64,000 bases of DNA, from positions 124,001-188,000 of the forward strand of contig VAXW01000002.1 of assembly GCA_005884115.1 (NCBI GenBank). The letters run 5' to 3'. The notes below the pieces were generated by a model that was not told where the DNA came from, did no database searches, and was given only the letters and a program-made list of their open reading frames with translations. This stretch comes from Actinomycetota bacterium. Its GTDB lineage: Bacteria > Actinomycetota > Thermoleophilia > Solirubrobacterales > Solirubrobacteraceae. A program made the translations under genes and the position numbers. This document shows positions 1-64,000 of this stretch, in pieces. Position 1 is the first letter of the stretch; each line of letters begins with the position of its first letter.

Positions 1-376
1 CCGCCAGCACGCGCGGGGAGAGGCGGCGCAGCTCGCGCTCCGGCACCCCGGCGATCATCCTGCCCACGCGCCGGCGCACGTCGTCGGCGCGTTCGTCGGT
101 GGAGCCCCGCAGGCGAAAGCGCAGGTTCTCGTAGACGTCCCGCAGCAGGCGCGCGCGAGAGATCATCCCGGCGTCGTACGCGGCGCGGGCGAAGAAGATC
201 CCGGAGGACCCGGCCATGAGCGTCTTGTCGAGGTCAAAGAAAGCCGCCACGCACTCGCCGGCGGGCGTCGCGCTCGCACCGTCGGGGCCTCCCGCGGCGC
301 GGCGCCCGCGCAGCTGCACGACGCGCCCCTGACGCGGGCGCTCCTCCGGTTCGGGATGCGCGGCGCGATCTGCCAT
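1..376 (-). CDS. HAD-superfamily hydrolase (subclass IB-like), 3' end outside window
   Basis: The reading frame opens at an ATG at 376 and runs off the left edge, so only about 125 N-terminal residues are visible. After a low-complexity lead of about 43 residues comes FFDLDKTLMAGSS, the HAD motif I in which the first Asp is the phospho-acceptor nucleophile and the second the acid/base. The helical stretch behind it fits the C1 cap of the SerB-like IB subclass, which usually acts as a phosphatase. The substrate cannot be told. It starts 13 bases after the thiolase stop on the same strand, so the two are probably co-transcribed. The catalytic remainder is not visible. Confidence 0.75.
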   Translation of the reverse strand, partial: MADRAAHPEPEERPRQGRVVQLRGRRAAGGPDGASATPAGECVAAFFDLDKTLMAGSSGIFFARAAYDAGMISRARLLRDVYENLRFRLRGSTDERADDVRRRVGRMIAGVPERELRRLSPRVLA

Positions 377-389
377 GTGAGCGCGCCGG

Positions 390-1568
390 TCAGGACACCT
401 TGAGGATGACGGCGTCGCCCTGGCCGCCGCCCGAGCAGATCGCCGCGCAGCCGAGCCCACCGCCGCGGCGGCGCAACTCAAACACGAGGCTGCCGAGAAT
501 GCGCGCGCCCGAAGCGCCGATCGGGTGGCCCAGCGCGACCGCGCCGCCGTTTACGTTGACCCTGTCCTCCTCGATCCCCAGCATGCGGATCGAGTTCAAG
601 GTGACCGACGCGAAGGCCTCGTTGATCTCCCACAGGTCGATGTCCCCGGGCTGCAGGCCAGCCTTCTCCAGCGCCTTGCGCGCGGCGCTCGCGGGAGTCG
701 TCGCCAGATAGGCGAAGTCGTTCGCGCTCTGAGCGTGGGCAACGATCTCTGCCAGCGCGGGCTTGCCGTTCGCCTGCGCCCACTCCTCCGAGGCCAGCAC
801 GAGCGCGCCAGCGCCGTCGTTTACGCCCGGCGAGTTGCCCGCGGTGTGCGAACCGTCCTTTCCCGCGAGCCCCGGCAGCGCCGCGAGCTTCTCCAGCGAT
901 GTGTCACGGCGCGGCCCCTCGTCGACCTCCACGCGCTTCTCGCCCTTGCGATCCGTGATCGTCACGGGGACGATCTCCTCGGACATGCGCCCCTCATCGG
1001 TCGCCAGCAGGGCGCGTTCGTGAGAGCGCAGCGCCCAGCGGTCGAGGTCGGCGCGGGTGAGCTCGAGCTCGTCTGCGACCTCGGTCGCCTCGACGAACAT
1101 CTGCTTGCCCGAGAACGGGTTGGTGAGCCCGTCGTGGACCATCGCATCGAGCATCTTCGCGTCCCCCATGCGATAGCCGAAACGTGCCTGCGGGAGCAGG
1201 TAGGGCGCGCTCGACATCGACTCCATCCCTCCTCCAACACCGATCTGCAGCTCGCCGGCGCGGACCGCCTGGTCCAGCAGCACCGAGGCGCGCAGGCCCG
1301 ACGCGCACACCTTGTTGATGGTCTCCGAGGACACCTCCTTGGGGACGCCGGCTTTGATCTGTGCCTGGCGCGAGGGGATCTGGCCCTGACCAGCCTGCAG
1401 GACCTGGCCCATGACGACGTGTTCGACCTGCTCTGGCGCGACCTGCGCCCGCTCGAGCGCCGCCTCGATCGCGAGCCCGCCGAGCTCGGTCGCTTCCAGT
1501 GACGAAAGCCCGCCCCCCATCTTGCCGATGGGGGTGCGCGCGGCACCGAGGATCACGGTCTTTGGCAT
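390..1568 (-). CDS. Thiolase (acetyl-CoA C-acetyltransferase type)
   Basis: A 392-residue thiolase. The three catalytic positions are visible: nucleophile Cys88 in NKVCASGLRA, His348 in GHPIGASG and Cys378 in CSGGGQGDA, matching the classical bacterial biosynthetic thiolase numbering. Family knowledge: it condenses two acetyl-CoA to acetoacetyl-CoA or cleaves 3-ketoacyl-CoA, in the cytoplasm. The ATG at 1568 (MPKTVILGAARTP) is preferred over a longer in-frame ATG at 1613, because family members begin just before the strand carrying AARTPIG. Divergent from pepA. Chain-length preference cannot be read from sequence. Confidence 0.93.
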   Translation of the reverse strand: MPKTVILGAARTPIGKMGGGLSSLEATELGGLAIEAALERAQVAPEQVEHVVMGQVLQAGQGQIPSRQAQIKAGVPKEVSSETINKVCASGLRASVLLDQAVRAGELQIGVGGGMESMSSAPYLLPQARFGYRMGDAKMLDAMVHDGLTNPFSGKQMFVEATEVADELELTRADLDRWALRSHERALLATDEGRMSEEIVPVTITDRKGEKRVEVDEGPRRDTSLEKLAALPGLAGKDGSHTAGNSPGVNDGAGALVLASEEWAQANGKPALAEIVAHAQSANDFAYLATTPASAARKALEKAGLQPGDIDLWEINEAFASVTLNSIRMLGIEEDRVNVNGGAVALGHPIGASGARILGSLVFELRRRGGGLGCAAICSGGGQGDAVILKVS

Positions 1569-1643
1569 GGATCGGCTTTCCGGTCGTGTTTTGCAGGGGT
1601 CGCGGCACGGCAATGCTAGCGGTCCGGATATCGTCCCCGGCCG

Positions 1644-3098
<1,455 letters not shown>

Positions 3099-3116
3099 GC
3101 GCTCATCTGCGCAGAC

Positions 3117-4037
3117 CTATGCTCGAGCTGAGTCCGGTTGGATCGGGCGCGCCCACGGCTCTCCGGGCGCGGAGGCGTCCTGACCTAGCCGCTCGAGGAC
3201 AGCTGCCCAAGCGCCACCGCGGGGGTCGATGTGAGCCCGGTGGTTGCCCGCCTCTCCCTGGAGCTCGATCAGCTCGACATCCCCTCCGCTCGCCCTGGCG
3301 GCGCGCGCGTAGTTGCGGCTCAGCTGCACCGACACCGTCTTATCGTGCACGCCGTGAACGAGCAGCACCGGCATCGCGAGCGGAACCTGCGCCAGCGGGT
3401 CCGCGAGCGCGTAGCGCTCGGGCACCTGGAGCGGAGATCCCCCGAGCAGACGCTCGACGGCGCCGCCACGCCATTCCCGGTGCGCGGCGGCGAGGTCGCA
3501 GACGCCCGCCAGAGCTATCGCCCTGACGAACCGGATCGGGTTTGACCCCGCCGGGGCGCCCGGCGCGTGCGGCGGCAGGGCCGCGCGGCCGGCCGCCCAC
3601 AGCGCGAGGTGCCCGCCGGCTGAGTGTCCGAGCACGCTCACGCGCTCGTGATCGAGCGGCGCCTCAAGGGCGCGCACGTGGTCGACGGCCGCGCCCACGT
3701 CGCGGAAGGTCTCGGGCCAGCCGCCGCCTCCTCCGACGCGCCGGTACTCGATGTTCCACACGGCCCATCCGCGCCGGCGCAGATCGCGCGCGAGCGCGCG
3801 CATGACGAGCTTGCTGTAGCGCTTCTGCCACGAGCCGCCGTGGATCAGCACGGCCAGCGGGTGCGGCCCGCTGCCCGGCGGCAGGTGCAGCTCGCCACGC
3901 TGGCTGCGGTGCGGGCCATAGCGATACGTGCGACCCCCGGGCAGCAACAGATCGCGGATCAGCCGCACGCGCACGAGCACCCGATCGATCGCCTCGCGCA
4001 CGCCGCGCAGGAGGATCGGCGGGCGGTCGGCGGCCAC
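3117..4037 (-). CDS. Alpha/beta hydrolase, BD-FAE/esterase-lipase type
   Basis: 306 residues. The oxyanion-hole motif HGGSW lies near residue 66 and the nucleophile elbow GHSAGGH near residue 138. A late VHGVHDKTV holds the likely acid Asp and NHRAHID the likely catalytic His. The fold fits the family including kynurenine formamidase and feruloyl-type esterases, so it hydrolyses an ester or amide; the substrate is not predictable. No signal peptide, so probably cytoplasmic. It converges on pepA with 18 bases between stops, and is divergent from the acyl-CoA dehydrogenase at 4084. Confidence 0.85.
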   Translation of the reverse strand: MAADRPPILLRGVREAIDRVLVRVRLIRDLLLPGGRTYRYGPHRSQRGELHLPPGSGPHPLAVLIHGGSWQKRYSKLVMRALARDLRRRGWAVWNIEYRRVGGGGGWPETFRDVGAAVDHVRALEAPLDHERVSVLGHSAGGHLALWAAGRAALPPHAPGAPAGSNPIRFVRAIALAGVCDLAAAHREWRGGAVERLLGGSPLQVPERYALADPLAQVPLAMPVLLVHGVHDKTVSVQLSRNYARAARASGGDVELIELQGEAGNHRAHIDPRGGAWAAVLERLGQDASAPGEPWARPIQPDSARA

Positions 4038-4083
4038 TGCCGGGCAATCCTAGAGCACCGGACCATGTGAGAATCTCGCAGCG

Positions 4084-5268
4084 GTGGACTTCGACCTCTC
4101 ACCCGCTCACGAGCTGACGCGGCGCACGGTGCGCGAATTCGCCGAGGGCGAGGTCGCGCCGGTGGCCGAGGAGCTCGATCGCAACAAGGCCTTCCCGTAC
4201 GAGATCGTGGCGAAGCTGGGGCAGCTGAACCTGATGGGCATCCCCTTCCCCGAGGAGTACGGCGGAGGCGGAGGCGACACGCTCGCATACGCGCTCGCCG
4301 TCGAGGAGCTCACGCGGGTCGACTCCTCGGTCGCCATCACGCTGTGCGCGCACACCTCGCTGGGGACGCAGCCGATCTACCTGTTCGGCAGCGAGCAGCA
4401 GAAGCGCGAGTGGCTGCCGCGCCTGTGCTCCGGCGAACGCCTCGGCGCGTTCGGCCTGACCGAGCCGGAAGCCGGCTCAGATGCCGGCAACACGCGCACC
4501 CGCGCGCGCCTCGAGCACGGCGAGTGGGTGATCGACGGCGCCAAGCAGTTCATCACCAACGCCGGCACCGAGATCTCGGGGATTGTCTGCATCACCGCTG
4601 TCACGGGCCCGCGCGACCACGCCGGCGCGACGGAGCGCACAGCGACGGCGCGCCCCGATCTCAAAGAGATCTCGAACCTGATCGTCCCCAACGGGACGCC
4701 GGGTTACGAGCCCGGCGAGCCGTATCGCAAGATGGGATGGAACGCCTCCGACACGCGCCCGCTGTCGTTCAGCGAATGCCGCGTGCCCGAGGCAAACCTC
4801 CTCGGCCCGCGCGGCGCGGGCTTCAGGCAGTTCCTCCACATCCTCGACATCGGACGTATCGGAGTGGCGGCGATGGGCGTGGGGCTCGCCCAGGGGGCGC
4901 TCGATCAGGCCCTTGCCTATGCCAAGCAGCGAGTCGCCTTCGGCAAGCCGATCTCGAAGTTCCAGGCGATCCAGGGCAAGCTCGCCGACATGGCGACCGA
5001 GATCGAAGCGGCACGCCTGCTCGTGTACAAGGCCGCGCGCGAGAAGGACGCCGGACGCAACTTCACCCTCACCGCCGCGCAGGCCAAGCTCAAGACAGGC
5101 CGCCTGGCCGTGCGCTGCGCGGAGGAGGCCGTCCAGATCCACGGCGGCTACGGCTTCATCGAGGAGTATCCGGTCTGCCGCTTCTATCGCGACGCCAAGA
5201 TCCTCACGATCGGCGAGGGCACCGACGAGGTGCAGCAGATGGTCATCGCCCGCGCGCTCGGCGCCTGA
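4084..5268 (+). CDS. Acyl-CoA dehydrogenase
   Basis: 394 residues starting at GTG. The N-terminal helical domain opens with LSPAHELTRRTVREFAEGEV. The middle beta domain contains FGLTEPEAGSDAG and WVIDGAKQFITNAG, both FAD/substrate-binding signatures. The C-terminal domain has YAKQRVAFGKPISKFQ and the catalytic-region motif QIHGGYGFIEEYPVCRFYRD. An insertion of about 15 residues (GPRDHAGATERTATARPD) breaks the beta domain. It forms the 2,3-enoyl-CoA and passes electrons to ETF. Specificity (short, branched or medium chain) is open. Confidence 0.92.
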   Translation: MDFDLSPAHELTRRTVREFAEGEVAPVAEELDRNKAFPYEIVAKLGQLNLMGIPFPEEYGGGGGDTLAYALAVEELTRVDSSVAITLCAHTSLGTQPIYLFGSEQQKREWLPRLCSGERLGAFGLTEPEAGSDAGNTRTRARLEHGEWVIDGAKQFITNAGTEISGIVCITAVTGPRDHAGATERTATARPDLKEISNLIVPNGTPGYEPGEPYRKMGWNASDTRPLSFSECRVPEANLLGPRGAGFRQFLHILDIGRIGVAAMGVGLAQGALDQALAYAKQRVAFGKPISKFQAIQGKLADMATEIEAARLLVYKAAREKDAGRNFTLTAAQAKLKTGRLAVRCAEEAVQIHGGYGFIEEYPVCRFYRDAKILTIGEGTDEVQQMVIARALGA

Positions 5269-5308
5269 GGAGCCGGACGGGCTGGAGGCGGGCGCGCGCC
5301 GCGCTGCG

Positions 5309-5755
5309 CTATCGCGGCTCGAGCACGACGAGCGGGATCTGGCGATCGGTGCGCCGCGCATAGTCTTCGTACCCGGAGTACGTCGAGAGGACCAGCGGCC
5401 ACATGCGCTTGCGCTCCGCGGCTGTGGCCACACGCGCTCGCACCGGACACTGCTCGGCGCCGACCTGGACCGTCGTCTCGGGGTGCGCGAGCAGGTTGTG
5501 AAACCAGGCCGGGTTCCTGGGATGGCCGCCCTTGGACGCCACCAGTATGAGGTTCTCGCCGTCCACCGCGTAGACGAGCGGGCTGGTGCGCCTCGTTCCG
5601 GTGCGCGCGCCCACGTGGTCGAGCAGCAGCGAGGGCGGCGCGCCCGGGAAGCGGTGGCCGATCAGGCCGCGCGTGGCACGGTAGACGCCCGTGTGCGCCC
5701 CCGTGAGGCGCCTCAGCAGCGGCCAGCTGCGCTCCACCAAGCCGAGGTAGTCCAT
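5309..5755 (-). CDS. Nitroreductase/deazaflavin-dependent oxidoreductase (Ddn-like, DUF385)
   Basis: 148 residues. The core PGAPPSLLLDHVGARTGTRR followed by SPLVYAVDGENLILVASKGG and HPRNPAWFHNLLAHPETTVQ is the typical pattern of actinobacterial F420-binding Ddn-like proteins. These are small split-barrel enzymes using F420H2 to reduce quinones or nitroaromatics. Substrate unknown. The next gene on the same strand (meaB) ends 87 bases upstream, so joint transcription is possible. Convergent with the acyl-CoA dehydrogenase. Confidence 0.85.
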   Translation of the reverse strand: MDYLGLVERSWPLLRRLTGAHTGVYRATRGLIGHRFPGAPPSLLLDHVGARTGTRRTSPLVYAVDGENLILVASKGGHPRNPAWFHNLLAHPETTVQVGAEQCPVRARVATAAERKRMWPLVLSTYSGYEDYARRTDRQIPLVVLEPR

Positions 5756-5841
5756 CGCCGCGCCACACTATCTGGATCCAGCCGCGCCATGACCGCGGCC
5801 GAGCGTTGGGTCGCAGCGCCCCTGCCGCGGCGCAGCCCGGG

Positions 5842-6807
5842 TCACGACTCGCGCTCGAGCAGCGCGGCCGCCGCGCTGGCCGGGTCGAGGCGGCGCTCGA
5901 CCACCTCCTCGAGCAGCTTTTGAAAATCGTCGTCCTCGTGCAGCTCCTCTTCCAGGCGGCGGCGCATGCGGGCGGTGGCGATCGCCAGCACCTCGCTGCG
6001 CAGGTTGCGCCGGCGGCGCTCCGCGAGCTGCCCGGCGGCGCTTATGTGGGCGCGGTGCTCGCTCAGCCGCTGCACCAGCTCCGCCACTCCCTCGCCACGG
6101 CTGGCCTCCGTCTTGACGATCGGCACCGACCAGCGCTCCGGCGCCCCGGCGGGCGCGGGCTCGGCGCCCGCGAGCGAGAGCACGCCGCGGATCTCGCGCA
6201 CCATCGTGTCGGTGAGCGGGTGATCGGCCTTGTTGATCACGATCACATCCGGGATCTCCATCACGCCCGCCTTCAAGGCCTGGATCGAGTCGCCCGACCC
6301 CGGCATGAGCACCAGCACCACAGTGTCGGCGTGGTCGATGATGTCGATCTCGGCCTGGCCCACCCCGACGGTCTCGACGAACACCTCCTCGCGTCCCGCC
6401 GCATCGAGCAGCAACGCTGCCTGAAGCGCCGCCTCGGAGAGGCCACCGAGCGCGCCTCGATTGGCCATCGAGCGGATGAACACGCCCTGGTCGAGGAAGT
6501 GCTCGGAGAGCCGGATTCGATCTCCAAGAAGCGCGCCCTGCGTGAACGGCGATGACGGGTCGATCGAGAGCACGCCGACGCTGCGGCCGGCCTCGCGGCG
6601 CGCCTTCGTGACCGCGCCGATCAGCGTCGACTTGCCCACCCCCGGCGGGCCCGTGAATCCGACCACGGCCGCTTTGCCCGTGTGAGGGTAGATCAGCTTG
6701 ACGAGCTCCCAGCCCTCCGGCCGGTCATCCTCGACGAGCGAGATCGCCCGCGCGAGCGCGCGGCGGTCTCCCTCGAGCAGGCGTTGGGCAAGTGTGCGCT
6801 CGCTCAT
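5842..6807 (-). CDS. meaB: Methylmalonyl-CoA mutase-associated GTPase MeaB
   Basis: 321 residues from ATG at 6807 (MSERTLAQRLLEGDRRAL); an in-frame ATG at 6822 adds five residues. The G1 P-loop is GPPGVGKSTLIGA, the switch/base II region is VLSIDPSSPFTQGALLGDR, Mg and catalytic residues lie in VFVETVGVGQAEIDI, and the G4 motif is VINKAD. MeaB/ArgK proteins chaperone adenosylcobalamin loading and protect methylmalonyl-CoA mutase. No mutase gene is in the window, so its partner lies elsewhere. Divergent from the acyltransferase at 6847. Confidence 0.92.
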   Translation of the reverse strand: MSERTLAQRLLEGDRRALARAISLVEDDRPEGWELVKLIYPHTGKAAVVGFTGPPGVGKSTLIGAVTKARREAGRSVGVLSIDPSSPFTQGALLGDRIRLSEHFLDQGVFIRSMANRGALGGLSEAALQAALLLDAAGREEVFVETVGVGQAEIDIIDHADTVVLVLMPGSGDSIQALKAGVMEIPDVIVINKADHPLTDTMVREIRGVLSLAGAEPAPAGAPERWSVPIVKTEASRGEGVAELVQRLSEHRAHISAAGQLAERRRRNLRSEVLAIATARMRRRLEEELHEDDDFQKLLEEVVERRLDPASAAAALLERES

Positions 6808-6846
6808 CGGGGGCGCAATCATCGCAGGGGGCAATACGATTCGGCG

Positions 6847-7539
6847 ATGGAGCGCCTGCTGGCCGAGCCACCCTCCGCGCCGGGCGCGCAGGACATCGCC
6901 GGCGCCGTGCGCAGGGCGCCCGACCCGCTGCACGGCGGCCCGCTCGCGCTGCTTCGCTTCTTGCGCGCAAACCGCATGCTCAGCCTTCGCCACGCGCGCC
7001 TGATCGGCCGCTACCTGCTTCTCAAGCTCCGCTACCGCAGGCGCCTTCAGACGGACGGACTGTGCTTCATCTGCCCGCACGTGCGCCTCGAGATCGGACC
7101 GGGCGCCATCCTGCGCATAGGACGCTGGGCGTGGATCGGCCACGGCAGCAAGATCCGCGTGCACGAGGGAGAGGTGAGCATCGGCGCGAAGACCGTCATG
7201 GGCCAGGAGTGCACCGTCTCCGCGTACCAGAGCGTGTCAATCGGGCGCGAGTGCATCCTCGCCGACCGCGTGATGCTGATCGACTTCGACCACGGAGTCA
7301 CCGAGGTCGAGCGCCCGATCAGGCTGCAGGGGATCTACAAGCGCGACGTGCGCGTGGGCCACAACGTCTGGATCGGATACGGCGCCTGCGTGCTGCGGGG
7401 TGTGGAGATCGGCGACAACAGCATCGTCGGCACCAACGCGGTGGTCACGAAGGCCGTTCCCGAGAACGCGGTCGTCGCGGGCGTGCCCGCGCGCGTGATC
7501 CGCATGCGCCAGGCACCCGCGGAGATGCGCTGGGGGTAG
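6847..7539 (+). CDS. Left-handed beta-helix acyltransferase (hexapeptide repeat)
   Basis: 230 residues from ATG at 6847, taken because this start falls just beyond meaB while the longer frame would lie inside it. The C-terminal two thirds are hexapeptide repeats (IRVHEGEVSIGAKTVMG, VRVGHNVWIGYGACVLRGV, EIGDNSIVGTNAVVTKAVPE), ending in the VVAGVPARVIR signature of the CysE/LacA/NodL group. The acetyl-CoA catalytic His is probably in LIDFDHG. The first 80 residues are basic and helical. Acceptor unknown; a sugar or envelope glycan is likely by family. Confidence 0.87.
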   Translation: MERLLAEPPSAPGAQDIAGAVRRAPDPLHGGPLALLRFLRANRMLSLRHARLIGRYLLLKLRYRRRLQTDGLCFICPHVRLEIGPGAILRIGRWAWIGHGSKIRVHEGEVSIGAKTVMGQECTVSAYQSVSIGRECILADRVMLIDFDHGVTEVERPIRLQGIYKRDVRVGHNVWIGYGACVLRGVEIGDNSIVGTNAVVTKAVPENAVVAGVPARVIRMRQAPAEMRWG

Positions 7540-7554
7540 CCGACGGCACGCGAC

Positions 7555-8109
7555 TCACGCCGCGTGGGGATGGGACCCCCCGGTGCACGTGGCCGCGTGG
7601 ACCTCCTCGGTGAGGACTTTCAGCTTCCCGCTGAGCGCGTGGATCTGCTCGGTCAGCTCGGTGTTCCGCTGCAAGAGGTCCGTCTGCATCTGCGCCAGCT
7701 CATCGCGATGCTTGGCGGCAGCTTCCTCGTTGGCCTTGTCGGTCCGCGTCTGTGCCTTCTGGGCGATGATCACCAGCGCGCCCGTGTAGAAGGCGACCGC
7801 CGAGAAGACGAGGTTCAGGAGGATGAACGGCGCCGGGTCGAAACCGTTGCCGTTGAGCAGGCCGGTCCAGGAGTTGCTGAGGAAGTGCACGACGTGATTG
7901 GACAGCACCCACGCGAGGATCACTCCCGAGCTGACGAGCAGGAAGCCGACGGTCCCCATGCCGCTGGCCACCCCCTCCGATACGCGCTCCATGAAGCTGC
8001 TGCCCCCCGCGTAAGGCGATGGCCGGGCGCCCGTCTGCGCGTAGTGCGCGTGATGTCGTAACGGGTCGCTTGCGCGCGGTTGGATGGGAGCTCGCTGGGG
8101 GGATGGCAT
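7555..8109 (-). CDS. DUF1003-family membrane protein
   Basis: 184 residues from ATG at 8109. Two membrane segments are visible: GTVGFLLVSSGVILAWVLSN and ILLNLVFSAVAFYTGALVII, followed by QKAQTRTDKANEEAAAKHR. This hairpin plus charged coiled-coil tail is the DUF1003 layout. The C-terminal ~70 residues look coiled coil (LLQRNTELTEQIHALSGKLK). Function of the family is unknown. Same strand as the GH57 gene, 47 bases downstream of its stop. Confidence 0.85.
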   Translation of the reverse strand: MPSPQRAPIQPRASDPLRHHAHYAQTGARPSPYAGGSSFMERVSEGVASGMGTVGFLLVSSGVILAWVLSNHVVHFLSNSWTGLLNGNGFDPAPFILLNLVFSAVAFYTGALVIIAQKAQTRTDKANEEAAAKHRDELAQMQTDLLQRNTELTEQIHALSGKLKVLTEEVHAATCTGGSHPHAA

Positions 8110-8156
8110 GCGTTCCTCTCGATCGGTTTCTCCAGGACCTGCATGTTTGCGCGGAC

Positions 8157-9587
8157 TCACCCCGGAGCCATCAACCACGCGGGCTCGGCGCCCGCAGCCA
8201 GGTTCCTGAGGTGCGCCGTGTCGGCGCCGGCGCCGGTTGCGAGGGCCTCCTGCACGCCGCGCCTGTGCCGCTCGAAGCGCTCGTGCGCGTAGGGCAAGGC
8301 GAGACCGCGCGAGACCATGAACGGCCAGTCGCTCGCCTGCAGCGCGAGCAGCTCGCGGACTGCCGCCGCACCTGCTCGCGAGCGCGCCGAGAGCACTTCG
8401 AGCTCGGCGGCGCGCGCCGCGAAGGCCATCTCGGCGACAGCCGGACCCGACCACGTCGACAGATCGCCGCCCTCGCCCCAGCTGCTCGGCATGGAGTCCT
8501 GCAGCGCCATCTCCGAAGCCGGCTCGGTGCGCTCCAGCGCGTCGTCGAGGCGCACGAGCTCGAGCTCCTGTCGCGCGCACTCCTCGACGACCGCCTCCAG
8601 CCACGCGACGCCCTCATACCACCAGTGGCCGAGCAGCTCGGTGTCCAGCGCGCACACCGCCAGCCCGCCGCCCGGGGCGCCTGCGCGCGCGCGCTCGAGG
8701 CGCGCCTTCGTGCGCGCGACGAAATCGGCGGCGTGCCGCTGCGTCAGTGCGAGCGCGCGGGCGTGGTCATATCCGCTCCCGTCGTTGGCCCACGGGTTGT
8801 GGTGGTGCACGGTGTGATGGTGGTAGTCGCGGTAAGCGCCCGACGCCGGGTACCCCGACGCGCTCCACACCAGCGACATGGTCTCGCGGTCGATCGGCAC
8901 GAGCACGATCCCGCCGGCGCCAACGTACGTGCGCAGGTGCCCGGCGGCCCCGAGCCCGAGTGCGCCCGTGAGCTCGATGCAGACAGCGCGCACCCCGGCG
9001 TCGTGCAGGGCGCCTTCGAGATGAGGAGCGTAGGCGCACTCGGGCAGCCAGAATCCCCCGCGCCATGACTCCCCGAAACGGGCGCGGTGCGCCTGCGTCC
9101 CCGTCTGCACCTGCAGGCGCACGCCTGCGTCACTCGCCAGCAGCGGCAGCACGGCGTGCGTTGCTGAGCACGTCCACTGCGCGTGCGGCGCGAACGCAGC
9201 CAGCACGTCCTCGCCGCGCGCCCCGAAGCTCTGCAGCGCGCGCGCATAGTCGCTCCAGGCGCGCTCGACCTCGGCCGCCAGCTGCGCGTGGCCGCCGGCG
9301 CGCAGCCCGCGTGCATCCTCCGCGTGAGTCTCACGCCGGACCCCCTCGATGAACGCACCGAAGCGCCCCGCGATGCCCGGCGCCTGGAGCTGGTCGCACA
9401 GCACCGGCGTCAGCGACACCGTCACAGGCGCGCCTCTGTCGAGCAGCTCGAGCAGCGGCAGATAGCAGCTCGCCAGCGCCTCCCACAGCCACTCCTCTCC
9501 GAACGGCCAGGTCCCGAAGCCCTCGACGTAGGGCATGTGCGTGTGGAGCACGATCGCCAGCGCTCCCCGCTGTGAGGAGCTGCTCAA
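8157..9587 (-). CDS. GH57 / DUF1957 family 1,4-alpha-glucan branching enzyme-like protein
   Basis: 476 residues. GH57 region I is the N-terminal IVLHTHMPYVEG. The catalytic-nucleophile region III appears as GFWLPECAYAPHLE, with Glu in PEC. A helical DUF1957 C-terminal domain (ALQASDWPFMVSRGLALPYA) follows. The next ATG (9536) would fall inside the HTHMP motif, so the start must lie upstream. A TTG at 9587-9585 overlaps the TGA of the preceding methyltransferase (9586-9584), implying translational coupling. Family members branch or build alpha-glucans. In mycobacteria a GH57 protein (Rv3031) sits beside a methyltransferase (Rv3030), as here. Confidence 0.88.
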   Translation of the reverse strand: MSSSSQRGALAIVLHTHMPYVEGFGTWPFGEEWLWEALASCYLPLLELLDRGAPVTVSLTPVLCDQLQAPGIAGRFGAFIEGVRRETHAEDARGLRAGGHAQLAAEVERAWSDYARALQSFGARGEDVLAAFAPHAQWTCSATHAVLPLLASDAGVRLQVQTGTQAHRARFGESWRGGFWLPECAYAPHLEGALHDAGVRAVCIELTGALGLGAAGHLRTYVGAGGIVLVPIDRETMSLVWSASGYPASGAYRDYHHHTVHHHNPWANDGSGYDHARALALTQRHAADFVARTKARLERARAGAPGGGLAVCALDTELLGHWWYEGVAWLEAVVEECARQELELVRLDDALERTEPASEMALQDSMPSSWGEGGDLSTWSGPAVAEMAFAARAAELEVLSARSRAGAAAVRELLALQASDWPFMVSRGLALPYAHERFERHRRGVQEALATGAGADTAHLRNLAAGAEPAWLMAPG

Positions 9588-10357
9588 GGCCGGCAGACCG
9601 CGAGGAAGTCGAGCGCGCGCTCCAGCCGGCCCCGCGTGGCCGCGCGGATCTGAAAGTCGGACGTCGCGATGGTGGGAGTGAAGCGATCGTAGAAGCGCTC
9701 GGTGAGCCCCAGGCGTGCATGCACCGCGTCCCAGCCCATGCGCAGCGCGCCATCGTGGAGGCGCAGGCGGCGCGCGTGGACGACCCCCAGCAGCTCCACG
9801 TTCGTAAAGCATGCGCGACAGAGCTGCTCGAACTCCGCCAGGCGGTACTCGCGCACGTGCCACGGGTTGTCCGAACGGTCTGCGCCGGGCGGCGCGAGGG
9901 TGAGGACGTTGGGCGTGGAGACGTACACCACGCCGCGCTCGCCCACCAGCGAAGCGAACTGCGCCAACGCCGCCCGCGGGTCGGCGAGGTGCTCGACCGT
10001 CTGCAGGAAGACGACCGCGTCGGCCGGCTCCGCGAAGGCCTCGACCAGCGCTCGCTCGAAGCGCAGGTTCGCGCGCCTGTAGCGCAAGCGCGCATGCTCG
10101 TGCGCGTCCGGGCTGGCATCGACGCCCACGACCTGCGCCGCCTCGCCGGCGAGCAGGTCCGCGCCGTAGCCCTCGCCACATGCCATGTCGATCACGCGCA
10201 GGCCGCCAGTGCGCTTGGCGATCCACTCATAGACGACCAGGTGACGGCGAAACCAGTAGTTCTCGGCGGGCACGTCGGGAAGCGTGCGCTCGCCCGTCAG
10301 CGCCAGCGCCGGCACGCCCTCGGGCTGGTTCAGCTGCTCATGCGCGTGCAGCGACAC
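9584..10357 (-). CDS. Class I SAM-dependent methyltransferase
   Basis: 257 residues from GTG at 10357 (SLHAHEQLNQ); an ATG further upstream (10426) would reach into the divergent gene. Motif I is VIDMACGEGYGADLLAG, then VVGVDASPDAHEHAR and the post-II segment DAVVFLQTVEHLADP. STPNVLTLAP and NPWHVREY resemble sugar/lipid methyltransferases of the WcaG/UbiG type. It overlaps the GH57 gene and probably acts on the same glycan, by analogy with the mycobacterial methylglucose lipopolysaccharide locus. Acceptor not provable here. Confidence 0.87.
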   Translation of the reverse strand: MSLHAHEQLNQPEGVPALALTGERTLPDVPAENYWFRRHLVVYEWIAKRTGGLRVIDMACGEGYGADLLAGEAAQVVGVDASPDAHEHARLRYRRANLRFERALVEAFAEPADAVVFLQTVEHLADPRAALAQFASLVGERGVVYVSTPNVLTLAPPGADRSDNPWHVREYRLAEFEQLCRACFTNVELLGVVHARRLRLHDGALRMGWDAVHARLGLTERFYDRFTPTIATSDFQIRAATRGRLERALDFLAVCRP

Positions 10358-10379
10358 GGCGCGCGAGTATAGGGTCACG

Positions 10380-11303
10380 GTGGTGGAACCCGTGCTCACG
10401 GCCGAGCAGATCCGCGACGCCAACACCCGCTACCACGACGTCGCAGCCGACGACTACGACGCCAAGTGGGGGATCGACTTCGGTCCCGTGGGCCTCGAAC
10501 AGGTCCTGGGCAAGGTCGAGAAGGCCCTCGGCCGCGCGCCCGAGCCCTTCGAACGCTCGCTCGAGGTCGGCGCCGGCACCGGCTACTTCACGCTCAATCT
10601 TCTGCGCGCCGGCTTGATCTCGCAGGCCACCTGCAGCGACATCTCACCGGGGATGCTCGCTGCGCTGGCGGCCAACGCCAAGCGGCTTGCGCTCCCTGTG
10701 CGGACGGCGTGCGTGGACGCCGAGCACCTGCCGTTCGCCGACGAGAGCTTCGACCTCGTGCTCGGCCACGCAGTGCTGCATCACCTCCCCGACCTCGCTG
10801 CAGCGTTCGCGGAATTCGAGCGCGTGCTCGCTCCAGGCGGCGTCGTGCTGTTCGCCGGAGAGCCCTCGAGGGTGGGCGACGCGCTCGCGGGAGTCCCAAA
10901 GCGCGCGGCCGCCGCAGCGGCACCGTGGTGGCGGCTTGCGATCGGCGCCCGCCCGGTCCGCCCGGCGGGCGGGCTGGCCGGCATCGAGGCCCGGGACGCC
11001 GCGCTCGAGGGCGTGGTCGACGTACACGCCTTCGCGCCCGACGACCTCGCCGCCGCGGCCCGTGCTTCCGGGCTGATCGAGGTTCGCGTGAGCGGCGAGG
11101 AGCTGCTTGCGAACTGGTTCGGCTGGGCCAACCGCGCGCTCGAGGCGACCGCCGAGCCCGCCGATGTCCCATGGGCCTGGCGGCAGTACGCCTATCGCGG
11201 GTACCTGCTGCTGCAGGAGGTGGACCGGCGCCTGCTCGAGCCGCGCCTGCCGGCTGCCGTCTTCTACAACCTGATGATCTCCGCGCGCAAGGCGTGGCTC
11301 TGA
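10380..11303 (+). CDS. Class I SAM-dependent methyltransferase (UbiE/Coq5-like)
   Basis: About 307 residues from one of two tandem GTG codons (10380 or 10383). Motif I is SLEVGAGTGYFTLNLLRAG; then ATCSDISPGMLAALAANA, DAEHLPFADESFDLVLGHAV and HHLPDLAAAFAEFERVL give the full Methyltransf_11 pattern. The C-terminal 120 residues are specific and carry a strongly helical tail. It is divergent from the glycan-associated methyltransferase, 22 bases between starts, so the two could share a regulatory region. Substrate unknown. Confidence 0.85.
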   Translation: MVEPVLTAEQIRDANTRYHDVAADDYDAKWGIDFGPVGLEQVLGKVEKALGRAPEPFERSLEVGAGTGYFTLNLLRAGLISQATCSDISPGMLAALAANAKRLALPVRTACVDAEHLPFADESFDLVLGHAVLHHLPDLAAAFAEFERVLAPGGVVLFAGEPSRVGDALAGVPKRAAAAAAPWWRLAIGARPVRPAGGLAGIEARDAALEGVVDVHAFAPDDLAAAARASGLIEVRVSGEELLANWFGWANRALEATAEPADVPWAWRQYAYRGYLLLQEVDRRLLEPRLPAAVFYNLMISARKAWL

Positions 11304-11406
11304 CGGTTCGCCGTGCACGCAAAAGGGCAGCATGCACATAGCGCTGTGCGGCCGCGCCGCGGACGAGGGGAATGGCCTCTGCGGAGCGTCCGCCTAGACT
11401 CGACCC

Positions 11407-12048
11407 ATGTTCGGGCAGCCGCGTAGGGATCTGTCGCTTTTCCCTCTCGGGATCGTCGCGGTGCCAAGCGAGGGCGTGCCCCTGCACATCTTCGAGGACC
11501 GCTACCTGCGCATGATCGAGGACTGCCTGAGCGCCGCGCCGGGATCGCCGGCTCGCGCGTTCGGCATCGTCTGGCTTTCCGACCAAGAGCTCAAGCAGGT
11601 CGGGTGCGCGTGCGAGATCGAGCGCGTTCTCGAGCGCACGGACGACGGGCGCATGAACATCCTCGCGCGAGCGAACACGCCCTTCCGCCTGCTCGAACGC
11701 CGCGAGGATCTGCCCTATCCGGCCGGCGTCGTGGAGTTCCTCGGCGACATCGAGGAGGAGGCCGACGAGCGGGCCGCGCGCGACGCGCGCGAGCTCTACA
11801 GGGAGCTGGTCGAGCAGGCCACCGACGAGCGCCTTCAGGATGAGGCGCTGCGCGAGATGGACGCTTACAGGATGGCCGCCACGGTCGAGTTCGGCTGCGA
11901 GGCCAAGCAGGAACTGCTCGAGCTGCGCTCGGAGAACGAGCGCTTGCGACTGCTGACGCTGCTGCTGCAGGCCGCGATCGCGCGCCTGCAGCTCGCGGAG
12001 CGCGCCCAGGCGCGAGCGCGATCCAACGGCAAGGTCCGCTTCAACTGA
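11407..12048 (+). CDS. LON N-terminal (substrate-binding) domain protein
   Basis: 213 residues. SLFPLGIVAVPSEGVPLHIF and EDRYLRMIEDCL match the PUA-like N-terminal domain of Lon protease, but no AAA or Ser-Lys protease part follows. Stand-alone LonN proteins are common in actinobacteria and are of unsettled function. The last 70 residues are helical (ENERLRLLTLLLQAAIARLQ), perhaps for oligomerisation. Monocistronic; 103 bases of non-coding DNA precede it. Confidence 0.88.
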   Translation: MFGQPRRDLSLFPLGIVAVPSEGVPLHIFEDRYLRMIEDCLSAAPGSPARAFGIVWLSDQELKQVGCACEIERVLERTDDGRMNILARANTPFRLLERREDLPYPAGVVEFLGDIEEEADERAARDARELYRELVEQATDERLQDEALREMDAYRMAATVEFGCEAKQELLELRSENERLRLLTLLLQAAIARLQLAERAQARARSNGKVRFN

Positions 12049-12129
12049 GAGCGCAAGCCACCGCGCACGCGAGCCGCCGACGGCGTGAGCCCGGGCACGA
12101 GCCGCAGGCGGTGCACGCCGCGCGCCGCG

Positions 12130-12600
12130 CTACTGCGGCAGGTGGCAGACCGTCTGGGCCGTCTGCAGCACGAACAGCGCGAGCCGGCGCAGGACCGGGG
12201 GCTGGCGCGGCGAGTCGTCGCTGAAGCTCACGCTCCCCTTCTCATCGCGCAGGTGATAGCGGAACGCCGATTGTGGCCCCGGCGGGAGCGAAAGGTGCTT
12301 GGAGGACGGGTCACGCAGATCTTCCTGCAGGTCGCGCGCCTGCAGCAGCTGCGCGTCCCCCAGTTTGCCCGCCGCGACGCCGTTGCAATGCACGCCGCCT
12401 TCTTCGTTGACGAGCAGCGTGAGCGGCGCTATCGAGCCGCCGGGCGAGGCAGGGGTGCGCGTCACGAGGAACAGGTCCGGCGCCCTGATCCCTTTGCAGC
12501 CAGCCGCCAGAATGGCGGCGCAGAGCCCGACGCAGACGCCCGCTGCAGCCGCACGCACGCGCCCGGCGCCGCTGGACACATGCGCGCTGCGCGCGTTCAC
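12130..12600 (-). CDS. Small secreted lipoprotein, function unknown
   Basis: 156 residues from a GTG at 12600 that overlaps the ggt stop codon in the four-base arrangement GTGA. A basic N-terminus and hydrophobic core (AGVCVGLCAAILAAGC) end in a lipobox LAAGC, so the mature protein should start at the Cys and be membrane-anchored. The rest (APDLFLVTRTPASPGG, HCNGVAAGKLGDAQLLQARD) matches no family I recognise. The overlap predicts co-translation with gamma-glutamyltransferase, so a role near the cell surface in peptide or glutathione turnover is possible; this is inference. Confidence 0.7.
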   Translation of the reverse strand: MNARSAHVSSGAGRVRAAAAGVCVGLCAAILAAGCKGIRAPDLFLVTRTPASPGGSIAPLTLLVNEEGGVHCNGVAAGKLGDAQLLQARDLQEDLRDPSSKHLSLPPGPQSAFRYHLRDEKGSVSFSDDSPRQPPVLRRLALFVLQTAQTVCHLPQ

Positions 12601-14087
12601 ACGCTCACCGCCACCCCTCCGCGGCGCGGATCGCCGGCGCCTTGGAGCGTGCCCTCGCGGCGGAGCACCGCCTGGACGCCGCCAAAGAACAGGTTGAGCC
12701 CTCCGAAGCGGACGATGCTCAGCTCCTTGTCCTCGAGCGCGCCCGCGTCGATTCCGGGCTCCACGTACAGCACGTCGTGTTCGAGATGCGCGCGCGGCGC
12801 ATCGACCGCCTGGCGTGCTGACAGGCCGTGATCGACGACGCCGACGATCGTCTGAAGCAACGCCGAGCGGATCCTGTTCGAGCCCGCGCTGCCGAGGACC
12901 AACTCGACCTCGCCGTCGCGCATCACGACCGAGGGCGCCATCATGCTCGGCATGCGCCGCCCCGGCGGGTGGCGGTGAAAGCCGAGCGGGTTGAGGTCCT
13001 CCTCGCCCATCACGTTGTTGATATGGATGCCCGTCCCCGGGACGACGACGCCGGATCCCTCGCCGTTCGTGCACGTGACGCTGCACGCGCAGCCATCGGC
13101 GTCGATCACCGAGATGTGGGTCGTGGCTCCGAGGCGTGAACCGAGGAAGCGCTCCAGAAAGCCCTCCTCGGTTAGCCCTTCGACGAACTCCGCAGTGCGC
13201 TCCGACTGCGCCGCGGCCATCGCCTCGACCACCGCGTCCAGGCTCGGGGGCGCGGGACCGCGGTCGAGCAGCGCCAGCGCATAGGCGAGCAGGGTCCCGC
13301 CGGCTGACGGCGGCGGGTTGGTCAGCACCTCGCGATCGCGGTAGGCGACCCGCACCGGCTCGCGCTCCAGGGCGCGGTACGAGCGCAGATCGCTTGCGCT
13401 CATGACGCCGCCGTGCGCATGCAGCCAGCGGCAGACGGCCGAGGCGACATCGCCCCGATAGAACGGCTCGGCCCCGTCGCGGCCAAGCCTGCGCAATGAC
13501 TCGCCGAGCTCGGGGTTGCGCAGCGTCTCGCCCTCGCGCAGGATGCGTCCCTCCGGCGCCCACAGCGCAGCGCACTCCGGCGTTGAGCGCAGCAGGTCTG
13601 AGAGGATCTCGGCGACGTACGCCTGCCCGGCGTTGAGCGCAACGCCCTCGCCTGCCAGCCGCGCGGCGGGCTCCGCCAGGCGCTCCAGCGGAAGCGTGCC
13701 CCAGCGCCTCATCGCCTCGCACACCCCTGCCGGAGTGCCGTAGACCCCGCACGAGGAGGGGCCGACGTGGAACACCTGCGCGGCGTCGCCGAACGACACG
13801 TTGATCGCCACGAGCTCCGCGGCGGAGCTGTCCTCGGGATCGGTCGAGCGCGGGTCGGTGGGCGCCTCCACGAAGAAGTCCAGGAGCGTCGCATCCCGGC
13901 CCCCGCCCGCGACCAGCATGTAGCCGCCGGCGCCGAGGCCGGTCAGCAGCGGCTCAGCCGCAAACGAGGTCAGCATCGCCGCTACGGCGGCGTCGACGGC
14001 GTTGCCGCCCTCGCGCAGCACGGCGGCGCCCACCTGCGCCGTCGTCGGGTGACCGGCGGCGACTACGCCCTTCGCGAGCTCAGCCAT
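12597..14087 (-). CDS. ggt: Gamma-glutamyltransferase family protein
   Basis: 496 residues from ATG at 14087 (MAELAKGVVAAGHPTTAQVG). The autoprocessing site is GATTHISVIDADG, where the second Thr becomes the N-terminal nucleophile of the small subunit. The substrate-binding GSAGSNRIRSALLQ corresponds to the GSPGG region. No signal peptide is apparent, unlike periplasmic Ggt, so it may be cytoplasmic or exported otherwise. Family role: transfer or hydrolysis of the gamma-glutamyl group of glutathione-like compounds. Its stop overlaps the lipoprotein start. Confidence 0.88.
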   Translation of the reverse strand: MAELAKGVVAAGHPTTAQVGAAVLREGGNAVDAAVAAMLTSFAAEPLLTGLGAGGYMLVAGGGRDATLLDFFVEAPTDPRSTDPEDSSAAELVAINVSFGDAAQVFHVGPSSCGVYGTPAGVCEAMRRWGTLPLERLAEPAARLAGEGVALNAGQAYVAEILSDLLRSTPECAALWAPEGRILREGETLRNPELGESLRRLGRDGAEPFYRGDVASAVCRWLHAHGGVMSASDLRSYRALEREPVRVAYRDREVLTNPPPSAGGTLLAYALALLDRGPAPPSLDAVVEAMAAAQSERTAEFVEGLTEEGFLERFLGSRLGATTHISVIDADGCACSVTCTNGEGSGVVVPGTGIHINNVMGEEDLNPLGFHRHPPGRRMPSMMAPSVVMRDGEVELVLGSAGSNRIRSALLQTIVGVVDHGLSARQAVDAPRAHLEHDVLYVEPGIDAGALEDKELSIVRFGGLNLFFGGVQAVLRREGTLQGAGDPRRGGVAVSV

Positions 14088-14156
14088 TGCTGAGCGATAC
14101 CACAACCGCAACGCCGCGCGTGCGGCACGCGCGCAACCAAGCAGCGGCCGCGAGGG

Positions 14157-15626
14157 TCAGCGGTTGGGAATGAACTCGGGAACTTCAAGCTCGTCGGCCG
14201 TGCGCCGGCGCGCTGAGCGGTGCGCCGCGCCCGAGCGGCGCTGGACTCGCGGCTCGCCGTCGGGCTCTTGCAGGTGGGCCGCGCTCTTGCGCCTCCCGTT
14301 CTCGCCGTACCCGGTGGCGACGACGGTCACCCACACCTGGTCGTCGAGCTTCTCGTCGACCATCGCGCCGAAGATGATGTTCGCGTCCGGGTGCGCGGCG
14401 TCCGAGACCGACTTGGCGGCCTCGTTGACCTCCCACAGGGAGAGGTTCGTGCCGCCGGTGATCGACAGCAGGATCGAGCGCGCCCCCTCCATCGAGGTGT
14501 CCAGCAGCGGCGAGGATGCAGCTTGCATGGCCGCGTCGATCGCGCGCGACTCGCCAACGCCCATCCCGATGCCAAGGAGGGCGCTGCCGGCCTCGCTCAT
14601 GATCGTGCGGACGTCGGCGAAGTCGAGGTTGATCAGCCCCGGGAGCGTGACCAGGTCGGAGATGCCCTGCACGCCTTGGCGGAGCACGTCATCGGCCACG
14701 CGGAACGCCTCGACCATGGCGGTCTGCTGGTCGAGGATCGTCAGCAGGCGGTTGTTGGGCACGACGATCAGCGTGTCGACCTCATCGGCCAGCGCGCTGA
14801 CACCTTGTTCTGCCTGCTCGCCGCGGCGCGAGCCCTCGAAGTCGAACGGCTTGGTCACGATCGCCACCGTGAGCGCGCCGAGTTCGCGCGCTATGCGGGC
14901 CACGATCGGGGCGGCGCCCGTCCCCGTGCCGCCACCGGCGCCCGCGGCGATGAAGACCATGTCTGAGCCCTTCAGGAGTGCCTTCACGCGGTCGTAATCA
15001 TCCATCGCCGCCCTGCGCCCCACGTTCGCGTCGGAGCCCGAGCCCAGCCCGCGCGTGATCTCCGCGCCGATGTGCAGCGTGACATCGGCGGTCGACTGCT
15101 GCAGCGACTGCACGTCGGTGTTCACGGCCACGAACTCGACGCCCTCGACCTCCGCCTCGACCATCCGGTTGACCGCGTTGACGCCCGCGCCGCCGACGCC
15201 CACGACGCGGATTACCGGCCGCCCGGCCGGCCCTGGCTGCTGCTGCGCGCGGACCGGCTCGTGCCCGGGCGCCTTCGCCGCCAGCGCATCGGCGGCGGGC
15301 GTCCGGCGGGGCACCGAGCGCGCTGTGCCGCGTTCGAGCATGTCGTCGGGAAGCTCAGATGAGAATGCATGGCGCAGGCGCTCGCGAGGCGTGGGCACGT
15401 GGTGAGCCTCGTCCTCCCCGGCGTCGGGCGCGCGCAGAGCAGGGTGCGGCGCGTCGCGCTCGCGGGCCTCGCCGGCGGCGTCGGGCTGCTCCGGCTGCGC
15501 TTCGGCTTGGGCTTTGGCTCGCTTCTCGCGCGCCTCCTCGCCGTCGCCGCCTTCGAGCTCTTCGGTCTTGCGAAAGAGGGCCGCCAGCGGCCCTTCACGC
15601 ATGCTCGCCCGTTTAGCGTTTGCCAT
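14157..15626 (-). CDS. ftsZ: Cell division protein FtsZ with long N-terminal extension
   Basis: 489 residues. The GTPase core starts near residue 138 (VIRVVGVGGAGVNAVNRM), with the tubulin signature GAGGGTGTGAAP and T7 catalytic loop INLDFADVRTIM. The C-terminus ends in ELEVPEFIPNR, a conserved C-terminal peptide that binds division partners. The first ~137 residues are charged and disordered-looking (EEAREKRAKAQAEAQPEQ); ordinary FtsZ has only 10-30 there. The ATG at 15626 is supported by an AGGAGG inside the end of parA and overlaps parA by 14 bases. Not in a dcw cluster: neighbours are parA and ggt. Confidence 0.93.
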   Translation of the reverse strand: MANAKRASMREGPLAALFRKTEELEGGDGEEAREKRAKAQAEAQPEQPDAAGEARERDAPHPALRAPDAGEDEAHHVPTPRERLRHAFSSELPDDMLERGTARSVPRRTPAADALAAKAPGHEPVRAQQQPGPAGRPVIRVVGVGGAGVNAVNRMVEAEVEGVEFVAVNTDVQSLQQSTADVTLHIGAEITRGLGSGSDANVGRRAAMDDYDRVKALLKGSDMVFIAAGAGGGTGTGAAPIVARIARELGALTVAIVTKPFDFEGSRRGEQAEQGVSALADEVDTLIVVPNNRLLTILDQQTAMVEAFRVADDVLRQGVQGISDLVTLPGLINLDFADVRTIMSEAGSALLGIGMGVGESRAIDAAMQAASSPLLDTSMEGARSILLSITGGTNLSLWEVNEAAKSVSDAAHPDANIIFGAMVDEKLDDQVWVTVVATGYGENGRRKSAAHLQEPDGEPRVQRRSGAAHRSARRRTADELEVPEFIPNR

Positions 15627-16380
15627 GCTCGAGAACCTCCTGCGCCAGCTGCCGGTATGACTGCGCCGCGACCCCATCGGGCTCGTACTTGAGAACCGAC
15701 ATCCCCTTCACCGGCGCCTCGGCGAAGCGGACGGTCTTGCGGATGCGCGAGGCGAACACGCGGTCCCCAAAATTTTCCTCGAGGATCTCGATCGCCTCCT
15801 TGGCGTGGATCGTGCGCGAGTCCACCAACGTGGGCAGGATACCCTCGATGTCAACGCCCGGATTGAGGTGCTCGCGAATCATCCCCAGCGTGTTCTGGAG
15901 CTGGATCAGGCCGCGCATCGACAGATACTCGCACTGCACCGGGACGATGACCTTGTCCGCCGCGGTGAGCGCGTTGATCGTCAGCAGGCCCAGGCTCGGC
16001 GGCGTGTCGATGCAGATGAAGTCGTAGTCCTCCAGGACGGGCTCGAACGCTTTCTGCAGCGCGCGCTCGCGCCCGATCATCGTGGACATCGCGATCTCCG
16101 CGCCGGCGAGGTCGATCGACGCGCACGCGACGTCGATCTCACGCTTGCGGATCACCTCGCGGATCGAGACTTTGTGCACGAGCACGTCGTACATCGATTT
16201 CTCCAGCGTGTCCGGGTCGATCCCCTGCGACATCGTGAGGTTGCCCTGCGGGTCCATGTCGACGCATAGCACCCGATGGCCCTCCTCCGCGAAAGCCGCC
16301 GCAAGGTTGAGCGTTGTCGTCGTCTTGGCCACGCCGCCCTTCTGATTGGCGAATGCGATGACCTTGGCCTTTCCGTCCAC
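15613..16380 (-). CDS. ParA/Soj-family ATPase
   Basis: 255 residues from GTG at 16380 (MDGKAKVIAFANQKGGVAK); longer frames lack a credible start. The deviant Walker A is KGGVAKTTTTLNLA with the signature Lys, followed by Walker A' VLCVDMDPQGNLT and Walker B DFICIDTPPSLG. ParA/Soj ATPases position chromosomes, plasmids or division machinery. No parB follows; the next gene is ftsZ, whose start lies inside this gene. A role in division-site or nucleoid placement is therefore plausible but inferred. Divergent from the ArsA-like ATPase, 88 bases between starts. Confidence 0.9.
   Translation of the reverse strand: MDGKAKVIAFANQKGGVAKTTTTLNLAAAFAEEGHRVLCVDMDPQGNLTMSQGIDPDTLEKSMYDVLVHKVSIREVIRKREIDVACASIDLAGAEIAMSTMIGRERALQKAFEPVLEDYDFICIDTPPSLGLLTINALTAADKVIVPVQCEYLSMRGLIQLQNTLGMIREHLNPGVDIEGILPTLVDSRTIHAKEAIEILEENFGDRVFASRIRKTVRFAEAPVKGMSVLKYEPDGVAAQSYRQLAQEVLEHGKR
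15636..15641 (-). promoter_or_regulatory. Ribosome binding site of ftsZ inside parA
   Basis: A perfect AGGAGG on the minus strand lies 9 bases upstream of the ATG at 15626 and inside the last codons of parA. It decides the ftsZ start against the internal ATG at 15602 and indicates coupling of ftsZ translation to parA. Confidence 0.75.
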
Positions 16381-16468
16381 GGGTGCTCCGATGCTCGATG
16401 GTTGCAAGGCTTCCGGTGAGTATTCGCATAGCGCTGGACGATTCCTGCACGCGGATACGATCCGGAGG

Positions 16469-17713
16469 ATGGTCACCGGCGAGGGCAAGCGAGGGCGCCG
16501 CCCGCCGGCAGCGATAGCCAGCTCACCGCCCGCGCGCGAGCCGGCCGCTGGGACGGGCGCCGAGAGCGCCGGCACGCGAAGGCCCAAAGCCGGGCGCGCT
16601 TCACCCGGAGAGGCGACTGCTGCTCGGCTGCGTGAGAGCCGCGTGTGCGTGTGCGTGGGAGCTGGGGGCGTCGGCAAGACGACGGCCGCGGCGGCGCTCG
16701 CGGTGGGGATGGCCATGCGCGGCCACAAGGTCGCCGTCGTGACGATAGACCCAGCGCGCCGCCTCGCCGCGGCGCTGGGGATGCGTCGCCTGGAGGGCGA
16801 GCTCGTGCGCATCAAGCCGTCGGCCTTCGAGGCCCAGCGGGTGTCGATGCCGGGCGAGGTGTGGGCCATGACGCTCGACGTCAAGCGCACGTTCGACGAG
16901 ATCGTCGCGCGCCTTGCGCCAGATGAGCGGACGCTGAAGGAGATCCTCGCCAATCCCATCTACGGTGAGCTCTCCTCCGCCGTCGCGGGAGCGCAGGAGC
17001 TGAGCGCCGTCGCCAAGCTTTACGAGCTATCGCACGAGCACGACTTCGACCTGATCGTGCTCGACACGCCCCCGTCTCGCAACGCGCTCGACTTCCTGGA
17101 GGCGCCGACGCGCCTGCTCGGGTTCCTCGAGGGGCGTGCCCTGAAGGTGTTCCTCGCCCCGGGCGGCTTGGCCGCGCGCCTCTTCGGCCGCCCGACTGCG
17201 ATCGTGTTCGCGATCTTCGCGCGCGTCACCGGCGTCGACCTGCTCGGCGACCTCTCCGCCTTCTTCCGCTCCCTCGCGGGCGTGATCGACGGCTTCGGAG
17301 CGCGCACGCGCCGGGTCGCCGCCCTGCTGCGCGACCCCGCGACGGTCTTCATGATCACTACCTCGCCCGAGAGCGAGCCCGCGCGCGAGGCGGCGTTCCT
17401 GGCGCGAACGCTCGACGCCCGCGGCATGCGGCGGGGAGGGCTGATCATCAACCGCGTGCACTCATACGCGCTCGAAGGCCACTCCGTCGAGCGCGTGCGC
17501 GAGCTGCTCGCGCCAGCCGCCGGCGAGCGGCTGGCAGCGCGGGCGGCCGCAAACCTCGCCGATTTCGACGTGCTGGCCGAGCGCGACAGGCGGGCCATCG
17601 CCCGGCTGCAGCGCGAGCTTCACGTCGCCCACCCACTGCTCGTGCCGCACCTGGACCACGACGTTCAGGACCTCGCGGCCCTGGCACGCTTCGCCGGCTA
17701 CCTGCTGTCCTGA
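16469..17713 (+). CDS. ArsA/Get3-family ATPase
   Basis: 414 residues from ATG at 16469 (MVTGEGKRGRRPP). A Pro/Ala-rich lead of about 60 residues precedes the P-loop VGAGGVGKTTAAAALAVGMA, then VVTIDPARRLAAALG (switch I-like) and DLIVLDTPPSRNALDFL (switch II). Single-domain ArsA_ATPase proteins of actinobacteria are not linked to arsenite pumps; no arsB or arsR is nearby. The partner is unknown. It lies head-to-head with parA-ftsZ. Confidence 0.85.
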   Translation: MVTGEGKRGRRPPAAIASSPPAREPAAGTGAESAGTRRPKAGRASPGEATAARLRESRVCVCVGAGGVGKTTAAAALAVGMAMRGHKVAVVTIDPARRLAAALGMRRLEGELVRIKPSAFEAQRVSMPGEVWAMTLDVKRTFDEIVARLAPDERTLKEILANPIYGELSSAVAGAQELSAVAKLYELSHEHDFDLIVLDTPPSRNALDFLEAPTRLLGFLEGRALKVFLAPGGLAARLFGRPTAIVFAIFARVTGVDLLGDLSAFFRSLAGVIDGFGARTRRVAALLRDPATVFMITTSPESEPAREAAFLARTLDARGMRRGGLIINRVHSYALEGHSVERVRELLAPAAGERLAARAAANLADFDVLAERDRRAIARLQRELHVAHPLLVPHLDHDVQDLAALARFAGYLLS

Positions 17714-17757
17714 GAGCTCGCCGTCGCTCGCACCGCCCTCTCAGGCGCGCCGCCGGC

Positions 17758-19107
17758 TCAAGTCGCGGAAGCCGCAGCCGGCGACCGCTGCTCGGCGTCC
17801 CCGTGCTCGGCGTCCTGCTGATCGGCGTCCTCCTGATCGGCGTCTCCTTGCTGCTCGAGCTCCTCGTCGCGCACGAGCAGCTCATCGGCCAGCGCCGCGA
17901 GGTCGGTGCTGAGATGGCCGCAGAGGACATCGCGAAGCAGGGCCTGCAGGTGACGCGAGACCTCATCGGCGAGGCCGCGTGAGGCGGCATTGATCTGGGC
18001 GCTGCCCGTCACCACAGCCCGCTCGAGCGCGACCGCGGCAATGATCCGCTCGGTCAGCTCCGCGCGGCCCACGCGCGTGGCGCACAGCGCGGCTACGCGC
18101 CCGGCGAGCAGGCCGCTTGAAGGGCCCTCGGGCTCCAGTAGGGCGCGCAGCGCCAGCAAGTAGTCGCTCAGGGCTTCGAACTGGCTCTCGCGCTCGCAGC
18201 CCAGCTCGAAGCGCCGCAGCGCCCAGGCGAGCTCGTTGCCCTGCGGCGCACGACGGGATACGAGGTTGCAGAAGGCACGCAGCTCATCCTCCTGCTCGGC
18301 GGTCACCGCAAGCATCCCCTCTGGCCGCGGGCTCGCGCCCAGAGTCAGGGGCTGCCACGAGCCCGTGCCGATCCTCCGCCAGGCGAGCGACCCAAGCGCG
18401 ATGCGCCCGTCTCCGAACAGCCTCAGCGCGCGCAGGAGGTCCCTGAGGGCGTCCGTCCCGCGCGAGATCGCCAGATGCGGGTCATCGTCATCAATTGCGT
18501 GCACGATCACGAGATGACCGCCCCGCGCGTCGTCTTCGGGGTCGAGCAGCGCGTCCTCGGGGATGCCATGCAGCGCGTCCGGGTGCGCGATCGTGAGGCC
18601 TCTGGCCAGTCGCAGCTCGGGCGATGAGATCGCTACGCCATGCAGGGTGGCGACGAGCACCAGCTCGCTCTCGCACGCGAGGTCCGCCTGCTCGAGACGC
18701 GCGAGCGCCGCCTGCAGTCGCTCGGGGCGCAGCTCGAAGTCGGTCTGCTCCTCGAAGACCTGCTCCATGAGCGCTCCCAGCGCCGCCTTCGCGCGCGTTC
18801 GACCCCGCGCACCGCCGGCGTCGACGCCGACGCTCAAGAGGTAGCGATCGAGCCCGTCGAAGCTCTCGAGCAGCCTCATCGCCTCGGCATGGGTTGGGAG
18901 CCGCTTGATCGCTGCCTCCCGTTCGGCGATGAACTCGCCCGTGAGCGCCCGGTAGCAGTAGAGGGGAGTCTCAGTTCGCCCGCGCCGCGACCCGCGGGCG
19001 CCCAGATCGAAGGGAACCTCCGCTCCCGCCGCGACCTCGGCGCGCAGGTGGTCGGCAGCCTCGTTCATGAACTCGCACAGAGCGGTCTCCAGCTGGCGTG
19101 AACGCAT
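17758..19107 (-). CDS. Uncharacterised protein with possible HEPN-like C-terminal domain and acidic repeat tail
   Basis: 449 residues, no confident family. Residues ~270-390 hold helices with ELAWALRRFELGCERES, FEALSDYLLALRALLEPE and AALCATRVGRAELTE. This pattern resembles Apea-like HEPN domains (R-F helix, then a 'ALRALLEPE' helix), but the usual catalytic RxxxxH is not obvious. The last ~35 residues are a short-period acidic repeat of D-A-D-Q-E/Q-D-A units. The N-terminal part has a YCYRALTGEFIAERE segment. Alone between ArsA-like ATPase (convergent) and hxlR. Confidence 0.6.
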   Translation of the reverse strand: MRSRQLETALCEFMNEAADHLRAEVAAGAEVPFDLGARGSRRGRTETPLYCYRALTGEFIAEREAAIKRLPTHAEAMRLLESFDGLDRYLLSVGVDAGGARGRTRAKAALGALMEQVFEEQTDFELRPERLQAALARLEQADLACESELVLVATLHGVAISSPELRLARGLTIAHPDALHGIPEDALLDPEDDARGGHLVIVHAIDDDDPHLAISRGTDALRDLLRALRLFGDGRIALGSLAWRRIGTGSWQPLTLGASPRPEGMLAVTAEQEDELRAFCNLVSRRAPQGNELAWALRRFELGCERESQFEALSDYLLALRALLEPEGPSSGLLAGRVAALCATRVGRAELTERIIAAVALERAVVTGSAQINAASRGLADEVSRHLQALLRDVLCGHLSTDLAALADELLVRDEELEQQGDADQEDADQQDAEHGDAEQRSPAAASAT

Positions 19108-19206
19108 CGAGCGCTCACTTCGCGCTCGCCGACCGCGCTCCTGCTAGGCGAAGCTGCTTTTGCAGCGCTGCCGCTTCAGGTGGCCCTGGGCCGCAGCGGG
19201 CTCCGC

Positions 19207-19575
19207 TCAGGCAGCCGCCAGGGCGATCGTGCCGGCGGAGGGCTGGTCCTCGACGGCCGTCTCCTGGCCCCTAAGCCAGCTTTCGCCATAGGTGCGCATG
19301 TCGTCGATGATCGGCAGCAGCGCGCGCCCCTTCTCGGTGAGCGCGTACTCGACGCGCGGCGGGACCTCCGGGAAGGTGTGGCGCTCGACGATCGCCTGCT
19401 CCTCGAGTGCGCGCAGGCGCAGCGACAGCGTGCGCGGGCTGATCCCCGCGAGTGACCTTTCGAGCTCGCAGAAGCGCGAGTGGCCGTCGGCAAGTTCGCG
19501 CACCAGCAGCAGCGTCCACTTCCCGCAGACGATCTCCGCGGTCCTGCACACGGGACATGTCGCATCGACGGCCAT
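19207..19575 (-). CDS. HxlR-family transcriptional regulator
   Basis: 122 residues from ATG at 19575 (MAVDATCPVCRTAEIVCGKW). The winged-helix core reads WTLLLVRELADGHSRFCELE, ISPRTLSLRLRALEEQAIVE and VEYALTEKGRALLPIIDDM, the classic HxlR pattern. Two Cys in CPVCRT at the N-terminus could sense oxidants or electrophiles, as in other HxlR proteins. Target genes are not evident. The 207 bases between this start and pilT carry no gene I can support. Confidence 0.9.
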   Translation of the reverse strand: MAVDATCPVCRTAEIVCGKWTLLLVRELADGHSRFCELERSLAGISPRTLSLRLRALEEQAIVERHTFPEVPPRVEYALTEKGRALLPIIDDMRTYGESWLRGQETAVEDQPSAGTIALAAA

Positions 19576-19783
19576 TTCAACCAACACTTTACCAACTGAA
19601 GTACTGCGGCCACTCCCGGCGCGCAGCCGGGGAGCTCGAGCTGGCGGCGCCAGCTCGCCGCCGAGCACGGCGCCGGCGCACGTGTCGAGCACATCTTCAG
19701 GCGCCTGCACTCGCCGGCCCGGAGCACGGCGGCGGCGAGCACCGCGCAGGCACCCCTCCGCGCCGGACTGGAGTGAACGCGCC

Positions 19784-20965
19784 TCAGCTGACGCCGAGCG
19801 GCGAGCGTTTGGGGCCCGATGGAGCCGAGCCCTGCTCGGATGAGCCGCCGCGCTGGGACTCGGTGCTCGCGACGTCCTCCATCGTCGTGCCGCGGCGGCC
19901 GTCGGCCTGCATGAGCAGCTTGAAGTCGTGCGGGCTTGACGCCACGCGCATCGCGTCCTCGAACGTCACCCGGCCGGCCTTGACGTGGCCGAACAGCGCC
20001 TGGTCGAACGTCTGCATGCCGTAGTAGGCGCCCGAGGCGATCACCTCGACGAGCTTGCCCGTCTGGTCGGGGTCGATGATCATGTCGCGCACGCGCCCGG
20101 TCATGCGCAGGATCTCGCAGACCGCAACGCGCCCCCCTTCAGCGGCTGGGACCAGGCGCTGCGAGATGACGCCCTTGATCGTGCCGGCGATCATGCTGCG
20201 CGCCTGTGCGTGCTGGTGCGGGGGAAAGAAGTCAAGCATGCGGTTGATCGACTCGGTGGCGTCGACCGTGTGGATGGTCGAAAGCACGAGGTGCCCCGTC
20301 TCGGCCGCCGAGAGGGCCGTCTGAACGGTCTCCTCGTCGCGCATCTCGCCGATCAGGATCACGTCGGGATCCTGTCGCAGCACGCGTCGCAGCGCGCGCT
20401 TGAACGACGTGGTGTCCATGCCCACCTCGCGCTGGTTGATGGCCGAGCGTTTGTCGCTGTGCACGAACTCGATCGGGTCCTCGATCGTCACGATGTGCTT
20501 GGCCGTGGTGTGGTTCATGTGGTCGATCATCGCGGCCAGCGTCGTCGACTTTCCCGACCCGGTGGTGCCCGTGAGCAGGACGATCCCGCGCTCCTCTTCG
20601 GCGAGTTCGGTCACCACCGGCGGGAGCGCCAACTCTTCGATCGTCGAGATCTTGTGAGGGATCGCGCGGCAGGCCAGCGAGATCACGCCTCGCTGCTTGA
20701 AGGCGTTGACGCGGTAGCGCGCGATGTCGGGGATTTCGTAGGAGAAGTCGACCTCGTGTTCGCGCGCGAATTCCTCGAGCTTGCTCTCGTCGTGGAGCAG
20801 CTCGTGCAGCGCAGCGTGCGTGTCATCTGCGCTCAGCTGCTGCCCGCCGTCGTCTTCGACGAGCTCTCCATAGACGCGAAGCAGCGGTCGCGCGCCGACC
20901 TTGAGATGCAGGTCTGAGCCGTTTCGCTCCACGAGCTCGCGCATAGCCCTCTCGACGTCGAACAT
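19784..20965 (-). CDS. pilT: Type IV pilus retraction ATPase PilT
   Basis: 393 residues. Walker A is VLLTGTTGSGKSTTLAAMID, followed by the Asp box TIEDPIEFVH, Walker B VILIGEMRDEET and the His box LSTIHTVDA. The C-terminal MQTFDQALFGHVKAGRVTFE stretch is PilT-like, and so is the N-terminal GSDLHLKVGARPLLRVYGEL. It powers pilus retraction/twitching. No other pilus gene is in the window. 73 bases downstream of the rpoD stop on the same strand. Confidence 0.93.
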   Translation of the reverse strand: MFDVERAMRELVERNGSDLHLKVGARPLLRVYGELVEDDGGQQLSADDTHAALHELLHDESKLEEFAREHEVDFSYEIPDIARYRVNAFKQRGVISLACRAIPHKISTIEELALPPVVTELAEEERGIVLLTGTTGSGKSTTLAAMIDHMNHTTAKHIVTIEDPIEFVHSDKRSAINQREVGMDTTSFKRALRRVLRQDPDVILIGEMRDEETVQTALSAAETGHLVLSTIHTVDATESINRMLDFFPPHQHAQARSMIAGTIKGVISQRLVPAAEGGRVAVCEILRMTGRVRDMIIDPDQTGKLVEVIASGAYYGMQTFDQALFGHVKAGRVTFEDAMRVASSPHDFKLLMQADGRRGTTMEDVASTESQRGGSSEQGSAPSGPKRSPLGVS

Positions 20966-21038
20966 GACCTGCTGATCGGCGGCCCACGCAAGGGGCTTGA
21001 ACGCCGCCGAGTCCTGCTGGACGAACGACTCGCCTGCG

Positions 21039-22145
21039 CTATGCGACGTCGCGCAGCTTCTGCGCCTCGGCGAGGCTCTGAAGCTTCTTCAGCGACTGGT
21101 TCTCGATCTGGCGGATTCGCTCGCGCGTGACGTTGAACGTGCGCCCTACCTCGTCGAGAGTGCGCGGGTGCTCGCCGCCCAGCCCATAACGGAGCTCGAG
21201 CACGCGGCGTTCGCGGTAGGAGAGGTTCTCGAGCGCCTCGCGCAGCGCCTCCTTGGTCAGAATCTCGGCCGCCCGCTCGTACGGCGACTCGGCGCGCTCG
21301 TCGGCGATGAACTGACCGAACTCCGACTCCTCCTCGTCGCCGACCGGCTTCTCGAGCGACACCGGGGCCTGGGCCGAGCGCTTGATCGAGTCCACCTCCT
21401 CGGGGTCGATGCCGGTGACCTCGGCGATCTCGTCGGCCGTGGGCTCGCGCCCGAGCTCCGTCACGAGCTTGCGCTCGGCGCGGCCGATCTTGTTGAGCTT
21501 CTCCACCACATGCACGGGTATGCGGATCGTGCGCGCCTTGTCGGCCAGCGCGCGCGCGATCGCCTGGCGGATCCACCAGGTCGCATAGGTGGAGAACTTG
21601 AAGCCCTTGCGATAGTCGAACTTCTCCGCCGCCCTGACGAGCCCGAGCGTCCCCTCCTGTATCAGGTCGAGGAACGGCAGGCCCTGGTTGCGGTAGTTCT
21701 TGGCGATCGACACGACCAGACGGAGGTTGGACTCCACCATCTTCTGCTTTGCGTCCAGATCGCCGCGCTCGATGCGCTTGGCCAGGTCGACCTCCTCCTG
21801 GGCGGTGAGCAGGCGCACCTTGCCGATGTCCTTCAAGAACAGCTGCAGCGAGTCGGTCGTCATGTCCGGCTTCAGGTCGAGCTGCGTTTTGGGGGCTTTG
21901 CGCCGCCCGCGCCTGTCCGGTGCGCGCTCGAGCTGTGCGGAGGCTGCCGTGGCCGGGTCGATGTCCTCGACGAGCTCGATCTCGGCTTTCTCGAGGAAGC
22001 CGTGCAGTTCTTCGACGTCCGACTCGTCCAGGTCGAGCTCGGACGTCGCCTTCGTGATCTCCGCGTACGAGAGCACGCCCACCTGCTGGCCCTTGGCCAG
22101 CAGGCCCTTCACCTCATCCAACTCCTGGAGCTCTATGACTGACAT
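21039..22145 (-). CDS. rpoD: Principal RNA polymerase sigma factor (sigma-70, RpoD/SigA)
   Basis: 368 residues. Region 1.2 is [20 protein letters not shown]. Region 2 carries [40 protein letters not shown] and [19 protein letters not shown]. Region 3 follows, and region 4.2 ends in [20 protein letters not shown]. The first ~90 residues (region 1.1, [20 protein letters not shown]) are present, which marks the primary rather than an alternative sigma factor. Directs core RNA polymerase to housekeeping promoters. Confidence 0.94.
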
Positions 22146-22293
22146 CCGTTCGGTTCCTATGAAGGCCCATCCTAACGCTTAGCCTCGCCGCGACCACGGC
22201 CGTGACTGCGCCGCTCGCCCTTCGTTTATCGGCCGGAATCGCCTCCGAGCAGAGCTGCACGCGCGCGGCGACGCCATGCGCGATGATGTGGCC

Positions 22294-22749
22294 ATGAGCG
22301 ACCCAGACGAGCGCAGCGACGCGCCGGCCGAGTCCGAAAACGACCGCGGCGTGATCGCAAACCTCCCGCGCACGCGCCCGCAGCGCCCCAGCCCGCGCCG
22401 CGCGGCCGCGCGCCAGGGGGCCAGGCGCAGATCCCGCACGGCGGCTGCTCCGCCCCGCTCGGCCAACGGACCGGCGTCGGCTCCGGCCTCCAAGCCCCCG
22501 AAGCTCGCCGCCGCCCCGCGCAGGCGCGCCGCCTCCAGCACGCGAGCGCCCCGGGCGCGTGCCGCCCGGGCGGCTCCCAGACAGGGGTTTCAGAGCGAGG
22601 CCGAAGCCGCACACACCTCGATCCAGCCACCGGGAGGGAGCGAGCTGCTGACCGCCGCGGTCGAGCTGGTCGGCGAGCTGGCCAAAGCGGGAATCTCCCG
22701 CGGGGAGCGGGCCCTGAAGGACATAGCCTCGCGGCTGCCGCTCCCCTGA
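22294..22749 (+). CDS. Basic, low-complexity small protein, function unknown
   Basis: 151 residues from ATG at 22294; an ATG at 22276 would add six. The first 100 residues are Arg/Ala/Pro-rich and likely disordered. The last 45 (LLTAAVELVGELAKAGISRG then ERALKDIASRLPLP) form predicted amphipathic helices and look like the conserved part. The basic region suggests nucleic-acid contact. Divergent from rpoD; the riboswitch-controlled gene follows on the same strand. Confidence 0.6.
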   Translation: MSDPDERSDAPAESENDRGVIANLPRTRPQRPSPRRAAARQGARRRSRTAAAPPRSANGPASAPASKPPKLAAAPRRRAASSTRAPRARAARAAPRQGFQSEAEAAHTSIQPPGGSELLTAAVELVGELAKAGISRGERALKDIASRLPLP

Positions 22750-22772
22750 GCGGCTCCAGCGCGCGCGATATG

Positions 22773-22778
22773 TATACT
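22773..22778 (+). promoter_or_regulatory. Putative -10 element before the riboswitch
   Basis: TATACT, one mismatch from the sigma-70 -10 consensus, in an otherwise GC-rich stretch. Transcription would start about 22785, exactly where the riboswitch begins. No clear -35 was seen. Confidence 0.5.
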
Positions 22779-22783
22779 CGGCC

Positions 22784-22931
22784 CCACGCCGAGCTCCCGC
22801 GACCCCAGGCCGCGGGAGGCGGGGGACCCAATTGCGGACGGCCCAGCCGCCCGCTGGGGCGAATCGACGTGATCACGTCGTAGCGCTGCCTCTGGCTTGC
22901 GCGAGCCCGTCAGCTCACCCCGTAGGCGCAG
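22784..22931 (+). promoter_or_regulatory. Cyclic di-AMP riboswitch (ydaO-yuaA class)
   Basis: The leader carries the conserved blocks of the ydaO class in order: CGCCGAGCTCC at the start, GGGGGACCCA (22821-22830), GGGGCGAATC at about 22856-22865, and CCCGTCAGCTCACCCCGTAG near the 3' end, followed by GCGC. The 5' GCC and 3' GGC strands can pair as P1. In actinobacteria this class precedes cell-wall hydrolase/RlpA/Rpf genes, as here. The element ends about 6 bases before the ATG, so the only SD-like sequence (AGGCG) lies in its 3' strand; translational control by occlusion is inferred. Confidence 0.88.
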
Positions 22932-22937
22932 ATTCCG

Positions 22938-23432
22938 ATGCGTTCGACGTCTACGAGGACATCTCTGCTCGCCGTGATGGCCGCCGCATGCGCGCTGGCG
23001 CCCGCGGGCGGGGCGCTCGCGGCAACCGGCGGCGTGGAAAGCGCGCCGCCGCTCAGCGCTACGCCGCGGACGTCCCACAAGGCCTCGCTGGCGACGTGGT
23101 TCGGCCCGGGCTTCTACGGGCAGCGAACCGCCTGCGGCCAGGTCCTCACACCTGCCGTCGTGGGGGTCGCACACCGCAGTCTCCCCTGCGGAACGCTCGT
23201 AAAGGTGAGCTACCGCGGGCGCCGGCTGATCGTTCCGGTGATCGACCGCGGCCCCTACGCGCGCAACGGCGCCGCGTGGGACCTCACGAGCGGCGCCGCG
23301 CAGGCGCTCGGGATCGCGGACACCGTGCGGATCGCCACGCGCGTGGTCGGGATCGCGCCCAACACGCCCTCCCTCGGGCTTCCGCCGGGCGCGCCTGCAG
23401 TCGCCATCGCGGGCGGCGCCGTAGCGCAATGA
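22938..23432 (+). CDS. Secreted RlpA-like double-psi beta-barrel protein
   Basis: 164 residues. The signal peptide spans about residues 1-29 (TSLLAVMAAACALAPAGGAL). The DPBB domain (about 48-125) has ASLATWFGPGFYGQRTACGQ, AHRSLPCGTLVKVSYRGR, VIDRGPYARN and WDLTSGAAQALG, the RlpA/expansin-type core including the catalytic-type Asp. No SPOR or LysM domain is attached. Likely acts on peptidoglycan outside the cell. It sits directly behind the c-di-AMP riboswitch, so it is probably turned down when c-di-AMP is high. Confidence 0.88.
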   Translation: MRSTSTRTSLLAVMAAACALAPAGGALAATGGVESAPPLSATPRTSHKASLATWFGPGFYGQRTACGQVLTPAVVGVAHRSLPCGTLVKVSYRGRRLIVPVIDRGPYARNGAAWDLTSGAAQALGIADTVRIATRVVGIAPNTPSLGLPPGAPAVAIAGGAVAQ

Positions 23433-23511
23433 CGGCTCTCCGCCGGCTCGCTGGATGCCGCTCGGTCGCGATCGCGAGCGCGCCGTGGCGCTCCGAGGCT
23501 CCGCGCCGTCT

Positions 23512-24468
23512 CTAGCGGCCCCCGCCGCCGTCGGCTGAGCCCGGCGAGCGCCGCGTGATGCGCAGCACCGGCGCAGCCCTGCCACGGGCTGCACGAAACG
23601 CCTGAGGAGCGGATGAGGAGCCTCGCGGCGGGCGCGCGCCGGAGTCGTCCCCGAGCGGCAGCTCCCATGGCAGGGCACGCCCGCGGCGCGCCGGAGGTGC
23701 CTGCCGCTGCATCGGGGCGTCGGGCTCGCGGCCCGTGCCGCCCGCGCGCGCCCGGTCGTCCTCGTCGCGCAGAGCCGCGGTCGTTCGGCGCGCGCCCGGC
23801 GCGGCCTGCGCCTCCTCCCGCGCGTCGCCGCGCTCGTCCACGATGACGGCCCCGCCGCGCGCGTTGCGCGCGACCTCGATCGCATCCGGCAGCACCTTCT
23901 CGGGGGCACGACGCCGCGAGAGCGGCCCGGCGTCGGCGCCCCGAGCCTCTGGGCGCTCGGCCAGGCTCGCCGCGAGCACCCGCGCGCACACGTGCGCCAG
24001 GCGGTCGCACAGCTCGGCGAGCTCACGCGGGCGCAGCTGCTGGCGCAACGACGAGCCGGCCTCTTCGAGCAGAGCGCCCCACAGAACCCCGCGCAGAGCC
24101 TCGACGGCAGCGGCAGCTTCATCCGGCTCTGGGGCTCCCGCGAGCTCGACGAGCGCGAGCGGGCCCGACCGACGACCGCCCGGGGGCGGCTGCTCGCCGG
24201 CGAGGAGCCGCGCGAGCTCCGTCTGCGAGCGCAGAGCCCGCAGCACGTGCACGATCAGCGCGGGCGCCTCCTGTGCCAGCGGCGCGAGCGCCAGGTCGGC
24301 GATCTGCGCAGGCGGCTGCGCCAGCATCAGCGCTATCGCCCAGCGCCTTGCGAGCTCCTGTGCGCCGTCGATGAGCGCGTCGATCGGCGCGTCCGGGAGG
24401 GGGTGCGCGGGCGCGGTGGCGAGCGGGGAGATGGAGCCCGGATCCGGCCCAGGGGTGTCGGCGCTCAC
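23512..24468 (-). CDS. Uncharacterised protein
   Basis: 318 residues from GTG at 24468. An N-terminal helical half ([40 protein letters not shown]) and [20 protein letters not shown] are followed by [18 protein letters not shown] and a long Arg/Pro/Gly-rich tail that is probably disordered. No family recognised. No signal peptide or membrane segment. Divergent from the gene at 24548, 79 bases apart. Confidence 0.55.
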
Positions 24469-24547
24469 GGGCGTTGGATATCACCCCCCGAGGACAGGAG
24501 CGCTACCGCGCGCCCGCACCCGGCAGCGCCGGTAGCGTGCAGCCGAC

Positions 24548-25246
24548 ATGAGCGCACTTGCGACCGCCGTCGCGCTCCTCGCCGCCGCCTCGGCGCTGTC
24601 CGCCTCGCCGCGGCTCTGGGAGCGCGTGCGGCGAGGGTTCGCCCGGCGCCCCGCGCCGGCCGTCGTCGCCGGCACGCGCAGCACGACCTCGACCGAGGGC
24701 GCCACGGGGGCCGTGCGCTCGACGCAGACGGCCGAGCTCTTCCTGCCGGCGGACGCGCTCGAGCAGATCTGGTCGCCCGAGCACCTCGAGCGGTTGGCGC
24801 GCACGTACTGGCGCTTCCTCTCGCGCGTGACGCTCGGTCTCCTCCATGTCCACTACACCGAGCGCGAGCGCTCCGTCGTGCTGCTGCTGCCAGCGCTGAA
24901 GCTGCTCACCTTCGACGCCCCCGAATACGAGGTGGACCCGCAGCGCGGGCTCGTGCGCTGGCGCATCGCGCGCGGGCTGCTGGTGGCACGACGCGGGCGA
25001 GACGGCGGCGGCTACCTGCAGATCGAGGTGCTGCGCCTGCCGAGCACGGACCCCGGGCGCGCGCATCTGCGCGTGGAGGTCGAGGTCGCCAACTTCTACC
25101 CCTCGATCGCGCACCGGCTCAGCCGCAGCATCTACGACGCGACCCAATCGCGCATCCACGTGATCGTCACGCACGCCTTCCTGCGATCACTGCGCCGGCT
25201 CGACCTCGCCGAGTCGCGCGTCGGGCGCCTGCGTCGGCACGGCTGA
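24548..25246 (+). CDS. Uncharacterised protein with N-terminal hydrophobic segment
   Basis: 232 residues. Residues 3-19 (ALATAVALLAAASALSASP) could be a signal anchor. The folded part (about 60-225) begins WSPEHLERLARTYWRFLSRV and contains LLPALKLLTFDAPEYEVD, VRWRIARGLLVARRG and FYPSIAHRLSRSIYDATQSR. It looks like a small single-domain beta protein kept in related actinobacteria, but I cannot name the family. Divergent from 23512-24468. Confidence 0.6.
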   Translation: MSALATAVALLAAASALSASPRLWERVRRGFARRPAPAVVAGTRSTTSTEGATGAVRSTQTAELFLPADALEQIWSPEHLERLARTYWRFLSRVTLGLLHVHYTERERSVVLLLPALKLLTFDAPEYEVDPQRGLVRWRIARGLLVARRGRDGGGYLQIEVLRLPSTDPGRAHLRVEVEVANFYPSIAHRLSRSIYDATQSRIHVIVTHAFLRSLRRLDLAESRVGRLRRHG

Positions 25247-25323
25247 CGCCGGCGAGCGCGACTGCGGCCGCCGCTGCGCGCTGCCCTCGCTAGGGCGGCC
25301 GTCACGCCCACGCGAGCGGCGTC

Positions 25324-26325
25324 TCAGTAGCGCCCGCCGCCGAAGGCCCTGAGCTTGGCGCGGTCATGCGTGGCCAGGATCCGCCTGATCGTCCCCGAGC
25401 GCGAGCGCGTGACCAGCGATTCGGTAGTCGCGCCACCGGCGCTCGGGTAGCGCACGCCCAGCAGCACGTCGCCGTCGGTCACGCCGGTCGCCGAGAAGAA
25501 CACGTCCTCGCCCGCGACCAGATCGTCGCGCGTGAGCACGCGGTGGAGGTCGTAGCCAGCGGCCACGGCTGCCTCGCGCTCGGCATCGTCGCGCGGCCAC
25601 AGGCGCCCCAGCAGCTGCCCGCCCAGGCACTTGACGGCGGCCGCCGAGATGACTCCCTCGGGCGTGCCGCCGATCCCCCACAAGAGGTCCACGGGCGAGC
25701 GCTCCGTGACGGCGAGCAGAGCCGCCGAGACGTCGCCGTGCGGGATCAGCCGGACGCGGGCGCCCGCCGCGCGGATGGCCGCGATGCCGTCCTCGTGACG
25801 CGGGCGATCGAGCACGACGACCATCACGTCGCTGATCGCGCAGCTCTTGCGCTCGGCGACGAGCTTGACGGTCTCCGCGAGCGGGCGGTCGAGGTCGAGC
25901 AGGTCCGCGATCTCCGGCGAGCCGGCCATCTTCTCCATGTAGACGCACGGCCCGGGGTCGAACATCGTCCCACGACCGGACAGCGCGATCACCGCGAGCG
26001 CGCTCGGCATGCCGTTCGCGGCGAGCGCGGTGCCCTCGAGCGGATCGACGGCGATGTCGACGTCGGGCGGCGAGCCGTCGCCGATGTGCTCGCCGTTGTA
26101 GAGCATCGGAGCTTCGTCCTTCTCGCCCTCGCCGATCACCACCACGCCGTCCATGCGGACGGAGTGCAGCATGTGGCGCATCCCGTCGACCGCCGCCTGG
26201 TCAGCGCCCTCCTTCTCCCCCATCCCGACAAGCGGTGCCGCCGCGAGCGCGGCCGCCTCGGTCACGCGAACGAGCTCGAGCGCCAGGTTGCGATCCGGCG
26301 GCTGATGCGATTCGGATGCGTTCAA
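25324..26325 (-). CDS. glpX: Fructose-1,6-bisphosphatase class II
   Basis: 333 residues. Family blocks: AAAPLVGMGEKEGADQAAVD, VVIGEGEKDEAPMLYNGE, the metal-binding VDIAVDPLEGT, CAISDVMVVVLDRPRH, and GIGGTPEGVISAAAVKCLGG. It hydrolyses fructose-1,6-bisphosphate to fructose-6-phosphate in gluconeogenesis, cytoplasmic and Li-sensitive. It lies head-to-head with pgi (49 bases between starts), so the two enzymes using fructose-6-phosphate may share control. Confidence 0.94.
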   Translation of the reverse strand: MNASESHQPPDRNLALELVRVTEAAALAAAPLVGMGEKEGADQAAVDGMRHMLHSVRMDGVVVIGEGEKDEAPMLYNGEHIGDGSPPDVDIAVDPLEGTALAANGMPSALAVIALSGRGTMFDPGPCVYMEKMAGSPEIADLLDLDRPLAETVKLVAERKSCAISDVMVVVLDRPRHEDGIAAIRAAGARVRLIPHGDVSAALLAVTERSPVDLLWGIGGTPEGVISAAAVKCLGGQLLGRLWPRDDAEREAAVAAGYDLHRVLTRDDLVAGEDVFFSATGVTDGDVLLGVRYPSAGGATTESLVTRSRSGTIRRILATHDRAKLRAFGGGRY

Positions 26326-26374
26326 GCGAATCGTCGAAAACCTACATCAGCCCCACTGTGACTACGATCGTGGG

Positions 26375-28111
26375 GTGAGTGATCCCGCCCTCGCCGTGGA
26401 GGTGCGCGCGCCGTCCGCGCTCGGGCTTGGAATCGCCGAAGCGCTCCAGCGCGCGGCCCGCGCGCGGGTCGCCGAGCGCCTGCGCGGAGGCGACGCGACG
26501 CTGTGGGGGCCGCCGGGCGCACCCGAGATCGCCGATCGGCTCGGCTGGCTCTCGGTGGCCGAGCGGATGCTCGAGCGCGTCGATGAGCTGAGCGAGTTCG
26601 CCGACGAGGTTACAGATGCGGGATTCACGGACGCGGTCGTGCTCGGCATGGGCGGGTCCTCGCTTGCGCCCGAGGTGCTGCGCCGCTGCTTTCGCGCCCA
26701 GAGTAGGCGCCCGCGGCTGCACGTGCTCGACTCGACCGACGCCGCCGCCATCCGTCAGCTGCAAGAGTCGGTCGAGCTGCAGCGGACGCTGTTCGTCTTG
26801 TCCTCGAAGTCGGGCAGCACGATCGAGCCGACGTCGCTGTTCGCTCACTTCTTCTCCCTCATCGGCGAGGGGCAGAGCTTCATCGCCATCACCGATCCCG
26901 GAACGGCGCTCGAGGGCCTGGCGCGCGAGCGGGGGTTCAGGCGCACGTTCGCCGGCGAGCCGGCGATCGGGGGTCGCTACAGCGCCCTGTCCAACTTCGG
27001 CCTCGTGCCCGCCGCCCTCATGGGGCTCGACCTGCGGGCGCTGTTGAACGGCGCCGCGGCCGCCTGGCAGACCGAGATCGGCGCGCTCTGGAGCTCCTCA
27101 TCGGGAGGCGGAGCGCAGGCGCCCGAGCAGTTCCGCTCCGAGCTCCCCGCCTGCGTGCAGCTCGGAGCCGCGATCGGCGCGATGGCGCGCGCCGGACGCG
27201 ACAAGCTCACGTTCGTCATATCGAGCTCGCTGCCGGGCCTCGGGCTGTGGCTCGAGCAGCTCGTGGCGGAGTCCACCGGCAAGCGCGGAACCGGCATCCT
27301 GCCGGTCGCCGAGGAGCCGCTCGTCGATCCCGAGGCGTACGGCGAGGACCGCGTGTTCGTCCACATCCGCGACCGCGAACGCCCGGAGCCCGCGCTCGAT
27401 CAAACGCTCGAGGGGCTCGTCCGCTCGGGGCACCCGCTGATCACCGTGCCGACCGGCGGCCCGCTCGACCTTGGGCGCCTGTTCATGCTCTGGGAGCTCA
27501 CGGTCGCGGTCGCGGGCTGGGCGCTGTCGATCAACCCCTTCGACCAGCCCAACGTGCAGCAGGCCAAGGACGCCACCAAGGCGGTCCTCTCCGGCTATGC
27601 AGGCTCGCACGAGCTCGAAGAGCCCGCGGAGGCGAGCGAGGCGCAGCTGCAAGCTCTGCTCGCGGGCGGCTCGCCGCCGCAGTACGTCGCGATCATGGGC
27701 TTCGTGGCGCCCTCGCTCCAGTTCGACCGCGCGGCAGCCGAGCTTCGCACCGCCATCCGCCGCGCCTGCCGCGCAGCCGCCAGAGGGGCGCCCGCGACCA
27801 CGTTCGGCTACGGGCCCCGCTTCCTCCACTCCACGGGCCAGTTCCACAAGGGCGGGCCAAGGACGGGGCGCTTTCTGCAGCTGCTGCACGACGGCTCCGA
27901 CGAGATCGAGATCCCAGGCGCGGGCTACACCTTCACGACGCTCAAGAACGCGCAGGCGATCGGCGATCTGAGCACGCTGCGCGAGCTCGGGTTGCCGGCC
28001 GAGCGCGTGCGACTGCACGGCGATGATCCGGCGGCCGCCCTGCGTGCGCTGACCGCCGCGCTCGGCCCGGCCGTGGTCTCCACAGCGGCCCGAGAAGGAG
28101 GTATCAGATGA
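26375..28111 (+). CDS. pgi: Glucose-6-phosphate isomerase
   Basis: 578 residues from GTG at 26375. SIS-fold motifs: AVVLGMGGSSLAPEVLRRCF, LFVLSSKSGSTIEPTSLFAH, YSALSNFGLVPAALMG and the second half NPFDQPNVQQAKDATKAVL with TFGYGPRFLHSTGQFHKGG. This is the PGI form seen fused to transaldolase in other bacteria, here without the transaldolase. It supplies glucose-6-phosphate for the next genes. First gene of the seven-gene run; its last four bases (ATGA) overlap gnd. Confidence 0.92.
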   Translation: MSDPALAVEVRAPSALGLGIAEALQRAARARVAERLRGGDATLWGPPGAPEIADRLGWLSVAERMLERVDELSEFADEVTDAGFTDAVVLGMGGSSLAPEVLRRCFRAQSRRPRLHVLDSTDAAAIRQLQESVELQRTLFVLSSKSGSTIEPTSLFAHFFSLIGEGQSFIAITDPGTALEGLARERGFRRTFAGEPAIGGRYSALSNFGLVPAALMGLDLRALLNGAAAAWQTEIGALWSSSSGGGAQAPEQFRSELPACVQLGAAIGAMARAGRDKLTFVISSSLPGLGLWLEQLVAESTGKRGTGILPVAEEPLVDPEAYGEDRVFVHIRDRERPEPALDQTLEGLVRSGHPLITVPTGGPLDLGRLFMLWELTVAVAGWALSINPFDQPNVQQAKDATKAVLSGYAGSHELEEPAEASEAQLQALLAGGSPPQYVAIMGFVAPSLQFDRAAAELRTAIRRACRAAARGAPATTFGYGPRFLHSTGQFHKGGPRTGRFLQLLHDGSDEIEIPGAGYTFTTLKNAQAIGDLSTLRELGLPAERVRLHGDDPAAALRALTAALGPAVVSTAAREGGIR

Positions 28112-29082
28112 CGCAGATCGGCTTCGTCGGCCTGGGGAAGATGGGCGGCAACATGGTGCGGCGCATCCGCCGCGACTCCGAGCATGAGGTGGTCGCGTTC
28201 GACTTCGACCGCGCCGCCGTGCAGCGCGCTGTGAAGAGCGATGCCAAGGGCGCGCGCTCGCTGAAGGAGCTCGTGAAGGGCCTGCGCCCGCCACGCATGG
28301 TGTGGGTCATGGTGCCGGCCGGCGACCCCACCCAGCAGACCGTCGACGCGCTCGCGAAGCTGCTCGACCGCGGAGACGTGATCATCGACGGCGGCAACTC
28401 GCGCTGGACCGACGACAAGCGCCGGGCGAAGGCGCTGAGGCCCGCCGGTATCGACTACGTCGACGTGGGCGTGTCAGGAGGCGTGTGGGGGCTTGAGGTC
28501 GGCTACTGCATGATGGTCGGCGGGCCCGCCAAAGCCGTCAGGCGCCTCGCCCCGATCCTGGACGTGCTCGCCCCGCCGACCAACGAGCAGAGCCGGGCCG
28601 CGATCGGTCCCAGGGGCTGGCTGCACTTCGGAGGGCCCGGCGCAGGCCACTACGTGAAGATGGTTCACAACGGCATCGAGTATGGGCTCATGCAGGCCTA
28701 CGCCGAGGGATTCGACGTCTTCGACAAGTGCGAGTATGAGCTTGACAAGGCCAAGATCGCGCACCTCTGGGGACAGGGGTCGGTCGTGCGCTCGTGGCTG
28801 TGCGAACTGGCCGCGCTCGCGTTCGAGGCGAACGGCAACGGGCTGGAGTCGATCGAGGGCTACACCGCCGACTCGGGCGAGGGCCGCTGGACGATCGCGG
28901 ACGCGACCGCCCACGATGTCCCCACGCCCGTGATCACCGCCTCGCTGTATGAGCGCATGCGCTCCCGCGGGAGCGGAGAGTTCGCCGACAGAGTGCTCGC
29001 CGCTCTGCGCAACGAGTTCGGCGGGCACGCCGTCAAGCGGGCGGGCAGGGCCTATGGCAAAACCTCTCGCGGGAGCTCCTGA
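28108..29082 (+). CDS. gnd: 6-phosphogluconate dehydrogenase (decarboxylating), short class
   Basis: 324 residues. Rossmann motif GFVGLGKMGGNMVRRIRRD, then DVGVSGGVWGLEVGYCMMVG and the active-site GPGAGHYVKMVHNGIEYGLM with catalytic Lys. The length is that of the YqeC/GndA short class, not the ~470-residue E. coli type. Converts 6-phosphogluconate to ribulose-5-phosphate, CO2 and a reduced nicotinamide. A perfect AAGGAGGT (28095-28102) lies 5 bases before the ATG, inside pgi. Confidence 0.92.
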   Translation: MTQIGFVGLGKMGGNMVRRIRRDSEHEVVAFDFDRAAVQRAVKSDAKGARSLKELVKGLRPPRMVWVMVPAGDPTQQTVDALAKLLDRGDVIIDGGNSRWTDDKRRAKALRPAGIDYVDVGVSGGVWGLEVGYCMMVGGPAKAVRRLAPILDVLAPPTNEQSRAAIGPRGWLHFGGPGAGHYVKMVHNGIEYGLMQAYAEGFDVFDKCEYELDKAKIAHLWGQGSVVRSWLCELAALAFEANGNGLESIEGYTADSGEGRWTIADATAHDVPTPVITASLYERMRSRGSGEFADRVLAALRNEFGGHAVKRAGRAYGKTSRGSS

Positions 29083-29086
29083 GCAG

Positions 29087-30637
29087 GTGAGCGTCACCCG
29101 CGAGCAGCCCGCGGCGCTCAGCGAGGCCGAGAACCCGCTCACCGCTGGGCTCGAGCGCCTGCCGGTGCCTGCGACGACGCTCGTCATATTCGGGGCCACG
29201 GGCGATCTCGCGCGTCGCAAACTGCTGCCCGCGCTCTACAACCTCGCCCACGATGGCGCGCTGCCGCAGCGCTTTCACCTCGTGGGAGTCGCGCGGCGCG
29301 AAAAGGCGCACGAGGACTACCGCGCGGAGTGCGAGCAGGCGATCCGCCAGTTCTCGCGGCGCCCGCCCGACGCGACGGTTCTGCAAGGGCTGCTAGAGCA
29401 GGTGAAGTACGTGCCCGGGGTGTTCGACGACGAAGGCGTCTACGCCGCCCTCGGCGAGGTGCTCGACGAGTTTCAGGAGCGGGCCGGCGAACCGTTGAAC
29501 CGTGTCTTCTATCTCTCGACGGCGCCCTCGTTCTTCCCCGTGATCGTCGAGCAGCTCGGCCACTCAGAGCTCGCCCACCTAAAGGACGCGGACGTGCGCG
29601 TTGTTATCGAGAAGCCTTTCGGGACCACGCTGGCGGAGGCGGAGGAGCTCAACCGGCGCGTGCTCGCGATCTTCGACGAGTCGCAGGTCTTCCGCATCGA
29701 CCACTACCTCGGCAAGGAGACCGTGCAGAACATGATGGCGTTCCGCTTTGCCAACGGGATGTTCGAGCCGCTGTGGAACCGCAACTACATCGACAGCGTC
29801 CAGATCACGGCTGCCGAGGACATCGGCATCGGCAGCCGCGCCGCCTACTACGACGCAGCCGGCGCGCTGCGCGACCTGATCCAGAACCACATGCTGCAGC
29901 TGCTGTGCCACGTCGCAATGGAGCCCCCTGGGAGCTTCACGGCCGAAGAGGTGCGCAACGAGAAGGTCAAGATCCTGCACGCTATCCCGCAACCGACAGC
30001 GGCCGAGATCGCGAACATGGCCGTGCGCGCGCAGTACACCGCCGGCCACGCCGGGGGCGAGGACGTGCCCGGATACGTCTCCGAGCCGGGCGTGCCCGAG
30101 GACTCCACGACCGAGACGTACGCGGCGCTGCGCCTGGAAGTCGACAACTGGCGCTGGGCGGGCGTGCCCTTCTACATACGAACCGGCAAGCGCCTGGCGC
30201 GCAAGATCACCGAGATCGCCGTCACGCTCAAGCCGGTGCCGCACCTGGCCTTCAGCCATGCCGGCTCGCTGGGCGTCCAGCCCAACCAGCTAGTGCTCAC
30301 GCTGCAGCCCAACGAGGGCGTCTCCCTGCGGCTCGGCGCCAAGATCCCGGGCACGCGCATGATCATCCGCCCGGTCAACATGCAGTTCCTGTACGGCACC
30401 TCGTTCCTCTCGCAGTCGCCAGAGGCGTACGAGCGGCTGATAACCGACGCCATGCGCGGAGACGCGACGCTGTTCACCCGAAACGACGAGGTCGAGGCGC
30501 AGTGGCGCATCTGCGATCCGATCGTGCAGTACTGGGCGCGGGCTCCCGGCCCGCTGCCGCACTACCAAGCCGGCTCGCAGGGGCCCGCGGAGGCCGGCGA
30601 GCTGCTGCGGCAGGGCGACGGCTGGCGCGCGATCTGA
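29087..30637 (+). CDS. zwf: Glucose-6-phosphate dehydrogenase
   Basis: 516 residues from GTG at 29087; an ATG at 29054 would overlap gnd by 29 bases. The coenzyme fold has LVIFGATGDLARRKLLPALY, then VIEKPFG and the active-site RIDHYLGKETVQNMM with catalytic His. NRNYIDSVQITAAEDIGIG and IRTGKRLARK are further family blocks. Oxidises glucose-6-phosphate to 6-phosphogluconolactone with NADP. Its TGA overlaps the opcA ATG by one base. Confidence 0.93.
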   Translation: MSVTREQPAALSEAENPLTAGLERLPVPATTLVIFGATGDLARRKLLPALYNLAHDGALPQRFHLVGVARREKAHEDYRAECEQAIRQFSRRPPDATVLQGLLEQVKYVPGVFDDEGVYAALGEVLDEFQERAGEPLNRVFYLSTAPSFFPVIVEQLGHSELAHLKDADVRVVIEKPFGTTLAEAEELNRRVLAIFDESQVFRIDHYLGKETVQNMMAFRFANGMFEPLWNRNYIDSVQITAAEDIGIGSRAAYYDAAGALRDLIQNHMLQLLCHVAMEPPGSFTAEEVRNEKVKILHAIPQPTAAEIANMAVRAQYTAGHAGGEDVPGYVSEPGVPEDSTTETYAALRLEVDNWRWAGVPFYIRTGKRLARKITEIAVTLKPVPHLAFSHAGSLGVQPNQLVLTLQPNEGVSLRLGAKIPGTRMIIRPVNMQFLYGTSFLSQSPEAYERLITDAMRGDATLFTRNDEVEAQWRICDPIVQYWARAPGPLPHYQAGSQGPAEAGELLRQGDGWRAI

Positions 30638-31743
30638 TGAGCAGAACCGACGCTGTCTGGAGCGAGCAGGACACGACGCCGGACGCGATCGAACGCGCCC
30701 TGCGCGAGCTGCTTGCCGAGCGCCACGCCGAAAGCGAAAGCTTCGTCCCGGCTCGCGTTCTGAACATGATCGTCTTCGTCGAGGATGAGTGGGGCGGCGA
30801 AATCGCCAACCGCTTGCGCAACGTCGGCCGCTACCACGCCTCCCGGCTGCTCGTCCTCTCGCACGAGCCGCGACGCGAGCGCCTGGATGCGCGCGTCACG
30901 ATCGTCTCCGATGCCGATCCCGCGCCCGGCGAGCTGGCGCTGCTGCGCGAGACGGTGATCGTGCGGCTCGGCGACCGCCACCTCGACGACCTCTTCACGA
31001 TCGCCGATCCGCTCATGGTGTCGGATCTGCCGACGCTGCTGTGGTTTCCGCACGGACACCCAGACGCAGCCGACGCCCTGCTCGCGCTGGCCCAGGCGGC
31101 GCTGATCGATTCGATCGAGGAGCCGGTGTGGCGCTCCGCGATCGATCGCGCGTGCGAGCTTTCAAAGAGCCTCTACGTGGTCGACCTAGCCTGGCTGCGC
31201 TCGACTCCCTGGCGCGAGCGCGTGGCCGCGACGTTCGACCCGCCTCGCACGCGCGCAGAGCTCGCGCTGCTCAGCGAGGTGGCGATCTCCCATCACCCCG
31301 ACTCGACTGTCGCGGCGCTGCTGCTGATCGGCTGGCTCTCCTCAAGGCTCGGCTGGACGCTCGAGCCGGCCCGCATCTCGAGCTCAGGACCGCGAGCAAG
31401 CTGCGTGGAAGGCGAAGCGCGGGCCGGCGAGCGGCGCCTTGCGCTCTCGCTGAGGAGCGCTCCCGAGCTCGAGGTTCCGGGGCTCGCGGGCGTCGCGCTT
31501 GCGAGCGAGTCCGGGCTGCGCCTCGCGCTCGACAGGGGACCAGGGGGCCTGCGCGCGCGCCGGCGGGAGCCGGACGGCGAGGAGCGCACGTGGACGCTGC
31601 TCGGCGCATCGCGCGGGGAGGGAGGCATCCTGGGCGAGGGCATCAGGGCTGCGCTGCTGCGCGACCCCACCTACACCCCGGCGCTGAGGGCGGCCCAGGC
31701 GATGCTTCCTGACGAGACCCACGCCGCCGCCGCGACCGCGTGA
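30637..31743 (+). CDS. opcA: Glucose-6-phosphate dehydrogenase assembly protein OpcA
   Basis: 368 residues from the ATG that shares a base with the zwf stop. Characteristic blocks: ARVLNMIVFVEDEWGGEIAN near residue 40, RNVGRYHASRLLVLSHEPRR, then ADPLMVSDLPTLLWFPHGHP and SLYVVDLAWLRSTPWRERVA. OpcA is an allosteric activator/assembly factor of Zwf in actinobacteria and cyanobacteria. Gene order zwf-opcA-pgl is the actinobacterial one. Its last four bases (GTGA) overlap pgl. Confidence 0.92.
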   Translation: MSRTDAVWSEQDTTPDAIERALRELLAERHAESESFVPARVLNMIVFVEDEWGGEIANRLRNVGRYHASRLLVLSHEPRRERLDARVTIVSDADPAPGELALLRETVIVRLGDRHLDDLFTIADPLMVSDLPTLLWFPHGHPDAADALLALAQAALIDSIEEPVWRSAIDRACELSKSLYVVDLAWLRSTPWRERVAATFDPPRTRAELALLSEVAISHHPDSTVAALLLIGWLSSRLGWTLEPARISSSGPRASCVEGEARAGERRLALSLRSAPELEVPGLAGVALASESGLRLALDRGPGGLRARRREPDGEERTWTLLGASRGEGGILGEGIRAALLRDPTYTPALRAAQAMLPDETHAAAATA

Positions 31744-32483
31744 CGCGCCTGACGAGCTGCGCCGACGCCGAGGCCGCCGCCGCGCGGGCGGCTGATGAGG
31801 TTGCACGCGGCCTTCGCGATGCCGCGCGCGATCGCGGCGTCGCCCACCTCGCGCTCAGCGGGGGCACCAGCCCCAAGCGCGCCTATGAGCTATTGCGCGA
31901 CGAGCTCGAGAGCTGGGAGGCCGTCGAGGTGTGGTTCGTCGACGAGCGCTGCGTGCCCCCGGAGCACGAGCAGAGCAACTTCCGGCTCGCACGCGAAGCG
32001 CTGCTCGAGGGCGCGGCGGGGCTCGCGAGCGAGCGCGTGCATCGCATGCCGGGCGAGCTCGGCCCGCAGGATGGGGCGCGCAGCTACGAAACCGAGCTGC
32101 GCGAGCGCTTGACGGCGCCCGAAGCGGCTTCCGGAGGGCGTCCCGATTCGATGCCCCTCCTCGACATTGCCGTGCTCGGCATCGGGCCCGACGCGCACGT
32201 GGCGTCGCTGTTCCCGGGAGCTGCCACGCTCGAGGAGCGCGAGGCGCTGTGCCTGGGGGTCAGCGACTCGCCCAAGCCGCCGCCAGAGCGGATCACGCTC
32301 AGCTTGCCGATGCTGCGGGCCGCGCGGCGCTGCCTGCTGCTCGCCACCGGAGCAGAAAAGTCGGGTGCGGTCGAGGCGATGCTGGGAGCGCCGAGCAGTC
32401 ACGCTCCAGCCAGCCTGCTGCGCCGCGAGCGCCTGACGGTCGTGCTCGACGACGCCGCGGACCCCACGCCTCATGCGCGCTGA
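31740..32483 (+). CDS. pgl: 6-phosphogluconolactonase
   Basis: 247 residues from GTG at 31740. Sugar isomerase-like fold: HLALSGGTSPKRAYELLRDE, VWFVDERCVPPEHEQSNFRL, and DIAVLGIGPDAHVASLFPGA with the catalytic His. Hydrolyses the lactone made by Zwf. The codons overlap opcA and its end overlaps a possible longer egtB frame, so the run is tightly packed. Confidence 0.92.
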   Translation: MTRLTSCADAEAAAARAADEVARGLRDAARDRGVAHLALSGGTSPKRAYELLRDELESWEAVEVWFVDERCVPPEHEQSNFRLAREALLEGAAGLASERVHRMPGELGPQDGARSYETELRERLTAPEAASGGRPDSMPLLDIAVLGIGPDAHVASLFPGAATLEEREALCLGVSDSPKPPPERITLSLPMLRAARRCLLLATGAEKSGAVEAMLGAPSSHAPASLLRRERLTVVLDDAADPTPHAR

Positions 32484-32505
32484 GTTCATACAGTGGGGGC
32501 CAACG

Positions 32506-33648
32506 ATGGCCGCGACCGCCCCTAGCGCAAGCCCGCAGCCCGCGGATGGGGAGCAGGCGATCAGCGCGCTACAGGCGGCGCGCGTCCGCACCACGGCGCT
32601 CGTCGCGCAGCTCAGCGACGAGCAGCTGCAGAGCGTGCACTCGCCGATCATGAGCCCGCTGGTCTGGGACCTCGCTCATATCGCCGCCTACGAGGACCTT
32701 TGGCTCGCGCACCGGCACGGTGGCCTGGAGCTCCTGCGAGGCGACCTCGCCGATGCCTACGACGCCTTCGAGACGCCACGCTCGGTGCGCGGCGAGATCG
32801 AGTTGCTGGGACCGAGCGAAGCGCGCGGGTACATGGACGCGGTGCGTGCGCGCACCGAGTGCGTGCTGAACGATCGCGGCGTCGGGGACGGCTTCGTGTG
32901 CGAGATGGTGGTGCGCCACGAGCTGCAGCACTCGGAGACGATGCGCCAGACGCTGGCCATCGCGGGGCTGCTCCCCGATGGCGAGCCCCCGCTGGCCGCG
33001 ATGGGGGGCGCCGACGGGTGGCTGAGGATTCCCGCGGGAGCGTTCGCGATGGGCGCCCGCGCCGAGGGGTTCGCCTACGACAACGAGCGGCCCCGCCACG
33101 AGGCGTGGACGGACGCCTTCCAGATCGCTCGGCGCCCCGCCAGCAACGCGGCGTGGATGCGCTTCGTCGAGCAGGGGGGCTACGAGCGCCGCGAGTGGTG
33201 GAGCGAGCAAGGCTGGGCGTGGAAAGCGCGGGGCGAGCGCGGCCAGCACACGGGAATCGCAGGAGCGGACCCCCACGCCCCCGTCTGTCACGTGAGCTGG
33301 TTCGAGGCCGACGCTTACGCCAGGGCGAACGCCGCGCGCCTGCCGACGGAGGCCGAGTGGGAGAAGGCCGCGACGCTCGGCACCGGCGACGGCGCGGCCG
33401 CCTGGAGGCTCCTGGAGGTGGGGCGTGTGTGGGAGTGGACGCAGAGCAGCTTCGGTGGCTACCCCGGTTTCGTCGCGCACCCCTATCGCGAGTACTCCGA
33501 GGTGTTCTTCGGAGAGCGCTACCGCGTGCTGCGTGGCGGCTCGTGGGCAACCGACGCGCGCGTGGCGACCCCGACGTTCCGCAACTGGGACCTGCCCGAG
33601 CGCCGCCAGATCTTCGCGGGCGTACGGCTGGCGCGCGATCTGCGCTAG
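32506..33648 (+). CDS. egtB: Hercynine oxygenase / ergothioneine biosynthesis sulfoxide synthase EgtB
   Basis: 380 residues from ATG at 32506; an ATG at 32473 overlaps pgl. The N-terminal DinB_2 domain has the iron-binding His in PLVWDLAHIAAYEDLWLA and the pair in VRHELQHSETMRQTL. The C-terminal formylglycine-enzyme-like domain has IPAGAFAMGA, CHVSWFEADAYARANAARLP and WEWTQSSFGGYPGF with LRGGSWATDARV. Joins hercynine to cysteine or gamma-glutamylcysteine with O2. Shorter than the ~430-residue mycobacterial form. Confidence 0.9.
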   Translation: MAATAPSASPQPADGEQAISALQAARVRTTALVAQLSDEQLQSVHSPIMSPLVWDLAHIAAYEDLWLAHRHGGLELLRGDLADAYDAFETPRSVRGEIELLGPSEARGYMDAVRARTECVLNDRGVGDGFVCEMVVRHELQHSETMRQTLAIAGLLPDGEPPLAAMGGADGWLRIPAGAFAMGARAEGFAYDNERPRHEAWTDAFQIARRPASNAAWMRFVEQGGYERREWWSEQGWAWKARGERGQHTGIAGADPHAPVCHVSWFEADAYARANAARLPTEAEWEKAATLGTGDGAAAWRLLEVGRVWEWTQSSFGGYPGFVAHPYREYSEVFFGERYRVLRGGSWATDARVATPTFRNWDLPERRQIFAGVRLARDLR

Positions 33649-33671
33649 CGTTCGCCGCTCCGAATCGACTC

Positions 33672-34709
33672 ATGGAGCCGACTACGCCAGCGGAACCGGT
33701 CGCGGATGCGGCCATTCGCATCGACTCCCATCTCGGTGCCGACGAGCGGACTCTCGCTGAGGACGTGCTCGACGGCCTCACGCGCCCGTTCAAGGAGCTG
33801 CCCCCCAAGCACTTCTACGACTCGCGCGGCGCGCAGCTGTTCGACCGCATCTGCGAGCTGCCCGAGTACTACCCGACCCGTGCCGAGCGCACGATCCTGA
33901 CCGACAGCGCCGAGGAGCTCTCACGCCTGACAAACGCCGCCGAGCTCGTAGAGCTCGGCTCGGGCACGGCCAGCAAGACGCGCGTGCTGCTGGACGCGCT
34001 CAGCGCTGCCGGCACGCTCGAGCGCTACATACCTGTGGACGTCACCGAGAGCGTCGTTCGCGAATGCGCGGCGGAGCTGACCGGCGAGTACCCGGGGCTG
34101 CGCGTGCACGGCGTGATCGGCGACTTGGAGCGCCACCTCGACCGCGTGCCGCCCGCCGAGGGGTCGCGCGTGGTCGCGTTCCTCGGCGGTACGATCGGCA
34201 ACTTCCCCCCTGGCAGCCGCAGGCGGGTTCTGCGCAAGATCGCCTCGCTGCTGGGTCCCGACGACCACCTGCTGCTGGGCACGGACCTCGTCAAGGACCC
34301 CGAGATCCTCGAAGCGGCCTACGACGACGCGCAGGGAGTCACGGCCGAGTTCAACCGCAACCTGCTGCAGGTGCTGAACCGCGAGCTCGGCGCCGACTTC
34401 GACCCTGACGATTTCGATCATGTCGCCCTGTTCGACGCCGAGCACGAATGGATCGAGATGCGCCTGCGCGCGCGCCGGGAGCACACGACGATCGTGCGCG
34501 ACCTGGACCTGCCGGTGCACTTCGACGCCGGTGAGGAGATGCGCACCGAGATCAGCGCCAAGTTCACGGCTGAGAGGCTCCAGAGCGACCTGTCCGCGGC
34601 TGAACTCGAGCTCGTTCACTGGCTGACGGATCCCGAGGAGCTGTTCGCGCTCACGCTCTCGCGTCCCGCCGGCGCGCTGGCGGAACCGGGCGCACAGCGG
34701 GTCGACTGA
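33672..34709 (+). CDS. egtD: L-histidine N(alpha)-methyltransferase EgtD
   Basis: 345 residues from ATG at 33672. The substrate-binding ICELPEYYPTRAERTIL and SAM motif ELGSGTASKTRVLLDAL are the EgtD signatures; FLGGTIGNFPPGSRRRVLR and LLLGTDLVKDPEILEAAYDD follow. Trimethylates histidine to hercynine, the EgtB substrate. Gap to egtB is 23 bases. No egtA, egtC or egtE follows; the next gene is convergent. Confidence 0.93.
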   Translation: MEPTTPAEPVADAAIRIDSHLGADERTLAEDVLDGLTRPFKELPPKHFYDSRGAQLFDRICELPEYYPTRAERTILTDSAEELSRLTNAAELVELGSGTASKTRVLLDALSAAGTLERYIPVDVTESVVRECAAELTGEYPGLRVHGVIGDLERHLDRVPPAEGSRVVAFLGGTIGNFPPGSRRRVLRKIASLLGPDDHLLLGTDLVKDPEILEAAYDDAQGVTAEFNRNLLQVLNRELGADFDPDDFDHVALFDAEHEWIEMRLRARREHTTIVRDLDLPVHFDAGEEMRTEISAKFTAERLQSDLSAAELELVHWLTDPEELFALTLSRPAGALAEPGAQRVD

Positions 34710-34743
34710 GCACGCCACGCGCGCGGCACAGCGGGTCCACCGA

Positions 34744-34760
34744 GGGCGCGGGACGCGCCC
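34744..34760. terminator. Hairpin between convergent egtD and fkbM-like gene
   Basis: A perfect 7-bp stem GGGCGCG/CGCGCCC with a 3-base loop sits between two converging genes. There is no T-run, so it would be a GC-only bidirectional terminator at best. Confidence 0.4.
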
Positions 34761-34797
34761 CAAGCCCGAGCCGACCCGGGCGGACGTGCCGGGACGC

Positions 34798-35661
34798 TCA
34801 GGAGCGCTGCAGCGTCTCGCCGGCGCCCGCGCGCGGCCGCGCGAGCGTGTGCGCGTTGCGCCCGCCGTGCTCGACCGGCACGTCTTCGTCGAGGTTCACC
34901 GTCTCGTACCCGAGCCCGTTCATGAGCTCCACGTAGGCGGCGTTGCAGTCATGCACCTCGCACAGCAGCACCGGCTTGAGCTCGGCGAGCGTGTCGCGCA
35001 TGCCCTCGATCGCCTCGAGCTCCGCGCCCTCGACGTCGATCTTGATCACGTCGGGCTTGGGCACCGAGCCCGACGCCAGCAGCTCATCGATCGAGGTCAC
35101 GGCGACCTCGATCCGCTCGCGATCCTCGCTCGGCACGGAGATGTGGGCGAGGCGCGAGAAGGCGGAGACCTCGGAGATGATCAGGCTCGCAGAGCCCGAG
35201 CTGCGGGCGATCGCCGTCTGGTGCAGCTCCACCCACTCGATGGCGTTCAGCGCAAGGTTCTCGCGGATCGCGGCGACGTTCTCGGGCACGGGCTCGAACG
35301 CGACCACGCGTCCGCTCGGCCCGACGATAGAGGCCGCGATGAGCGTCACGAAGCCGACGTTCGCGCCGACGTCGAAGAACGTCATTCCCGGCGCGAGCTC
35401 GCGCCGCAGCGCCTCCTGCAGCGGGCGCTCGGCGGTGCCGGTCGCAAAAGCCACGGCCGAGCCGTGCAGGTTGATGCGCAGCCCGCGACCCGGCCCGCTG
35501 AGGATCGGCACGGGCCTCCAGCGCAGCGTGTGCGACGTCCGCCGCCAGACGGTCCGCACGAGCGGGTTCGTGTGCTGCGCGGCGGCGATCCTCTTCGGCA
35601 GGCGCCGCTCGATCAGCCACGACAGCAGCCGCAGTGACCCTCTCGTCGTCCGCTGCCGCAT
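34798..35661 (-). CDS. FkbM-family methyltransferase
   Basis: 287 residues from ATG at 35661 (MRQRTTRGSLRLL). SAM motif MTFFDVGANVGFVTLIAASI, then GRVVAFEPVPENVAAIRENL, and the FkbM hallmark DVIKIDVEGAELEAIEGMRD. FkbM enzymes O-methylate sugars or other small hydroxyl groups, often in glycan or lipid clusters. Acceptor unknown. Divergent from the SDR gene at 35720. Confidence 0.88.
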   Translation of the reverse strand: MRQRTTRGSLRLLSWLIERRLPKRIAAAQHTNPLVRTVWRRTSHTLRWRPVPILSGPGRGLRINLHGSAVAFATGTAERPLQEALRRELAPGMTFFDVGANVGFVTLIAASIVGPSGRVVAFEPVPENVAAIRENLALNAIEWVELHQTAIARSSGSASLIISEVSAFSRLAHISVPSEDRERIEVAVTSIDELLASGSVPKPDVIKIDVEGAELEAIEGMRDTLAELKPVLLCEVHDCNAAYVELMNGLGYETVNLDEDVPVEHGGRNAHTLARPRAGAGETLQRS

Positions 35662-35719
35662 CGCGCGACACCATACGCCACCCCGGCCGCGCGCGAACGC
35701 TACCGGTAAGGTGCCCGAC

Positions 35720-36484
35720 ATGAAGATCGACGGCGCCTCAGCGCTCGTGGTCGGCGGCGCCTCCGGCCTCGGCGAGGCGACCGCACGCCGCCTGCACGCG
35801 CTCGGCGCCGCGCTGACGATCGCCGACGTCAACGCCGAGAAAGGCGCCGCGCTGGCGGCAGAGCTCGCGGGCAGCGAGTTCGTTGCGTGCGACGTACGCG
35901 AGGAGGACCAGGTGCAGGAAGCGGTCCAGCGCGCCAGCGCGCGTGAGGGCGGCCTGCGCATCTCGGTTTGCTGCGCAGGCACAGGCTGGGCGCAGAAGAT
36001 CGCGGGCTCCAAGGGGCCGCACCCGTTGATGCCGTTTGAGACGATCATCGCGATCAACCTGATCGGATCCTTCAACGTGCTGCGCTTCGCCGCCGCGGCC
36101 ATGATCTCCAACGAGCCGCTCGACGACGCCGAACGCGGAACGTGCGTGAACACCGCCTCGATCGCCGCCTGGGACGGACAGGTGGGCCAGATTGCCTACT
36201 CTGCCTCCAAGGGAGGCGTCGTGGCGCTCACGCTGCCCGCCGCGCGCGACCTCGCGCAGTACGGGATCAGGGTCAACACGATCGCGCCGGGGCTGTTCGA
36301 CACGCCCCTGCTCGCTGCCCTGCCCGAGGAGGCGCGCCAGAAGCTCGGCGCCGGCGTCCCCTACCCGCAGCGCCTCGGCCGGCCCGAGGAGTACGCACAG
36401 CTCGCCTGCCAGCTCGTCGAGAACCCCATGCTCAACGGCGAGACGATCAGGCTGGACGGCGCGCTGCGCATGCCCCCGCGCTAG
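35720..36484 (+). CDS. Short-chain dehydrogenase/reductase, HSD10-like
   Basis: 254 residues from ATG at 35720. NAD-binding ALVVGGASGLGEATARRLHA, then CVNTASIAAWDGQVGQIAYS followed by ASKGG gives the Ser-Tyr-Lys active site, and INLIGSFNVLRFAAAAM is the HSD10 helix. Family members oxidise 2-methyl-3-hydroxybutyryl-CoA or straight 3-hydroxyacyl-CoA. The convergent thiolase could use its product, which fits beta-oxidation or isoleucine breakdown. Confidence 0.88.
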   Translation: MKIDGASALVVGGASGLGEATARRLHALGAALTIADVNAEKGAALAAELAGSEFVACDVREEDQVQEAVQRASAREGGLRISVCCAGTGWAQKIAGSKGPHPLMPFETIIAINLIGSFNVLRFAAAAMISNEPLDDAERGTCVNTASIAAWDGQVGQIAYSASKGGVVALTLPAARDLAQYGIRVNTIAPGLFDTPLLAALPEEARQKLGAGVPYPQRLGRPEEYAQLACQLVENPMLNGETIRLDGALRMPPR

Positions 36485-36505
36485 CGCTCGCCCACGCGCG
36501 ACACC

Positions 36506-36520
36506 CCTGCCGCCGGCAGG
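36506..36520. terminator. Hairpin between convergent SDR and thiolase genes
   Basis: Stem CCTGCC/GGCAGG with loop GCC in the 50-base gap between two stops. No T-run; weak candidate. Confidence 0.3.
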
Positions 36521-36534
36521 CGGCTCATCAAAAG

Positions 36535-37728
36535 TCAGCTGAGCCGTTCGACCATCATCGCCATGCCCATGCCGCCGGCGACGCACATGGACTCGATCCC
36601 GTAGGTCCCGTCGAGCGTCTGCAGGTCGTTGAGAAGCGTCGTCATGATGCGCGCGCCGGTCATGCCGAACGGGTGTCCGAGCGCGATCGCGCCTCCGAAC
36701 GGGTTGAGCTTGTCATCGCCGATTCCGAGCTCTTGCATGCACGGCACGATCTGGGCGGCGAACGCCTCGTTGATCTCGACGACGTCGACGTCGCCGATCG
36801 TCATGCCGGTCTGCTTGAGGAGTTTCTGGATCGCGGGGATCGGGCCCAGCCCCATGATCTCGGGGCGGATCGCAGCGACGCTCGAGGCGAGGATGCGCGC
36901 CTTCGGCTGCAGGCCGAGCGAGCTGGCCTTCTCGTCGGACATCAGCAGCAGCGCAGCAGCGCCATCGTTGAGCGGGCATGCGTTGCCCGCAGTGACCGTG
37001 CCGTCCTCCTTGAACGCCGGCTTGAGCGCCGCGAGCTTCTCGATCGTGGTGCCGGGACGGGGGCCGTCGTCCTTGCTGACGATCGTCTCGGGCACGTCGA
37101 TCTCGTTGCCCTCCTTGTCGATCTCGGCGTGCGCGGGAACCGTCACGGGAACGATCTCAGCGTCGAAATGACCGCTGGCCACCGCCTCGACGGCACGCGT
37201 CTGGCTGATCAGCGCCCATTCGTCCTGCGCCTCGCGGCTCACCTTGCAGCGCTCGGCGACGTTCTCGGCGGTCAAGCCCATGGGGATGTACACGTTGTAA
37301 GCCGAGCCCTCTGAGCCGTCGACGGCATGGTTGAACTCGAACGGCACTCCCTGGCCGGCGCGCGAGACGGCCTCGACGCCGGCGGCGATGTACGTGTCGC
37401 CCTCGCCGGCCTGGATCGCGTGATAGGCCATGCGAGTCGTCTGCAGCGAGGAGGCGCAAAAGCGGTTGACCGTGCACGCGGGCACGTGGTGGTCGATGCC
37501 CGCAAGCAGCCCCGCTATGCGCCCGATGTTGTAGCCCTGCTCCCCCTCGCAGAAGCCGCAGCCCATCATGATGTCCGTGATCGACTCCTGCTCGAGCGCA
37601 GGGTTGCGATCGATCAGCGCCTTCAGCGGGATCGCAGCCAGATCGTCGGCGCGAACGCTCTTCAGCGAGCCCTTGGCGGCACGCCCGATGGGCGTGCGGA
37701 TTGCATCGACGATCACTGCTTCTGGCAT
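36535..37728 (-). CDS. Acetyl-CoA acyltransferase (thiolase)
   Basis: 397 residues. Nucleophile Cys in TVNRFCASSLQTTRMAY, then MGCGFCEGEQGYNIGR (early), INEAFAAQIVPCMQELG, GHPFGMTGARIM and the C-terminal CVAGGMGMAMMVERL with the second Cys. The AVIVDAIRTPIGRAAKGSLK start is typical of FadA-type 3-ketoacyl-CoA thiolases. Differs from the thiolase at 390, which has CSGGGQ at the end. Convergent with the HSD10-like SDR. Confidence 0.92.
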   Translation of the reverse strand: MPEAVIVDAIRTPIGRAAKGSLKSVRADDLAAIPLKALIDRNPALEQESITDIMMGCGFCEGEQGYNIGRIAGLLAGIDHHVPACTVNRFCASSLQTTRMAYHAIQAGEGDTYIAAGVEAVSRAGQGVPFEFNHAVDGSEGSAYNVYIPMGLTAENVAERCKVSREAQDEWALISQTRAVEAVASGHFDAEIVPVTVPAHAEIDKEGNEIDVPETIVSKDDGPRPGTTIEKLAALKPAFKEDGTVTAGNACPLNDGAAALLLMSDEKASSLGLQPKARILASSVAAIRPEIMGLGPIPAIQKLLKQTGMTIGDVDVVEINEAFAAQIVPCMQELGIGDDKLNPFGGAIALGHPFGMTGARIMTTLLNDLQTLDGTYGIESMCVAGGMGMAMMVERLS

Positions 37729-37837
37729 CAGATCTCCATCTCCTTGGATCAGCTTGGAAGAGGACTATATGTGCCAGCGCTCAGGCGCTCGCCACCGTCA
37801 GCGCTCGGGCTCGCCCGGCCCGCTCGCGCCGGCCCGC

Positions 37838-38600
37838 TCAACCGATCCGGTCGTAGCCCCAGAGCGCGACCAGGTCACGGCCCAGATACTCGCTGAGCGC
37901 GACGACCTCTCCCTTGAAGCGGCGCCGCAGCTCCAGCATCAAGGCCTCGTCCGGCGGCGGCGGCTCGCCGTAGGTCATGCGCCTCCTGACGCGCCCGACC
38001 GGCCCTGTGCGCGGCAGGGTGGGTATCAGCGCGTTGACGGCTTTCAGTGCAGGCCCCGAAGCCGCGGCCCTGCGACGCACGACCGACACTGCAAACCTCA
38101 GCTGCATCAGCCGCAGTGCCCGCACGCCTTTCAGCCGTTCCGTCTCCACGGGCTCGACCGGCCAGCTGTCGTCGACCTCGAGGAAGCGAAGCACGCGCCG
38201 CACGGTGGCCTCATTGTCTGCGCGGAGGTCGTCATAGATGAGCACGAGCACCTGCTCGCGGGGGAACACCGCGTGGAAGCGCTTCAGCTGCTCGACATAG
38301 CGCACGTGATCCGAGTAGAGCAGCGTCGGCGGAGACTGTGAAAACGGTGGTATGTGCTTGCCCTGGCGCCTCTCTGGCTCGAGCGCCAAGGCCTTGGCAA
38401 GGTCCCTCTGCGTCTCCGTGTGGTTGTGCACGCATTGGAGGTGAAACGAGCGCAAATAGCTCGCGGGCTCGCGCAGGATCGCGATCATCCGCGCCGCGGG
38501 TGTCACCTCGGCGATGCGCTGCGCCGCTGTGTGCGAGCGCAGGTACAGAGGTGAGGCCTCACCGACGCGCCGATCAGGCTGCTTCGGAGCCTCGTGCAGC
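37838..38600 (-). pseudogene. Sulfotransferase family fragment lacking its N-terminal PAPS-binding half
   Basis: From about RRVGEASPLYLRSHTAAQRI onward this is a bacterial sulfotransferase: ARMIAILREPASYLRSFHLQ is the 3'-PSB region and VLVLIYDDLRADNEATVRRV / FLEVDDSW is the C-terminal part. The 5'-PSB loop (K/R-x-G-T-T/S type), which should lie about 60 residues before VGEASP, is absent; the frame instead runs back antisense into the glycosyltransferase fragment, to an ATG at 38659. So about a quarter of the gene, including PAPS-binding residues, is missing and it is probably inactive. The 3' end is intact. The exact 5' edge, about 38570-38600, is estimated. Confidence 0.7.
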
Positions 38601-39337
38601 GCCGTGCAATTCAACGCGCACGCCTGCTCGTGTGCATGAGCACGGTATTTCGCGACCATCTGGTCAACGACTATGGCTTTCCGCTCGAGCGGACGGCCGT
38701 GATCCCCTACGCGGTGCGCCTGCAGCGCTTCTCCGGGCTCGAGAGCAAGCGCTCAGAGCCACCCACGATCCTCGTTCTGGGGCGGGTCGCAGTACGCAAG
38801 GGCGTCGAGGACGTCGTGGCAGTCGCCAAAGCGTTGTTCGCACGGAAAATCGACGCGCGCGTTCGCGTCGTCGGCGGGCCGGACCTGTCTTCGGACTACA
38901 GGAAGCTGCTGGAGGATCTTCCGGCCGAGAGTGCCGAATACGTTGGACGCATCCCTCCCGCTCAGATCCCGGCGGAGCTTGCGCGCGCGACCGTGCTGCT
39001 GCAGGCCAGCAAGTACGAGCCGTTCGGGTTGACGGTCGCAGAGGCGCTGGCGGCGGGGGTCGTCGTGGTCGCCACCAGCGAGGTCGGCGCGATCGAGGGC
39101 GTCGACCGGTCGGTCGTGGCGGAGGTCGAGCCGGGGGACGTGGAGGCGATGGTCGAGGGCATCTCGCGCATGCTCGAGAAGGTGCGCGCCAACCACGACG
39201 AGGTAGCCGAGACAGCGCGCGCCGAGGCCAAGCGTCTGTTCGCGCCGGAGGTCGTGTGCGGGCAGATGTCGGACGCGCTTGAAGCGCTCGTCGCGCGGAC
39301 GTCCGCCCGCAACGGGGCTACAGGTCCAGGCGGCTGA
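38594..39337 (+). pseudogene. GT4 glycosyltransferase fragment (C-terminal domain only)
   Basis: About 247 residues in frame from GTG 38594. It opens at the linker AIQRARLLVCMSTVFRDHLV of a GT4 enzyme and keeps the whole C-terminal Rossmann domain: PPTILVLGRVAVRKGVEDVV, ARVRVVGGPDLSSDYRKLL, and the donor-binding SKYEPFGLTVAEALAAGVVV (EX7E). The N-terminal acceptor domain (about 150 residues) is missing; the frame abuts the sulfotransferase fragment. It is a close relative of the glycosyltransferase at the right edge (63403). It could still be translated, but a functional GT4 needs both domains. Its end overlaps the metallopeptidase stop by 20 bases. Confidence 0.7.
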
Positions 39338-39971
39338 CGCCCAGCTCGTCGAAGCCCACGTGGTGGGCGAGCTCGTGGCGCACGGTGCGCACGACCTGCT
39401 CACGAAGCTCTTCTGGGTCGTGGCCGAAGTCTCGGCGCAGGGTGTCCCGGAAGATGACGATGCGGTCGTGCGCACGATCGCGCGACGCGCCGTCGCCCTG
39501 GTAGACGCCGTAAGCGCCCTCCCGGCGGCCCCGGTCGGAGATCACGACGGCGACGTGCGCGAGCGCGTTGCGCAGCAGGTCGGGCAGGTCGTCGAGCGCG
39601 TCGCGCACGAGCTCTTCGAAGTCCGCGTCATCGAGCGGGTCGAGCTCCATGAAGTCGCTTTCGTCTGGGTCCACAGCGAGCCCTTCTCGGGCGAGCGCCT
39701 CCGACTGGCGGACGATCTCCTCGAACTCGCTCTCGGACTCGGGGTCGCGCCAGCCGGCGAGGCGCACGGCGACGAAGGCGACCAGCGCCATCAGCGCGGC
39801 CGCGACGATCACGCCCAGCCCGACGTCCTCGAGCGCGCGCACGGCGCCGACAGCAGAGAAGCCCTGCCCTACGACGATCACCACCAGCCCCAGCGAGAGC
39901 GCGATCAGCGCTGCCACGCCCACACGCCTGAGGTGCTCGGACGCGCTGAGGTGCGGCCGCGAGGAGCGCAT
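39318..39971 (-). CDS. Membrane-anchored zincin-like metallopeptidase (PF06262-type)
   Basis: 217 residues. Two hydrophobic segments near the N-terminus (GVAALIALSLGLVVIVVGQG and VGLGVIVAAALMALVAFVAV) anchor it. The C-terminal domain ends with RHELAHHVGFDELG, an HExxHxxxxxD-type zinc site, preceded by IVIFRDTLRRDFGHDPEELR. Stand-alone PF06262 proteins (minimal MMP-like fold) are soluble; here the domain is fused to a membrane part. Substrate unknown. It follows the acyl-CoA dehydrogenase stop by 6 bases. Confidence 0.8.
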   Translation of the reverse strand: MRSSRPHLSASEHLRRVGVAALIALSLGLVVIVVGQGFSAVGAVRALEDVGLGVIVAAALMALVAFVAVRLAGWRDPESESEFEEIVRQSEALAREGLAVDPDESDFMELDPLDDADFEELVRDALDDLPDLLRNALAHVAVVISDRGRREGAYGVYQGDGASRDRAHDRIVIFRDTLRRDFGHDPEELREQVVRTVRHELAHHVGFDELGVSRLDL

Positions 39972-39977
39972 TGCCGC

Positions 39978-41129
39978 CTACTTGAGCGCGCGGCTGATCA
40001 CCAGCCGCTGGATCTCGTTCGTGCCCTCGTAGATCTGGGTGATCTTGGCGTCGCGCATCATGCGCTCGAGCGGGTACTCCTTGACATAACCGTAGCCTCC
40101 CAGCACCTGCACCGCCTCGACGGTGACGGCCATGGCGGTATCGGAGCAGAACACCTTCGCCATCGATGAGTACTTCCCCCGCCCCGGCTCGCCCCGGTCG
40201 GCCATCGCGCACGCCTTGTACAGCAGCTCGCGCGCGGCCGCAGTGCGGATTTCCATGTCGGCGAGCTTGAACGAGATGCCCTGGAACTCGTTGATCGGCT
40301 TACCGAACTGGCGGCGCTCGCGCGCGTAGGCGACCGCATAGTCGGTCGCGCCCTGCGCGATGCCGACCGCCTGCGCAGCCGCGCCGAGGCGCGTGCGCTC
40401 GAGCGTGGCAAGCGCGACCGACAGCCCCTTGCCGACCTCGCCGATCACGTTGGCGTCGGGAACGCGCACGCCGTCGAACACCGGCTGTCCGGTCGGCGAG
40501 GCGCGAATGCCAAGCTTGTGCTCGAGCTTGCCCACGCTGAAGCCCTGCCTGTCGGCCTCGACGACGAACGCCGTCATACGCCGGTTCTCGCGATCGGTGA
40601 CCGCGAAGCAGATGTAGAAGTCGGCGATACCGAGGTTCGAGATCCAGTTCTTGGTCCCCGTGATCACCCATTCATCGCCGTCCTTCACGGCGCTCGTCTG
40701 CATGCCCCCGGGATCGCTTCCCGCTTCGGGCTCAGACAGTGCGAACGCCGGCGACCACTCGCCGGTCGCGCAGCGCGGCAGGAAGCGCTCCTTGAGCTCC
40801 TCGGAGCCGAACAGCTGAATCGGGAGCGTGCCGAGCTCCTGCACCATCAGGATCAGGGCGCACGACGCGTCGACCTTGGCGATCTCCTCGACGGCCATGT
40901 TGAGCATCAGCGTGCCCGTGCCCGTGCCGCCGTACTCGATCGGAAACGGAAGCCCGAGGATGTCCTGCTCGGCGAGCAGCTTGCGCACGTCCCACGGGTA
41001 TTCGGCCCGCTCGTCGATCTCCGCCGAGCGCGGAGCGATCTTCTCGCGCGCGATCTGCCCGATCGTCGCGCAGAGATCGAGGTGCTCGTGCGGGACCGTG
41101 TAGACGTCGCTGATTGCCTCCATCGCCAT
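39978..41129 (-). CDS. Acyl-CoA dehydrogenase
   Basis: 383 residues from ATG at 41129 (MAMEAISDVYTVPHEH); ATG at 41123 is an alternative. Blocks: FALSEPEAGSDPGGMQTSAV, WVITGTKNWISNLGIADFY, ERRQFGKPINEFQGISFKLA, and VEAVQVLGGYGYVKEYPLER with RMMRDAKITQIYEGTNEIQR. The EGTNEIQR with an acidic catalytic residue fits short/medium-chain enzymes such as butyryl-CoA dehydrogenase. Closer to SCAD than the enzyme at 4084. Confidence 0.92.
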   Translation of the reverse strand: MAMEAISDVYTVPHEHLDLCATIGQIAREKIAPRSAEIDERAEYPWDVRKLLAEQDILGLPFPIEYGGTGTGTLMLNMAVEEIAKVDASCALILMVQELGTLPIQLFGSEELKERFLPRCATGEWSPAFALSEPEAGSDPGGMQTSAVKDGDEWVITGTKNWISNLGIADFYICFAVTDRENRRMTAFVVEADRQGFSVGKLEHKLGIRASPTGQPVFDGVRVPDANVIGEVGKGLSVALATLERTRLGAAAQAVGIAQGATDYAVAYARERRQFGKPINEFQGISFKLADMEIRTAAARELLYKACAMADRGEPGRGKYSSMAKVFCSDTAMAVTVEAVQVLGGYGYVKEYPLERMMRDAKITQIYEGTNEIQRLVISRALK

Positions 41130-41485
41130 TGATCCTAGGCGATGAGCAGCTGCTTGGTTCGGTGCGGGACAATCGCCGAGCAGCTGTTCGCGGGCGGCGC
41201 TCAGCGGACGGACCGAGTCTCCACGTTTCCCTTCCGCGTCGCGTATCGGATGCCTGGGCAAGATGCCGACGGCCACCGGCCCCAGCCCGGGATACGCTCC
41301 AGTTGTGGGAGTGGCCTTTGGATATCGTGATCAGCCGGATTCCGCTGCTGTCAAACGCGGACGTCCGCGGCTCCGTTGAGCAGTTCGATCCAACCACGCC
41401 ACGAGCGGGTTCGCCCGCAGACGACGCTCCCGCCGCTGGCGAGGGCTAGCCGTCGCCATCGGCGCGCAAGCCGTGTCCGGGCGCG
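41130..41485. other. Intergenic stretch, no gene supported
   Basis: 356 bases between divergent genes. Open frames cross it in several directions but none shows a recognisable protein pattern or a convincing ribosome binding site. No RNA structure was recognised. It probably holds the promoters of the acyl-CoA dehydrogenase and the rhodanese gene. Confidence 0.5.
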
Positions 41486-41851
41486 ATGAGCAGCCAGCCC
41501 ACAGGTGCGGACGGCGACGTTGGGCTCGACCCCGAGCGCGTTGCCGAGTGGCTGCTCGAGGAGCCACGGGTGGCGCAGGTGACCGACGTGCGAGAGTCAT
41601 ATGAGCGCGATGCGGGGCACATCCGCGACACACGCCACGTCGAGCTGAGCCAGCTCTCCTCACAGGCGGCGAGCTTCGATCGCGAAAGGCCGATCGTCTT
41701 CTATTGCCGTACAGGCTCGCGCTCGGATATGGCAGCGCAGGCGTTTCGCGCATCGGGCTTCGAGGCCTACTCGATGAGCGGTGGCCTGGTGCGGTGGGTC
41801 GCGGAGGGCCGCCCGTTGTCGCCGGAGGACGGATACGTGGCCGATCACTAG
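41486..41851 (+). CDS. Single-domain rhodanese-like protein
   Basis: 121 residues. VTDVRESYERDAGHIRDTRH and the active-site loop FYCRTGSRSDMAAQAFRASG, with Cys as the sulfur carrier, are standard. GLVRWVAEGRPLS closes the domain. Transfers sulfane sulfur in the cytoplasm; the acceptor is unknown. The cupin gene starts 32 bases downstream. Confidence 0.88.
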   Translation: MSSQPTGADGDVGLDPERVAEWLLEEPRVAQVTDVRESYERDAGHIRDTRHVELSQLSSQAASFDRERPIVFYCRTGSRSDMAAQAFRASGFEAYSMSGGLVRWVAEGRPLSPEDGYVADH

Positions 41852-41883
41852 CGATCTTGGAAAGCGAAGAGGAGGGCAAGCAA

Positions 41884-42333
41884 ATGGAGGCATCGAGCGA
41901 GTATCCGGGCATCAAGCGCGGCGAGGGCTACGCGGTCGGTCATCTGGACGACCTCGGCGACGGTCCCGGCTTTCGCAAGGTCCGTCGCGGGCTCGGCGTG
42001 AGCGCATTCGGCGTGAACGCCGTCGTGCTGCCCCCGGGCATCGAAAGCGGCTTTCACTACCACGACGACCAGGAGGAGCTGTACTTCGTCCACCGCGGCA
42101 CGATCGAGGTGGAGTTCGGCGATGGCTCCGTTGAGACGATCGCCGAGGGCGGCTTCGCGCGCGTCGACGCGCCCACGGTGCGCAAGATCCGCAACGCCAG
42201 CGACGCCGACGCCGTGTATGTGTGCGTCGGCGCCAAGGACGGCTACGTCGGGCGCGATGGGCACGCGCCGCCAGGCGAGGAGCAGCGCGTGCGCGCGATC
42301 GCAGACGCGCCCGCCGCCGAGCAGCCTCGGTGA
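41884..42333 (+). CDS. Cupin-domain protein
   Basis: 149 residues from ATG at 41884, with AGGAGGG about 8 bases upstream. The cupin motif 1 is GFHYHDDQEELYFVHRGTIE, with two His and a Glu for metal; motif 2 is GGFARVDAPTVRKIRNAS, where the usual His is replaced by Pro/Thr. A single beta-barrel of unknown function, perhaps sensing or sugar-binding. Same direction as rhodanese and arfB. Confidence 0.83.
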   Translation: MEASSEYPGIKRGEGYAVGHLDDLGDGPGFRKVRRGLGVSAFGVNAVVLPPGIESGFHYHDDQEELYFVHRGTIEVEFGDGSVETIAEGGFARVDAPTVRKIRNASDADAVYVCVGAKDGYVGRDGHAPPGEEQRVRAIADAPAAEQPR

Positions 42334-42342
42334 GCCGCACCT

Positions 42343-42819
42343 GTGCGCTCCAGCCGTGAGCCACCGCGCGCGGTGAGCCCGCCCGAAGACAGGCCGGCAC
42401 GCGCTCCGGGCGCCGGTGAAAGCTTGCGGGTAGCCGAGGACCTCTCGCTCCCGCTCGCCGAGATCACGCTGCGCACGAGCCGCTCCTCGGGCCCCGGCGG
42501 GCAACACGCGAACGTGACCGCCTCGCGCGTGGAAGCGAGCTTTGATGTGCTGGGCTCGCGCTCGTTGAGCGAGTCGCAGCGCTCGCTGCTGCTGGAAAGG
42601 GCGGGATCGCGCGTGGTCGCGGTCGCGCAGGACGAGCGCTCACAGGCACGCAACCGCCAGCTCGCGCTCGCGCGCCTTGGCGAGCGCCTCGAGCGCGCGC
42701 TCACGCCGCCCAAGCGCCGCCGGCCCACGCGTCCGACAGCAGCCTCGCGCGAGCGGCGGCTGGCTGAGAAGCGCCGCGAGGGCGAACGCAAGCGCGAGCG
42801 GCGCCCACCCGAGGTCTGA
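42343..42819 (+). CDS. arfB: Alternative ribosome-rescue factor / peptidyl-tRNA hydrolase ArfB
   Basis: 158 residues from GTG at 42343; the next GTG (42373) is also possible. The RF1-like domain carries RTSRSSGPGGQHANVTASRV with the catalytic GGQ, and the C-terminal Lys/Arg-rich tail (LAEKRREGERKRERRPPEV) binds the mRNA channel. It releases peptides from stalled ribosomes lacking a stop codon. Nine bases after the cupin stop. Confidence 0.9.
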   Translation: MRSSREPPRAVSPPEDRPARAPGAGESLRVAEDLSLPLAEITLRTSRSSGPGGQHANVTASRVEASFDVLGSRSLSESQRSLLLERAGSRVVAVAQDERSQARNRQLALARLGERLERALTPPKRRRPTRPTAASRERRLAEKRREGERKRERRPPEV

Positions 42820-42883
42820 GGACCGCCGTGATCGGGCGGCCAGGCTCGCACGCTTTGCTGCCTCCTTCCGTGGAAGCTTGCGC

Positions 42884-44119
42884 TCAGGGGAGTGCGCCTC
42901 CAGCCGCGCCGCGCGAGCCGTTGCGCCCGCGAGCAACCTCGCTCGACAAGCTCTCGTACAGCTCGCGATGCCTTTCGACCATCTTCTCCCAGCTGTAGTC
43001 GAGTGCTGACGTTCGCGCGGCGCTCCCGAGCCGCCCTCGCAACGCGTCATCCTCGCCGAGCTCTCGCAAGCGCTGAGCGATGACTGCCGGATCGCGGCTG
43101 ATCAGGAACCCGTTCACACCATCCCTAACGAGCTCGCGAATGCCGTTGGCGGGGGTCGCGAGAATCGGGACGCCGCTGGCTGCTGCCTCGAGCGCAACCA
43201 GCGGAAAGCCCTCGTAGCTGGTTGGAAAGACGAATGCGTCGGCCAGCTGATAGACGGGGGCGACATCGCGCGAGACGCCCAGCCAGTGGACGGCAGCGGC
43301 CGCGCCGACCTCCTGCGCGAGCCGCTCGTAGCGCTCACGGTCGCCGTCGCCCACGACGAGCAGATCCCAGGCCGCGGCCTCGGCTAGCCCGAGCGCCCGG
43401 ATGACCGGCTCGAGGCCCTTGCGCTCCCACTCGCTGCCGACGAAGATCGCCAGCCGCCGTCCGCCCTGGATCTTCAGAGACGCTCGCAACGCCAAGGCCT
43501 CCTCCCGGCGCGAGCCCGGCGCGAAGGCACTCAGATCCACCCCGTTGGGGATCGTGATGGCGCGATCTCCTTGCTTGGGAAAGTGCTCGCGGATCTCCTC
43601 GGCGATCCCCTCGGAAGCACAGATGAACCGTGCCGGACGGCCGCGGGCGAACATCACGCGCTCGCCTAACCGGCCCAACACTTCAGCGGCCTTGGCATTC
43701 AACCGATAGGGCCAGCTCGCCCGACTCGGGGTCGAGGGACCCGCGTGCTGGCAGTACTGGACAGCGATCATGTCGACCCGGTTGAGCACGATCGCCCCCA
43801 TCTCCAGCACGAGGCCCCGGCGCCACAACCGCACGGCGACCGTGCCCGCAATCATGAACCACGGATAGCTGACCACGAACGGGCGAGTCGGCCCGGGAAC
43901 GCGACGGAATCTGACGCCGGAGCCAGCCGGAAGATCGCAGGAGTGAGCGATCACGGTCACGTCGTGACCTCTTCGCTTCAGGCCCAGCGCAAGTTCGGCG
44001 AGGATGCGCTCCATGCCGCCCACGACGCCGACGTCGTGGGCGACGATCGTCACCTCAGACGGGCGCGAACGGCTCTGCGTCACGCTGGGACGCTCAGACG
44101 CGGCTAGCGGCTGCATCAA
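42884..44119 (-). CDS. Glycosyltransferase family 4
   Basis: 411 residues. N-terminal domain: VTIVAHDVGVVGGMERILAE with the GG loop, and VTVIAHSCDLP. C-terminal domain: RRLAIFVGSEWERKGLEPVI, DLLVVGDGDRERYERLAQ, and the donor-binding TSYEGFPLVALEAAASGVPI (EX7E). No signal peptide; acts on the cytoplasmic face with an NDP-sugar. The GT87-like mannosyltransferase gene ends 115 bases upstream on the same strand, so both probably build one envelope glycan. Confidence 0.88.
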   Translation of the reverse strand: MMQPLAASERPSVTQSRSRPSEVTIVAHDVGVVGGMERILAELALGLKRRGHDVTVIAHSCDLPAGSGVRFRRVPGPTRPFVVSYPWFMIAGTVAVRLWRRGLVLEMGAIVLNRVDMIAVQYCQHAGPSTPSRASWPYRLNAKAAEVLGRLGERVMFARGRPARFICASEGIAEEIREHFPKQGDRAITIPNGVDLSAFAPGSRREEALALRASLKIQGGRRLAIFVGSEWERKGLEPVIRALGLAEAAAWDLLVVGDGDRERYERLAQEVGAAAAVHWLGVSRDVAPVYQLADAFVFPTSYEGFPLVALEAAASGVPILATPANGIRELVRDGVNGFLISRDPAVIAQRLRELGEDDALRGRLGSAARTSALDYSWEKMVERHRELYESLSSEVARGRNGSRGAAGGALP

Positions 44120-44233
44120 GAGGCGCGTGGATAAGCACGATGTCCTCGAGCGATCTGGGGAAACGCGCGCAATCTGTGCAGCGCTCGTGTGTGCCCGCGA
44201 GTCTGAGCTTCCGCACGACCCGATCGTATCCCA

Positions 44234-45865
44234 CTAGTTCAAGAGCTCCTTCACGGAGCGCTGGTGCAGGCGCCCGAGCGGCGTTTTCTCGGGGTGTAAG
44301 CCGATCGCGTTCCACAGCTGGCCCGACGCTGGGGCCCAGGCGATGATCAGGTACACCCCGAGCACCAGCGAAGCGATGCGCAGACGGCGCGAGGCAGACA
44401 GCGCAGCCAGCGGCAGTACCCACAGCACATACCACGGAAGCGCCCAGCTGAGCGTCGCGAGCAGAGCCACGCTCGCCCAGCCGCAGGCGGCGATGGCCTC
44501 GCCCCGGCGCCACGCAGACAGGCAGCACGCGACCAGGGCGGCCCCGAGCGCTGCGCTGAAGAGGACGTGCAGCGTGCTCGTCTCGCCGCCCGCGCCCACC
44601 ATCAGGCCGACGATGTTGGGGATGCTGAGGTTGGTGACCAGCCGGCTCTGCGTGGTGAGGTCGGGGACATGCAGACCGAACGCCGCGAGGCTCGCGCAAC
44701 CTGCGACGACGCCCGCGAGAGCCATGCCCAGCGCCACGCCGAGCAGGCGCCTCGGCGCTTTGATCAGGCTCGCGAGCACGACCGGAATGACGACGGCGCC
44801 CGAGGCCTTGATCGCGGCCGCCGTCACGAGCGCGGCGCCTGCTCCGATCTCCCGCGAATCCAGCTCGGCGAGCCGGCGCCTGATCGCGGTGCCCAGTGCC
44901 GAGCGAGCTTCGCGCGCGACGGACGCCTCACGCCCGCCCTGCGCCGGTGGCAGGTGCACGGCGCCCGCCGCGCGAGGGGCGGTCCTCGCGGCGTCCTGCC
45001 TCGCGCGCGCGCTCAGCAGCAGCAGAAGCAGCGCGAGGACGATGAAGAAGAGCATCAGGAAGTCGTTGTGGTCGCCCCCTAGCCCCCACACGAGGACGAC
45101 CGGGTTCAGGCCGACGAGCACGATCGCCGCGAGCGGGTCGCGCCCGAGCAGCTCGGCGCAGCGCCAGATGAGATAGAGCGTGCCCAGGCTGGCGAGCGCG
45201 AGCAGCCCCTTCAGCGCCCAAAACGACGCGGCGACCCCGAGCGGGACGAAGGCGAAGGTGAGCAGCGTGAACAGCGGACCGTACGGGCTCAGCAGCTGGT
45301 GCCAGTTGCTGAGGTCGTAGCTCGGGTCGCCGTGCGGCTCGAGGATCGGGATCGTGGTGTAGGGATTGAGGTGATGCACCACCTCCATGCGGCCGTAGTT
45401 GACGTAGTTGAAGATGTCCGTCAGCGCGAGCGGCACCGACAGCAGGAAGAGCGCATGCACCGCGACGATCGCGCCGATAACCCACCGCGCGCGAAGCTGA
45501 CGGGCGTAATACAGCGCCAGCACGTAGCCGGCGTACATGGCCACCAGCGCGCCTGAGAAGAGGTACTTCAGCGTCGTGGAGTTGCGCGTCAGGCTCGGCC
45601 ACAGACCGCCAAGCGGACCCGCCATCCAGCGGGGGAAGTAGTTGGCGTGCGTGGTCGGAGCGAGCACGCTCGGCCGATTGGTCGCGGCGAGGACGATGAA
45701 CGCGCTGCCCACGACGATCAGCCCCAGCGCCACGGCGCCCAGCCACGTCTCGCGCTCCGCGCGAGTGATCGCGCCGGCGCGCGCGAGCAGCGCACCTCCC
45801 CGGCCGACGCGGCCGCGCACGGCGGGCGCGTCGCGCAGCGGAAGTGTTCTCGCGTCGCCGGACAT
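44234..45865 (-). CDS. Polytopic GT-C (MptB/GT87-like) glycosyltransferase
   Basis: 543 residues with about a dozen hydrophobic segments (AVALGLIVVGSAFIVLAATN, LFSGALVAMYAGYVLALYYA, FIVLALLLLLLSARA). The loop LALTDIFNYVNYGRMEVVHH, with the Asp after the first helix pair, and LNPYTTIPI match MptB/alpha-1,6-mannosyltransferases that use polyprenyl-phosphate mannose. A ~50-residue soluble insertion follows helix 8. Likely extends a lipomannan-like or envelope glycan outside the membrane. Sugar specificity is inferred. Confidence 0.8.
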   Translation of the reverse strand: MSGDARTLPLRDAPAVRGRVGRGGALLARAGAITRAERETWLGAVALGLIVVGSAFIVLAATNRPSVLAPTTHANYFPRWMAGPLGGLWPSLTRNSTTLKYLFSGALVAMYAGYVLALYYARQLRARWVIGAIVAVHALFLLSVPLALTDIFNYVNYGRMEVVHHLNPYTTIPILEPHGDPSYDLSNWHQLLSPYGPLFTLLTFAFVPLGVAASFWALKGLLALASLGTLYLIWRCAELLGRDPLAAIVLVGLNPVVLVWGLGGDHNDFLMLFFIVLALLLLLLSARARQDAARTAPRAAGAVHLPPAQGGREASVAREARSALGTAIRRRLAELDSREIGAGAALVTAAAIKASGAVVIPVVLASLIKAPRRLLGVALGMALAGVVAGCASLAAFGLHVPDLTTQSRLVTNLSIPNIVGLMVGAGGETSTLHVLFSAALGAALVACCLSAWRRGEAIAACGWASVALLATLSWALPWYVLWVLPLAALSASRRLRIASLVLGVYLIIAWAPASGQLWNAIGLHPEKTPLGRLHQRSVKELLN

Positions 45866-45917
45866 GCTGAGGGCCCGCCGAAGCGAGCCCCCGAAGGTTA
45901 GAGATATGTAGTGGCGC

Positions 45918-46121
45918 TCAGATGGGCTGGACGTTTACGGCCTTCGGCCCCTTGTCGCCCTGCTCGGGGTCGTAGGAGACCTTCGCGCCCTCCTGCAGCG
46001 AGCGGTAACCCTCGCCGTTGATGCCGGTGTGATGGACGAACAGGTCCTTGTCGCCGTCATCAGGGGTGATGAAGCCGAACCCCTTGTCGTCGCTGAACCA
46101 CTTTACGGTGCCAGTTGGCAT
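45918..46121 (-). CDS. Cold shock protein (CspA family)
   Basis: 67 residues from ATG at 46121 ([18 protein letters not shown]), with GGAGGAG 9 bases before it; an ATG six codons upstream is less likely. RNP1 is KGFGFI and RNP2 is DLFVHH. Single OB-fold binding single-stranded RNA/DNA as an RNA chaperone. The 273 bases upstream, shared with the divergent ribD-like gene, carry no other gene and may include a long leader, which is usual for csp genes. Confidence 0.94.
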
Positions 46122-46394
46122 ATGTGGGTACTCCTCCACGGTTCGTGCGTGCTGCTACGCGGAGGATGCTGCTCAGAGCCTCAACCTGCGAGCGCTTGCA
46201 CTACTTTCGCCGGTCTTCGTGCCGGCCAGACCTCACGACCGTAGCAGGTCCTCCAGAGCGAGTGTTGTCGAGATGTTGCACGCCGCCGCGCTGCCTGCAC
46301 GGGTCGGCGCGGCGACTGCGAGGGCTACGCTGGGGCGATCGAGCGCCGTGCAAGCAATCCCGGGGCCCCCGCCGAGCCCCGCCGGCCGCCGCCG

Positions 46395-47405
46395 GTGAGC
46401 CTGCGGCGCCTGCTGCCTGGAGGGAGCGTGCTGAGCGCCGAGGATGCCCTGGCGGGCCTGCGCCTCGAGCAGCGCGCGCCCGGCGGCGGCAAGCGCCCGT
46501 ACGTCCTGCTGAACATGATCAGCACCGCCGACGGCCGCGCCACGATCGAGGGGCGCTCTGGCCCGATCGGCAACCGCGCGGATCGCGAGCTCTTCCACGG
46601 CCTGCGGCGCTCCGTCGACGCCGTGATGGCGGGCGCGGGGACGATGCGAGCGGAGCGCTACGGGCGCATGATCCGCGCGGAGGCGTCCAGACGATGGCGC
46701 AGCGAGCGCGGGCTCAGCCCTGAGCCGCTTGCGGTCATCGTCTCAGCGCGCCTGGCGCTGCCGCCCGACCTGCCCCTGCTGGCCTGCGCCGACGCCCGGA
46801 TCGTGATCCTGACCCCCTCTGCGGCAAGCCTGCCTGCCCACGCCGCCGCGGTCGAGTACGTGCGCGCCTCGCGCGACGGCAGCCTCGACCTCGCTCAGGC
46901 GCTGGAGGAGCTGCGGGCGCGCTTCGGTGTGCGCACGCTGCTCTGCGAGGGCGGCCCGCATCTGAACTCCCACCTGCTGCTGGCTGGAGTGGTCGACGAG
47001 CTGTTCTTGTCGCTCGCGCCCAAGCTCGCCGGCGACCCTCCGGCCGCGGCGGATGAGCCCGGAGTGCCCGCAGGGCCCGGAACGCCGGGGGCCGTCACGC
47101 AGAGCGGTGGCCGCCCAGCGCCCGGGGCCGGGGCGGGGAGCCACGCTGGCGGCATCGCGAGCGAGCACGCTGGCGCTGGCGCTGTCGCGGCGCGGACTGG
47201 CGCCGGCGCGGCGCTCAGGATCATCGCCGGCGCGCACCTTGCGGAGCCGCTCGAGCTCGAGCTGGTCGAAGCGCTGGAGAGCGAGTCGCAGCTGTTCTTG
47301 CGCTACCGCGTGCTCGCCTCGGCGTCCGAGCGCTCGGGCTCCGGGCGCTCGGCCTCTGAGCGCGCATCGCCGGAGACGATCGAGAGCACCTCGGTCGCGA
47401 GCTGA
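46395..47405 (+). CDS. RibD C-terminal-domain reductase (DHFR-like fold)
   Basis: 336 residues from GTG. Motifs: PYVLLNMISTADGRATIEGR, SVDAVMAGAGTMRAERYG and TLLCEGGPHLNSHLLLAGVV with DELFLSLAPKLAG are the 5-amino-6-(5-phosphoribosylamino)uracil reductase pattern, NADPH-dependent. Between that and the last strand (ALRIIAGAHLAEPLELELVE) is a Gly/Ala/Pro-rich insertion of about 60 residues. No deaminase domain. The C-terminus (about 35 residues) is low complexity and antisense to the MscS gene. Confidence 0.85.
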   Translation: MSLRRLLPGGSVLSAEDALAGLRLEQRAPGGGKRPYVLLNMISTADGRATIEGRSGPIGNRADRELFHGLRRSVDAVMAGAGTMRAERYGRMIRAEASRRWRSERGLSPEPLAVIVSARLALPPDLPLLACADARIVILTPSAASLPAHAAAVEYVRASRDGSLDLAQALEELRARFGVRTLLCEGGPHLNSHLLLAGVVDELFLSLAPKLAGDPPAAADEPGVPAGPGTPGAVTQSGGRPAPGAGAGSHAGGIASEHAGAGAVAARTGAGAALRIIAGAHLAEPLELELVEALESESQLFLRYRVLASASERSGSGRSASERASPETIESTSVAS

Positions 47406-48307
47406 CGGCCGTCCGTGGCGACTCGCGGCGTGGCGACGATCCTGACGATGACCTCGTCCCCGTCGAGCTCCTCGAGCGTGATCCGCGGAGGTGCGCGCAG
47501 CGGCGTGCGCAGCGAGCCTTCGAGCAGCTCCTGCAGGTCACCGGGGGTCACCCCGGTCGGCAGGCGCGCGCGCAGGTCGACCGACTCCGGCTCGCGCAGC
47601 GGCAGCACGGCCACGTTGAGGACCACGCTGTTGGGCACCATCACCTCCTCGTCGCCGCGCGCGAGCTTGGTGTACAGCAGCCCCAGCGAGCTGACGGTGC
47701 CCTCCAGCTGGCCGGCCAGCGGGCCGCCCTGAAGTCGCACCCGGTCGCCCACGCGAAACGGGCGCGCGCTGAGAAGCACCGTCCCCGCGATCACGTTGCC
47801 GAGCGTCTGCTGGGCAGCGAGACCGACGATGACCGCCGTGAAGGCGCCTCCGAGCGCGAGCGTGCGCGCCTCGACGCCGGCGACGCGCAGCGCGACCAGC
47901 AGCGCGAGTCCGATCGTGGCGAGCCGTATCACGAAGCCGACCGTTCCCGCCGTCGCCGGGTCCAGGCGCCGGAACAGAGGCGGGCCGAGGCTGCGCCCCA
48001 CGTCGCGTGCGATCGCCCACCCAAGGATCATCAGCACGACCACCGCTGCGACCGTGATCGGGGTTTCCAGAGCCGGTTCTAGTTCTTTGGCCGCCCTGCC
48101 GTGCGACCCGGCGGCGCCGAGTATGCCCACGCGGTGGTCGTAGACGGTCACCACGCCGACGAACAGGGGGAACAGCAGCAAGGCCTCAATGCGGGCGCGC
48201 TTGACGACGCGCGGGTTGACCTGGCGCAGCAGGCCCACCTCGCGCCAGGCCTGGCTGCGGGTCTCGAACAGCTTCGGGGGTGTCCGGGGAGATGGCACCT
48301 CCCCCAT
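47303..48307 (-). CDS. Mechanosensitive ion channel, MscS family
   Basis: 334 residues from ATG at 48307; ATG 48373 would add 22. Three membrane helices (ALLLFPLFVGVVTVYDHRVG, ITVAAVVVLMILGWAIARDV, VGFVIRLATIGLALLVALRV) are followed by the pore helix GGAFTAVIVGLAAQQTLGNV and the beta domain ARPFRVGDRVRLQGGPLAGQ, LLYTKLARGDEEVMVPNSVV. Opens on osmotic downshock. Its last 103 bases overlap the 3' end of the ribD-like gene in the opposite strand. Confidence 0.9.
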   Translation of the reverse strand: MGEVPSPRTPPKLFETRSQAWREVGLLRQVNPRVVKRARIEALLLFPLFVGVVTVYDHRVGILGAAGSHGRAAKELEPALETPITVAAVVVLMILGWAIARDVGRSLGPPLFRRLDPATAGTVGFVIRLATIGLALLVALRVAGVEARTLALGGAFTAVIVGLAAQQTLGNVIAGTVLLSARPFRVGDRVRLQGGPLAGQLEGTVSSLGLLYTKLARGDEEVMVPNSVVLNVAVLPLREPESVDLRARLPTGVTPGDLQELLEGSLRTPLRAPPRITLEELDGDEVIVRIVATPRVATDGRQLATEVLSIVSGDARSEAERPEPERSDAEASTR

Positions 48308-48472
48308 GATGGCGTGCGCGAGCGCCCGCAAGGACCGTGGGCGCGTTCGTGCCCGGATGGTGGGCGGGTTCATGGCGGCGTGGCCCTGGTCCGACGGCAC
48401 GGTGGCCGCGTTCGCGCCGTCGTGGGCACGTTCGTGCCGCCGGGTGCACACTCGTGCTCTACCATCGGCGCC

Positions 48473-48751
48473 GTGAACAGGAGTCTGCGCAGGCTCATCA
48501 TTCCCGCCGTGATCGTGGGCGTGGCGCTCGTGGCGGTGGCTGTCATCTACTTCGTCGACGCCGAGCACTCGCTGCCCTCGTTCTTTCCCGGCCACTCCTC
48601 GGCGTCCAGCCCCGAGGCCAACCACCACCACACCAAGCACGGGATCGCCGCGCTGGTGGTGGCGCTCGCCTGCTTCGCGTTCGCGTGGTTCCAGAGCGGA
48701 CCGAAAGCTGGAGCCAAAGCCGGTGGCAGCGCCACCGGCGCCTCGAGCTAG
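48473..48751 (+). CDS. Small membrane protein, two predicted TM segments
   Basis: 92 residues from GTG at 48473. TM1 is LIIPAVIVGVALVAVAVIYF, a His-rich loop SPEANHHHTKHGI follows, and TM2 is AALVVALACFAFAWFQSG. The run of four to five His in the loop might bind metal. No family recognised. Divergent from mscS. Confidence 0.6.
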   Translation: MNRSLRRLIIPAVIVGVALVAVAVIYFVDAEHSLPSFFPGHSSASSPEANHHHTKHGIAALVVALACFAFAWFQSGPKAGAKAGGSATGASS

Positions 48752-48826
48752 CTCTCGCTGCAGCAAGCGGGGGGCTCGAGCCGGGCGCGCTCACAGCTAT
48801 GCGTGGCGGCGCGAGCTAGCGGGCGG

Positions 48827-48882
48827 CAGCGCTGCGGGCGGGCCGGCCCGAGCCGGCGCGGTAACAGCGCTGCGGGCGGGCC
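48827..48882. repeat. 18-base direct repeat, two copies 38 bases apart
   Basis: CAGCGCTGCGGGCGGGCC occurs at 48827-48844 and 48865-48882, in the gap between the small membrane protein and uppP (converging stops). Unknown meaning; perhaps a small duplication. Confidence 0.6.
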
Positions 48883-48885
48883 GAG

Positions 48886-49761
48886 CTACCCGCCGAACGC
48901 GAAGACCAGCGTACAGACCACGCCCAGCCCGATGCAGTACACGCCGAACGGCGTTAGGCGGTTGGTCTGGAAGAAGCGAAGCAGGAACTTCACCGCAAAG
49001 AACGTCGTCGCCGCAGCGCACACGCCTGCTACGAGCGCCGGGCCGCGCACGCCGTTGCCCTCCGTGCCGAGCAGTTCGGGCAGCTTTAGCGCGGCCGCAG
49101 CCAGGATCACTGGCGTGGCGAGCAGGAATGAGTAGCGCGCGGCGTCCTCGTTGGAGAGCCCAACCACCAGGCCGCCGCCCATCGAGAAACCTGAGCGCGA
49201 GATCCCGGGCACCAGCGCAGCCGCTTGCGAGGTTCCTACGGCGATCGCTTGGCGCCAGCTCAGCCTGGCGATGCGCGCGTCGGCGTCTCCAAGGTAGTCG
49301 CCCGGCCGCGGTGGGCGACGGCGAAGCCGCTCGAAGATCAGCAGCGCGATCCCATTGATGGCCAGAAAGGCCGCGGCCGTCTGCGGCGAGGCAAACAGTT
49401 TGCGCAGCGAGGTCTCGAGCAGCAGTCCGATGATCCCCACCGGGATCGTGCCCGCGACGAGCAGCCAGCCGAGCCTCGCATCGACATCGTCGGCGCGTAT
49501 CTCGCGCATCTGCAGGGAGCGCCACAGCCCGCGTACGATCCTGAGCCAGTCGCGGGCGAAGAACGCGAGCAGCACCAGCGCCGTCGCGAGGTGGGTGGCG
49601 ACGAGGAAGGTGAGAAAGAACTTGTCGTTCTGGTGGATGTTCCAGCCGGCGAGCCGCGGAAGCACGACCCCGTGCCCGAGGCTCGAGATCGGGAAGGGCT
49701 CGGCCACGCCCTGCACGAGACCCAGGATCACGGCCTGGAAGTAGGAGATCGGATGGTGCAT
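48886..49761 (-). CDS. uppP: Undecaprenyl-diphosphate phosphatase
   Basis: 291 residues from ATG at 49761. Eight or so hydrophobic segments. Catalytic motif 1 is QGVAEPFPISSLGHGVVLPR, where typical UppP has TEFLPVSSSGH; the Glu, Ser and His are kept. Motif 2 is PGISRSGFSMGGGLVVGL. Recycles the undecaprenyl carrier used for peptidoglycan and other glycans. Longer frames that start upstream lack family resemblance. Confidence 0.92.
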   Translation of the reverse strand: MHHPISYFQAVILGLVQGVAEPFPISSLGHGVVLPRLAGWNIHQNDKFFLTFLVATHLATALVLLAFFARDWLRIVRGLWRSLQMREIRADDVDARLGWLLVAGTIPVGIIGLLLETSLRKLFASPQTAAAFLAINGIALLIFERLRRRPPRPGDYLGDADARIARLSWRQAIAVGTSQAAALVPGISRSGFSMGGGLVVGLSNEDAARYSFLLATPVILAAAALKLPELLGTEGNGVRGPALVAGVCAAATTFFAVKFLLRFFQTNRLTPFGVYCIGLGVVCTLVFAFGG

Positions 49762-50075
49762 CGCGCGCGACAGCTTAGGGATCGCCTCGGCGCCCGGCAG
49801 CCGATCGCGTGGCGGCCTGCTCGGCGCCGCCCCCGGCAGCGCGACGAGCGCGCCGCAGGGGTGCAGGCCTTCAGAGAGAGGCACTCCGGTCGGTTTAGAT
49901 GCCAGCAGCCGAGCGGTCGAGCAGGTGGGCGAAGTTCGGCCACATGCGAACGTCGATCTCCGGCCACGCCTCGTGCAGGCGCTCGCGCCGTAAGCTTCGC
50001 TGGGGCTCCCACCGCATCCTCGCGGCGGGAGCCGTGTTTGAAGAGAACTGATCCGTGACCTCGGAAGGCAGGCGC
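49762..50075. other. Divergent intergenic stretch, with one weak small ORF
   Basis: 314 bases between the uppP and secreted-protein starts. On the minus strand a 40-residue frame (49895-50017) reads RLHEAWPEIDVRMWPNFAHL then LDRSAAGI; its composition looks protein-like, but no family or ribosome binding site is evident, so it is not called a gene. Nothing else seen. Confidence 0.4.
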
Positions 50076-51149
50076 ATGACCAGCAGGATGCTGCGGAAGC
50101 ACCAGAAGACGACCACCGCAACGCGCACCCGGCGTCTGCTGGTTTGCACGCTGGCGCTCACGGGCACCGCTGCCTGGGCGTCGAGCGGGCAAGCGGCGAT
50201 CACACACCCGGGGGTCCCGATCGTGAGCACCGCGGGCGTGGCACAGGTGCGCGGCACCAGCGCCCAGCTGCAGGGATCGATCAATCCCAACGGGGCGACC
50301 ACCACCTACTACTTCCAGTTCGGACCAACGGTCGCCTACGGCGCGCAGACGACGAGCGCAAGCCTTCCGGCAAGCATCATCAAGATCAAGGTCGGCCGAC
50401 CGGTCAGCGGGCTCTTGTCCGGCTACCACTACCGGCTGGTGGCGAGCAACAGCTTTGGCACGGCCTACGGGCACGATCGCACGTTCTTCGCCAGAAGCAG
50501 CCGGGCGCGCATCGTGATCGCGCGGGAAAGGACTGAACCGCCGACGGTGTACGGATCGACCCTGACGCTGAGAGGATCGCTGGTGGGTCCCGGCAGCGCC
50601 GGCAGGCTGCTCGTTCTGGAGAGGAGCCCCTTCCCGTTCCTCGCTCCGTTTGAAGAGTTCGGCGCTGCACCCGCGACGACCAGCGCCGCGGGAGCCTTCC
50701 TGTTCCGCGTGCCGAGCCTCACGGCGAACACCCAGCTGCGGGTGCACACGCTCGACCCACGGCCGCTGTTCAGCCCGATAGTCACGATTCACGTCGCGGC
50801 GCGCGTGACGCTCAAAGTGCGCAAGAGCAAGAACGGCACGCTCGTGCGCCTGTACGGGACGGTGACTCCAGCCAAAGTGGGCGCCCGTGTGCTCTTGCAG
50901 GTCATCAAAGCTGTCCGACCGACCGGCTCCTCCGAACGGACGAGCAGGTTCGCAACCCAGTTTGCGACGGTCGCCAAAAGAGCCACGAGATCGTTCTCGC
51001 GCTTCAGCCTGGTGACGCGGGTCAAGCGCACGGGCCGCTACCGCGCTTACGTGCCGCTGCGAAAAGGCCCGCTGGTCTCGGGCACGAGCCGTACCGTGTT
51101 CGTGCACGCAACGCCCGCGCCTCCTCGCAAATCCAAGAGAAAACCCTGA
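50076..51149 (+). CDS. Secreted protein with Fn3/Ig-like modules
   Basis: 357 residues from ATG at 50076 (GGAAGG about 7 bases upstream). Signal peptide about 1-41 ending near SSGQAA. First module: VSTAGVAQVRGTSAQLQGSI then NPNGATTTYYFQFGPTVAYG, the Fn3-like pattern frequent in Solirubrobacterales. Two further Ig-like modules follow (STLTLRGSLVGPGSAGRLLV; VRLYGTVTPAKVGARVLLQV). Basic C-terminus. Extracellular, perhaps structural or adhesive. Paralogue of the protein at 58844 in module style. Confidence 0.75.
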   Translation: MTSRMLRKHQKTTTATRTRRLLVCTLALTGTAAWASSGQAAITHPGVPIVSTAGVAQVRGTSAQLQGSINPNGATTTYYFQFGPTVAYGAQTTSASLPASIIKIKVGRPVSGLLSGYHYRLVASNSFGTAYGHDRTFFARSSRARIVIARERTEPPTVYGSTLTLRGSLVGPGSAGRLLVLERSPFPFLAPFEEFGAAPATTSAAGAFLFRVPSLTANTQLRVHTLDPRPLFSPIVTIHVAARVTLKVRKSKNGTLVRLYGTVTPAKVGARVLLQVIKAVRPTGSSERTSRFATQFATVAKRATRSFSRFSLVTRVKRTGRYRAYVPLRKGPLVSGTSRTVFVHATPAPPRKSKRKP

Positions 51150-51243
51150 GCCGCGGCAACGGCTCCTCCCTCCGCTGCGTGCGCCTCTCAGTGCCGCGCC
51201 ATAGCGGGCCTCGGGGCCGCTCAGCCGAGTCTGCGAGCGTCTC

Positions 51244-53271
51244 TCAGCGGCGACCGCGGAATAGGCCGCGCTCGGCCAGCAACTCGAGCACGTGCGCGGC
51301 GCACGCGTCTATGCGGTCGTCGCAGGTGCGCAGCACGAGGTCCGGGTTGGCGGGCGGCTCATATGGTGCGCCCACGCCCGTGAGGCCGGCGAGCTCACCG
51401 GCGCGAGCCCGAGCGTAGAGGCCCTTCGGGTCGCGCTGCTCGCACAGCGCGAGCGGGGCGTCGACGAAGATCTCGATGAAAGGCAACTCGTCGGCCGCGT
51501 GCAGCGCCGCCGCATTCTCCCGGTCGACCGCGTATGGGCTCACGAGGCTGACGAGGGCGATCGTCCCGGACTCGGCGAGCAGCCGCGCAACGTGCGCGGT
51601 GCGGCGGACGTTCTCGGTCCGCGCGCGTTCGTCGAACCCGAGGTCGCCGTTGAGCCCGTGACGCAGGTTATCGCCATCGAGCAGGAACGCGGGCTGTCCA
51701 GCGGCGATGAGACTCTCCTCGACCGCGGCGGCGATCGTCGACTTGCCTGCGCCGGGCAGCCCCGTGAACCAGACCGTCGCTCCCTGCTGTCCGAGCGTGC
51801 TCCAGCGACGCTCTCGTGTAACGCGCGAGCCTTGCCACACGACGTTGGGACTGCGTCCGCCCGCCGCCGAGTCGACTTCCTCCTCGACCTCGGTGTCGAG
51901 GATCACGCCCGCCGCGACCGTTTCGTTGCTGGCCGCATCGATCAAGATCAGGCTGCCGGTAGCGCGGTTGCGTCGGTAGGAGTCGTATACGAGCGGGCTG
52001 CTCAGTTCGACCTGCACTCGACCGAGGTCGTTGAGCTCGAGCGTCGCGGCGCGCTCGTCGCGGTGCAGGGTCTCGACGTCGATGCGATAGCGCACGTCGA
52101 TCACACCCACCATCGCCGTCTGGGAGCTGTGCTTGACGACGTAGCGGCGGTTGCGGTCGAGCGGCCGCTCTGACATCCAGCACAGCTGGCACTCAAAGCG
52201 GTGGGAGACCGTCGGCTGGTTGTGCGTTCGCACGATCATGGAGCCGCGAGAGACGTCGACGTCGTCGCTCAGGCGCAGTGCAACCGACATCGGCGGAAAG
52301 GCCTCGGGCACGGGACCCTCGAACGTGTCGATGCCGGCCACGGTGCTGCGCTGGGCGCCCGGAAGCACCAGCACCTCGTCGCCCGTACGGATCACGCCGC
52401 CGGCGACCTGACCGGCATAAGCGCGATAGTCCTGCGCATCGGGCGACTGCGGGCGGATGACCCATTGCACGGGGAAGCGCACATCGATCAGGTTGCGATC
52501 GGAGGCGATGTGCACGTGCTCCAGGTGGTAGAGCAGCGGCGGCCCCTGATACCAGGGCATCGACTGCGAGCGCTCCACCACGTTGTCCCCCAGCAGCGCG
52601 GAGATCGGAATGAACGTGACGTCGGGCATCTCCAGCCGAGCTGCGAAGCGATCGAAGTCCTCGACGATCGCGTCGAACACACCCTCGTCGAAGTCGACGA
52701 GATCCATCTTGTTCACGCACACGACCACGTGCGGGATTGCCAGCAGCGAGGAGATGAAGGCGTGGCGCTTGGATTGCGCCACCACGCCCTTGCGGGCGTC
52801 GATCAACACGATCGCCAGGTCCGCGGTCGAGGCGCCCGTGACCATGTTGCGCGTGTACTGCTCGTGCCCGGGGGTGTCGGCGATGATGAATCGACGCTGC
52901 GCGGTTGCGAAGTAGCGGTACGCGACGTCGATCGTGATGCCCTGCTCGCGCTCGGCGCGCAGGCCGTCCGTCAGCAGCGAGAGGTCCAGGAAGTCGTGCC
53001 CCATTCGCCGGCTGGTCTGCTCGACGTGCTCGAGCTGGTCAGCCAGCACCTGCTTTGAGTCATACAGAAGACGGCCGATCAGCGTGCTCTTGCCATCGTC
53101 GACCGAGCCCGCGGTGGCGAAGCGCAGCAGATCTGCCGGGCGATCGGTGAGCCGGTGAAAGAGCTCCTCGCTGTGCGACCTCGCCGCCACGGCTTGGCGC
53201 GCCGGCACCGGGTCTGAGCCGTTGCCTTTGCCATCGCTCGGGGGGCCTGCGGCAGGCGGCACGTAGTCCAT
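51244..53271 (-). CDS. cysNC: Sulfate adenylyltransferase large subunit / APS kinase fusion (CysNC)
   Basis: 675 residues from ATG at 53271. The N-terminal GTPase has FATAGSVDDGKSTLIGRLLY, EQGITIDVAYRYF, DTPGHEQYTRNMVTGAS and VNKMDLVDF. The C-terminal APS kinase (from about residue 500) has VWFTGLPGAGKSTIAAAVEE, LDGDNLRHGLNGDLGF and FIEIFVDAPLALCEQRDPKG. Makes APS then PAPS. The partner CysD, normally just upstream, is not present; the upstream gene is an acyltransferase 275 bases away. PAPS would serve sulfation or sulfate assimilation. Confidence 0.92.
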   Translation of the reverse strand: MDYVPPAAGPPSDGKGNGSDPVPARQAVAARSHSEELFHRLTDRPADLLRFATAGSVDDGKSTLIGRLLYDSKQVLADQLEHVEQTSRRMGHDFLDLSLLTDGLRAEREQGITIDVAYRYFATAQRRFIIADTPGHEQYTRNMVTGASTADLAIVLIDARKGVVAQSKRHAFISSLLAIPHVVVCVNKMDLVDFDEGVFDAIVEDFDRFAARLEMPDVTFIPISALLGDNVVERSQSMPWYQGPPLLYHLEHVHIASDRNLIDVRFPVQWVIRPQSPDAQDYRAYAGQVAGGVIRTGDEVLVLPGAQRSTVAGIDTFEGPVPEAFPPMSVALRLSDDVDVSRGSMIVRTHNQPTVSHRFECQLCWMSERPLDRNRRYVVKHSSQTAMVGVIDVRYRIDVETLHRDERAATLELNDLGRVQVELSSPLVYDSYRRNRATGSLILIDAASNETVAAGVILDTEVEEEVDSAAGGRSPNVVWQGSRVTRERRWSTLGQQGATVWFTGLPGAGKSTIAAAVEESLIAAGQPAFLLDGDNLRHGLNGDLGFDERARTENVRRTAHVARLLAESGTIALVSLVSPYAVDRENAAALHAADELPFIEIFVDAPLALCEQRDPKGLYARARAGELAGLTGVGAPYEPPANPDLVLRTCDDRIDACAAHVLELLAERGLFRGRR

Positions 53272-53546
53272 CAGGAACGCTCCCGGCGCGGGGGCGCCGG
53301 ACTCGGCGAGCCTGAGCAGGCACCGGCGTCGATGCGCGCGGGTAGCATCGCGCCAACTCGAGCGGTGCAAGCGTCAGCGAAGCAGATTGGCGGCAATCCG
53401 AGCCCCTCCTAGCGCATCAAATTCAAAGACTTCCATATCGGTCCGGTTTGCGCTCGCAACAAGCCGAACCGTCCCCGCGGCCGACAGGCGACATTGTAGA
53501 GGCTCGCGGCCTGCAGCCTGCGGACGCCGCCCGGGTCCGGCTGCGC

Positions 53547-54485
53547 TCAGCTGATCACGGGCGGACGGTTGCTGGTGGTTGGCTTGTAGGAGTATTTGAT
53601 GCGTGCCCGCTCCTTGACCACGCGCGCGGGGTTGCCCACCGCCACCGCGTAGTCGGGGACGTCCCGCGACACCACCGAGCCCGTGCCCACGACGGCGTGG
53701 CTTCCGATGCGCACGCCCGGAAGGATGATGATTTTGTGCGGAAGCCAGGCGAAGTCGCCGATCGAGATGAACCGCCGCGCGCCTTTCAAGCCGGGGTCGT
53801 CGATGTAGTGCTGCGAGGTGAACAGGTCGGCGTTGTTCATCAGCACGTGGCGCCCGATCGTGACCTCGCCCCATCCCTCGATCGACATGCGCCCACCGAG
53901 TTTCGTGCCCGCACCGACGCTGACGCGGTTCGGGTTGCGCATCCTCACCCCGGGGCCGATCAAGGCGGTATCGTCGATGCTGGCTCCCAGCGCGCGCCAC
54001 GCCGCGCGTCGCCCGTCGGGCCCGATGAGCCTGCGAAACGCGTACAGCGTCATCGCGCGGCGCAGGTAGCCGCTGCGCTCGGCGATCGCGATGACGCACG
54101 AGACCGCCGCGGACCTCAGGCGGCGACGGGCGCGCGTGCCGAGCCCGGGTCTCAGTTTCCTCGCCGGGAAGGCTGCGGCCGTGGCGTCGTACTTCCCGCG
54201 CGCGCTTTGCTCATCTTCTCCCTCGTCATCATCGAAGTCCGGAGATGGCATGCTGCGCTGGGCCACGAAGTCCTCGACTGCGGTCTTCTGGGCGATCGCG
54301 CTCATCACGTCCATGATCTCCGCGTAGAGCCCGCCCCCTTTTGGCGGCAGATCCTCGGCCGAGCGGTCGATCGTGAAGTGAACGACACCCTCGGCGGAGA
54401 CCCGCAGTCGAAGCGCGCCGTCGCGATGCAGCTCTGCGAGGCGCCTTACGGCTGCCTCGAACTGCTCCAGTGACCCGTCATACAT
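53547..54485 (-). CDS. Hexapeptide-repeat acyltransferase with N-terminal extension
   Basis: 312 residues. The left-handed beta-helix occupies about 170-300: SIDDTALIGPGVRMRNPNRV, GGRMSIEGWGEVTIGRHVLM, ISIGDFAWLPHKIIILPGVR and SHAVVGTGSVVSRDVPDYAV with AVGNPARVV at the end. The first ~90 residues (EQFEAAVRRLAELHRDGALR; MDVMSAIAQ) are not part of the acyltransferase fold. Probably acetylates a sugar of the neighbouring glycan. 12 bases downstream of the GT4 stop. Confidence 0.83.
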   Translation of the reverse strand: MYDGSLEQFEAAVRRLAELHRDGALRLRVSAEGVVHFTIDRSAEDLPPKGGGLYAEIMDVMSAIAQKTAVEDFVAQRSMPSPDFDDDEGEDEQSARGKYDATAAAFPARKLRPGLGTRARRRLRSAAVSCVIAIAERSGYLRRAMTLYAFRRLIGPDGRRAAWRALGASIDDTALIGPGVRMRNPNRVSVGAGTKLGGRMSIEGWGEVTIGRHVLMNNADLFTSQHYIDDPGLKGARRFISIGDFAWLPHKIIILPGVRIGSHAVVGTGSVVSRDVPDYAVAVGNPARVVKERARIKYSYKPTTSNRPPVIS

Positions 54486-54497
54486 GCCGCACCTCGC

Positions 54498-55673
54498 TCA
54501 CCGATCGACATCGTAGGCCAGCGCACGCTCGTAGACGGCGAGCATCGCGGCGACGTGATGCTCCACGGCGAACGCCTGCTCGGCACGAGCACGCCCGGCG
54601 CGCCCCATCGCCCGCGACCGTTCGGGGTCTGCGGCGAGGTCGGCGACGGCTCGTGCCCAGGCGCTTGGCTCGCGCGGCGGCAGCAGGAAGCCCTCCCGCC
54701 CATGCTCGACGATCTCACTCGGTCCGCCGACCTCGGTTGCGAGAACCGGTACCTCCAGCGCCATCGCCTCGACCAGGACGCGGCCGAAGGGCTCCTCGCT
54801 GGAGGGCAGTAGCAGCACGTCCAGCGCGCGGACGAGCTCGGGGACGTCATCACGCTCGCCCAGCCACGAGACCCGCTCCTGCAGGCCGGCGTGCTCGACA
54901 AGCTCGCGCAGCCGGGCGACGTACGCCTCGTTGTCAAGGCGCGTTGCGCGGTCGACGAACTTGGCCGATCCGATCAGCAACAGATGGGCGTCCACGCCCT
55001 CGTCGCGCAGCAGCCGAAGCGCTTCGATCGCGGTGTCCTGACCCTTCCACGCGGTCAGCTGCGCCACGACGCCGAGCAGCACGCGTCGCTCTCCAGCGCG
55101 TCCCAACCGAGCCCGGGCGTGTGCGCGATCGATCCGCCCGGGGTTCCAGCGAGCGAGATCCACGGGGCTGTGAACGACCTCCAGGAGCGCACTCGGCGCC
55201 ACGTCCTGTACCGAGCGGGCCGTGTAGCGCGAGTTGGCGACGACGATCGTGGCGGTTGCCGCGATCATGCGCAGAGTGGCGCTTGCGAGCAGCGCGCGAG
55301 GCAGGCAATCGCGCACGTGGACCACGCGGGCTACGCGGGTGCGGGGCGAGAGCCCGACGATCAACCCTGAGCGGATTGAGTTGGCATGCACGATCTCGCA
55401 TCCGTGCCGCCGCGCCAGCCGCCCGACCTGCGCCCCGGCAACCGCGATCTCGGTGAGCGCCCAGGGCGTATGCAGCGGGTGCAGCCTGAGGCTTCCGGCG
55501 GTGCCTACGATGCGGCTAACCGGCACATCGAGCTGCTCTATGGCCTGCTGGAGAGCGCCGGCAGGGCACGCCACGTGCGCCTTCACGCTCTCTGGCAGCC
55601 CGCCCAGCAGGCCCAGGAGCGAATACTCGCCGCCGCTGACCGTCGCGGTGTGGTTGACGTAGAGAACCTTCAC
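54498..55673 (-). CDS. Glycosyltransferase family 4
   Basis: 391 residues from GTG at 55673, which overlaps the TGA of the upstream GT4 in GTGA. N-terminal: VLYVNHTATVSGGEYSLLGL and GCEIVHANSIRSGLIVGLSP. C-terminal: VLLGVVAQLTAWKGQDTAIE, HLLLIGSAKFVDRA and the donor site SSEEPFGRVLVEAMALEVPV (EX7E). Member of the minus-strand envelope glycan run with asnB. Confidence 0.88.
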   Translation of the reverse strand: MKVLYVNHTATVSGGEYSLLGLLGGLPESVKAHVACPAGALQQAIEQLDVPVSRIVGTAGSLRLHPLHTPWALTEIAVAGAQVGRLARRHGCEIVHANSIRSGLIVGLSPRTRVARVVHVRDCLPRALLASATLRMIAATATIVVANSRYTARSVQDVAPSALLEVVHSPVDLARWNPGRIDRAHARARLGRAGERRVLLGVVAQLTAWKGQDTAIEALRLLRDEGVDAHLLLIGSAKFVDRATRLDNEAYVARLRELVEHAGLQERVSWLGERDDVPELVRALDVLLLPSSEEPFGRVLVEAMALEVPVLATEVGGPSEIVEHGREGFLLPPREPSAWARAVADLAADPERSRAMGRAGRARAEQAFAVEHHVAAMLAVYERALAYDVDR

Positions 55674-56815
55674 GGCGAGTCGAGCAGCTCCAGCAGCGCC
55701 GCCTGCACGCGCAGTGCTATCGCGGGCCACGCAAGGTCTCGTGCGCGCGCGGCGCCCGCGCGACCCAGCTTGGATGCAAGCTCGTGGTCGAGCAGGAGCC
55801 GCGTCGTCGCCTCCGCGACCTCCACCGGATCGCTGGGGTCGACGAGCAGACCGGTCTCGCCATCGACGATCGCCTCGCGGGCACCGCCCACGCTCCCGCC
55901 GAGGGCGGGCTTGCCAAACGCTCCGGCCTCCAGATAGGCGATCCCGAACCCCTCGCCGGCGAGGTGACCGCCCGGCAGCCGGCTGGGCATTGCCACCAGG
56001 TCGGCGCGCCGCAGCCACTCATCGCGCTGTCCGTCCGAGACGGCGCCGAGGAAGCTGACCGCGTGGCTGACTCCGTGAGCGCGTGCCAGCTCTTCAAGAC
56101 CCGGGCGCAGCGAGCCCTCGCCGATTACGAGCCAGTGCGCGTCGGGCACCTTCGCGAGAACGAGCGGAAGAGCCTGCAGCATGACGTCATGGCCCTTGTA
56201 GCGCTCCTCCAGGCGCGCGATCGTGAGGATCGTCGGACGATCGGCCCTCCGCGGCGTCGCATCGACGGGAATGTCGACTCCGGGCGGTATCAGCTGCAGG
56301 CGCCGCGGCGTGGCGCCGGTGCCGGCGATCAACTCGGCGGTGTACGCGCTGATCGCGATCGACAGATCCGCTTCGCGCGCGGCGAAGGCGGCAAGGCGAC
56401 CCCGCGCGCCGATCTCTTCGGCGTAGAAGTACTGGCACGTTCGCGCTCCAAGCAGCCGGCGGGAGAGGGTGGCCGCGGGGCTGGTGACGACGTGCGCACT
56501 GAGCGTGAGCTGCGGGCGGAAGCGAAGCGCCTCGCCAGCGCCCGCGGCATTTAGCGCGGCCATCCTGGCCGCGCGCGGAGCTATCGGGCGCCCGCGTCGG
56601 CCGCCCGCGCGCACCCTGCGCACCGCCAGCCCGCTGGAGTCGTCGAAGGCCGCCGCGTCACGATCGTCGAGCGCCACCACCAGTGTCCGGAAGGCGTCCA
56701 TCCCTGCGGCGAGACGATGGACGACCTGCTGGATTCCCCCGGGGGCGGGAGGAAAGTCCGGCGTGAGGATGAGCAGCCGCGGCCTGCGGGACGGCCCCGG
56801 ACTGTTACAGGTCAT
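55670..56815 (-). CDS. Glycosyltransferase family 4
   Basis: 381 residues. N-terminal: RLLILTPDFPPAPGGIQQVV with the GG nucleotide-sugar loop. C-terminal: RPTILTIARLEERYKGHDVM, DAHWLVIGEGSLRPGLEELA and PGGHLAGEGFGIAYLEAGAF (donor site). Resembles PimB/PimC-type mannosyltransferases in layout. Its start overlaps the asnB stop by 11 bases, its stop overlaps the next GT4 start. Confidence 0.88.
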   Translation of the reverse strand: MTCNSPGPSRRPRLLILTPDFPPAPGGIQQVVHRLAAGMDAFRTLVVALDDRDAAAFDDSSGLAVRRVRAGGRRGRPIAPRAARMAALNAAGAGEALRFRPQLTLSAHVVTSPAATLSRRLLGARTCQYFYAEEIGARGRLAAFAAREADLSIAISAYTAELIAGTGATPRRLQLIPPGVDIPVDATPRRADRPTILTIARLEERYKGHDVMLQALPLVLAKVPDAHWLVIGEGSLRPGLEELARAHGVSHAVSFLGAVSDGQRDEWLRRADLVAMPSRLPGGHLAGEGFGIAYLEAGAFGKPALGGSVGGAREAIVDGETGLLVDPSDPVEVAEATTRLLLDHELASKLGRAGAARARDLAWPAIALRVQAALLELLDSP

Positions 56816-58682
56816 CGAGTCCGCAGAACCGATCGGCCCACAGGCCGAGAGCGAGCAGCGGCCAGAGCTGGTCGCTGTGGTCGTGGCGAGCAGATGCGTG
56901 CTCGGTCGCGAGCGCGGACACTGCCCGGCCGTCGAAGTAGCCCTCCTGAAAGAGCACGCCGCGATCGAGCTGACGCCCCAGCACCGGTGCGAGGGGGCCG
57001 CGCAGCCACTCAGCGGCCGGCACCCTGAAGGCCGTCTTGCGGTAGCGCCCGCCCCTGTGCGTGGCCACGATGTCGGGCCGAAGCATCTCGTGCACGAGCC
57101 TCTTTCCGCCGCCGGCCAGGTGCAGCGAGGTATCGATCGAGCCCGCGAGCTCCGCCAGTCCGCCGTGCAGGAAGGCGGTGCGAATCTCGAGCGAGCACAG
57201 CATGCTCGCGCGATCGGTCTTCATCAGCACGTCATCCGGGAGATAATGGACCTGATCGAGGTGCATCAGCCACCGTGAGGTCGATCCGTTCAGCTCGCCA
57301 GCCTTTGCCGCAAGGTCCGCCAGCAGGCCCTCTTCGCGCACGCCCGCCAGACGCGGGCCGTAGAGGTCGCCGCGGCGATGCCGCCGCCCGCTCGTCACCC
57401 AGTCGAGATTGCGCTCGAGCAGCGGCGAGGATCCGAGTCGCATGGCGAAGCGCCTACCGTGCGGCACCCGCTCGGATTGGCGCATCAGCAGGCCGAGCAG
57501 GCGATTGGCGGAGGTCGGCATGCCGGAGGTGACCCGCATCGAGCGCTCGAGCCAGCGGTAGCGTGGATAGCCGCCGAACAGCTCGTCAGAGCCCTCGCCG
57601 CCGAGGGCCACGGTGACGCGGGGGCGGGCGAACTCCGAGAGCGCGTGCAGCGGCAGGACGGCCGGGTCGGCCAGGGGCTGGTCGAGCGCCGCCAGCACGG
57701 CCGGTGCGCGCTGTTCGACGTCCGCCTGCGTGAGCGTGACCTCGTGGTGGTCGCAGTCGAGCCGCTCGGCGACCGTCCGCGCCTGCATGGTCTCGCTGAC
57801 CGAGCCGATGTCGTAGCCGACCGTGAACGTCTGCAGCCGCTGCGAGGTCTCACGTGCGGCGGTCACGGCGACGAGCGTCGAGTCGACCCCTCCGCTGAGA
57901 AACACGCCCACGGGGACGTCGGCGACCATCCGCGTCCGCACCGACTCGCCGAATAGCTCCTTGGCCTGGACTGTGAGGGCCTCGAGCGACTCGTGACGCT
58001 CGAGCCCGCGCTGCGCGGGCGACCACCAGCGGCGCGCTTTGCAGCGGCCTGTTCCGCGCTGCCAGCTGAGCAGGTGTCCCGGCGGCAGCTGCCGCACGCG
58101 CCGGGCGATCGTTCCCGGTCCCGGGACATACGCGAACACGAAGAAGGCGTCGATCGCCGCCGCGTCTAGCTCGCGCAGCGCCGGTCTCGCCTCTGCCAGC
58201 GCGGTCAGCTCGGATGCGAATGCGAGCTCCCCATCGTGCTCGTGCAGGAACAGCGGCTTCTCGCCGAAGCGGTCGCGTGCGAGCAGCAGGCGCTGGCGCT
58301 CCTGGTCCCAGATCGCGAAGGCGAACATGCCCTCGAGCGCGTGCACGAGCGCGTCGCCGTACTCCTCGTAGAGGTGCACGAGCACCTCCGTGTCCGTTCC
58401 GGTCGAAAAGCGGTGGCCGCTACGGCGCAGGTCCTCCCGCAGCTTGCGGTGGTTGTAGATCTCGCCGTTGAACGCCACCCAGACCGACCCATCCTCGTTG
58501 CACAGCGGCTGATGGCCGCCGGCGAGGTCGACGATCGAGAGGCGGCGAGCGCCGATCGTCACGCCGCCGCGTGGATCGGTGTGAATCCCCTCGTCGTCGG
58601 GGCCACGGTGCCGCAGCACAGCGCACATCGTGCGCACCGCCCGTCCGTCCGCGTCATCGGTGCTGCCGGCGATCCCACACAC
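56805..58682 (-). CDS. asnB: Asparagine synthase (glutamine-hydrolysing)
   Basis: 625 residues from GTG at 58682. This start is chosen because it gives Met-Cys-Gly-Ile-Ala-Gly: after Met removal Cys is the N-terminal glutaminase nucleophile. An ATG four codons upstream would bury it. Glutaminase blocks: HRGPDDEGIHTDPRGGVTIG, VAFNGEIYNHRKLREDLRR. Synthetase P-loop: GVFLSGGVDSTLVAV. C-terminal LPDDVLMKTDRASMLCSLEI is typical. In glycan clusters such enzymes (WbpS-like) amidate sugar acids. First gene of the minus-strand run. Confidence 0.9.
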   Translation of the reverse strand: MCGIAGSTDDADGRAVRTMCAVLRHRGPDDEGIHTDPRGGVTIGARRLSIVDLAGGHQPLCNEDGSVWVAFNGEIYNHRKLREDLRRSGHRFSTGTDTEVLVHLYEEYGDALVHALEGMFAFAIWDQERQRLLLARDRFGEKPLFLHEHDGELAFASELTALAEARPALRELDAAAIDAFFVFAYVPGPGTIARRVRQLPPGHLLSWQRGTGRCKARRWWSPAQRGLERHESLEALTVQAKELFGESVRTRMVADVPVGVFLSGGVDSTLVAVTAARETSQRLQTFTVGYDIGSVSETMQARTVAERLDCDHHEVTLTQADVEQRAPAVLAALDQPLADPAVLPLHALSEFARPRVTVALGGEGSDELFGGYPRYRWLERSMRVTSGMPTSANRLLGLLMRQSERVPHGRRFAMRLGSSPLLERNLDWVTSGRRHRRGDLYGPRLAGVREEGLLADLAAKAGELNGSTSRWLMHLDQVHYLPDDVLMKTDRASMLCSLEIRTAFLHGGLAELAGSIDTSLHLAGGGKRLVHEMLRPDIVATHRGGRYRKTAFRVPAAEWLRGPLAPVLGRQLDRGVLFQEGYFDGRAVSALATEHASARHDHSDQLWPLLALGLWADRFCGLDDL

Positions 58683-58843
58683 GCGAGCAAACATAGATCA
58701 TCGCCAACCGCGCTCGGTGGCCGCAGCGGTCGTAGCGGCACGAAACGGTCCACTCCTCGACATGTCTCCTCAAGCAGGCAGATCCTGGCGCCGATTAGGC
58801 CCCCGACACTGCCCTCGGCGACCGTCAGCATCACCGCTCGAAC

Positions 58844-60193
58844 ATGTCCGCAGCCCTCACTCGCCAGCTGACAGCCGCGCTCGCCTTGACCGCCGCGATC
58901 GCCGCCGGCGCCCAGGACGCTGCCGCACGCGCTCCCAGCGGTGAACGAGTCGGACTGTGCACCATCACGGCCGAAGTGGCTTCGGGCGTGGTCGCCTACG
59001 GCGAACCGGCCACGATTGCCGGGGCGGTGGCCTGCCCGGAAGGGGAAGCGGCGGCAGGGCTCCAGTTGACCGTCCACCAGCATTCGGCTGGGTCACCCGG
59101 CTTCAGCGTAGTGGGAACCGCGAGCATCGACGCGAGCAACGCGTACAGCTTCACCTCCGGCGCGATCGACTCGCCGTCCGCGTTCTACGTGAGCTTGGAA
59201 CGCTCGCGCAGCCCCCGCGTCCGGGTGCGAGCGACGCCGCGCATCTCGATCGCCTCCTCGCCCGCGGCCGGCGCGCTGCTCTCGCTCTCCAGCCACCGTG
59301 GGCAGAGCGCGCCCACCGGCAGCAGGGTGACGTTCAGCGGCGCCGTCTCACCCGCGAGCGCCGGCGCGCTCGTGACGCTGCAGCGCGAGGTTCCAGGCGG
59401 GGGCGAACGCTGGCGACCCATTGGCCTCGCGCAGACCGACGCCGAGGGCGCCTACACGATCGCACGCACTTTCCACGCGCCCGGCGAAGTGGTGGTTCGC
59501 GCGGTCGTGCACTTCGGCGGCCGCACGCTCGCCGCTGGGTCCCTGCCTCTGACATACACGCTCCTGAGGCGCCAGAACCCACGCCTGACGATCGACGCTT
59601 CGGCCGGCGCGCTGGCGTTCGGCCAAGCGGTGACCATCAGCGGTACGGCGCCCGGGGCGCCAAACGCCCCGGTGACGCTGCTGGCGCGCACGGGGGGCAG
59701 AGGGTTCGCGCCGCTGGCCGTGACGACCACCGACAGCACCGGCGCTTACTCCTTCGCGGGCCAGGTGCCGCTCCAGATCACTGCGTATCGCGTCTCGGGC
59801 GCGGGGACGCGCTCGGTCACCGTGCGCGAGGCCGTACACCCGGTGCTGAGCGAAGCGGTCTCCTCGGCGAGCGCTCCGGCCGGCTCTCCGCTCGCCTTCT
59901 CGGGCACCCTCACTCCGGCCCACGAAGGAGAGCTGGTTTTGCTGGAGCGAGCGAATCCAAGCGGGCTGTCCTTCCACGTCGTGGATTCGGCGCGCGTGGG
60001 CGCCGGCTCGACCTACTCGATCACCCACACCTTCCTCTACCCCGGCTCCGCCCGCGTCAGAATCGCTGTGCGCCGCGACTCGGAGCTCCAGAGCGTGGTC
60101 ACCGAATCGCGCGTGATTCAGGTCACGCCCCCACTCCGGTCCCGGGCCGCTGCGTTTCCCGAAGCGCTCGCGGCCCAGGCCAGCTCCAGCTAG
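58844..60193 (+). CDS. Secreted protein with repeated Ig-like modules
   Basis: 449 residues. Signal peptide about 1-29 (LTAALALTAAIAAGAQDAAA). Then an N-terminal module with VGLCTITAEVASGVVAYGEP and VACPEGEAAAGLQLTVHQHS, and three Ig-like modules of similar pattern (SRVTFSGAVSPASAGALVTL; AVTISGTAPGAPNAPVTLLA; PLAFSGTLTPAHEGELVLLE), each ending with a Tyr-x-x strand. No catalytic signature. Probably a surface or matrix protein. Divergent from asnB, 161 bases apart. Confidence 0.75.
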   Translation: MSAALTRQLTAALALTAAIAAGAQDAAARAPSGERVGLCTITAEVASGVVAYGEPATIAGAVACPEGEAAAGLQLTVHQHSAGSPGFSVVGTASIDASNAYSFTSGAIDSPSAFYVSLERSRSPRVRVRATPRISIASSPAAGALLSLSSHRGQSAPTGSRVTFSGAVSPASAGALVTLQREVPGGGERWRPIGLAQTDAEGAYTIARTFHAPGEVVVRAVVHFGGRTLAAGSLPLTYTLLRRQNPRLTIDASAGALAFGQAVTISGTAPGAPNAPVTLLARTGGRGFAPLAVTTTDSTGAYSFAGQVPLQITAYRVSGAGTRSVTVREAVHPVLSEAVSSASAPAGSPLAFSGTLTPAHEGELVLLERANPSGLSFHVVDSARVGAGSTYSITHTFLYPGSARVRIAVRRDSELQSVVTESRVIQVTPPLRSRAAAFPEALAAQASSS

Positions 60194-60217
60194 GCCCGGC
60201 CTTCCCATCCCCAAATG

Positions 60218-60236
60218 CCCCGCAAACGCGGGGTTT
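60218..60236 (+). terminator. Intrinsic terminator-like hairpin after the Ig-like protein gene
   Basis: Stem CCCCGC/GCGGGG (6 bp) with loop AAAC, followed by TTT. It lies 25 bases after the stop of the secreted protein gene and suits factor-independent termination. Confidence 0.6.
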
Positions 60237-60345
60237 GCCGAAAGGCTCCTCAGCAATGGGGTCCGGGTGACAGCGGGGTGCAATACACCGCATCGCCTCC
60301 CTTGCGGGCTGCATGCTCGCAGCCAAACGCGTGACAGCGTGATCT

Positions 60346-61023
60346 CTATGCCTCCTGGCCTTGCGCAGCCAGATCCACGCGGCGCTGTAAATAGCCGCGC
60401 GGATGCCACGTCATGAAGAACTTTTCGCACTGCGTATCGACGCGGAACTCGGGGTGCGCGGGAAGCCATTTTTCGAGCGCCTCCATCGGGCCGGGCCCGA
60501 ACCGGGGGGAGACAGGATGGCCGTTGAGGTGAGTGTCCTCGACGACCATGTAGCTGCGCGGGCTCACCATCGGGCCGTAGCAATCGAGCTCCTGCAGCAC
60601 GTGGTCACACTTGTGGCTGGAATCGAGGATCACCATGGTCGTGTCCGCGGCGTGGGCCCTTATGCGCTCGACGACCTCCGGCGCCGTCGAAGACCCCTCG
60701 ATGTATGTGATCCTCGGATGCTGGGGCAGGTCAGGTCTGTTGCGGATGTCTACCGTAAGCACTCGTCCGTGATCAAGGAGGTCGCAGATCGACGCCAGAT
60801 AAAATGCGCCGCCGCCGAAATTGGTTCCCGTCTCGATGATCAGATCGGGGCGTACCCGCGCGAGTATCTCCTGGTAGATCCACAGGTCGAAAGGCGATTT
60901 CATGACCCGCGTACCGAGCCACGTCGTGTCCTCTGACCACCACGTTCGCTGCTTCTGGTGGTACCACATGCGGTGAAAGAGGCCGGTGATTGCCTTTCCG
61001 CCGGCGGGCACGTGCCAAGCCAC
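60346..61023 (-). CDS. CmcI-like (cephalosporin hydroxylase family) methyltransferase
   Basis: 225 residues. TTWLGTRVMKSPFDLWIYQE, RPDLIIETGTNFGGGAFYLA and GRVLTVDIRNRPDLPQHPRI with VILDSSHKCDHVLQELD are the PF04989 (CmcI) pattern: a SAM-binding fold with a conserved His/Asp pair (SSHKCDHV). Family members methylate sugars or rhamnosyl groups in glycan clusters. Acceptor unknown. The ATG at 61023 is taken; the run upstream has no family match. Confidence 0.83.
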   Translation of the reverse strand: MAWHVPAGGKAITGLFHRMWYHQKQRTWWSEDTTWLGTRVMKSPFDLWIYQEILARVRPDLIIETGTNFGGGAFYLASICDLLDHGRVLTVDIRNRPDLPQHPRITYIEGSSTAPEVVERIRAHAADTTMVILDSSHKCDHVLQELDCYGPMVSPRSYMVVEDTHLNGHPVSPRFGPGPMEALEKWLPAHPEFRVDTQCEKFFMTWHPRGYLQRRVDLAAQGQEA

Positions 61024-61256
61024 CGCTGCACCTCGATCATCAATTTCATCCGGTCATTGTCTCCTGCCTCCCCACGTCGGTCGACACGGCGACGACTGAG
61101 CGGTCCAAGGCTACCGGCAGAATCGCGGGCGCGCGGCGGGCGCGCTCGGCCCGGCGTGGCTCACGCGCATCGGCGCCGATCGCGCCAGGTGCAGGAGTTT
61201 ACGCCCGCATGCCGGCGCATAGCACCCGGCAGGCCGGCGCCGGCCCCCGAGGTCGG

Positions 61257-61297
61257 TGGTAAGGAAGGGGTCTCCGGTTCGAGTCCGGAGCTGGGCT
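61257..61297 (+). pseudogene. tRNA-Thr(GGT) 3' half
   Basis: From TGGTAAGGAAG on, the sequence is a tRNA 3' half: anticodon GGT with its 3' loop AA, stem GGAAG, variable GGGTC, T-arm TCCGG/TTCGAGT/CCGGA, then acceptor GCTGGGC and T as discriminator. The bases before it (GGTCGG) cannot pair as the anticodon stem, and no D-arm or 5' acceptor strand lies upstream. So it is truncated at the anticodon loop, typical of an attachment site left by an integrative element. Confidence 0.75.
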
Positions 61298-61415
61298 CTC
61301 GGCGAAAGCCCTGCAATCGCGCGCCTCTCCCCACCCTGGCGGCGACGCGGCGACAGGCGCCCAGGACTTCAGGCCCGCGCGTGCTGCCCATTCGCGGCGT
61401 TGCCGAACCGAAAGC

Positions 61416-61723
61416 ATGGGCCTTCAACTTCAAGATCTCCGACTCGCTCATTGACCGCTATGCCGCCGGGCCGAGCGCGAGCACAATCGAGACCGCGAGC
61501 AGGCTACGAGAGGCAGTTGCAGTCGCGCTTGGGGGGCTACCGGGTATTTCTCCAGGGCTCTTATCGCAACAGCACCGGAGTGACCGACCTCGACAATGTC
61601 GACATCGTCGGGCTGGCCACCACCGTGCACAGCACTCGCGGTGGACCGCCGGCGACGAACCCGTTGACATGGGATGAGATCTTCGGACGTGTAGAACGCC
61701 GGCTCGCGAGCGACTCCCGATAG
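61416..61723 (+). pseudogene. CD-NTase-like nucleotidyltransferase remnant (CBASS-type cyclase family)
   Basis: N-terminal pattern of an oligonucleotide-cyclase family protein: AFNFKISDSLIDRYAAGPSA and STIETAS are in one frame, then RYERQLQSRLGGYRVFLQGS and YRNSTGVTDLDNVDIVGL in another. GSY.N.T and an acidic pair are the family signature, but the pair reads NVD where DVD would be expected. Two frame breaks are visible (at about 61419, after the ATG, and about 61500), and the frame stops at 61723 after ~100 residues although a whole enzyme needs ~300. The 3' part and any effector gene are missing. Confidence 0.6.
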
Positions 61724-61759
61724 CGAGCCGCTCACGACGCAAGCCACCGGTGTCTGGCG

Positions 61760-62295
61760 TTAGGAGCGCCGCTTGAACACGGCGGCCATTAGAACGAGGC
61801 CGTCGACGAGCACGATCCGGCCGAGCGCGGTGCTCACCGTTGCCCATGCCGTTCCAGCGAGCGCCCGGGCGGCCGTAAACGCCGAGGCCCAGATCGTGCA
61901 GCCGGCAAGCGTCATCGCAACGAAGCCGGGTAACGGAATACGCTGAGCGCCGGCGGGCAGGGATACGAACCTCCGGGCTAGCGGGGGGAGCCTGGCGATC
62001 AGGACGGCGGGGGTTCCGTGCCTCTCGAGCAGCCGCTCCGAGCTCTGAAGCACGCCGCCGGCGCTGGGGATCCGTTCGAGCGCGCGGGTGGCGCCGAGCG
62101 CGTAGGCGATCAGCGAGCCGACGAGGTTCCCGGCGGTGGCGGCAACGACCGCGCCCGGGAAGCTCATCCAGCCTTGGTGGACAGCGAACCCGAGAACAGC
62201 AGCGTGACCTCGCTCGGGATCGGGGTGCATGCGCTCTCAGGGACCATCAGCAGGAAGACGCCGAGGACCCCGAAGCGGGTGATGACGCTGGTCAT
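61760..62295 (-). pseudogene. DedA-family membrane protein, frameshifted
   Basis: From ATG 62295 the frame reads MTSVITRFGVLGVFLLMVPE then SACTPIPSEVTLLFSG, the DedA N-terminus, and then stops. The rest continues in another frame: FAVHQGWMSFPGAVVAATAG, NLVGSLIAYALGATRALERI, FVSLPAGAQRIPLPGFV. A single missing base near 62189-62191 (at the GGGTTC run) would restore it. DedA (SNARE-associated) proteins are lipid flippases. If not a sequencing error it is a pseudogene. Confidence 0.7.
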
Positions 62296-62373
62296 CGGTC
62301 GGCGCCAGAGAGCGTGGCGACTGCGGGCGCGTCGACGGCGCGGGCTGCGAGAATCCCCAGGACGATAAGAGCC

Positions 62374-62400
62374 ATTAGATGTCAAGCCTACTTATCTAAT
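62374..62400. promoter_or_regulatory. Inverted repeat, likely MarR operator
   Basis: ATTAGAT (62374-62380) and ATCTAAT (62394-62400) form a perfect 7-bp inverted repeat separated by 13 bases, an AT-rich palindrome in GC-rich DNA, between the DedA start and the MarR start. Divergent MarR genes commonly repress themselves and their neighbour from such sites. Confidence 0.55.
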
Positions 62401-62905
62401 GCCGCCACCACGCCGACTCCCCGTGGGAGGCTGCCGAGGCGCTCGCTGCGGTCGCGCCACTGGCCAGCCGTTGGACCGAACGGCTGCTTGCCGGCCACGA
62501 TCCGCCGGTGACGATCGCTCAGTTCCTCGCGCTGCGTGCGATCGGCGGCGAGGGCCTCTCGGCATCGGAGCTGGCGCGGCGCACAGGTAGTCTCGGGCCC
62601 GGCCGTATCGCAGCTACTCACCGGCCTGGCCGACTCGGGGTTGCTGCAGCGCCGCGAGTTCGCAGACGAACGACGTCGCCAGACGCTCGCGGTCTCCCTA
62701 ACCGGTCGCATCGGCCAATGCGCTGCTGCGCGATCGCTTCTCCCAGCTGCTGTCCGAGCTTCCCCGGCCGGACGCTGACCACCTCGCACGCGCGCTTTCG
62801 CATCTTGAAGCAGTGCTTGCCGGGTCGCCGCCGCCTCGGCGACCACCGCGCCCGCCCCCGCCACCACCGCACGGCCACCCGCCGAGACCACGCCACGAGC
62901 GCTGA
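62399..62905 (+). pseudogene. MarR-family regulator, frameshifted
   Basis: Three frames must be joined to give a MarR protein: WEAAEALAAVAPLASRWTER then LLAGHDPPVTIAQFLALRAI; then VSGPAVSQLLTGLADSGLLQ and RREFADERRRQTLAVSLT (recognition helix and wing); then ANALLRDRFSQLLSELPRPD and HLARALSHLEAVLAGS. Breaks lie near 62587 and 62705, and the ATG at 62399 is in yet another frame. Proline-rich low complexity closes it. Divergent from the broken DedA gene. Confidence 0.7.
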
Positions 62906-63238
62906 CGACAGTCGATGACGGTCCGCATCCGTGGCGTTCGCCGGCGTTGGTCGTGATCGTCGCCCCGTCGACCCATGTGTTCGCCGGCGGCTGTTGGGTC
63001 CCGGGATATAGCCGCGCGTAGAGCCACTGCCGTGCTCGGACGCGCTCCGGGACCGAAGCAGGTCCGCCGTCCACGCTGGGGTCGCGAAGCTGCTGCTCGC
63101 GAATCGCGGGGCTAAGCGCGCCTGCTTCTCGTGCGCGAGCGGTAGCCAGCGCCGAGGCGCATCTCACTGCTGCAGCGGACGAAGGCCGACGTCGCATCAA
63201 GCGCAGCGAGACGCGCTCTTCAGCAGACGTTCGACGTA
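62906..63238. other. Uncharacterised stretch inside the degraded islet
   Basis: 333 bases. A minus-strand frame across it reads RARQWLYARLYPGTQQPPAN and could be a decayed coding remnant, but no family or start codon supports it. Nothing else recognised. Confidence 0.4.
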
Positions 63239-63282
63239 TGGAGCCAACCGGGATCGAACCGGTGACCTCCTGCTTGCAAAGC
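63239..63282 (-). pseudogene. tRNA-Ala(TGC) 3' half
   Basis: On the minus strand: loop TTTGCAA with anticodon TGC, stem GCAGG, variable AGGTC, T-arm ACCGG/TTCGATC/CCGGT, acceptor TGGCTCC and discriminator A. Upstream of the loop (GGGCGC) the anticodon stem 5' strand and D-arm are missing. Same kind of truncation at the anticodon loop as in the tRNA-Thr fragment, in the opposite direction. Confidence 0.75.
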
Positions 63283-63402
63283 GCCCGCACCCGCGCCACG
63301 TTTATCGCCGAAAGATACATTTCCCCGCCACGGAGCACCCGGGGCGGGGTCGTTAATGCACTTCCGGGGTAGTCCCCTGGTGGGTGCGCGATCCTCGGGC
63401 GC

Positions 63403-64000
63403 TCACGAGCGTTTGACGGCCTGGTGGTCGCCGAGCGCCGTCGAACGCGCCGGGAGTCCTTGGGCACCACGCCGGGGAGCTCGCTCGCGCTCCACCAGCG
63501 CCTCCAGAGCGTGCGAGATCTGCGCGCACACCACGTCGCGGGCGAACCGTCGCTCGGCCTCCGCGCGCGCGAGCACGCGTATCTGAACAGGGTTCGCGCG
63601 CAGCCGTTCGAGCATCTCCTCGATGGCGCGAGCCAGGCCCTCGACGTCGCCCGGCGCCACCTCTGCCGCAACCGAGCGGTCGACGCCCTCGATCGAGCCG
63701 ACCTCGCTAGTCGCCACGACGGGGACCCCCGCGGCAAGCGCCTCCAGCACCGACATCGGGCACGGGTCGTACTTGCTCGCCAACAGCACGAGATCGGCGC
63801 GCTCGAGCTCCGCCGGCATCTCCTTTGCAGGGATGCGGCCGCCGTATTCGGCGTTCTCGCTGGGGAGATCGTCAAGCAGCTTGGTGTAGTCCGACCACGT
63901 GCTCGGACCGCCGATAACCCGGACACGCACGTCGATCGCGCGCTCGCGCAACATCCTGGCCACCTCCACCACGTCCTCGAGGCCCTTGCGCATCGACACC
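63403..64000 (-). CDS. GT4 glycosyltransferase, 5' end outside window
   Basis: The visible 199 residues are the C-terminal Rossmann domain: RKGLEDVVEVARMLRERAID, VRVRVIGGPSTWSDYTKLLD, VLLASKYDPCPMSVLEALAA with the donor-site EX7E modified (the first Glu is replaced: YDPCPMSVLE). It continues beyond base 64000. It is a close paralogue of the truncated glycosyltransferase at 38594: both share RKG(L/V)EDVV, DY.KLL.DLP, GRIP and EVG.IEGVDRSV in the same order. Acceptor unknown. Confidence 0.8.
   Translation of the reverse strand, partial: VSMRKGLEDVVEVARMLRERAIDVRVRVIGGPSTWSDYTKLLDDLPSENAEYGGRIPAKEMPAELERADLVLLASKYDPCPMSVLEALAAGVPVVATSEVGSIEGVDRSVAAEVAPGDVEGLARAIEEMLERLRANPVQIRVLARAEAERRFARDVVCAQISHALEALVERERAPRRGAQGLPARSTALGDHQAVKRS

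Follow-up and report, generated by a model that had tools for sequence, protein, structure and literature searches.

Facing tRNA 3′ halves in a polysaccharide locus

The window analysed here is a stretch of 64,000 nucleotides (C1:124001–188000) from a genome of 3.14 Mb (G000) whose assembly is incomplete (10 contigs, 87.84% complete). Close to its right end, two tRNA 3′ halves face each other across 2 kb. The left one, on the + strand (61257–61297), is a tRNA-Thr(GGT) half that reaches from the anticodon loop as far as the discriminator base, and the right one, on the − strand (63239–63280), is a tRNA-Ala(TGC) half that reaches from the anticodon loop to the 3′ end and agrees with the intact gene at C5:375725 in 42 of 42 bases. 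The opposed orientation, the positions and the breaks at the anticodon loop had all been proposed in a first-pass annotation and are confirmed here. Both halves are bordered on the outside by intact genes: on the left, 233 bp from the Thr half, a CmcI/rhamnosyl O-methyltransferase-like gene (60346–61023, − strand, Pfam RMNT_CmcI, E = 1.2e-60), and on the right, 122 bp from the Ala half, the glycosyltransferase gene of a polysaccharide cluster (63403–64000 and beyond the window end, − strand, Pfam Glyco_trans_1_4, E = 9.3e-20). The outer (5′) neighbours of the halves are polysaccharide-type genes and not integrase-bearing element ends.

In a whole-genome pattern search, the Thr half was recovered at C1:185258 (0 mismatches in 41) and the Ala half at C1:187239 (0 mismatches in 42), the latter with the same score as the intact tRNA-Ala(TGC). 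The Thr half matched three places in the genome, including the intact gene, and the Ala half matched seven at ≤3 mismatches, with the intact gene counted; control searches with the reversed Thr and Ala patterns gave 0 matches each. The displaced Thr half near C1:333825 is identical to that of the window in 41/41 positions, with 1 mismatch in the base beyond the tRNA. The genome's own intact tRNA-Thr(GGT) (C1:326618–326690) has 3 mismatches to the pattern, 1 of them beyond the tRNA, so that the window half agrees with it in 39 of 41 positions. The comparison of the halves with the intact genes of the same genome, which the earlier annotation had called for, therefore yields near-identity for Thr and full identity for Ala. 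Both Thr differences are in the T-stem (T…A in the window half, G…C in the own gene) and lie on opposite sides of the stem, so the base pair is still matched. The window half is also 41/41 identical to the intact tRNA-Thr(GGT) of a relative (G011); it looks as if the window half keeps the older sequence, and the current tRNA-Thr gene of this genome probably received its own 3′ half from an element.

Full-length tRNAs are absent from both sites, as the first-pass annotation had supposed: ARAGORN found 0 tRNAs in the 64-kb window, Rfam gave 0 matches up to E = 1 at 58000–64000, and neither half has a full-length partner tRNA at the other end of an element. The missing 5′ halves are not found elsewhere in the 64 kb, where the best matches, both distant from the window halves, had 12 mismatches in 32 for Thr (11–14 for five shuffled queries) and 10 in 31 for Ala (11–12 for shuffled queries). 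Identity with the intact Thr gene ends 1 base upstream of the anticodon-loop block GGTAAGG, and identity with the intact Ala gene ends 2 bases upstream of the block TTTGCAAG. A break in the anticodon loop corresponds to an integrase crossover site, and the same break is seen in most other solo Ala halves. The intact tRNA-Thr lies 141 kb to the right of the Thr half on the same strand of C1, while the intact tRNA-Ala(TGC) is on another contig and at least about 309 kb off (187 + 122 kb from the contig ends). A look for tyrosine integrases around the islet, also suggested earlier, gave none within the window: it holds 0 of the 16 genome matches to the tyrosine integrase family PF00589, the one family covered, and the matches on C1 are at 384210, 397605, 397903 and 462720. 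Exact copies of the Ala and Thr halves numbered 0 and 0 in viral_contigs.

Flanking genes and their relatives

Among the matches listed, homologues of the right glycosyltransferase occur in polysaccharide clusters of seven genus genomes (G018, G002, G012, G010, G004, G014 and G020). In five of the seven (G004, G012, G014, G018 and G020), the next gene is a convergent homologue of the genes at 68180 and/or 88396. Here these two genes are located on the other side of the glycosyltransferase and share its strand, so synteny is broken at the right edge of the islet. A second stretch of the same contig (C1:162795–163297, window 38795–39297) is 73% identical to the glycosyltransferase at 63403.

A site without the islet was sought in two ways, with the islet and its flanks against 40 relatives, where none of the matches listed was colinear, and with the flanks against the fetched loci, where none was colinear either. 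All genus genomes are too distant for an empty-site comparison: among the matches listed, the right flank reaches at most 78% identity at the DNA level, and the only genus match to the left-flank methyltransferase is at 54% protein identity, on a 12-kb contig that carries no half (G012:C20). Other genes of the region matched that contig weakly, as glycosyltransferase-type genes of 27–38% identity that are not next neighbours. In genome_contigs, the methyltransferase matched 12 loci at 39–51% identity with no evident genus member among them, near relatives being perhaps excluded from that set. When the flanks and two islet parts were compared with the genome's own fetched loci, only stretches of 22–47 bases (E 0.006–0.021) were found besides self, and the comparison with other genomes returned the G011 element end described below, distant methyltransferase homologues and a 37-base match in G017 (L084, E = 0.006).

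Genes of the islet and their decay

Three genes can be recognised between the halves. Next to the Thr half is the truncated stub of a CD-NTase (CBASS-type oligonucleotide cyclase; 61375–61723, + strand, PADLOC), of which the stretch before ~61500 is a guess. Within the ORF 61256–61723, it matches positions 42–69 of the 297 positions of the PADLOC cyclase (28 positions, E = 2.5e-5) and is terminated by a stop at 61723, short of a complete nucleotidyltransferase domain; the match to the solved CD-NTase 6e0k is weak (E = 0.064). With the presumed N-terminal part, which would lie in a different frame, 0 PADLOC families matched; the data thus show a truncation but do not show that frame break. With the single model searched, PDLC00788, the stub is the sole match among 24 genus genomes, but 0 of 14 control genomes matched as well, so its uniqueness in the genus says little. 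The second gene encodes a DedA/VTT-domain membrane protein (61760–62385, − strand, Pfam VTT_dom, E = 2.3e-15), which in tblastn with an intact homologue from G009 changes frame once, at 62188–62224. The third encodes a MarR-family regulator (62466–62842, + strand, Pfam MarR_2, E = 0.0019, under the curated cut-off); the intact G009 homologue aligns to it by tblastn in three frames (E down to 1.65e-24), with frame changes at 62590–62603 and 62705–62802. The earlier statement that every islet gene has frame breaks therefore applies to the DedA gene (one break) and the MarR gene (two breaks), whereas the CD-NTase is truncated.

The counterparts of the DedA and MarR genes in G009 form an intact divergent pair on a contig that bears neither an Ala nor a Thr half (G009:C92), so this pair is not evident mobile cargo. 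The CD-NTase stub would fit defence cargo. A glycosyltransferase remnant spread over three frames lies 2.5 kb to the right of the islet (65816–66260 in window numbering, past the window end), so decay is not strictly bound to the islet.

A tRNA-Ala integration hot spot in the genus

The intact tRNA-Ala(TGC) at C5:375725 is followed downstream by five displaced Ala halves in the same orientation (C5:326549, 322643, 316894, 314919 and 311841), which are more diverged or truncated with distance from the intact gene, and the 49-kb unit of this array encodes an integrase (C5:334897). Further Ala halves of the genome are at C5:394656 (+ strand), at C4:180312 (− strand) and in the window; the own tRNA-Thr has its displaced half 7.1 kb downstream. 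The Ala-half pattern was found at ≤3 mismatches, intact genes included, in 21 of 24 genus genomes, and the fetched stretches contain a solo Ala half in 15 of the 24, a half being counted as solo when no 5′ half precedes it with up to 6 mismatches allowed. The same Ala half recurs beside unrelated sequences across the genus, and in three cases (G002:C33, G003:C163 and G016:C4) an integrase is located 0.8–0.94 kb from a displaced half. Integration at tRNA-Ala(TGC) is thus frequent in this genus, which makes the gene a hot spot.

At least 15 intervals, each bounded by adjacent halves of the same orientation on a single contig, were listed (five in G000, two in G020 and one each in G002, G003, G011, G012, G013, G016, G018 and G022) and searched for the tyrosine family PF00589 alone. 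An open integrase is present in 2 of the 15 (the 49-kb interval of G000 and a 12-kb interval of G016) and a broken or partial one in 3 (G018, G020:C37 and G003). The remaining 10 have no PF00589 integrase; nine of them span 0.7–7.4 kb and one spans 23.5 kb. These integrase-less units carry ordinary genes, such as RibD_C (G011), a SnoaL-like gene (G012), a TetR–SDR–FAA hydrolase group (G000) and an NTP_transf/HEPN pair (G013), and would fit decayed or cis-mobilisable elements (CIMEs). Because 10 of the 15 listed units are integrase-less, a cassette system can also be envisaged, in which the tRNA-Ala(TGC) 3′ half would serve as the attachment site of units mostly 0.7–7 kb in size, each holding anything from a single gene to an operon and terminating in a half plus a conserved motif, that trans-acting integrases would stack at the tRNA gene and could misplace at non-tRNA sites, for instance in the present polysaccharide locus. 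We regard both the system and this description of its units as speculative and rather improbable; if true, it would be the tRNA-based counterpart of integron or SCC cassette arrays.

In G018:C145, a hybrid half (L039:15995–16036) combines the anticodon loop of tRNA-Ala(CGC) with a TGC-type T-arm and acceptor; an intact tRNA-Ala(CGC) lies about 3 kb upstream of it. In G003, three adjacent tyrosine recombinases occur in runs on four contigs (C288, C202, C84 and C260), which we presume to be akin to recombinase-in-trio elements. The sequences 5′ of the displaced Thr half (L031:13707–13826) and of an old Ala half (L032:1884–1930) in G000 are alike by eye (CCGCCCTCGCTCG and related words), which hints that one integrase lineage used both tRNA-Thr and tRNA-Ala.

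Element ends beside the halves

A position matrix was built from the flanks of 16 intact tRNA-Ala genes (AnTGCCTGCAnATnGGCGGnTT), beside which the end motif marks the element end, and was scored against a background of 18,270 stretches sampled from both strands of the window. An element-end-like motif directly follows the Thr half (61298–61325, + strand) with the spacing that is usual next to tRNA-Ala genes of the genus and scores 12.9 bits, a level reached by 0.02% of the sampled stretches. The inner flank of the Ala half is a weak match (7.3 bits, reached by 0.25%). Across the genus, 9 of 25 solo Ala halves, that of the window among them, have an element-end-like 3′ flank at the ≤0.4% level. 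An ordinary tRNA-Met terminator reaches 11.4 bits on the same matrix, and the motif may be either an integrase arm site or an element-borne terminator.

A putative element end beside the Ala half (63188–63238, − strand) is also found beside an Ala half in G011:C47. Window positions 63188–63280 align with L082 3684–3776 of that contig at 83.5% identity over 97 columns with the half included, and the inner flank aligns at 76% over 55 columns (E = 0.007) with the half left out. The G011 half therefore has ~50 more bases on its inner side in common with the window, so that the element end recurs at a second location. This homologous G011 flank scores only 0.3 bits on the matrix, a level reached by 7% of the sampled stretches.

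Elsewhere in G000, 7 of 43 tRNA genes carry the end motif at the ≤0.1% level (Gly GCC, Ala TGC, which is in the training set, Pro GGG, Leu TAG, one Met, Ala CGC and Thr TGT). For four of these genes (Leu TAG, Pro GGG, Thr TGT and Ala TGC), integrases are located ~1–40 kb downstream, which may point to one element family with several tRNA targets.

Origin of the islet

The proposal of the first-pass annotation that the halves are attachment-site remnants of integrases is supported by the breaks in the anticodon loops, the tandem tRNA-Ala arrays, the solo halves in the genus, the integrases near displaced halves and the element end in common with G011. Integration into a tRNA gene places element DNA, or the chromosome that originally lay downstream, on the 3′ side of a half, and the DNA located 5′ of a displaced half belongs to a newer element. 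Since the 3′ sides of both window halves point inward, the islet is the element side. We tentatively favour the reading that the halves are att relics of tRNA-specific elements that integrated ectopically in the polysaccharide locus and then decayed. The elements would have been tyrosine-integrase elements specific for tRNA-Thr(GGT) and tRNA-Ala(TGC), with a copy of the tRNA 3′ half in attP and a crossover in the anticodon loop, and they or attP-bearing fragments of them would have reached a place in the polysaccharide locus that is not a tRNA gene. The simplest route would be that an excised circle integrated at a secondary site, an event that would leave a tRNA half at just one of the two ends, its 3′ side pointing to the element. 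As the second junction is not found in the islet, the far ends must on this route have been lost, and the islet, with its genes decayed, would be what remains of element DNA and cargo. Two different elements are likely because the halves derive from two different tRNA genes; the earlier suggestion of leftovers from two elements holds in this respect, but neither half is an ordinary attR scar that adjoins its own tRNA gene.

Several results argue against ectopic integration. No ectopic core site (CTTTGCAAG or ATGGTAAGG, ≤1 mismatch) is present inside the islet, the window has no PF00589 integrase, and no empty site was found among the relatives compared. In the right orientation, the Thr core is also absent from the remainder of the window and from a further 20 kb of contig, and the Ala core occurs elsewhere in the window just twice, at remote sites with one mismatch (41856 and 31159). 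Two independent ectopic events 2 kb apart are moreover a strong demand. The main alternative, somewhat less likely, is that the halves are attR/attL relics that once lay beside their own tRNA genes and were moved by inversions or translocations, through homologous recombination at repeated halves or an integrase acting on halves. The repetition of the halves in the genome would provide for this, the right glycosyltransferase lacks a neighbour that it has in most relatives, with the synteny break falling at the right edge of the islet, and rearrangement has precedents: partial and full tRNA copies of Thermococcus are parted by an inversion (PMC9897764), and an archaeal integrase inverts chromosome segments (PMC5495485). 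However, the Thr half lies upstream of its tRNA gene on the same strand, an arrangement that a single inversion cannot yield, and two different halves 2 kb apart would require two or more events that ended there.

The halves could instead be ordinary displaced attR ends, with newer large elements outside (to the left of the Thr half and to the right of the Ala half) and the polysaccharide genes as their cargo. The inner halves of arrays elsewhere look alike, 9 of the 25 solo Ala halves having an element-end-like 3′ flank, but the nearest tRNA genes of any type on C1 are at 8671 and 269087 (genome-wide tRNA search), no integrase match on C1 is closer than C1:384210, and the homologues of the right glycosyltransferase in seven other genus genomes make it no obvious island cargo, so this arrangement is unlikely. 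An assembly artefact, either sequence wrongly joined at the 42-base repeat or false frame breaks due to read errors, appears very unlikely: the assembly is indeed incomplete, the Ala half is a multi-copy repeat and read errors could produce such breaks, but the genes immediately outside the halves are intact, the Thr half shows the same arrangement despite only three near copies, and a repeat swap could presumably exchange the inner sides but not create the junction between outer flank and half. Finally, the intact T-arm and 3′ acceptor strand of each half would be expected of functional halves, be they pieces of split tRNA genes or tRNA-like portions of some other RNA, yet the window has neither 5′ halves nor an Rfam match in the part searched, and the occurrence of the same half beside unrelated sequences across the genus renders such a function hardly conceivable.

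Relation to known systems

tRNA halves from integrative elements, accretion arrays and secondary-site integration have all been published. tRNA gene fragments left by integrative elements are attR sites whose partial and intact copies can be parted by rearrangement (PMC9897764); the halves described here are similar, being 3′ halves of ~41–44 bases whose sequence is nearly identical to that of an intact gene at another place in the genome, but differ in that two different halves face each other over 2 kb and neither tRNA gene is at the site. CIMEs and accretion arrays consist of decayed ICE/IME units with att sites kept (PMC5704250). The tRNA-Ala locus, with its tandem units between repeated halves, mostly devoid of a tyrosine integrase, resembles them; the window islet, by contrast, has no same-orientation att pair (Thr half on +, Ala half on −) and therefore falls outside the definition by attL plus attR. 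The tRNA-specific element ICEBs1 was observed in the laboratory to integrate at secondary sites (PMC3715440). The ectopic integration proposed here is similar, as an element normal to a tRNA gene would have inserted elsewhere, but unlike those integrations it would be represented by decayed relics alone, and its second junction was not recovered.

Solo tRNA halves can mark the landings of tRNA-specific elements, or of adjoining DNA, off tRNA genes. In annotation, they should not be taken for tRNAs, tmRNAs or peptides, and tRNA remnants put spurious peptides of the latter kind into databases. In G000:C5, ARAGORN called a tmRNA that is almost surely false (L032:12643–12904) and whose 3′ end is a solo tRNA-Ala 3′ half. 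In the window, the antisense of the Ala half begins a 44-aa ORF (63238–63372, + strand) that starts with MEPTGIEPVTSCLQS.
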